DNA from: a virus
DNA: 26,039 nucleotides
Virus record (IMG/VR): IMGVR_UViG_3300021956_000072
Coordinates: 1-26,039 of that record
Strand: one strand, 5' to 3'
Below the pieces are notes generated by a model. The model was not told the origin of the DNA. It worked only from the letters and a program-made list of their open reading frames with translations, and did not search any database. The position numbers were made by a program, and so were the translations under genes. Position 1 is the first letter of the stretch. Each line of letters starts with the position of its first letter. Shown piece by piece: positions 1-26,039 of the stretch.

Positions 1-225
1 CACGGCAAACAAGTCACGCAACAACTATCAATACATCCGTTTTTTAAAAAGTACCCGTTCAAAATTAATGAGCAGGTCAAGTTTCAATATGCACTTGAAT
101 GTGAACTGCACTACCCGACAACCTGCACCTGCGAACGTGTTCGGCTTTACGCTTTGCCAGTAATGACCAAAGAACGAAAATCGTTATTGAAACGAATTGC
201 TAAATACTTTAAAAAAAATGGGTAA
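1..225 (+). CDS. Unknown protein, 5'-truncated by window edge
   Basis: Frame 1 is open from the first base to a TAA at 223-225 and gives the last 74 residues of a protein. It holds a CTC motif in mid-sequence and a strongly basic C-terminus (KERKSLLKRIAKYFKKNG). I do not recognise a family. The next gene starts inside its last codons (ATGGGTAA), an overlap typical of translational coupling, which supports it being real. The 5' part and true start lie outside the window. Confidence 0.6.
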   Translation, partial: HGKQVTQQLSIHPFFKKYPFKINEQVKFQYALECELHYPTTCTCERVRLYALPVMTKERKSLLKRIAKYFKKNG

Positions 226-418
226 ACACTCCGACATTCATTACAATAAAAAGCAAGTAATAAAAGCCAAAACAATGCGAACGCTTATGCGCAACGAATT
301 GCTACGCATCCAAGCCGAAAACGACCCGAGCAAGGTGCGAGAAACGATGGGCTTTATTGCGTGTATGAACTTGTTCATTGAATACTATGGCGACCTATTA
401 AACAAAGATTATGAATAA
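218..418 (+). CDS. Small hypothetical phage protein (66 aa)
   Basis: The ATG at 218 overlaps the stop of the preceding gene by 8 bases (ATGGGTAA). I prefer it to the in-frame TTG at 197, which would add seven residues read inside the neighbour. The product is a charged, mainly helical protein with basic residues in its first half and an acidic C-terminus (YYGDLLNKDYE). It has no membrane segment or known motif. It belongs to a run of small overlapping genes at the window start. Function unknown. Confidence 0.6.
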   Translation: MGKHSDIHYNKKQVIKAKTMRTLMRNELLRIQAENDPSKVRETMGFIACMNLFIEYYGDLLNKDYE

Positions 419-518
419 CAAACAAAAATACGACGACCTTATTCTTTCAATAGGTCTATTCCTTATATGTTTAACCCTATTAATAATTGCACACTTTTAT
501 GCACGAATTTACAAATGA
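411..518 (+). CDS. Tiny single-pass membrane peptide (35 aa)
   Basis: The ATG at 411 overlaps the end of the upstream gene by 8 bases, and TGA is at 516-518. A polar N-terminus (MNNKQKYDD) precedes one strongly hydrophobic stretch at about residues 10-29 (LILSIGLFLICLTLLIIAHF) and a short basic tail ending YKstop. The layout is that of a small inner-membrane peptide. It fills the gap between its neighbours with short overlaps on both sides, as expected of a real gene in this packed region. No function can be assigned. Confidence 0.5.
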   Translation: MNNKQKYDDLILSIGLFLICLTLLIIAHFYARIYK

Positions 519-699
519 GGACTACTATGCCATCCTCCACTTAAAGCAAAAAGCAGAACAAATGATTGAACTGCGCAAACGTGAATACGCCAAAGCAGGA
601 ACGAATGAGTGCGTTCGCATTAATGAATGGCACGACGCATTCAAAGAACTTGAACAAGCCGTTGAATTACTACAAAATCAAATTAAAAAAACACTTTAA
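499..699 (+). CDS. Small charged helical protein (66 aa), unknown
   Basis: I chose the ATG at 499 (MHEFTNEDYYAI). An in-frame TTG at 487 would add four residues. The sequence is rich in Glu, Lys and Gln with a heptad-like C-terminal half (EWHDAFKELEQAVELLQNQI), so a helical or short coiled-coil protein is likely. It overlaps the tiny membrane peptide by 20 bases and ends two bases before the next ATG, in the same operon. No family recognised. Confidence 0.55.
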   Translation: MHEFTNEDYYAILHLKQKAEQMIELRKREYAKAGTNECVRINEWHDAFKELEQAVELLQNQIKKTL

Positions 700-701
700 A
701 A

Positions 702-1136
702 ATGGGTTTACTTCAAGACAACTTTGGCAACGTTATAATTGTCGAAAATAATAAGAGGCGCATAAGTGTATACTTACGACTGGCATCGGAACGCCATCGC
801 AGGTTGATAGGTCACATTGACCCAAAATACTTAACCCTGCACATTGAAAGGGAATTGTCAAAGCATCTACTTAAAAAAGCAAATGCGTTCGGCATCAACA
901 ACACGTTATTGCAGAAGTCAAAAACTTTCAACTATATATGCCTACACGAAACCGACACCGACCAAATTTACATATTCGATAAACAATGGGCGATTGACAA
1001 CGGCACTTATTTATTCTTTAAGCAAGAGGGTTTTGAGAAACAAATATTTCTCAACCGAGATCACTTACAACAATGGCGTAAAGACGACAACGCCGTTGCT
1101 GAAATCAAAAGCATATACCACAAACTGAAAACTTAA
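702..1136 (+). CDS. Hypothetical phage protein (144 aa)
   Basis: The ATG at 702 follows the previous stop by two bases. The product is soluble-looking, with an N-terminal stretch of beta character (FGNVIIVENNKRRISVYLRL) and a basic, helical remainder. There is no signal peptide, membrane segment or catalytic motif that I recognise. It is the last gene of the first small-gene block. A promoter-like motif and two inverted repeats follow its stop, so it probably ends a transcription unit. Confidence 0.6.
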   Translation: MGLLQDNFGNVIIVENNKRRISVYLRLASERHRRLIGHIDPKYLTLHIERELSKHLLKKANAFGINNTLLQKSKTFNYICLHETDTDQIYIFDKQWAIDNGTYLFFKQEGFEKQIFLNRDHLQQWRKDDNAVAEIKSIYHKLKT

Positions 1137-1137
1137 C

Positions 1138-1145
1138 TATCTTTG
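1138..1145 (+). promoter_or_regulatory. Bacteroidota -7 type promoter motif (TATCTTTG)
   Basis: TATCTTTG matches the Bacteroidota -7 consensus TAnnTTTG exactly and starts one base after the stop of the preceding gene, in the only sizeable gap of the region. I see no good -33 TTG element at the usual distance. The start of transcription would fall near 1150, inside the following inverted repeat. The likely target is the DUF1064 gene at 1232. Confidence 0.4.
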
Positions 1146-1146
1146 C

Positions 1147-1174
1147 ACAAGTTCATCGTTGTTGTTGAACTTGT
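1147..1174 (+). repeat. 9-bp inverted repeat in leader
   Basis: ACAAGTTCA at 1147-1155 pairs perfectly with TGAACTTGT at 1166-1174 around a 10-base GT-rich loop. It begins two bases after the -7 motif, so it could be an operator or a 5'-end stem of the leader. It could also be a terminator of the upstream block, but no T-run follows. Confidence 0.45.
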
Positions 1175-1189
1175 TGTTATTGTGTTAGT

Positions 1190-1211
1190 GGTGGGGGGTC
1201 ATTCCCCTACC
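1190..1211 (+). terminator. GC-rich hairpin, terminator-like or leader structure
   Basis: GGTGGGGG at 1190-1197 pairs with CCCCTACC at 1204-1211 (eight pairs, one G-T) around a six-base loop, followed by ATTTTTAAAA. The shape resembles an intrinsic terminator with a short T-run. It lies between the promoter-like motif at 1138 and the gene at 1232, so if that promoter is real the hairpin may instead attenuate the nuclease-like gene. Confidence 0.4.
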
Positions 1212-1231
1212 ATTTTTAAAACTTAAACAAA

Positions 1232-1585
1232 TTGAACAAATACGGGGCTAAAAAGGTCAACAATGAATACGGCACATTCGACTCAATGGGCGAGTATCGT
1301 TTGTGGCTTAAACTATCACAACTGCGCAAAGCCGAAGAACCAACCGAGCGAGTGGTCGACCTTGAGCGACAAGTTATTTATCCGCTTATCGTGAACGGGG
1401 TCACAATCACACGCTACATTGCTGACTTTCGTGTGACCTATGCAGACGGACGGGTTGAGGTTATTGATTTCAAAAACCCATACCTTAAAGATGGCAAGGG
1501 CAAAAGCACACCCCCTGCGCAACTATTTAATATGAAAGTTAAATTGATGAAAGCCCTGCACGGCATTGATGTAATTATTTACTAA
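1232..1585 (+). CDS. DUF1064-type phage nuclease-fold protein (117 aa)
   Basis: The opening NKYGAKKV...TFDSMGEYRLWLKL and the later RYIADFRV...VEVIDFKN match the DUF1064 family of small phage proteins, which are thought to have a PD-(D/E)xK or resolvase-like nuclease fold. Candidate catalytic residues are E21, D65 and the D79-F-K81 pair. Length fits the family. The start is a TTG at 1232: an in-frame stop lies upstream and no earlier ATG exists, and MNKYGAKK is the usual family beginning. Such proteins often sit among phage DNA-metabolism genes. The nuclease activity is inferred from fold similarity. It follows two hairpins and a promoter-like motif, and the next block begins 10 bases after its stop. 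Confidence 0.75.
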   Translation: MNKYGAKKVNNEYGTFDSMGEYRLWLKLSQLRKAEEPTERVVDLERQVIYPLIVNGVTITRYIADFRVTYADGRVEVIDFKNPYLKDGKGKSTPPAQLFNMKVKLMKALHGIDVIIY

Positions 1586-1590
1586 TTTTG
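1583..1590 (+). promoter_or_regulatory. -7 promoter motif, leaderless start (TAATTTTG-N5-ATG)
   Basis: TAATTTTG fits TAnnTTTG and is followed by exactly five bases and the ATG at 1596. The motif overlaps the stop codon of the DUF1064 gene. The same motif-to-ATG spacing recurs at 5754 and 14325, each time before the first gene of a block, so I read it as the promoter of the envelope-gene block with transcription starting at or beside the ATG. No clear -33 element is visible. Confidence 0.55.
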
Positions 1591-1595
1591 AACCT

Positions 1596-1964
1596 ATGAC
1601 ACAAGCAACAATAAAAAAAATAACACTGGCACTTGCGATTGTTTTTTTTGGTACAATCGTAATATTCACAACACCCCTGCGCAATATTTTCAAACCAAAG
1701 ATTGTAGTAAACGACGACAATTTCAAAAGCAATGAAGTCGAAAAACTGCAAAATCAAATCAAAGCAAACGAAACATTGTTGCACAACAATGACTCGGTTA
1801 TTAATTTACTTGAGTACAAAATCGACTCACTGAATGAACTCCTAACCATAAACAACAACACACTTCAACTATTAAAAAAACGCAGAACCAATGTTCAGAA
1901 ATTTGATTATTCTACTTTGTCTGATAGCACCATTAACGACTTTTTCGCAAAGCGTTACAAATGA
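1596..1964 (+). CDS. Membrane-anchored coiled-coil protein, i-spanin-like (copy A)
   Basis: 122 residues. One N-terminal transmembrane segment (about residues 8-26, ITLALAIVFFGTIVIF) follows a basic start, and then a helical region with Asn/Leu heptads (about 45-95) would lie in the periplasm. This is the layout of inner-membrane spanins (Rz), but no sequence identity to a known spanin is claimed. The last 74 bases overlap the next gene in a different frame, as Rz and Rz1 genes do. Its C-terminus (TLSDST...FFAKRYK) resembles that of the protein at 2295-2615 (TLDDSS...IILSKRYQK), so the two are probably paralogues. It is the first gene of the block behind the motif at 1583. Confidence 0.6.
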   Translation: MTQATIKKITLALAIVFFGTIVIFTTPLRNIFKPKIVVNDDNFKSNEVEKLQNQIKANETLLHNNDSVINLLEYKIDSLNELLTINNNTLQLLKKRRTNVQKFDYSTLSDSTINDFFAKRYK

Positions 1965-2298
1965 TAAAGACACTACTCTTATCGCTTTGCCGAGATTTGT
2001 TGTACTTAATGTCGTTCGTGACCTTAACGATTATGATATTGTCAAAGATGAAAACGCCACCCTTACCGAGCAACTCAACTTGCAAATGCAGTATGTCGAC
2101 CAAGTCGATAGTGCCAACGCATTGCTCAAAAAGTCAATCGTCTATTGGCAAAATATACACCAAGAACAAAGCCAAATGACGGACACCTATAAACTACAAC
2201 TTGATAAGGTTGCACGTCAAAGCGAAAAACGAAAGAAGTGGCTCGAATGGTTAAGCGTTGCATTATCGACATCAATAATAATAAACTTTGCAAAATGA
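1891..2298 (+). CDS. Exported protein with C-terminal membrane segment (copy A partner)
   Basis: 135 residues. A signal peptide (MFRNLIILLCLIAPLTTFSQ, cleavage probably near residue 20) is followed by a helical, Gln/Asp-rich middle and then a basic patch (SEKRKKW) before a hydrophobic C-terminus (about 113-132). An exported N-terminus plus a C-terminal TM recalls unimolecular spanins, but there is no convincing lipobox. The ATG at 1891 lies 74 bases inside the upstream gene in the +1 frame, so the whole signal peptide is coded within the overlap. It is homologous to the protein at 2536-2916 over most of its length (IALPRF...VVRDLNDYD versus TCIPNT...VVDDLQKYD). Spanin function is an inference. 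Confidence 0.6.
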   Translation: MFRNLIILLCLIAPLTTFSQSVTNDKDTTLIALPRFVVLNVVRDLNDYDIVKDENATLTEQLNLQMQYVDQVDSANALLKKSIVYWQNIHQEQSQMTDTYKLQLDKVARQSEKRKKWLEWLSVALSTSIIINFAK

Positions 2299-2615
2299 AA
2301 ACAAAACACATATTGCTTATTGTAATGACCTTATTTGTGGGTCTATTTATCGCATACAAAAACCAACCTATCAAAGAGGTGGTGCAGGTTAAAGTGGTAC
2401 ACGATACCATTTACAAAGTAGCCGACAACCAAGTTTTGGTTGACTCGTTAACCGATTACAAACAAGCACTGGCGACTTGCTTGGTGCTTATTAAAAAGAA
2501 AAACTTTCAACTCAAATCTTTAAAATCACAACTGAATGAAAGCACTACGCTTGACGATAGTTCTGACTTTGGCAATGACTACGCAATCATTTTGTCAAAG
2601 CGTTATCAAAAATAA
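2295..2615 (+). CDS. Membrane-anchored protein, i-spanin-like (copy B)
   Basis: 106 residues from the ATG at 2295, which overlaps the previous stop as ATGA. A longer in-frame start at 2238 would read far into the neighbour and hide the N-terminal TM. Residues about 5-21 (HILLIVMTLFVGLFIAY) form a membrane anchor, followed by a periplasmic helical region. The C-terminal KRYQK-type end matches the paralogue at 1596-1964. A weak -7-like match (AAACTTTG, one base off the consensus) lies just before its ATG. The last 80 bases overlap the next gene. Confidence 0.6.
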   Translation: MKTKHILLIVMTLFVGLFIAYKNQPIKEVVQVKVVHDTIYKVADNQVLVDSLTDYKQALATCLVLIKKKNFQLKSLKSQLNESTTLDDSSDFGNDYAIILSKRYQK

Positions 2616-2916
2616 ATACACTTGCATCCCGAACACCACGATGCAACAAGTGGTCGACGACCTGCAAAAGTATGACACATTGCAAGTGCGATTTGAACAA
2701 CTCAACGCTGAATGGTTGTTGAGCGTCAAACACAACGCCGACCTGCGCCAAGTCATTCAAAAGTACGGCAACCAATTGCAAGAATGTTCGACAACACTGG
2801 ACGACTGCAACCTTGCATACGATAAGTTGAAATTGAAAAACAAGAAGCAACGCAGGTGGTTGCGACTTTTATCATTGATAAGCATAACATCAATCTTATA
2901 TACAACAACACAATGA
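2536..2916 (+). CDS. Exported protein with C-terminal membrane segment (copy B partner)
   Basis: 126 residues. A signal peptide (MKALRLTIVLTLAMTTQSFC, ending FCQS) is followed by a helical region with several Gln and Cys (C27, C84, C91), a basic patch (KNKKQRRW) and a C-terminal hydrophobic segment (about 108-123). Cys20 at the cleavage region could be lipidated, but the preceding QSF is a poor lipobox. It is the paralogue of the protein at 1891-2298, with the same topology and the same +1-frame overlap with its upstream partner (80 bases here, 74 there). It ends in an ATGA overlap with the next secreted protein. Confidence 0.6.
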   Translation: MKALRLTIVLTLAMTTQSFCQSVIKNKYTCIPNTTMQQVVDDLQKYDTLQVRFEQLNAEWLLSVKHNADLRQVIQKYGNQLQECSTTLDDCNLAYDKLKLKNKKQRRWLRLLSLISITSILYTTTQ

Positions 2917-3242
2917 AACAACTATTGACCATTGCCATCGTATTGGCAACCTTAATTGCAAAAGCGCAGGACGTGATCACGTACCAACAAATGAGCAAAG
3001 TGCAACTTGCAAACATCTACTTGCAAGAAGTCAACCGAGTGACCAAGAAACTCCCGACCATTGCATTTGATAGCACACTTGCTGACGTTCCAAAGAGCAA
3101 ATATCTTTCAAAGAAGTTTGCCGACGTGACTAAAAAAGTGGCATCGTACCAAGCAACGTTGCTTGAACGTTATGCTGAAGTAATACCATACGCCGATAAA
3201 AAAGAATTGATTGAGGCGATTATCTACTTACGTGGACTATGA
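2913..3242 (+). CDS. Small secreted protein (109 aa)
   Basis: I start at the ATG at 2913, which overlaps the preceding stop (ATGA) and begins directly with a signal peptide (MKQLLTIAIVLATLIAKAQ, cleavage probably after KAQ). The upstream in-frame ATG at 2856 would bury that signal. The mature part is helical and Lys-rich without a TM, so it is probably periplasmic. It belongs to the five-gene envelope cluster 1596-3242. No family recognised. Confidence 0.6.
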   Translation: MKQLLTIAIVLATLIAKAQDVITYQQMSKVQLANIYLQEVNRVTKKLPTIAFDSTLADVPKSKYLSKKFADVTKKVASYQATLLERYAEVIPYADKKELIEAIIYLRGL

Positions 3243-3493
3243 GCAAACTGGACATTCTTATTGAGTTATACGGGGGCGACTTCAATATCGCCATCGGATT
3301 TGACAACGCAATCATTGGCTTTGACGAACACTCACAACGTGTAGTGTATAGTGCAAAGAAGTGTATTCAAATCTTAATGAAAGAAGAACGTCTTTCGTAC
3401 AACGATGCACTTGATTTTTACAATGAGATTTCACGACCTGCATCAAAACAATATCACATCGACCCAATATTTTGCAACGACATACTACTATGA
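3239..3493 (+). CDS. Hypothetical phage protein (84 aa)
   Basis: The ATG overlaps the previous stop (ATGA). The product looks soluble and acidic, with an N-terminal repeat-like FNIAIGFDNAIIGFDEHS, a middle helix and an aromatic/acidic segment (LSYNDALDFYNEI). There is no signal peptide or TM, so it is cytoplasmic, unlike the envelope genes before it. It is translationally coupled on both sides. Function unknown. Confidence 0.6.
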   Translation: MSKLDILIELYGGDFNIAIGFDNAIIGFDEHSQRVVYSAKKCIQILMKEERLSYNDALDFYNEISRPASKQYHIDPIFCNDILL

Positions 3494-3705
3494 CAACAAA
3501 AGAACTATTTGACCAACGCAAAGCAGAACACAAAGCGTTGTATTTATCAATTCGAGATTTCAAGCGTGAGGCACGTGCAGGGCGCAGGGGTCAACGACTT
3601 GGTGCAATGATTAAATTCACGGACAAAAGAGGTGTTGAAAAAGACATTCTTTATGTACCTTATACCCAGTACACCAAAATAAACACGTCTAAAAAGTTTA
3701 GATAA
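3490..3705 (+). CDS. Small basic protein (71 aa), unknown
   Basis: The ATG at 3490 overlaps the preceding stop (ATGA). The alternative in-frame TTG at 3472 adds six residues inside the neighbour. The product is basic, with an Arg-rich stretch (FKREARAGRRGQRLG, about 28-42), then a beta-like segment (MIKFTDKRGVEKDILYVPY). The basic patch could bind nucleic acid, but no domain is recognisable. It is the last gene of the ATGA-coupled chain. Confidence 0.55.
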   Translation: MTTKELFDQRKAEHKALYLSIRDFKREARAGRRGQRLGAMIKFTDKRGVEKDILYVPYTQYTKINTSKKFR

Positions 3706-3716
3706 GTGTGTTCGTT

Positions 3717-3932
3717 ATGATTAACTGCAAGGTTTTTCAAAGCGTGGAGGACACACATCGGTTGTGTAGTTTAAGCAGTGCGGTAACACTGCGAGGCAAA
3801 ACGTGTGGGGATAGAGGTCACACTTGTGGGTTCGACTCCCACCACAACCACGAAGCGTGGAAGCAATGCAAATTGTGTGGCTATTATTACGACCTGCGTA
3901 ATGACAAACTTTGCCCTATTTGTATGCAATAA
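3717..3932 (+). CDS. Putative zinc-ribbon small protein spanning a tRNA-like sequence
   Basis: From the ATG at 3717 (a GTG at 3708 is also in frame) the frame runs 71 residues. The C-terminal 25 residues contain two CxxC knuckles, CKLC and CPIC, separated by an aromatic/charged loop (GYYYDLRNDKL), the pattern of a zinc ribbon. The earlier part (C, H and R rich) is coded across the tRNA-like element at 3760-3850 and may not be a folded domain. No in-frame start exists between that element and the first CxxC. Small zinc ribbons occur before terminase genes in other phages. Either the gene is real and tolerates the RNA element, or the ribbon is the relic of a disrupted gene. Confidence 0.4.
   Translation: MINCKVFQSVEDTHRLCSLSSAVTLRGKTCGDRGHTCGFDSHHNHEAWKQCKLCGYYYDLRNDKLCPICMQ
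3760..3850 (+). tRNA. tRNA-like element, non-canonical (possibly a pseudo-tRNA)
   Basis: GGTTGTG (3760-3766) pairs fully with CACAACC (3843-3849), leaving a discriminator A and no encoded CCA. The T arm is textbook: GTGGG/CCCAC around TTCGACT (TTCRANY). GTTT/AAAC (3769-3772 with 3799-3802) can form the D stem, but its loop holds an extra 6-bp hairpin (GCAGTG/CACTGC, 3775-3792). The next hairpin (GTGTG/CACAC, 3803-3823) has an 11-base loop and no clear anticodon. Without the extra hairpin the length (about 71) suits a tRNA. It could be a degenerate tRNA, a tRNA mimic or a structured RNA. Identity of any amino acid cannot be given. Confidence 0.4.
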
Positions 3933-3944
3933 TTCACAACTTAA

Positions 3945-4358
3945 ATGTCAAATAAAATGGGCAAAAGTAAAAACCCCCCAAAGGCAATTGTTATTCGTAA
4001 AGAAAAGACAAAAGACGAAATGCTGAAAGCCCTCGAAGTAAATCTCGGGAATGTAACCGATGCGTGTAAGTATACGGGCATCTCAAGGGGTACACATTAC
4101 AACTGGCTGAACGAGGACGAAAACTACAAAGCGCAGGTTGAAATGATTGACGACATAATACTTGACTTTGCAGAGAAACAATTGTACACGCAAATAAGCG
4201 AGAACAATACAACGGCAACTATTTTCTTTTTAAAGACCAAAGGCAAACATCGTGGCTATGTCGAAAAGACCGAAGTTGATAATCGTGTAACTATTGAAAA
4301 GCCCATTATCATTGACTGGACTGAACCAAATATTCAAGGCGACACCGAAACAAAGTGA
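3945..4358 (+). CDS. terS: Terminase small subunit (HTH type)
   Basis: 137 residues. A helix-turn-helix at about residues 36-58 (NVTDACKYTGISRGTHYNWL) is followed by a helical segment (about 60-100) and the motif TIFFLKTKGKHRGY. This order is typical of phage small terminase subunits that recognise the packaging site and oligomerise. The immediately following large subunit confirms the role. The ATG at 3945 is used, though the ATG at 3957 (MGKSKN) is equally possible. The C-terminus overlaps the large subunit frame. Confidence 0.8.
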   Translation: MSNKMGKSKNPPKAIVIRKEKTKDEMLKALEVNLGNVTDACKYTGISRGTHYNWLNEDENYKAQVEMIDDIILDFAEKQLYTQISENNTTATIFFLKTKGKHRGYVEKTEVDNRVTIEKPIIIDWTEPNIQGDTETK

Positions 4359-5712
4359 GGCGTTCAAACTTGCTCAAACGAATAACATTCTTTTGTACGG
4401 GGGTGCAATACGTGGTGGCAAGTCCTACTTTCTTATTCTTTACGCTTTCACACTGGCGTTCAAATATCCAAAATCAAGGTGGTTGTTTTTACGTGCGACA
4501 ATGCCAACAATGAGAGCGACATTGATGCGCTCGTTCCAAGAATTTATTGACGGGGGTTTTTCGCAATACATTCAGAACTTCAACCAACAAACGTATACTA
4601 TCACACTCAACAACGGCTCTCAATTTCTTTTTATGTCGGAGTCATACGATACCGATAAAGACCTCAACCGATTTCGAGGGCTTGAAATTAACGGGGCATT
4701 CATTGACGAAGTGAACGAAATTCAAGAAGTGACTTTTGACAAAATCATTGAACGTGCAGGGTCGTGGTTTCATTCAGCCGATTGTCCTATCAAAATTATA
4801 ATGACCTGCAACCCCACGACCAATTGGGTCAAGCGCAGGTTCTACGATAAATGGAAAGACAACACTTTGCCCAAAGGACAAGCATACATTCCTGCGAAAA
4901 TATCCGACAACCCGTACATCCCTGCGTCATACATCGAGTCACTCAAGTCAATGCCACGCTACCAGTACGAGGTCTTTGTTGAGGGGTCTTGGGATATGCA
5001 ACTCAAAATGGGTGGCGAGTTCTACAAATGTTTTGAACTTGATAAGCATATTGCACCAACGACCTATGACCCGACTCAACCCCTGCACATATCGTGGGAC
5101 GAAAACGTCAACCCCTATTTGCCGTGCGGTATATTTCAAATAAAAGACAAGCACATCATAATGGTTGACGAGATCGCAGGAATAAACCCACGCAACACCA
5201 TCAAAGCCGTATGCGATGAAATCAAACGCAAGTACCCGACGCATTCAGCAGGGATGTTTATCTACGGCGACGCAACCGCAAAGAAGCAAGACGTGAAACT
5301 TGAAAAGGGACACAACTTTTATCACTTAATCACAAAAGAACTTGAGCAATACAAACCCAAGAACCGAGTGACCAACTCAAACCCAAGCGTCGCAATGCGT
5401 GGCAACTTTATCAACACCATACTTGAAACCGAACTCAACGACATAAAAATCACAATCGGAGAAAACTGCAAGTTGACCATTAACGACTTTATCAATGTGA
5501 AAGAAAGTGCTGACGGAAGTAAAAACAAAGAGCAAGAAACCGACCCGACAACAAAGGTGCGCTTTCAAAAGTATGGACACTTTACCGATTTGTTCGACTA
5601 TTTTATTTGTTCGGCATTTGCAAACGATTTCAACCGCTATCAATTCGGGATGCGTTCGGGGGTATCTTATGACGTGCCTCAAATTAGGTCGGGGAGTCGC
5701 AATGGATATTGA
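4294..5712 (+). CDS. terL: Terminase large subunit (ATPase/nuclease)
   Basis: 472 residues. The ATPase domain shows Walker A GGAIRGGKS (36-44), Walker B with FIDEVNE (D138, E139) and a coupling motif TCNP (171-174). The RNase H-like nuclease domain shows candidate metal ligands D259 (ISWDEN), D326 (IYGDA) and D442 or D445 (FTDLFDYF). The protein packages DNA through the portal and cuts the concatemer. Length is normal and no intein or frameshift is seen. The start is uncertain: no ATG precedes the conserved TPKQ region, so a TTG at 4294 or 4312 is likely. It overlaps the small subunit by about 65 bases. Confidence 0.93.
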   Translation: MKSPLSLTGLNQIFKATPKQSEAFKLAQTNNILLYGGAIRGGKSYFLILYAFTLAFKYPKSRWLFLRATMPTMRATLMRSFQEFIDGGFSQYIQNFNQQTYTITLNNGSQFLFMSESYDTDKDLNRFRGLEINGAFIDEVNEIQEVTFDKIIERAGSWFHSADCPIKIIMTCNPTTNWVKRRFYDKWKDNTLPKGQAYIPAKISDNPYIPASYIESLKSMPRYQYEVFVEGSWDMQLKMGGEFYKCFELDKHIAPTTYDPTQPLHISWDENVNPYLPCGIFQIKDKHIIMVDEIAGINPRNTIKAVCDEIKRKYPTHSAGMFIYGDATAKKQDVKLEKGHNFYHLITKELEQYKPKNRVTNSNPSVAMRGNFINTILETELNDIKITIGENCKLTINDFINVKESADGSKNKEQETDPTTKVRFQKYGHFTDLFDYFICSAFANDFNRYQFGMRSGVSYDVPQIRSGSRNGY

Positions 5713-5753
5713 TTTTAGTGGCTTAAATAAAGCACTTAAACTTGTCAAATATT

Positions 5754-5761
5754 TAACTTTG
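5754..5761 (+). promoter_or_regulatory. -7 promoter motif, leaderless start (TAACTTTG-N5-ATG)
   Basis: TAACTTTG is an exact TAnnTTTG and is followed by AGTTT and the ATG at 5767. It lies in the 54-base gap after the terminase. The 16-base string TAACTTTGAGTTTATG differs at a single base from the one at 14325-14340. It is read as the promoter of the head block, with transcription beginning at or beside the ATG. Confidence 0.55.
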
Positions 5762-5766
5762 AGTTT

Positions 5767-6648
5767 ATGTATCTACGACTCAAGGACTACGACCGACTTA
5801 TTCAGCAGGACAACCTTACGCAAATAATTTCGCAGGACTCAAGCATTCGACTTTTGTCAGAGCAAATGGCAATCGAAGAAGCGTGTTCGTACCTGCGACC
5901 GAAGTACGACATTGCAGAAGAATTTAATGACACCGAACAATTTTTGATGTCAACCACTTATAGTGTTGATAGTCGTGTCAATTTAGAGGGCTACCCATAC
6001 TACAACAACACAAATCAATACTTTGCAGGGGACATCGTTTTTGCAAATAACGAACAAGTGTACGTTTGCATCACACCGACAACGGGAGTGTTTGACCCAA
6101 GTGCGTGGGATTTGATTGGCAACAAGTCCGACTTGTTTTATGTCAAAGCACCACAACCAATGTTCAACTATCGCACTGGTGTCTATAAGATAGGCGACCA
6201 AGTGACGTATAAGGACAAGGTCTACACGGCACTTAAGCCATCCCCACAAATCACACACACCGATTTGTTGAACGCATTGACGTATGCAAATTTGCCCCCG
6301 ACAAACATACTACCCGACGACCCGACATTTGGCGAGTCATATTGGGGAACGGGACAAGCATACACGTTCAGTGGATTTTATCCGACCGACACAACGCTTT
6401 GGGTTAAGGGCGACAATCGTAGTCAGCAAATGGTTATGGTTATAATTGACATAACACTATACCACATACACTCACGCATTGCACCACGTAACATCCCCGA
6501 GTTGCGAATAATTCGATATGAGTCAGCAAAAGAATGGTTGAATAAATGTAATTTAGGCGACATATCGCCCGACCTACCATTGTTGCCAATTCAAAACTAC
6601 AATCGAATAAGGTGGGGGGGGAATACCAAAACAACAAACATATACTAA
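5767..6648 (+). CDS. Mu gp36/DUF1320-like head protein with inserted carbohydrate-binding-like modules
   Basis: 293 residues, about twice the usual length of DUF1320 head-tail connector proteins. The N-terminal part (1-55, with AIEEACSYLRPKYDI) and the C-terminal part (about 221-275, VIIDITLYHIHSR...RYESAKEWLNKCNLGDI) together match DUF1320. Between them are two segments resembling CBM5/12 (chitin-binding-like) modules: 84-118 (YFAGDIVFANNEQVYVC...W) and about 134-185 (YRTGVYKIGDQVTYKDKVYTAL...W), with the Y-x-x-G-D-x-V and Trp pattern. The insert probably projects from the particle. Sugar binding is only a possibility. It is the first gene of the head block behind the motif at 5754. Confidence 0.7.
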   Translation: MYLRLKDYDRLIQQDNLTQIISQDSSIRLLSEQMAIEEACSYLRPKYDIAEEFNDTEQFLMSTTYSVDSRVNLEGYPYYNNTNQYFAGDIVFANNEQVYVCITPTTGVFDPSAWDLIGNKSDLFYVKAPQPMFNYRTGVYKIGDQVTYKDKVYTALKPSPQITHTDLLNALTYANLPPTNILPDDPTFGESYWGTGQAYTFSGFYPTDTTLWVKGDNRSQQMVMVIIDITLYHIHSRIAPRNIPELRIIRYESAKEWLNKCNLGDISPDLPLLPIQNYNRIRWGGNTKTTNIY

Positions 6649-6734
6649 TGGTGGGAAGTTTCGAGGGTTATTGCGCTTATGAATATTTGATTTGCTTTAC
6701 ACTCGGCACTCACATAATGGTAAACTTAAACTAA

Positions 6735-8099
6735 ATGGCAAATAGATTTCAAAACTTTATCAGTAAGGTCGGCACTGGCATCAAGAATTTAGTCCCTGCA
6801 CCGAGTGACATCACTCAATGGCAATGGTACATACCGCAACGCAAGAAGCCAACACCGACCAACCTTGACACGTACATTGCACCCGTGCAATTGCAACGCT
6901 TTAGGCAAGACGTTTTAACGTGGCGAAGTGCAATGAGCCAAAGCGAGAATGCTTGGTATCCGCACCGAGTAGATATGCAACGAATGTATTACGATACAAT
7001 TCTCAATGCTCAAGTGACGGCGTGTATTGAAAAGCGCAAGAACTTGACAATGTTACGTGAGTGGTGTATCATTGACAAAGACGGCAACGAGAACGAACAA
7101 GTCAACGCACTATTCAACGGGATTTGGTTTGACGAATTTATCAACTACACACTTGAAGCAAAATTGTTCGGCTATTCGCTTATTCGTATCGGCGACATTG
7201 TGAACGGCGAGATCACTGAATGCAATTCAATTCGTAGGCATAACGTTTCGCCCGACCGCCGTAACGTAACACAATACACGTATTCAATTTCGGGAATACC
7301 ATTTGACGAAGAACCTTATTCATTCAATCATATTTTCGTAAGCACACCCAGTGACGTGGGCGTGTCGCCTTGTGGCTACGGCTTACTTTACAAGGTCGGC
7401 ATCTATGAAATAATGATGCGCAACTTAATGGGTTACAACGGCGACTACATTGAATTGTTTGGGATGCCTACACGTGTTGCCAAAACAACTAAAATGCAGG
7501 GCGACCCCGAGCGTTCACAACTTGAGTCAATGATGGAATTGATGGGTTCACGTGGTTGGGCGATATTAGACCCGACCGATGAACTTGAGTTCATTCAAAG
7601 TGGCGCAGTAGGTTCAAGCAATAACCCATACGAGAACCTTGAGAAACGTTGCGCAGGGTTTATTTCTAAAGTGTTGCTTGGTCACGCTGACGCACTCGAC
7701 TCAACAAGTGGCAAACTTGGGGCAACGCAGGGCGAAGAAAGTCCGACGGCACAAGCACTTGAAGATGTACGTTCGGTCGATGGTAAATTTGTCGAGAACG
7801 TAATTAATAAGCAATTAATACCAAAGTTGAGAGGTCTTGGTTTTAAGATACCCGACGGGTTTAAGTTTTGCTTTATGAACAACGGCGAGTTGCTTGAAGC
7901 AAAGCAACGCACGATGAACTCACAAAAGCAATTTGCTGACATCCTGCAAACGTTAAAGGGTGCAGGTTATGAAGTAGACGCACAATTTGTGAGCGAACAA
8001 TTAGATATGCCAGTCGAGAAAATGATGGCAATGCCATTTGCACCAATTAATAAATTCAGCGACAAAGTTCAAAACAAGTTGAACGAAATCTATGGCTAA
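6735..8099 (+). CDS. Portal protein (Mu gp29/DUF935-like)
   Basis: 454 residues. Features of the DUF935 portal family are the early segment RMYYDTILNAQVTACIEKRKNLTMLREWCI, the middle FGYSLIRIGDI and the later GRG-type ATLD region (GSRGWAILDPTDELEFIQSG...YENLEKRCAGFISKVLLGHADALDSTSGKLG). The portal forms the dodecameric channel at the head vertex through which terminase pumps DNA. The ATG at 6735 follows an 86-base gap with no clear signal. Its end overlaps the MuF gene by 8 bases, a portal-MuF order typical of Mu-like heads. Confidence 0.88.
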   Translation: MANRFQNFISKVGTGIKNLVPAPSDITQWQWYIPQRKKPTPTNLDTYIAPVQLQRFRQDVLTWRSAMSQSENAWYPHRVDMQRMYYDTILNAQVTACIEKRKNLTMLREWCIIDKDGNENEQVNALFNGIWFDEFINYTLEAKLFGYSLIRIGDIVNGEITECNSIRRHNVSPDRRNVTQYTYSISGIPFDEEPYSFNHIFVSTPSDVGVSPCGYGLLYKVGIYEIMMRNLMGYNGDYIELFGMPTRVAKTTKMQGDPERSQLESMMELMGSRGWAILDPTDELEFIQSGAVGSSNNPYENLEKRCAGFISKVLLGHADALDSTSGKLGATQGEESPTAQALEDVRSVDGKFVENVINKQLIPKLRGLGFKIPDGFKFCFMNNGELLEAKQRTMNSQKQFADILQTLKGAGYEVDAQFVSEQLDMPVEKMMAMPFAPINKFSDKVQNKLNEIYG

Positions 8100-9591
8100 A
8101 CAAATCGACATAAATTCTTTGGCGAATGCGATATATCAAGGCAAAATAACACCGAGAAATTTGCCCGAAGTCGTGTATCATTTTAATGCTGAAAAAATAG
8201 TCGACGGAATTTACAAAGGGTTTGGCAAGTCAATCAAAGACGTTGCGTATGACTCGCCCGAATTTAAAATGCTGAACTCATTACGTGAGAACGCATACAT
8301 ATTTTCGGGTGCAAAGACGTTTCAACAAACACTGGCAATGACTGAAGCAATGACCGATGGCGACAAAGTGCTTTCGTTTGACGACTTCAAAAGTAAAGTG
8401 GAGGACTTGAATATTAAGTTCAACGAGAACTATCTCGAAACGGAATACAACACTGCAATTGCCTCAAGTCAAAATGCAAGTTCGTGGGAACGTTTCGAGC
8501 AGGATGCGGACGTATTGCCTTATTTAACTTATCAAACAATAGGCGAGGCGTGTGAAATATGTTTGCCACTTGACGGGATCACGTTGCCCGTGAACGACGA
8601 TTTTTGGAGTAAGTTCTACCCACCGAACCACTTCAATTGTTTTTGTATTTGTTTGAATAGCGACGACGATGCGAACCTTACAAGTAAGAGTGTCCGCAAT
8701 TCTGAAATGGAACGACTTGGCGATTTGGTTAGCAATACGTTTCAAATCAACACTGGCAAACTTGGGGAAACGTTCAGCAAAGACCACCCCTATTTTGTCG
8801 TGCCTAAAGAATACAAAGATTTTGCAAAGGACAACTTCGGCTTGGAAATACCACCGCCCGACGCAAAACCGCCATCGAGCGAAATCGAAGCAGAAAACGA
8901 TTTGAACCTTACCTATGGCAAAAGCGATTTAGTTCCCGACAATTTAAAGAACTTAAAATTGCCCGACCAAATATTCATATTGTCGGACAATGGAACGGCA
9001 AACATAACGAAAGGCAAGTCGTTTTATTCGCCTATGACTAAAGAGGTCAGTGTCGGGTTAAAAAGCGACCGAGCGAAATTGTCGCCAAACGTATATCCAA
9101 AGAAAGTTGTTGTTCACGAATATGGACACCGAACACATTTCACTGGCAATTTATCGACTTACGATGGCATTGATAGAATGCCAACTGAACACCGAGTTGC
9201 GTTTTTAGAAAGCGAAAAAATAGTTAAGGACACAATTAAAAATAGCACACGTGAACAATTGGCATCGAGATTTGAGGGGTCAAATATCTATCAACGATGG
9301 AAAAATGCCTTTCCCAATTTAACGGCAAGTGACATATTTGAACACATAAGTGCATACACCGATACAATCGAAGCGCTGACAAAGGGCAAATATGGTGCAG
9401 GACACGGCAAGAAATATTTCACGCAATACAACGGGGCGTTCCGACCAATGGAATGGTTTGCCCACGCAAGTGAGAACTATTGGCTTGGCAACCCAATTTT
9501 CAAAGGGGAGTTTCCCGAGTTGTATGAGCAAATGATGTCGTACTACAAAAAGCAGGTTGTGGATGTTAAACTTAAAAACTTTAAAAAATGA
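8092..9591 (+). CDS. MuF-type head protein fused to an HExxH metallopeptidase-like domain
   Basis: 499 residues. The N-terminal half fits the Phage_Mu_F minor head protein: YQTIGEACEIC (C154, C157), then DDFWSKFYPPNHFNCFCIC (C183, C185, C187). After a linker rich in Pro, Glu and Asp (about 245-275), the C-terminal half carries HEYGH at 342-346, a zincin zinc-binding motif, and a later PMEWFAHASENYWLGNP where E454 is a plausible third ligand. MuF proteins with C-terminal enzymatic domains are known as phage-borne polymorphic toxins or virion effectors, so a peptidase carried in the virion is a good guess. It lies between the portal and a small gene with which it overlaps by ATGA. Confidence 0.8.
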   Translation: MAKQIDINSLANAIYQGKITPRNLPEVVYHFNAEKIVDGIYKGFGKSIKDVAYDSPEFKMLNSLRENAYIFSGAKTFQQTLAMTEAMTDGDKVLSFDDFKSKVEDLNIKFNENYLETEYNTAIASSQNASSWERFEQDADVLPYLTYQTIGEACEICLPLDGITLPVNDDFWSKFYPPNHFNCFCICLNSDDDANLTSKSVRNSEMERLGDLVSNTFQINTGKLGETFSKDHPYFVVPKEYKDFAKDNFGLEIPPPDAKPPSSEIEAENDLNLTYGKSDLVPDNLKNLKLPDQIFILSDNGTANITKGKSFYSPMTKEVSVGLKSDRAKLSPNVYPKKVVVHEYGHRTHFTGNLSTYDGIDRMPTEHRVAFLESEKIVKDTIKNSTREQLASRFEGSNIYQRWKNAFPNLTASDIFEHISAYTDTIEALTKGKYGAGHGKKYFTQYNGAFRPMEWFAHASENYWLGNPIFKGEFPELYEQMMSYYKKQVVDVKLKNFKK

Positions 9592-9809
9592 TAGAGGACT
9601 TTTTTAAACTTTGCGACGAATATATGAAAGCGCACCCAAACGCTGAAAACCCGAGTTCTTATGTTTATGTTTTTAGCATTAACGAATTGACTCAAATGAT
9701 TAAATTGGCAAAGGGCAAAGAACTACAATTCAAAGTTGTTGATAATGAAACCGACTCAATAGATGTTTATATCGACAACAAAAAAATTAATTTAGACGGC
9801 ATACTATGA
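9588..9809 (+). CDS. Small acidic protein (73 aa), possible partner of MuF fusion
   Basis: The ATG overlaps the stop of the MuF-peptidase gene (ATGA) and its own stop overlaps the ferritin start (ATGA). The product has an N-terminal helix (IEDFFKLCDEYMKAHP) and a C-terminal beta-like part (LQFKVVDNETDSIDVYIDNKKINL), with no TM or signal. I do not recognise it. Its place right behind a possible effector would suit an immunity protein, but small unknown genes are common in head operons, so this is speculative. Confidence 0.6.
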   Translation: MIEDFFKLCDEYMKAHPNAENPSSYVYVFSINELTQMIKLAKGKELQFKVVDNETDSIDVYIDNKKINLDGIL

Positions 9810-10303
9810 AAAACTTATTAATAAACGAAGCAATCAAAAAGTCGCTTGACGACCTTGCAAAACTTGAGTTGTTCAACTCATACTTATACCACCAATTGAG
9901 TGCAACGTGTCAAGCATACGGGTACTTTGGTGCGTCTAAAAAATACAATGCTGAAGCACTCGAAGAAGTAAAGCACTACCAAGACGTGGTTGACTTTATC
10001 AATCAACGTGGTGGGCTTGTGGAAGCGCAACCGATAAGCATTCCCGTGTTTGCTTATGAAACGCTTGGCGACACTTTACGTTCGGCATACGACCAAGAAG
10101 TATTGACCGAGAACGCATACAAAGAACTTGGTTCACTGGCGTTGTCAGTGAGTGATCACGTGACTTATCAATTTGTTCACGAAGTCCTCGAACACCAAGC
10201 CGAAAGCGTTGGCGAATATGCTGACCTTATTGCTCGTTATGAATTGACGCAGGGCGAACCAAGTGCAATTTTATTAATCGACCAAGAACTTGGCAACGTT
10301 TAA
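9806..10303 (+). CDS. Ferritin-like iron storage protein in the head operon
   Basis: 165 residues, the size of bacterial ferritin FtnA. A hand alignment without gaps (offset +4 to E. coli FtnA) keeps ferroxidase ligands E21, E54, H57 and E98, the site C residues E53 and E133, and Q131. The position of FtnA E130 is S134 here. The FtnA C-terminal motif YFIDKEL is mirrored by LLIDQELG. Ferritins form 24-subunit cages that oxidise Fe(II) and store it. It is tightly embedded in the operon: ATGA overlap upstream and a 14-base overlap with the gpG-like gene downstream. Whether it makes a cage in the infected cell or joins the virion cannot be told. Confidence 0.85.
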   Translation: MKNLLINEAIKKSLDDLAKLELFNSYLYHQLSATCQAYGYFGASKKYNAEALEEVKHYQDVVDFINQRGGLVEAQPISIPVFAYETLGDTLRSAYDQEVLTENAYKELGSLALSVSDHVTYQFVHEVLEHQAESVGEYADLIARYELTQGEPSAILLIDQELGNV

Positions 10304-10721
10304 TAGATTTGAGTTCGACAATATTGTCAAGAAACTTGACAAGGCGAAAGTTGATTTGCCCAAATTAGTGGCATCCGACATTCGTAACTATTTCGTGAAC
10401 TCATTCAAGCGTCAAGGTTTCGATGGTCAGAAGTGGCAAGAAGTAAAGAGGCGAGAAAAGGAGAACCAAACGGCAAAGGATAAAAAACCGATACTTGTGC
10501 AGACGGGTCGCTTACGCAGGTCAGTCAATGAGTCAATAAGGAAAACGACGTGGGAAGAAATTGTTTTGGGTATCGACACACCTTATGCAAAGTATCATAA
10601 CGAAGGGACGGATAAAATACCAAAGCGTCAGTTTATGGGTAAGTCAAAAGAACTTGACGAAAAAGTTCACAATCGAATTGAAAGAACAATCAAAAAAATA
10701 ATAGAAACGCAGGGCAAATGA
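10290..10721 (+). CDS. Virion morphogenesis protein (Mu gpG-like)
   Basis: 143 residues. The core RQGFDGQKWQEVKRREKEN...ILVQTGRLRRSVNESI...IDTPYAKYHNEGTDKIPKRQFMG is the signature of the Mu gpG / phage virion morphogenesis family, which act in tail completion or head-tail joining. The start is a TTG at 10290 overlapping the ferritin by 14 bases. No ATG lies near. It ends in an ATGA overlap with the next gene. Confidence 0.85.
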   Translation: MATFNRFEFDNIVKKLDKAKVDLPKLVASDIRNYFVNSFKRQGFDGQKWQEVKRREKENQTAKDKKPILVQTGRLRRSVNESIRKTTWEEIVLGIDTPYAKYHNEGTDKIPKRQFMGKSKELDEKVHNRIERTIKKIIETQGK

Positions 10722-11605
10722 TAGTGTACACAATTAAGGCGACCATTACAAAGGGCAACACACCTGCACTTGGGTTTGGTGGTGGTTTATTAAACGGCAA
10801 CCAATTCGGTGGTTATGGTGCAAACGCTGACGATGTGATGCAACAAATAGGCACATATATAAGTGGCATTGCAGGTTTTGTTTCTTATGACTACAACGTG
10901 ACCGATGGCAACACGTTCATTGTGATCTCGGCAACGGCAACCTTTGACGATAACGTTAACGAGTCAGATATGTACACTTGGTTGTACTGGACAACTGACA
11001 CGGGAATGCTTTACGTGAGTGCGTTTGTCAAGCAATACCAATTCGCAGGGAATGGTGTTTGGTTATTGATGAAAGAACTCAAGACCCTTGCGTCAACTTT
11101 ACTTGGTAATGACAACACGCCATTGTTTAAACACATCCGTGTATGGAATAACCAACTCGAGCAGGAACGTGCCGACCCCAACAATCAATTGTCCTATCCA
11201 AAACCTGCGTTGTTCATTGAACTTGCAAACACCTCTGACATTCAGCAAATGGGTGCAGGTGCGCAAATTTACAATGACCTGCGTGTGCGCTTTCACATTA
11301 TACACGAACACTACAACGAATACACAAACAACAATATATTTGACGAAGATGTTCAAGTGTTTGACATCGCTCAACGTTTGTTCTATGCGATTAATAAATA
11401 CGAGCCAAGTGGGGCGGTGGCTATGGTGCGAGTGAATGAAGAACTTGATTTCAACCACGACAATCTTTACCACTTCGTGCAGGAATATGCGACAAACCTA
11501 ATTGATGCAACAAGGGAAGAACCTCTTAACTTTGTACCGATGCCGACACCACTGGCGATTGACTTATCTTTAAACATTAACCCGACATTCATACACTACA
11601 CATAA
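10718..11605 (+). CDS. Probable tail terminator/completion protein
   Basis: 295 residues. The N-terminal third is Gly-rich and beta-like. The C-terminal half (from about 120) has the pattern of tail terminator proteins: helix WLLMKELKTLASTLL, then strands YPKPALFIELAN and YNDLRVRFHIIHEHY, a DVQVFDIAQRLFYAI helix and a closing HFVQEYATNLID. Such proteins cap the tail tube and dock to the head. Position directly after the gpG-like gene agrees. Assignment is by pattern and context. Confidence 0.5.
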   Translation: MIVYTIKATITKGNTPALGFGGGLLNGNQFGGYGANADDVMQQIGTYISGIAGFVSYDYNVTDGNTFIVISATATFDDNVNESDMYTWLYWTTDTGMLYVSAFVKQYQFAGNGVWLLMKELKTLASTLLGNDNTPLFKHIRVWNNQLEQERADPNNQLSYPKPALFIELANTSDIQQMGAGAQIYNDLRVRFHIIHEHYNEYTNNNIFDEDVQVFDIAQRLFYAINKYEPSGAVAMVRVNEELDFNHDNLYHFVQEYATNLIDATREEPLNFVPMPTPLAIDLSLNINPTFIHYT

Positions 11606-11606
11606 A

Positions 11607-12503
11607 ATGGCACGAAGTATTCAAACAATCTATAACGAAATCATTGCGTCGGTACAAGCCGACTCAAACCTATACGACCCAAGCAACCCCGACCCAAACA
11701 AACGAGGGCTGACATCAACAAGCCGTGTTGCTATTTGGCGACTATGGGCGTGGATAGTGGCAACGGCTCAAGCATTACTTGAGCAATTGATTGACACGTA
11801 TAAGGTCGAAATTGAAACCATTGTCGACCAAGCACCAAGTGGGAATGCTCTTTGGTTGCAACACCAAGTATTCAAATTTCAATATTCAGCGACCGACCCA
11901 CAAATCGTGCAACTTGACACGACAAACTTTTTTCCATACTACCCAACCATAAGTGAGAACCAACGCATCGTGACCCAGTGCAGTGTGACAACGTTGCCAA
12001 ATAAAATTGTCAGTGTTAAAGTTGCAAAGGGGGGAAGCAACCCGACACCATTAGACGCAACCGAGTTGAGCGCATTAACATCGTACTTGTCATTTATAAA
12101 CTTTGCAGGGGTTTATTTTAATTTAATAAGCGACAACCCCGACTTGATGTACTTGGGTGTTGACATTTACTACAATGGTGCTTATAGTGGCGTAATACAA
12201 GCGAACGTTGAAACGGCAATCAATAACTATTTGACAAATGCAAATGCGACATCGTTCAACTACACTGCATACTTGTCAAAGATTGTTGACGTAATACAAA
12301 GCGTTGAGGGTGTCAATGACGTAGTGCTTAAACAAGTCGAAGTACGACCGCATTTTGTGAGCGTGGCAAATGCTTATGTTATGGTTGACAATTATCAAAC
12401 ATTCATTCGTCAATACAACCCCTATGCAGGGTATATGATACCCGACACTGCAAGTGGGCGTACACTTGGCGACTCAATTACTTATGTAATTAACAACAAT
12501 TAA
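11607..12503 (+). CDS. Baseplate J-like protein
   Basis: 298 residues. The N-terminal helix (SIQTIYNEIIASVQAD) and the later YTAYLSKIVDVIQSVEGVNDVVLKQVEVRP, the usual 'GV..V..' segment of the gpJ family, point to a contractile-tail baseplate wedge protein. A middle segment (PNKIVSVKVAKG...PLDATELSALTSYLSFI) also fits. It is placed in the head/connector region rather than next to the other baseplate genes at 20821-23811, which is unusual. Confidence 0.65.
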   Translation: MARSIQTIYNEIIASVQADSNLYDPSNPDPNKRGLTSTSRVAIWRLWAWIVATAQALLEQLIDTYKVEIETIVDQAPSGNALWLQHQVFKFQYSATDPQIVQLDTTNFFPYYPTISENQRIVTQCSVTTLPNKIVSVKVAKGGSNPTPLDATELSALTSYLSFINFAGVYFNLISDNPDLMYLGVDIYYNGAYSGVIQANVETAINNYLTNANATSFNYTAYLSKIVDVIQSVEGVNDVVLKQVEVRPHFVSVANAYVMVDNYQTFIRQYNPYAGYMIPDTASGRTLGDSITYVINNN

Positions 12504-12504
12504 G

Positions 12505-13191
12505 ATGGGATTTTACGATATTGACTACAACGATTTGGTGTTTAATATGACACCACAAACAAGACGAAAGCCCCGTTTTATATCGTGGTTAGTTTCCTTA
12601 CTTGCGCCACAAAAATATGTGAGCGATTTGTTTTTCAACGAGTACACTAACGGAAGCGTCTATCCGTATTATGACCCATTTGTTGCGTTATATCCGAAAG
12701 GCACACGTGTGATATTTTTGGGTGCAGTGTATGAGTCAAAGTTGAGCGTTCCAAGTGGACACTTGCCAACGGATGCAAACTACTGGACACGCATCGTGAA
12801 TGACTATCGAGGCGTGAATGAGCGAGTGCGATACAACTCGCAAAATATATTGCTTGAATTTATTCTCAACAAATGGTTCAACACTACGTGGCTACAACCA
12901 AACGACCCATTCAACCCAACACGCCCCGACATTTACATTGATAGTAATTTGACCGACAACCAAGTTTTGACAAGTTACTACACCGAGAATGCAGAGTCAA
13001 ATATATATTATTTTGACTCGTTGACTTATTCCTACGTTTTAAACTCTTATACATTCAATCAACCTGCATTCAGTATCTTTGTCCCTGCGTGGTTATTTAC
13101 TGCGTTAGGTGTAGATGCCGAGTTGCAAATACGTGCCATTGCAGACAAGTACGTTATCGCAGGAATTACTTACGACATTCAAACTTATTAA
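12505..13191 (+). CDS. Baseplate-associated protein with a carbohydrate-binding-like module
   Basis: 228 residues, starting one base after the J-like gene ends. After an N-terminal basic/aromatic part, residues about 62-97 (YPKGTRVIFLGAVYESK...DANYWTRI) repeat the CBM5/12-like pattern seen twice in the head protein at 5767-6648. In contractile phages the gene after J is often tail protein I, so a baseplate role is likely from position. I do not recognise the remainder. Confidence 0.5.
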   Translation: MGFYDIDYNDLVFNMTPQTRRKPRFISWLVSLLAPQKYVSDLFFNEYTNGSVYPYYDPFVALYPKGTRVIFLGAVYESKLSVPSGHLPTDANYWTRIVNDYRGVNERVRYNSQNILLEFILNKWFNTTWLQPNDPFNPTRPDIYIDSNLTDNQVLTSYYTENAESNIYYFDSLTYSYVLNSYTFNQPAFSIFVPAWLFTALGVDAELQIRAIADKYVIAGITYDIQTY

Positions 13192-13192
13192 T

Positions 13193-14014
13193 ATGAAAAA
13201 AATCGACACGCAATATATACTTGCGAACACTGGGATGCCAATCAAAAGTGGTTCAATCGACCATATATTTAACGCATTAAGTGACACGTGCGTTGCAACG
13301 TTTAACACGCTCAACAATAACTATGACCCAACACGCCCGTGTGTGTTGTATGGTTTAGTCGATACGTCAACGGGTGGCACTTGTACAATTAGCGAGGGCG
13401 CAGTAATTTGGAACGAAGAACTTTTCTTTGTCCCTGCGACATCGTTCACAATTAACAACGTTGCCGTTGCAGTGATCTCGACAAGTTACGTTGTAGGCGC
13501 AAATGCAGACCCAGTGCTTATGACTGACGGCGTTAGTCGTAACGTTCACGCTATCCGTACCATTGAAATTGTTGACGGCTCAAGTGCAACACCAAACTAC
13601 GTTGCTGACTTAATCGACTTTATTTATGGCGATAGACGTGCGTTACTTGAAGAACACGACTATTCGGTTTCAATTACTGCACACTCCCCTGCGACAACTA
13701 CATTGCATACAATGACAATGGGACACGCAGGTGTTGTTTGGTTTTTATACGATAACCAAGTCACACCAAATGCAAGTGGTGGCGGTGGTACTGCGTCCTA
13801 TTTAACTTTTTATATTGAAGTAAATGGCACTAATATAATAAGCAAGGAGTTAAGTATTATAAGCGACGGGGGACGTAGAGATTTTACAATGCAAAAAGTG
13901 TTAAATGTAAACGTTGGCGACGTGATTGTTTTTAAAGCAGGTAATACTTTAAACTCCGCAGTCGTTCCCGTTGTTGGTCGTTTAGTTATTCAATCAAATA
14001 AAGTGACGGCTTAA
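13193..14014 (+). CDS. Probable distal tail or fibre-associated protein
   Basis: 273 residues from the ATG at 13193. An in-frame ATG at 13115 would overlap the previous gene by 77 bases and add non-matching residues. The sequence is beta-rich, poor in Lys and Glu, and carries a Gly-rich turn (NASGGGGTAS, about 205). The N-terminal KKIDTQYILANTGMPIKSGSIDHIFNAL suggests a domain that attaches to the baseplate, and the C-terminal half looks like a beta-sandwich. It is the last + strand gene before the minus-strand gene, and the two stop codons overlap (TTAA). The role is inferred from context. Confidence 0.45.
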   Translation: MKKIDTQYILANTGMPIKSGSIDHIFNALSDTCVATFNTLNNNYDPTRPCVLYGLVDTSTGGTCTISEGAVIWNEELFFVPATSFTINNVAVAVISTSYVVGANADPVLMTDGVSRNVHAIRTIEIVDGSSATPNYVADLIDFIYGDRRALLEEHDYSVSITAHSPATTTLHTMTMGHAGVVWFLYDNQVTPNASGGGGTASYLTFYIEVNGTNIISKELSIISDGGRRDFTMQKVLNVNVGDVIVFKAGNTLNSAVVPVVGRLVIQSNKVTA

Positions 14015-14268
14015 TACCCGTTCTTTGCGTTCTTTGGTCGCTTACGACTTTCGACTGGCATTTGCTCGAACGTGTCAAGTAGTTTTTGTTTGACATCGTC
14101 GGGCATCCTATCGACGAACTCCTGCAATGCGTAAGAACTTACATCGGATATGCTACGCTCTTTAAGATAAGCATAAGCCGTGAGCATTTTCTTGACATAA
14201 GAGGGTGGGTATGTTCGTATCATTCGCATCTTAATGTAGTGCGATTTGTCGGGGCGAGTATTTGACAT
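14011..14268 (-). CDS. Small minus-strand protein, possible ribbon-helix-helix regulator
   Basis: 85 residues from the ATG at 14268 (complement). An upstream in-frame ATG at 14316 would read through the promoter motif. It begins MSNTRPDKSHYIKMRMIRTYPPSYVKKML, then a pattern strand-helix-turn-helix (LKERSISDVSSYALQEFVDRMPDDVKQKLLDTF) like Arc/CopG-type DNA-binding proteins, and a basic tail (SRKRPKNAKNGY). It is the only minus-strand gene and lies at a divergent promoter region facing the protease/scaffold gene. A regulator of the capsid block is an attractive guess but unproven. Confidence 0.6.
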   Translation of the reverse strand: MSNTRPDKSHYIKMRMIRTYPPSYVKKMLTAYAYLKERSISDVSSYALQEFVDRMPDDVKQKLLDTFEQMPVESRKRPKNAKNGY

Positions 14269-14294
14269 TGCTAATTGGTGGCTTAATTTAATAC

Positions 14295-14302
14295 CAAAGA
14301 TA
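14295..14302 (-). promoter_or_regulatory. -7 promoter motif for the minus-strand gene (TATCTTTG)
   Basis: Read on the minus strand the bases give TATCTTTG, an exact TAnnTTTG, 26 bases upstream of the ATG at 14268. It faces away from the + strand motif at 14325-14332, so the two form a compact divergent promoter pair. No clear -33 element. Confidence 0.45.
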
Positions 14303-14324
14303 ATATAAAAAAACACGAATAGTA

Positions 14325-14332
14325 TAACTTTG
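14325..14332 (+). promoter_or_regulatory. -7 promoter motif, leaderless start (TAACTTTG-N5-ATG)
   Basis: TAACTTTG is followed by AATTT and the ATG at 14338, the same arrangement as at 5754 and 1583. It sits in the 69-base gap between divergent genes and is the natural promoter of the capsid block, with transcription beginning at or near the start codon. Confidence 0.6.
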
Positions 14333-14337
14333 AATTT

Positions 14338-15483
14338 ATGTATACACTTGACCCAAATGCGCCCGAGCCGATTATGTTACTCGACGAAATGATTGGCGCA
14401 GATAGTGACTTCCCAAATGACCCATACATTGATGGTTCTTTATTTGCTAAAGAATTATTGATGCTTGACTCAATGGGCAAGAAAGTAATCAATATTTGGA
14501 TTGCGTCGGGTGGCGGTTCAGTCATTGACGGGATGAAAATCTACAACGCTATCCTACAAACAAAAGCAAAAGTAAATACACACATCATTTTTGCAGGTTC
14601 AATTTCAGCCGTAATAAGTCAAGCAGGTCGTGAGCGCACGATGGCTGACTTCGGCAAGTTAATGTTTCACAACCCAAGCGGTGGCGATGAAAAGGGACTT
14701 AATGCGATTAAGGACTCAATTATCACAATGGTTGAGAAACGTTCAAAGATGTCATACTCTGACATCAGTAAAATGATGAACCGCACAACGTGGATAGGTT
14801 CAGACGAAGCACTTGCACTTGGCTTGTGTGATGTTATCGAGTCAAGCGACTCATTGAACAAACCGAAGTTGTTTGGGGGCGACGTTGCCGAAATGGTTAA
14901 CGTGGCAAAGATGTATGTAAACAACGCACTTAAACCAATTAAAAATAATATGAACGCAGAAGTAACAAAAGCACTGGGGTTGAATGAAGATGCAACCACT
15001 GAAGATGTTGTCAAAGCAATCGCAGAACTAAAGTCAACTGAAGTTGAAACTGAAACAACAACTGAAGTTGAAACTGAAACTGCACCTGCAAGTGAAACAA
15101 TCACTACTGACAACGATACGATTTCGGCATTAAACGAAATGGTTAACACTTTGAAAGCAGAACTTGAAGCAATCAAGAACTCAACGAAAGTTGCAGAAGA
15201 AAATGCTACAAAGACAAAAGCAATTGAACTTGTAAACAAGTACACAAACAAGTTAGGCAATGTAACTGAAGAAGTGAAAACTTCGTGGGTAAACAAAGCA
15301 ATTGCAAACTACAACGAAACTGAAACAATGCTTGAAGCGTTGCCGTTAAATTTCAAAGCACCAAGTGTGGAGAATGTAACCAACAAAACAAACGAGGTTG
15401 ACGTGCCAACAAGCGCATTATACCTTTCAGCAAAGTTGAAAAACGAATTAAAAAAACAAGGTCGCAAAGTGTACCTTGCATAA
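14338..15483 (+). CDS. ClpP-like prohead protease fused to scaffold
   Basis: 381 residues. Residues about 10-175 are a ClpP/S14-type protease: oxyanion Gly-rich loop IASGGGSVIDGM (55-66), nucleophile Ser90 in GSISA, and His111 in MFHNPSGG. The third triad residue is not obvious (MNRTTWIGSDEA region). Residues about 200-330 are rich in Thr, Glu and Ala and helical, as expected of an internal scaffold. The C-terminus (SALYLSAKLKNELKKQGRKVYLA) is basic and may contact the capsid protein. One gene thus supplies scaffold and protease. It is followed by the major capsid gene after 44 A-rich bases. Confidence 0.8.
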   Translation: MYTLDPNAPEPIMLLDEMIGADSDFPNDPYIDGSLFAKELLMLDSMGKKVINIWIASGGGSVIDGMKIYNAILQTKAKVNTHIIFAGSISAVISQAGRERTMADFGKLMFHNPSGGDEKGLNAIKDSIITMVEKRSKMSYSDISKMMNRTTWIGSDEALALGLCDVIESSDSLNKPKLFGGDVAEMVNVAKMYVNNALKPIKNNMNAEVTKALGLNEDATTEDVVKAIAELKSTEVETETTTEVETETAPASETITTDNDTISALNEMVNTLKAELEAIKNSTKVAEENATKTKAIELVNKYTNKLGNVTEEVKTSWVNKAIANYNETETMLEALPLNFKAPSVENVTNKTNEVDVPTSALYLSAKLKNELKKQGRKVYLA

Positions 15484-15527
15484 GCAAATAAAACAAATCA
15501 ATTTAAACTTAAAAACAAAAATAGCAA

Positions 15528-16520
15528 ATGGCTTTAGTTATTAATGACACGCAGTACGCTGGTACATTCGCAAGTTACTTTTGGTTACCTGCGACATTCT
15601 CAATGGACACAATTCAAAAAGGAATTGTTTACGTTCAAGACGGAATAAAAAAGAAGCACACAATCGGACGTGTGGACTTCTCTGACCCATTACAACCAAG
15701 AACACCGACACCAACGTCAAGTGGTACTTTCGTTGTAGATGGTCGTACATTATACCCACAAGATATGATGTGTTACACTGAATTTAACCCACGTGATTAT
15801 GAGCAACATTGGTTGGCTGAACAACTTTCTCCGACATTATTGGCTCGTGAGTTACCTATCACTGCGGAGAACTATATGATGCAAATTGCATTGAATAGAA
15901 CTTTCGAGAGCATTGAGGGTGCATTGTGGATGGGATCACTTGACTACGCAGGAAACTACGCAGTAGGTACACCACAATACCAATGGCAATTCTTTGATGG
16001 TTTCTTAAAAAAAATGGTTAATGATAGCAGTGTGTTACGACCATCAACTCCCGAAGTTGCAATTGACGTGACAAACATTGCTGACTCGTTTGACCAATTA
16101 TTGAACCTAATTGCAACAAACAAGAAAGCGTTATTGTCAAAACCAACACGCTATGAGAGAATGAAGTTCTTGGTGTCTATCAACACTGAACAAATTTATC
16201 ACACTTTTATCACGACATCACAAACTTTCAAGGGTGTGAATACTACGGATAGAGGTATTAACTTATACAAAGGTTATGAAGTAGTTCCCGTTGCAGGTAT
16301 GCCCGACGACACTATTGTGTTTACGGAGTCAATCAACGACGTAAGTTCAAACTTATACGTAGGTATGAACTCAATGGAAGATAACAATCTTCAGTTGATG
16401 CGTTTACAAAACAATTCTGAATTGTTCTTCTTTAAGGGCTTAATGAAATACGATACGCAGTATGGTTTCAGTGACCAAATTGCATTGTATACTACATTGA
16501 CTACTGGCGATTTTCAATAA
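15528..16520 (+). CDS. Major capsid protein
   Basis: 330 residues, directly behind the protease/scaffold. The composition and layout fit HK97-fold capsid proteins, with an E-loop-like early region and the later helix/strand pattern (LLNLIATNKKALLSKPTRYERMKFLVSINTEQIY...INLYKGYEVVPVAGMPDDTIVF...SELFFFKGLMKYDTQYGF). The ATG at 15528 follows an A-rich leader. The stop at 16518 is followed in the -1 frame by an open tail of ELREDGG repeats, so a minor, longer form is possible. Confidence 0.8.
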   Translation: MALVINDTQYAGTFASYFWLPATFSMDTIQKGIVYVQDGIKKKHTIGRVDFSDPLQPRTPTPTSSGTFVVDGRTLYPQDMMCYTEFNPRDYEQHWLAEQLSPTLLARELPITAENYMMQIALNRTFESIEGALWMGSLDYAGNYAVGTPQYQWQFFDGFLKKMVNDSSVLRPSTPEVAIDVTNIADSFDQLLNLIATNKKALLSKPTRYERMKFLVSINTEQIYHTFITTSQTFKGVNTTDRGINLYKGYEVVPVAGMPDDTIVFTESINDVSSNLYVGMNSMEDNNLQLMRLQNNSELFFFKGLMKYDTQYGFSDQIALYTTLTTGDFQ

Positions 16521-16594
16521 CCCCATCTTACGAGTTACGGGAAGATGGTGGGCGAGAATTACGAGAAGATGGAAGTAACGAATTACGCAACTAA
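16511..16594 (+). other. Possible -1 frameshift extension of the capsid protein (ELREDGG repeats)
   Basis: The capsid gene ends GAT TTT CAA TAA. If the ribosome slips one base back on the TTTT run at 16511-16514, translation continues as SITPSYELREDGG, then RELREDGS and NELRN to a TAA at 16592. The same tail type (ELREDGG, FELREDGG, FEIRG) ends the LysM gene at 23428-23811, in frame. Arg, Glu and Gly codons vary at third positions between copies (CGG, CGA, CGC, CGT; GAA, GAG; GGT, GGG, GGA) while the peptide stays constant, which argues for translation. A one-base assembly error in the T-run would explain it equally. The slip site lacks a full XXXYYYZ heptamer. Confidence 0.45.
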
Positions 16595-16596
16595 AA

Positions 16597-16833
16597 ATGG
16601 CAAAAAGTAAAGTTAAAAAAAAGGCGCAGGTTGAGGTCGCATCGGAAGTTGAAGAAACAACCGAGAGTGTGCAACAACCTGCACCTTTATTTGATTGGGA
16701 CGCATACCCAAAACAAAAGCGAATATTTATTGACAACGATGGCGTTGTTCATAGGGATGCGTTCAATGTGATGGGCAACTATGTTTCAGTCAATGGCAAA
16801 AAAGCAATTGCAACAATTATTGAACGACCTTAA
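16597..16833 (+). CDS. Small head-region protein (78 aa), unknown
   Basis: It starts two bases after the end of the ELREDGG stretch. A Lys-rich N-terminus (MAKSKVKKKAQVEV) is followed by an acidic/Gln segment and a compact C-terminal part (FDWDAYPKQKRIFIDNDGVVHRDAFNVMGNYVSVNGKKAIATII). No family recognised. Its position between capsid and sheath suggests a structural or connector role. It ends nine bases before the sheath ATG. Confidence 0.6.
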   Translation: MAKSKVKKKAQVEVASEVEETTESVQQPAPLFDWDAYPKQKRIFIDNDGVVHRDAFNVMGNYVSVNGKKAIATIIERP

Positions 16834-16842
16834 AAAATCAAA

Positions 16843-18366
16843 ATGGCATTAAACGACATTACTATAAATTACGGACAAGGTGGTCTTGGTCGTGCGTTGG
16901 ATGGGGAAGATTACTATTCGGGGATTTTATTCTATACCGATAACAACCCATTGAACAACAACTCACGTCAAGCACAAATATTGTCCTTGCAACAAGCCGA
17001 GCAACTTGGTATTGTTGGCAACTATTCCGACGAAACACCTGCGACAACTACACTTGGTATTGACACCGCAGGAAACACGGGCGACACTTGGAAAATTGTT
17101 TGTCCCGAGCCAAGCGGATATGTAACAATTGCAGACATTTCAGTTCCTGCATCTATGACTGGCGACGCTACTGCACAAGCAGAATATATGGCGAACGCAA
17201 TCAATAGTGGCACAAGAACACACGGCTATTCGGCAACGTTTAGTACGTTCTTTGTGACTATCACAAGCCGTGCAGGTTTAGGTTTATATCCAAATAACAA
17301 CCCAGTGTTGTGGTATACAACGGGAAGTTATGACATTTACCTTGATGGCACTACAAACGGGGTTGCGTCAGAGAAAGCGGTTTGGCATTATCACATCAGT
17401 GAATATTTCAGATTGCAACCAAGTGGCAACTTAAGAGTGTACTTTGCACCATTGTCGGGCAACACATTCGACTATGCAGAACTTGGAGTTATGCAGGGAA
17501 GTGCAACGGGCAAACTACGTCAAGTGGCAATTTACCTTGCAAACACGGGCGCAAACATTGTGAATGACATCAATATCATTCAAACAATACAATCACAAGT
17601 TGACACGCTTATTGCATTACACCAACCTATGTCAACAATCGTTGCATTTGATGGTTACACACTGGGCGACTTGACAACACTTGTTGACTTGGGTGCTTAC
17701 AATTGTCGTTCGGTATCGGTAACAATTGGGCAAGACGGCAACAACTTGGGCAACGAGTTAAGTGCATCAAGCAACTTCTCAATGACAAACTTGGGTGCAG
17801 TTCTTGGGGCGGTTTCTTATTCAGCCGTAAACGAGGACATTGCGTGGGTATCTAAATTTAATATGACAAACGGCGTTGAGTTGAGCGTTCCTGCGTTTTT
17901 AAATACTGAAGTTGTTGATATGGTCGGACAAGCAAACTTGTTGACTCAATTGAACAATTATCGTTATTTATTCCTACGCACGTTTGTGGGGGTTGCAGGT
18001 ACTTATGTAAATGACAACCATTGTGCAATTAGCGAGGCGAACGATTATGCTTATATGAACGACAACCGAGTTATCGACAAAGCACACCGCTTGTTGTATG
18101 CAGGTGTGTTGCCGTTCTTGAATGGTACAATCAAACTTGAAGCAGACGGCACACTTTCACTTGCAACGTGTGGCTATGTTCAAGGACTTGCATCGACATC
18201 GCTTGACGCAATGATTAGAGCAAACGAGATAAGCAACTACCAAATACTTATTGACCCAGCGCAAAACATCCTTGCGACATCAACGCTTGTGATCACTGCA
18301 AACATTCAACCGACGGGCGTGGCTCGACACATCACAATCAATTTAGGATTTGTAACATCAATTTAA
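16843..18366 (+). CDS. Tail sheath protein
   Basis: 507 residues. The start MALNDITINYGQGGLGRALDGEDYYSGILFYT and the end PAQNILATSTLVITANIQPTGVARHITINLGF match the sheath family seen in Bacteroidota phages (DUF2586-like). The C-terminal segment of alternating strands with a final I/L-rich strand is where sheath subunits interlock. A beta-rich insertion occupies about 65-200. The adjacent tube protein and chaperones support the call and show that the tail is contractile. Confidence 0.82.
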   Translation: MALNDITINYGQGGLGRALDGEDYYSGILFYTDNNPLNNNSRQAQILSLQQAEQLGIVGNYSDETPATTTLGIDTAGNTGDTWKIVCPEPSGYVTIADISVPASMTGDATAQAEYMANAINSGTRTHGYSATFSTFFVTITSRAGLGLYPNNNPVLWYTTGSYDIYLDGTTNGVASEKAVWHYHISEYFRLQPSGNLRVYFAPLSGNTFDYAELGVMQGSATGKLRQVAIYLANTGANIVNDINIIQTIQSQVDTLIALHQPMSTIVAFDGYTLGDLTTLVDLGAYNCRSVSVTIGQDGNNLGNELSASSNFSMTNLGAVLGAVSYSAVNEDIAWVSKFNMTNGVELSVPAFLNTEVVDMVGQANLLTQLNNYRYLFLRTFVGVAGTYVNDNHCAISEANDYAYMNDNRVIDKAHRLLYAGVLPFLNGTIKLEADGTLSLATCGYVQGLASTSLDAMIRANEISNYQILIDPAQNILATSTLVITANIQPTGVARHITINLGFVTSI

Positions 18367-18369
18367 AAA

Positions 18370-18789
18370 ATGGCAACACCACTCATAAACGGGGTCAACT
18401 ATTCTTGGGCAAACATCACACTTTCATTGTTTGGTGTACCCGTGAAAGGAATAACAAAGATTGACTACAACCGAAAGCAAACCAAAGAAAACAACTACGG
18501 CGCAGGTTCAGAACCTATTTCACGTGGTTACGGCAATATCGAATACGAGGGTTCAATTGATTTGTACCTTGACGAATGGAAAGCAATTTGTAAGAGTGCG
18601 CCAAATGGCGACCCACTTGCGATTGCGCCGTTTAACATCATTATCACATACGGGGTAAATAGAGCGACTGCAATTGTTGATACCTTACAAATGTGCGAAT
18701 TTATGGAAGACCCACTTTCATCGTCGCAGGGGGACACAAAAATTGTTGTCACAATTCCGTTAGTTATCGGAGGAAAAGTATCTTTGTAA
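18370..18789 (+). CDS. Tail tube protein
   Basis: 139 residues, starting three bases after the sheath gene. The motif GITKIDYNRKQTKENNYGAGSEPISRGYGNIEYEGSIDLYLDEW is characteristic of contractile tail tube proteins, which stack as hexameric rings inside the sheath. The length is normal. The order sheath, tube, chaperones, tape measure is conserved in myophages. Confidence 0.83.
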   Translation: MATPLINGVNYSWANITLSLFGVPVKGITKIDYNRKQTKENNYGAGSEPISRGYGNIEYEGSIDLYLDEWKAICKSAPNGDPLAIAPFNIIITYGVNRATAIVDTLQMCEFMEDPLSSSQGDTKIVVTIPLVIGGKVSL

Positions 18790-18802
18790 AAAAAGAATAC
18801 TT

Positions 18803-19123
18803 ATGTCACAAGAACAACTTAACGAAAAAGCACAAGCACTGGCATCTGAACTCGGGTTCAAGGTGCATCCCTTATCATTCACAAACGGCGAGGGTCAACA
18901 AATAGTTGGCTTTCTACGTGAACCAACCCGAAGCGCAAAATTGAGTGCGATGGACGATATGATGAAAAGCCCAAGCCAAGCAGGGGAAACAATTCTCAAC
19001 GCTTGTTTATTGGTTGAACATTCCGACCCACGTATATTGAGCGACGACGATGTTTATGTGAGTGCTACAATGGATTGCTTGAGTATTTTAAAAGTTTATC
19101 AAAACGACTTAAAAAAAAAATAG
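18803..19123 (+). CDS. Tail assembly chaperone, short form (G-like)
   Basis: 106 residues, acidic/helical, ending in KKK at a ten-A run directly before its TAG stop. It lies between the tube and tape measure genes, the invariable place of tail assembly chaperones, which keep the tape measure soluble during tail assembly. The ATG at 18803 follows a 13-base A-rich gap. Confidence 0.75.
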   Translation: MSQEQLNEKAQALASELGFKVHPLSFTNGEGQQIVGFLREPTRSAKLSAMDDMMKSPSQAGETILNACLLVEHSDPRILSDDDVYVSATMDCLSILKVYQNDLKKK

Positions 19124-19284
19124 AGTCCTATCGTATTGACGAAACAAGCCCTGCACTCATTCAAATGGAGAGCAGGGTTTTGTTTTATACGGGTATACCC
19201 CCCGAGTCAATGAGTGACGAACAACTTATTCAAAACCACGAGCGAATTATGTTTGCTCTTAAAGAACGAGGCGAAGCCAAATGA
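18803..19284 (+). CDS. Tail assembly chaperone, frameshift fusion (GT-like)
   Basis: A -1 slip on the A10 run fuses the 18803 frame to a second open frame that adds 54 residues (from IESYRIDETSPALIQ to KERGEAK), giving about 159 residues. The second frame has no good start of its own (a TTG at 19075 inside the first gene), and its stop overlaps the tape measure ATG (ATGA). Frameshifted chaperone pairs at this site are conserved across tailed phages with long tails, so I consider the fusion real. The extension would bind the tape measure. Confidence 0.75.
19111..19120 (+). promoter_or_regulatory. -1 programmed frameshift slippery site (A10)
   Basis: Ten consecutive A bases read TTA AAA AAA AAA TAG in frame 0. 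They contain the ideal slippery heptamer A AAA AAA, followed at once by the stop codon. The next frame opens at ATA GAG TCC. I did not find an obvious strong stem just downstream. Confidence 0.75.
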
Positions 19285-20819
19285 GTGACGTAATACAATA
19301 CATTCTCAAGTTGAAAGACGAAATGTCGGGCAACTTAAAGAACATCGAGAAAAGCACTGACGGGTTAAATAGCACCCTTAAAAAAATGGGTGGCGCAGTC
19401 GCAACTTATTTTGCCGTTGATAAGATTGTTGAGTTTGGTAAGGAGTCATTCAAGGCATTTGAAGAAGCCGAACAAAACGCAACCAAACTTGCCAACGCAG
19501 TAAAGAATGTCGGGGGTACTTCAAGCGATCTCGATGCGTTAATGAAACAATCGAGCGACCTGCAAAACAAGGGTATATTCTCGGACGATGCCACGCAACA
19601 AATACAAACACAAGCATTGCAGTTTGGTTTAACGGCAAAGCAGGTGCAAGAAATGACACCTATTGTGGAGGACTTTGCCAGTGCGACGGGGCAAAGCGTG
19701 GATAGTGCAATGCAAAGCGTGTTGATGGGTACGAACGGAATGATGCGAGGACTCAAAGCGTATGGTTTAAACTTGCAAGACACTGGCGACAAGTCAAAGA
19801 ACTTGCAACAAGTAATGGGTGCGCTCGGGCAAAAGTTCGCAGGGACAAATGAGTTAATTGCCAAGACCACAACGGCGGGACAAATGGCTCAATTCAAAAA
19901 TCAAGTTGACGACCTGCAAGAAGTGATTGGCGAAAGTTTAGCAGGGGCGTTGAGCAAAGTGTTGCCGTACATTATTGACTTGGTTACTTTAATCAAAGAC
20001 GGGATGCAAAGCGCAATGCCATACGTTGAGCAATTTCTTGGGTACTTTGACCAAATGACCTCAACCATAAGCGCAAATAAAAATAGCATCCTTGCATTCT
20101 TTCAACCTATCATTGATGCAATGAGTGGTGCGTTTGATAGAATAAAAGAAGCACTTGGCAACCTATGGAATAGTGTTTCGGAATGGATGCCACAAATTGA
20201 GCAACTATTGTATGCAGTGCGTGACGCTTTCGTGTGGGTGTATAACATCGTGCAGGACTTGACCATTGTCATAATTAATTTAGTTGCAGGAATACTTGAC
20301 GTGGCTCACACGTTCTATGTATTGCTTGACTCAATCGGTGTTATTAACTTACTTGTTGGTTTATTCAGCACGTTATGGGAATGGGCAAAGGGACTCGGGA
20401 ATATGTTTATTTGGTTATTTGACCACACCCTTGCACCAATATTGAGTGGCATTGGTTGGCTATATGAACAACTTAAAAAGATTTTAGGGTTGACGGGAAG
20501 CAGTAAGGTTGTAGTCGAAAATCAAAAGAAAGCAACAAGTGGTGCGCCCGAAAAACCAAACACAACAAATGCAGTTGTCGGTGGTGGTGCAGGTTCAAAT
20601 TTAAGCGCAAAGGGAAGCAAGGCAAAAGCAGGGGGGGGCGAGGGCAAGGTCACTGGGTCAAAGAATACAACCATACAAATCACAATACAAAAGTTCATTG
20701 ACGGCGGTATTAACATAAGCACAACGACATTCAAAGAGTCAGCAAGTGAAATGCAAACAATGATTGCCAAAGCATTATTGAATGCCGTAAACGATGCGCA
20801 AATGATAGCAACACAATAA
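19281..20819 (+). CDS. Tape measure protein
   Basis: 512 residues, helical, Gln-, Ala- and Lys-rich. The N-terminal part (ILKLKDEMSGNLKNIEKSTDGLNSTLKKMGG) and the segment TGQSVDSAMQSVLMGTNGMMRGLKAYGLNLQDTGDKSKNLQQVMGALGQKFAG are typical. Hydrophobic segments around residues 225-240 and 320-400 (INLVAGILDVAHTFYVLLDS) may enter the host membrane during injection. A Gly/Ala/Lys-rich linker (GGGAGSNLSAKGSKAKAGGGEG) precedes the C-terminal part. Tape measure length sets tail length, so at the usual 1.5 angstrom per residue the tail would be about 75 nm. Its ATG overlaps the chaperone stop. Confidence 0.85.
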   Translation: MSDVIQYILKLKDEMSGNLKNIEKSTDGLNSTLKKMGGAVATYFAVDKIVEFGKESFKAFEEAEQNATKLANAVKNVGGTSSDLDALMKQSSDLQNKGIFSDDATQQIQTQALQFGLTAKQVQEMTPIVEDFASATGQSVDSAMQSVLMGTNGMMRGLKAYGLNLQDTGDKSKNLQQVMGALGQKFAGTNELIAKTTTAGQMAQFKNQVDDLQEVIGESLAGALSKVLPYIIDLVTLIKDGMQSAMPYVEQFLGYFDQMTSTISANKNSILAFFQPIIDAMSGAFDRIKEALGNLWNSVSEWMPQIEQLLYAVRDAFVWVYNIVQDLTIVIINLVAGILDVAHTFYVLLDSIGVINLLVGLFSTLWEWAKGLGNMFIWLFDHTLAPILSGIGWLYEQLKKILGLTGSSKVVVENQKKATSGAPEKPNTTNAVVGGGAGSNLSAKGSKAKAGGGEGKVTGSKNTTIQITIQKFIDGGINISTTTFKESASEMQTMIAKALLNAVNDAQMIATQ

Positions 20820-20820
20820 T

Positions 20821-21441
20821 ATGGAAAACTACAATATTGATAAAAATCAAGCATTGACCGATGTATCAAAAGTGGGTCAATATGCAGGGGGTATAATTAT
20901 AAACAACGCCCTGCAAAGTTCACGTGTTGCGCCTAATTTATACAATGGCAAAATCGACCAAAACTACACACCCGACGAACCCGTTGCCGTGTCAATGCTT
21001 GGGACACCAGTGTATTCAAATTTAGATTTGCAAGGTGGCACTTATACCGATAACGATGGCAACACTATAAACTACCCGAGCATCACGCTTGACGCAGTTT
21101 TGTTTGTCGTTACGCAAAGCAAAAACATCGTGATCACAAACATACAAGGGCGCAACGGCTCTATTAAGGAATATATAAGCGACGACGACTACAATATCAC
21201 TATCACTGGCATCATTGCAGGGGGCAATAATGTATACCCAAAAAACGAAGTTCTTGCACTTAAAAAAGTTCTTGACTCGCCCGTTGCCATCAATGTCAAC
21301 TCGTGGTTCTTAAACCAATTCGGGGTGCATTCCTTTGTTGTTAAAGATTACAATTTTAACCAAGAAGCAGGGCGCAATTCTCAACAATCGTTTAGTATTT
21401 CAGCCATTAGCGATGTCCCCGTAATTTTACAAATACGATAA
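20821..21441 (+). CDS. Baseplate hub-associated protein (DUF6046-like)
   Basis: 206 residues. The central segment ITLDAVLFVVTQSKNIVITNIQGRNGSIKEYISDDDYNITITGIIAG is the pattern of a protein family common in Bacteroidota phages next to the tape measure (I believe DUF6046). The C-terminal FLNQFGVHSFVVKDYNFNQEAGRNSQQSFSISAISD fits a LysM-less hub protein. The ATG follows the tape measure stop by one base. It probably sits between tube and hub, as gp53-like proteins do. Confidence 0.6.
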   Translation: MENYNIDKNQALTDVSKVGQYAGGIIINNALQSSRVAPNLYNGKIDQNYTPDEPVAVSMLGTPVYSNLDLQGGTYTDNDGNTINYPSITLDAVLFVVTQSKNIVITNIQGRNGSIKEYISDDDYNITITGIIAGGNNVYPKNEVLALKKVLDSPVAINVNSWFLNQFGVHSFVVKDYNFNQEAGRNSQQSFSISAISDVPVILQIR

Positions 21442-22602
21442 ATGTTAAGACCGAAAATATTAATTGTAATAAGTCAGCAACCAACGGACGACTACCCAAC
21501 AAGAAGCGACACGTTTATACTTGACTTTGTCAACGACCTTGAAATAAGTTCGTCGTGGAAAAACTTAACCGACACGGCAAAGTTTGTCATTCCAAAAAAC
21601 ATTGTTTTCAAAACCAAAGACGGCAAATCGTATGACTTGTCGGGCAAGGGCAAAAACATAATTGCAGGAACTCACGCCCCTTTTATATTGAGAGGCGACC
21701 GCATAAGCATCGAAGCAGGTTATTGGTATTACGACGCTGACGGCATCGAACAACGTCCCCCAACAACAACAATATTCAATGGCTTTATTTCAAAGGTCAA
21801 AATTAAGATACCGATTGAAATCGAATGCGAGGACAATATGTGGTTGCTCAAACAAACCACCGCACCAAATAAAGTTTTTAAAGGGACGCTTGAGTCAATG
21901 GTCGAGGAACTTATTACGCCGTTGGGGTTTGGATTGGTTAAACATCCGCAAGGCATTACAACGAACGTGGGCGTGTTTAGAACGCAGGACGAAACCATTG
22001 GCGAAGTGCTTGACCGCTTACGTAAAGACCTGCGCATTGAGTCGTGGTTCAGAGGCAACAACCTGCATTGCAGTTCGATTGTTTACTTTCCAAACGAAAT
22101 TGCTGACCCACAACAAGTGTTCGAGTTTCAGAGCAATATAATTGACGACTCACTTGACTATTCACGTATTGACGACATCACACTGGGTGCAAATGCCATC
22201 AGTGTAAACAAGGTCGAGTTGACAAGCACAAATGCAGACGGCAAAAGCAAAACCAAAAACAAACGGCTTGAGGTGTTCGTAGGGAAGAAAGGGGGCGAGG
22301 TGCGAACGCTTTACTTTTACGATGTAAAGACCGAAGCAGAACTTAAACAAATGGGCGAGGAACGTTTGCGTCGTTATTTTTATGAGGGGTATCGTGGCTC
22401 ATTCACTACCTTTGGAGAGCCATACGTTAAACACGGCGACATTATCAAACTACGTGACAAGGTACTACCCGAACGAGAGGGGGCTTATTTTGTTAAGTCA
22501 GTAAAGCGTAAATTTGGAGTGAGTGACGGCTACCGACAAGAAATTGAAATCGACATCCGTGCGGACGTATTCAACCAAAGTGAAATTGAACAAGGACTAT
22601 GA
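21442..22602 (+). CDS. Baseplate hub protein (gpD/gp44-like)
   Basis: 386 residues, starting directly at the previous stop. The beginning (ILIVISQQ...FILDFVNDLEISSSWKNLTDTAKFVIPKN) with the rest (IFNGFISKVKIKIPIEIECEDNMWLLKQTT...LRIESWFRGNNLHCS) and a late FVKSVKRKFGVSDGYRQEIEIDIRAD are those of late-control gpD / Mu gp44-type hub proteins, which trimerise under the tube and carry the spike. It overlaps the spike gene by ATGA. Confidence 0.75.
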   Translation: MLRPKILIVISQQPTDDYPTRSDTFILDFVNDLEISSSWKNLTDTAKFVIPKNIVFKTKDGKSYDLSGKGKNIIAGTHAPFILRGDRISIEAGYWYYDADGIEQRPPTTTIFNGFISKVKIKIPIEIECEDNMWLLKQTTAPNKVFKGTLESMVEELITPLGFGLVKHPQGITTNVGVFRTQDETIGEVLDRLRKDLRIESWFRGNNLHCSSIVYFPNEIADPQQVFEFQSNIIDDSLDYSRIDDITLGANAISVNKVELTSTNADGKSKTKNKRLEVFVGKKGGEVRTLYFYDVKTEAELKQMGEERLRRYFYEGYRGSFTTFGEPYVKHGDIIKLRDKVLPEREGAYFVKSVKRKFGVSDGYRQEIEIDIRADVFNQSEIEQGL

Positions 22603-23117
22603 GCGACAAACGACAAATAAAAGAAGCCATTGAGCGATTAAGTGGGACGTTTATGCAGGACTCGGTCAAGTTATTTTTGGCGAGTGTGGATAGCGTCAAC
22701 GAAGCCGAACGCACGTGCGACGTTACACCATTAACCGACAACGCAACGACATCCTACCCAAGCGTGTTGTTGATGGCTGAAAGCGACGACGGGGTTTTGA
22801 TTATTCCCAGTGTAGGGTCAAACGTTATTGTCAACGTAAGCAAAAGAGGGGTGGCATACGTGTGTATGTTTAGCGAGGTCGACAAGGTTACCATTATCAC
22901 AAAGACGCTGACGCAGTTCAACGATGGAAGTTTTGGGGGATTGGTTAAAGTGCAGGAACTTGTTGACAAAATTAACCGACTTGAAAACACATTCAACACT
23001 CACGTACACGCAGGGGTTACAAGTGGCGGTTCGTCAACTGCACCCCCGTCCTCCACAATTACACCCATTACAAATAAAAGTGATCTCGAAAACGATAAAA
23101 TAACTCACGGCAAATGA
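22599..23117 (+). CDS. Baseplate spike protein (gpV-like) with HxH motif
   Basis: 172 residues. An OB-fold-like first half (VKLFLASVDSVNEAERTCDVTPL...VLIIPSVGSNVIVNVSKRGVAYVCMFSEVD) is followed by a helix and then THVHAGVTSGGSSTAPPSS. H135 and H137 form the HxH pair that coordinates iron at the tip of P2 gpV-type spikes, near a Gly/Ser/Pro-rich C-terminus. The spike punctures the outer membrane. It is placed between hub and wedge genes with ATGA overlaps on both sides. Confidence 0.75.
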   Translation: MSDKRQIKEAIERLSGTFMQDSVKLFLASVDSVNEAERTCDVTPLTDNATTSYPSVLLMAESDDGVLIIPSVGSNVIVNVSKRGVAYVCMFSEVDKVTIITKTLTQFNDGSFGGLVKVQELVDKINRLENTFNTHVHAGVTSGGSSTAPPSSTITPITNKSDLENDKITHGK

Positions 23118-23431
23118 CACAATTCAACGACATACAAACCGACCAAGAAACGGCTGACTTATTTTTTAACTCATTCACGGGCGACTTCAATATTGTTGCA
23201 AGTGACCAAGCGCATATAGGCGACATCATTCAATCTTTTATGGGCGACTGGAAGCAATACCCAATGGTTGGCGTGGGCGTAGGTGCATACTTAAATTCAG
23301 TAGGTCAGCAACAAAGGTTAGTGCGTGAGTTAATCGTACAACTCAAAGCGGACGGCTACATTGTAGACAACCCACAAGTTAAAATACAAGACGGCAATAT
23401 CACAATCAACCCCAACGCTTACCGACAATGA
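23114..23431 (+). CDS. Baseplate wedge protein (gpW/gp25-like)
   Basis: 105 residues. The segment GDFNIVASDQAHIGDIIQSFMGDWKQYPMVGVGVGAYLNS resembles the small gp25/Mu gp46-type wedge proteins (a short strand, helix and 'P..G.G...L' turn). It overlaps its neighbours by ATGA. Gp25-like proteins initiate sheath assembly at the baseplate. The assignment rests on pattern and context. Confidence 0.65.
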   Translation: MTQFNDIQTDQETADLFFNSFTGDFNIVASDQAHIGDIIQSFMGDWKQYPMVGVGVGAYLNSVGQQQRLVRELIVQLKADGYIVDNPQVKIQDGNITINPNAYRQ

Positions 23432-23811
23432 TAAATACATTAGACACGACCCCCGTAAGTTTAAACTCGCAGGACGTACAACCAACGTCGTTGTATGGTC
23501 GCTATTTTTGTTTGACGGGTCAAAGCGTATACGATGTATGTTTGCAATTGTACGGGACGCTTGACGAACTTATTAACTTGATTAAGCAAAACAATTTTAG
23601 TGGCTTAAACGATACGAATATACAAGGTCGCCAAGTTATATTTGAAATTGTAAAAAGGCAGGACTCTTTGCTTGGCAAGTACAATCAACAAAACAATATA
23701 AACTACGCTACTATTTACATCAAACCAACACCACCGACAATGAACTATGAGTTGCGTGAGGATGGTGGTTTTGAGTTACGTGAGGATGGTGGTTTTGAAA
23801 TAAGAGGATAA
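23428..23811 (+). CDS. LysM-type tail protein X with C-terminal ELREDGG repeats
   Basis: 127 residues. Residues about 26-75 (YFCLTGQSVYDVCLQLYGTLDELINLIKQN...IQGRQVIFEI) form a LysM-like domain as in P2 tail protein X, which binds the tube-hub region. After a short linker (KPTPPTMNY) the protein ends with ELREDGG, FELREDGG, FEIRG (108-127). The same peptide tag is found behind the capsid gene in the -1 frame. It is the last of the ATGA-coupled baseplate run 22599-23811. Confidence 0.7.
   Translation: MINTLDTTPVSLNSQDVQPTSLYGRYFCLTGQSVYDVCLQLYGTLDELINLIKQNNFSGLNDTNIQGRQVIFEIVKRQDSLLGKYNQQNNINYATIYIKPTPPTMNYELREDGGFELREDGGFEIRG
23749..23808 (+). repeat. In-frame 24-bp tandem repeat (ELREDGGF)
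   Basis: Two nearly identical 24-base units code ELREDGGF, and a degenerate third unit codes EIRG, at the very end of the LysM gene. The related copies at 16532-16591 differ mainly at third codon positions. Confidence 0.75.
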
Positions 23812-23813
23812 AA

Positions 23814-25112
23814 ATGGCTGACTTAAAAGTTTCGCAGGAAAACGATTTGGGACTTGCAGGGATAGACGGCTCGGTTGAATATCGAGTTGTCAAAGCAGGT
23901 TCGACATATAAACAAAACTACGATGACCTATTGACGTGGATAGGTAGCAACGTTACACCTGCAACACCAACGTTGCAAGACACAATTGACCAAAGCAGGG
24001 TATTAACAAACAACAATTTCTACGTTGGTTTAATTAGTGGACAAGCAACCAGTGGCAACGAAAACATAGGCATCGGAACTGGCGCAATGTCGGGGGGTGG
24101 TAGTACAACTTCGTGTGTTGCAATCGGAGAATATGCAGGGCAAACAACTAACTTTAATGGAATAGGCATCGGATATTTTGCAGGGCAAGGAATGGCATTA
24201 AGTCAATATGTTACTGCAATCGGACGCAATGCGTTTCGTGGTGCAAGTTCGCTTTATGGTATTGCAATCGGATTGAATGCAGGTGCTTATCAAACTAATT
24301 TAGGGATATCAACAAGTAACAATATTAATATTGGGGTTGAAAGTGGAAACAATGCAAAAGGGTCGTTTGGTGTTTATTTAGGCAATCAAGCAGGTCTTTA
24401 TAGTTATAACGATTTCAATGTTTATGTTGGTGCATTAAGTGGCGCAGGTGCAACGGGCGACCGAAATATTGCACTTGGAACAAATACCTTATATCAAAAT
24501 GAGGGAAGCGATACCATTGCAATGGGTCACTATGCAGGATTGAGTAACACGGGCAACAATTGTTTTTTTGCAGGTTCTTATGCAGGTTATGACATTGAAA
24601 GTTACAACAACCCAAACACTGGTTCGAGCGTTATCGGTATAGGTTACCAAAGCGCAGGGGGAAACTATCAACCAAATGTGATTGCTTTAGGTGACTATGC
24701 AGGATATTTAAACGGGGGACTTGAATGCACTTTCATAGGTTTAAATGCAGGATATGGCAATGGCGAAGACAATTCAATAGGTATTGGGACAAACGCATTA
24801 GGAAGCAATAATGGTTCAAATGCAATAGGTATTGGTGTGAATGCAGGATATGGAAATCAAGGACAACAATGTTTTTTTATAGGATGGGACGCAGGAAATG
24901 GTAACGTTGCAAATAATGTTATTGCAATCGGACGTAATGCAGGTTCGGGAAATAATCTTGGAAATAGTTTTATTATTAGCAATGAATATATACCGACTTT
25001 TGCAACAAGCACCGATGCAAATAATTATTATAGTGGAAATGCGCCAAGTTCATCATCGACATATTTATATATGGATTTAAGTGACAACACAATTAAATGT
25101 TATAGAAATTAA
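23814..25112 (+). CDS. Tail fibre with about 19 beta-helix-like repeats
   Basis: 432 residues. A short N-terminal part (1-65, probably the attachment end) is followed by about 19 units of the form xxAIGxxAGxxNxG, spaced roughly 15-25 residues (67-385), rich in Gly, Asn and Ala. This pattern resembles YadA-head-like left-handed beta-rolls and occurs in trimeric fibres. The C-terminus (FIISNEYIPTFATSTDANNYYSGNAPSSSSTYLYMDLSDNTIKCY) is a different domain and may be the receptor-binding or capping end. No S74 chaperone domain is seen. Position after the baseplate genes agrees with a receptor-binding fibre. Confidence 0.75.
   Translation: MADLKVSQENDLGLAGIDGSVEYRVVKAGSTYKQNYDDLLTWIGSNVTPATPTLQDTIDQSRVLTNNNFYVGLISGQATSGNENIGIGTGAMSGGGSTTSCVAIGEYAGQTTNFNGIGIGYFAGQGMALSQYVTAIGRNAFRGASSLYGIAIGLNAGAYQTNLGISTSNNINIGVESGNNAKGSFGVYLGNQAGLYSYNDFNVYVGALSGAGATGDRNIALGTNTLYQNEGSDTIAMGHYAGLSNTGNNCFFAGSYAGYDIESYNNPNTGSSVIGIGYQSAGGNYQPNVIALGDYAGYLNGGLECTFIGLNAGYGNGEDNSIGIGTNALGSNNGSNAIGIGVNAGYGNQGQQCFFIGWDAGNGNVANNVIAIGRNAGSGNNLGNSFIISNEYIPTFATSTDANNYYSGNAPSSSSTYLYMDLSDNTIKCYRN
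24010..24966 (+). repeat. Degenerate protein-level repeats in the fibre gene
   Basis: About 19 consecutive units, such as VAIGEYAGQ, IAIGLNAGA, VIALGDYAG, IGIGVNAGYG and VIAIGRNAGSG. They are recognisable in the protein but strongly diverged at DNA level, with recurring words such as GCAATCGGA and AATGCAGG. Confidence 0.75.
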
Positions 25113-25122
25113 AAAAAATCAA

Positions 25123-25356
25123 ATGCAAATACAATTTATTAACCCGACCGACGTGGTCGTAGTTACCGAGAAAAAAGTGACCATTGAAAAGTTAACCATT
25201 AACGAATTGGTTGACCTACCTAACCGCAAAATGGTTGTGGCAAAGACAACCGAAGTTGGCACAATTGTACTTTGGAAAGATGCCGACTATGATGCAATTG
25301 GTCAATGGACTGATACCGATGTAATCGCACGAATTGAGCAACTATACGGCAATTAA
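25123..25356 (+). CDS. Small hypothetical protein (77 aa) after the fibre
   Basis: I use the ATG at 25123 (MQIQFINPTDVVVVTEKKVT) in place of an in-frame GTG at 25081, which lies inside the fibre gene. The product is small, beta-rich, with a segment (WKDADYDAIGQWTDTDVIARI) near the C-terminus. Small proteins of this kind follow fibre genes in many phages and may be fibre-related, but I do not recognise it. Confidence 0.6.
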   Translation: MQIQFINPTDVVVVTEKKVTIEKLTINELVDLPNRKMVVAKTTEVGTIVLWKDADYDAIGQWTDTDVIARIEQLYGN

Positions 25357-25368
25357 AATTATTTTAAT
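25352..25368 (+). repeat. 17-bp AT-rich palindrome before the lysis genes
   Basis: ATTAAAAT and ATTTTAAT flank a single T, forming a perfect inverted repeat that includes the stop codon of the small gene. It could be a weak operator or terminator ahead of the holin-like gene. AT-rich palindromes also arise by chance in such gaps. Confidence 0.3.
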
Positions 25369-25391
25369 CGAAATAACTATTTGACAAAACG

Positions 25392-25664
25392 ATGTCAAAA
25401 ATAAACTCATATTCGGCAATGAGTGACCGAGAATTGTTGCTTGTTGTTGTTGAGCGACAAGAAAACCAAATCGAAACTCACAAAACTTTGGCGCATAAAG
25501 TTGACAAAATCGAGGAAAAAATTCTCGAGGACATTGAGAACCGAGTTCGTATGCTTGAAAACAAAAACAATGAGTTCAAAGGTGCGTATCGGTTGTGGAT
25601 GTTCGTCATTACTTTAGTGACTTTGGTGTCTTTGTTTTTTAACATATTGAGCAAATGGTCATAG
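25392..25664 (+). CDS. Holin-like protein (coiled coil plus C-terminal TM)
   Basis: 90 residues. A charged coiled-coil region (about 12-62, RELLLVVVERQENQIETHK...IENRVRMLENKNNEFK) is followed by one transmembrane segment (about 66-86, RLWMFVITLVTLVSLFFNIL) and a short tail. This is the layout of XhlA-type holin or lysis accessory proteins. It overlaps the M15-type endolysin gene by 10 bases, as expected for a lysis cassette. Confidence 0.65.
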   Translation: MSKINSYSAMSDRELLLVVVERQENQIETHKTLAHKVDKIEEKILEDIENRVRMLENKNNEFKGAYRLWMFVITLVTLVSLFFNILSKWS

Positions 25665-26039
25665 GCAAATATCTCACACTGGCTGAATGTATCAAGTCGC
25701 CCACTGCGATAAAGTTAGGCATTGCAAACATTCCTACATTGACGCAGGTGGATGCAATGAAAAACTTTTGCAAATACATTTACGACCCATTGTGTGAACA
25801 TTATGCTTGTAAGTTACCATTCAATTCATTCTTTCGTTGCGAGGACTTAAACAAAGCAATAGGTGGCGCAAAGGGAAGTCAGCACTGCAAAGGCGAGGCG
25901 ATGGATATTGACCTCGATGGTCGTGCCATTGGTGTCAGCAATCGTGACTTGTTTGAATATATCCGTGATCACGTTGAATTTGACCAACTCATTTGGGAGT
26001 TCGACGGGGCGTGGGTACACGTGTCTTATTCCGCAATAA
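25655..26039 (+). CDS. M15-type peptidase endolysin, 3'-truncated by window end
   Basis: The frame opens at the ATG at 25655 (MVIGKYLTLAECIKSPTAIKLGI) and has no stop before the window end (128 codons). The residues RCEDLNKAIGGAKGSQHCKGEAMDIDLDG contain the HxxxxxxD zinc motif of M15 carboxypeptidases (H77, D84), and WVHVSY supplies the third ligand H122. These enzymes cut peptidoglycan stem peptides and act as endolysins. Nearly the whole catalytic domain is present. It directly follows the holin-like gene. Confidence 0.88.
   Translation, partial: MVIGKYLTLAECIKSPTAIKLGIANIPTLTQVDAMKNFCKYIYDPLCEHYACKLPFNSFFRCEDLNKAIGGAKGSQHCKGEAMDIDLDGRAIGVSNRDLFEYIRDHVEFDQLIWEFDGAWVHVSYSAI

Follow-up and report, generated by a model that had tools for sequence, protein, structure and literature searches.

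Results

Organization of the locus

The window, by which we mean the whole stretch of DNA analysed here, corresponds to a virus record of 26,039 bases in IMG/VR (IMGVR_UViG_3300021956_000072) and represents the structural half of a contractile-tailed phage, with genes for the large terminase, the portal, the head protease and the tail sheath among others. Its features of interest are collected in Table 1. The 0 frame of the capsid ORF ends with GGC GAT TTT CAA TAA, and we take its product to be an HK97-fold major capsid protein on the strength of fold comparison and of the PHROG structural families that it matches. When its AF2 model was compared with known structures by Foldseek, the matches were almost all HK97-type capsids, the best being 5wk1 of TW1 (E 9e-4). 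The model itself is of low overall confidence (mean pLDDT 50); the fold matches are nonetheless consistent.

Further downstream, a small ORF (23428-23811) lies directly before the fibre gene (23814-25112) and ends, in frame, with MNYELREDGGFELREDGGFEIRG followed by the stop codon. The first-pass annotation had called its product a LysM protein. This label did not survive a Pfam search, which returned no family at E <= 1, and “LysM-like” is retained below for a look-alike only.

Table 1. Features of the capsid and fibre loci, in positions of the window.
Feature	Position	Strand	Remarks
Major capsid protein gene	15528..16520	+	0 frame, 330 aa; phrog_11320, virion structural phrog_20525, phrog_1623
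Putative -1 shift heptamer C_GAT_TTT	16508..16514	+	G_GAT_TTC in the related phage L004
-1 frame extension SITPSYELREDGGRELREDGSNELRN	16514..16594	+	Behind capsid stop 16518-16520
0-frame stop TAA	16518..16520	+	One codon past the heptamer
3' hairpin	16521..16550	+	Arms 16521-16529 and 16542-16550, 9 positions long, with one mismatch in the window
-1 frame stop TAA	16592-16594	+	
LysM-like baseplate/tail protein	23428..23811	+	C-terminal tag YELREDGGFELREDGGFEIRG; function inferred solely from position and resemblance
ELREDGG tag of the tail protein	23746..23808	+	
Fibre protein	23814..25112	+	Anchor profile E 1e-19; relatives match phage tail fibre/tailspike families
Fibre N-terminal anchor domain MADLKVSQENDLGLAGIDGSVEYRVVKAGSTYKQNYDDLLTW	about 23814-23940	+	Common to the genes downstream of 49 tagged ORFs

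Two other ORFs of the window deserve mention in passing. One, of 101 aa, is encoded on the minus strand (14011-14316) amid structural genes that all lie on the plus strand, and has only a weak Pfam match. The other (25081-25356, 91 aa) overlaps the end of the fibre gene and belongs to no family; its position hints at a fibre assembly helper.

The -1 frame behind the capsid gene is conserved as protein

In all six frames of the window ELRED occurs at exactly two places, the -1 tail of the capsid gene and the ORF at 23428-23811, with no third copy, and the tag profile scores these places at 3e-16 and 1.5e-16, that is, above chance. The earlier claim that the ELREDGG tag stands both in the -1 frame and on the LysM-like protein thus held, and can be read directly from the sequence. 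From position 16514 the -1 frame begins with TCA ATA ACC CCA TCT TAC, continues through GAG TTA CGG GAA GAT GGT GGG and CGA GAA TTA CGA GAA GAT GGA AGT, and closes with AAC GAA TTA CGC AAC TAA; it contains no ATG, GTG or TTG upstream of the tag. Since the peptide is kept while its codons differ, a simple DNA repeat can be ruled out as the origin of the tag.

A scan based on the capsid yielded 14 loci, among which the nearest distinct phages were L003 (capsid identity 96%) and L004 (89%); L016 is the same virus as L003 assembled from another sample, with identical tail DNA. Both distinct phages keep a -1 tail of equal length, SITSSYELREDGGRELREDGSNELRN in L003 and RIVPSFELREDGSRELREDGSNELRQ in L004. 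Relative to the window, the tail of L003 differs at 7 nucleotides and 1 amino acid and that of L004 at 21 nucleotides and 4 amino acids, as against 4.6 and 12.3 amino acid changes expected if the same substitutions were placed at random (P 0.003 and <2e-4, respectively). Neither of the two remaining frames keeps a comparable peptide. Because two other distinct phages preserve the frame and its changes are mainly synonymous, we conclude that the -1 frame is translated and is not the product of an assembly error. Its conservation under protein-level selection, which the first-pass annotation had proposed, is thereby shown, expression itself being unproven. That annotation had also named two observations that would refute it. 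The first, a fifth T joining the frames by misassembly, is excluded, since the frame recurs in four contigs and a TTTT run is lacking altogether in L004 (GGGGATTTCGAATAG). The second, relatives without an open -1 frame, is not met among the closest relatives, all of which keep it; more distant capsids (43-74% identical) have no tail and no matching fibre anchor either, and terminate two codons past a conserved Phe codon.

A putative shift site and a 3' hairpin accompany the frame

The anatomy of the region around the capsid stop is likewise plain from the three sequences. The heptamer is C_GAT_TTT in the window and in L003 and G_GAT_TTC in L004, giving the general form N_GAY_TTY, and in all three the 0-frame stop lies one codon beyond it (G_GAU_UUC_GAA_UAG in L004). 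The G_GA(U)_UUY heptamer type is described in a recoding review, which counts among the working variants G_GU, used by T7 gene 10, and G_GA, used by insect flaviviruses, umbraviruses and others (PMC5009743). L004 fits this accepted G_GA type, whereas the site of the window and L003 is good only for the A-site tRNA: its P-site half (C_GA) is a poor match, and the Phe tRNA alone re-pairs well.

The heptamer is followed, after a spacer of 6 nt that meets the 5-9 nt criterion for a 3' structure, by a hairpin in identical register in the window, L003 and L004. Its minimum free energies are -12.6, -13.9 and -13.6 kcal/mol, with z scores of -1.8 to -2.8. Shuffles of synonymous codons in the -1 frame give the hairpins individual P values of 0.06, 0.008 and 0.035 and a joint one of about 3e-4, the joint value treating related sequences as independent. 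The hairpin of the window ranks within the bottom 1.8% of coding windows of 43 nt, and it is the strongest structure behind any stop among the 20 genes, the next reaching -7.6. Three of the nine pairs are altered on both sides in a compensatory manner, as is no pair in any slid register. With only three distinct sequences the shuffle control is weak (38 of 500 shuffles reach the observed level); both arms, moreover, lie in coding sequence.

We infer that a programmed -1 frameshift, giving rise to a minor extended capsid protein, is the best reading of this arrangement; there are no expression or mass-spectrometry data, and slippage as such remains an inference. The first-pass annotation had suggested a minor extended form of this kind, comparable to 10A/10B of T7, and the heptamer type, the position of the stop and the hairpin at its 6-nt spacing support it without proving expression. 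Its more specific proposal of a slip on TTTT held only in part: the run is not conserved, and what is conserved instead is a Phe codon with a T before it.

The tag is paired with an anchor domain encoded immediately downstream

Relatives of the tag were gathered by pattern scans of IMG/VR and of bacterial genomes. The ELREDG repeat was found in many phages, almost always within the final 12-22 residues of a protein, and its carriers span many unrelated families. What they have in common is the next gene downstream, which encodes an N-terminal domain of about 45 residues with the consensus MADxKTSxE...LTGxELVRxVQxGxNxKxTxxxIAAL, hereafter the class-E anchor. An anchor-domain gene lies 0-22 nt downstream of 49 of the 56 distinct C-terminal ELRED tags, and this pairing of genes is shown. 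The seven exceptions are the three capsid tags and those of L134 (followed by an anchor-like gene below threshold), L130 (at a contig end), L033 (probably a chance match) and L146 (preceding a portal-like gene). Two ordinary tags go with two anchors in L096 and L120; in the window and L004 a single anchor accompanies two tags. Another frequent pattern-scan match, YEFREDGG, belongs to an unrelated terminase-like protein.

The proteins on either side of this joint point to the virion. Several fibres of tagged pairs match tail fibre, tail spike and related families among the PHROGs. The anchor core is predicted by AF2 to be beta-beta-alpha (pLDDT 85-92), and most of the best matches of its model among BFVD viral proteins were to phage fibres or pectate lyases (30-44% identity), none of them at E <= 0.001. 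The carriers are virion proteins, namely J-type central tail fibres, a distal tail protein and a protein of 103 aa. The last of these matches longer tail-fibre proteins over their N-terminal part (about residues 22-80). It looks like a fibre divided precisely where tag and anchor meet, and we regard this as the strongest hint, albeit an inferred one, that tag and anchor rejoin the two halves. That the tag docks fibres via the anchor domain is inferred from the gene pairing and from the matching classes described below, there being no binding data.

An AF2 model of a natural tag-stop-anchor read-through as one chain showed no docking, with the tag disordered at a pLDDT of about 50; a single chain cannot represent an oligomeric anchor. 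Foldseek searches of the tag and anchor model against the PDB gave nothing significant, and no relative of the tag was found in the PDB. In the INPHARED phages tblastn found neither the tag nor a significant class-E anchor, so that the relatives all derive from contigs of uncultivated viruses and from a small number of bacterial ones.

Several occurrences outside the usual arrangement were seen. On the reverse strand of L146 (11310-11672) a second ELRED tag is found in a 102-aa ORF directly upstream of the 715-aa portal-like gene and without an anchor; the ORF also carries VVLTDDSGTIVLTDDTGTVIL repeats and may serve as a further mount in trans on the head or neck. In L040, L108 and L125 the ELRED repeats are internal to a protein of about 1000 aa and are succeeded by ...FDGDNTF..ADISHGDNL... 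(994 aa in L108; cut at the locus end in L040 and L125). On the reverse strand of L302 a variant tag, YALREDGGRALREDGGYEIRD, ends an 899-aa protein before a KTSDE anchor at 7956; such ALRED variants lie outside the tag scans.

Two classes of tag match two classes of anchor

Upstream of a second type of anchor, MADxKISxL...LPIVQSG.TKK (class L), proteins end in hydrophobic repeats such as NLELEDGNDLLLEDGGFILLEAGNG, LLLESGDNLLLESGDRILLE and NLETENGDNLVQEDGGLLLLE. The scan for class-L anchors was run regardless of tags, the criterion for a tail being at least 2 repeats within the last 36 residues of the upstream ORF. Tails resembling LLxEDG were present upstream of 25 of 69 KISxL anchors, compared with 12 of 1453 control ORFs. 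The ELRED tag was not seen upstream of any of the 69 KISxL anchors, nor was a hydrophobic tail seen upstream of any of the 49 class-E anchors. Within the anchors, E follows K-T-S-x in 47 of 49 class-E members and the R of ELVR is present in 37 of 49, against 1 of 74 in class L; part of the E/L difference stems from the pattern with which class L was searched. The two classes of tag and anchor thus match without exception in this sample, and this is shown. The pairing is strong and is no proof of contact, as co-inheritance of the two genes as a cassette could also produce it. Matches of the class-L tag in the PDB proved to be ankyrin LLLE-G repeats, a chance resemblance.

Among more distant capsid relatives, 49 records contain no ELRED tag and no class-E anchor, the only anchor being one of the other class; identical searches recover both tags and the anchor in the window. 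These records suggest that the capsid tag is confined to the lineage with the class-E fibre, with the reservation that many of them are fragments in which absence is no proof. In one such relative, L010, a LysM-like protein ending in NYILQENGRFILL precedes a KISQLPAAT fibre, and the capsid tag is absent.

Discussion

A model for tag-mediated mounting of fibres

The role of the tag, which the first-pass annotation had left open, can now be inferred to be fibre docking. In the model that we propose, some ribosomes would slip back by one base at GAT_TTT (16509-16514), with help from the hairpin (16521-16550) and from the stop that lies a single codon further on, and would then read 26 more codons, thus producing a minor capsid protein with two and a half ELREDG repeats at its end. 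The phage's own fibre (23814-25112) would dock, through its N-terminal anchor domain, on these repeats, which would thus act as a tag. Carried by the LysM-like tail protein, the same tag would hold the fibre at the tail tip; its capsid copies would fix some fibres to the head as well. The frameshift would keep the dock rare, as an in-frame tag would sit on every subunit. We lean towards this account as a whole, including slippage, tag-anchor docking and fibres that are also on the head, by no more than a modest margin; head-borne fibres in particular are inferred without any virion data.

A bolder reading is that the tag and anchor form a widespread modular plug-and-socket connector in tailed phages, by which short C-terminal tags of 8-residue repeats on any virion protein bind a small N-terminal fibre anchor, and that in the lineage of the window's phage a programmed frameshift tags a set fraction of the capsid subunits, which mount the tail fibre on the head as well. 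The connector would have at least two specificity classes, the charged ELREDG with KTSxE...ELVR and the hydrophobic, LLxEDG-like tails with KISxL. We can see this reading being borne out or refuted with equal ease.

Three other explanations need to be weighed against the model. Termination at the TAA could be followed by reinitiation at the overlapping ATA (A-TAA), which has the -1 register of ATGA-like overlaps and would release a free 25-aa tag peptide. In favor of this, the ATA overlaps the stop in the window, in L003 and in L004; a 36-aa tag protein in L138 begins at a GTGA overlap behind a 386-aa ORF; and other phages carry tag proteins of 37-60 aa with their own starts. However, ATA very rarely serves as a start codon, ATG, GTG or TTG is available to the other small tag proteins found, the heptamer, spacer and hairpin would be left unexplained, and a bare tag without a carrier would offer nothing for the fibre to be attached to. 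We consider reinitiation unlikely. Still less credible, and in our opinion very improbable, is a decaying relic, that is, an ancestral in-frame capsid tag that was put out of frame by an indel and is not expressed. The tail-less capsids of distant relatives, ending two codons past the conserved Phe, could be cited for it, but in three lineages the -1 frame is still open and of unchanged length, and amino acid change is far below random.

The most serious rival, which we still consider fairly unlikely, accepts the frameshift and questions the dock. It is possible that the extension protects the C-terminus, binds the cell surface or aids assembly in some other way, with tag and anchor adjoining merely as a cassette; adjacency of genes alone does not prove contact, and AF2 showed no docking. 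Against this stand the exceptionless match of tag and anchor classes in the sample, the nature of the carriers, which are virion attachment proteins and a split-fibre adaptor, and the fact that the capsid tag lies far from the anchor gene and yet occurs only in the lineage with the class-E fibre.

Relation to known systems

The frameshift that we favor has its closest parallel in 10A/10B of T7, where a -1 slip near a T-preceded Phe codon close to the 3' end of the major capsid gene likewise adds a short extension to a minority of subunits; gene 10A ends with GTG GTT TTC AAA GTG GAG TAA, the window with GAT TTT CAA TAA. The T7 extension differs in sequence, that of the window being a short repeat tag which also occurs on a tail protein and has a link to a fibre anchor, and the window has a local hairpin in place of the unexplained long-range element of T7 (PMC5009743). 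Programmed frameshifts also add Ig-like extensions to capsid or tail proteins in T3, Lactobacillus A2 and Listeria A118/A500/PSA (PMC5009743). There, too, a promiscuous accessory module that is found in frame elsewhere is appended to the C-terminus of a virion protein, but the module in the window is a repeat peptide of 20-25 residues with a partner domain in a neighboring gene, and the 26-residue extension is too short for an Ig-like fold. The pea enation mosaic virus site, G_GAU_UUU_UGG_UAG, shares the heptamer type and the stop one codon downstream, and there the stop three bases beyond the site matters (PMC5009743); this being a eukaryotic RNA virus, the resemblance is one of layout only.

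As to the fibres, gp22 of crAss001 is a trimeric fibre docked by its N-terminus on a gp38/gp39 hub (PMC10172136), and the anchor profiles give it weak matches at residues 28-54/57 (E 0.36 and 0.015). The head fibres of crAss001, gp21 and gp29, differ from our model in attaching straight to the capsid through their own N-termini, with no capsid tag involved. A profile search found no statistically supported tag in the hub proteins; the C-terminus of gp39 (RITEDSILRSTEDDNFRVEA in L487), part of the hub that docks gp22, looks tag-like by eye and receives no support from the profiles.

Frameshift-extended capsids as such, including those of T7 and T3, have been known for decades, their purpose being mostly unclear. 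What would be new, docking being inferred, is that the extension serves as a docking tag which other proteins share and whose partner domain can be identified. Since this partner is encoded in the same genome, the purpose of the extension, namely the recruitment of fibres to the head, is directly testable. A search of the open-access literature for ELREDG and LLLEDG (subscription papers being outside its scope) returned nothing relevant, and within these limits the tag-anchor connector appears to be undescribed. If docking is true, tag-anchor pairs in dozens of unrelated phages would explain fibre swaps between unrelated tails, the two classes would suggest a simple code for fibre attachment to phage particles, and the tag would allow fibre mounts to be predicted among genes that lack any other annotation.

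Very small proteins (36-57 aa), mostly tag and with a start codon of their own, were encountered in L023, L049, L052, L128, L135, L155 and L138 (reverse strand 1143-1268), the last of which was also considered as a second -1 case and ruled out because its GTG start overlaps the stop. Conceivably, such proteins are minimal fibre mounts.
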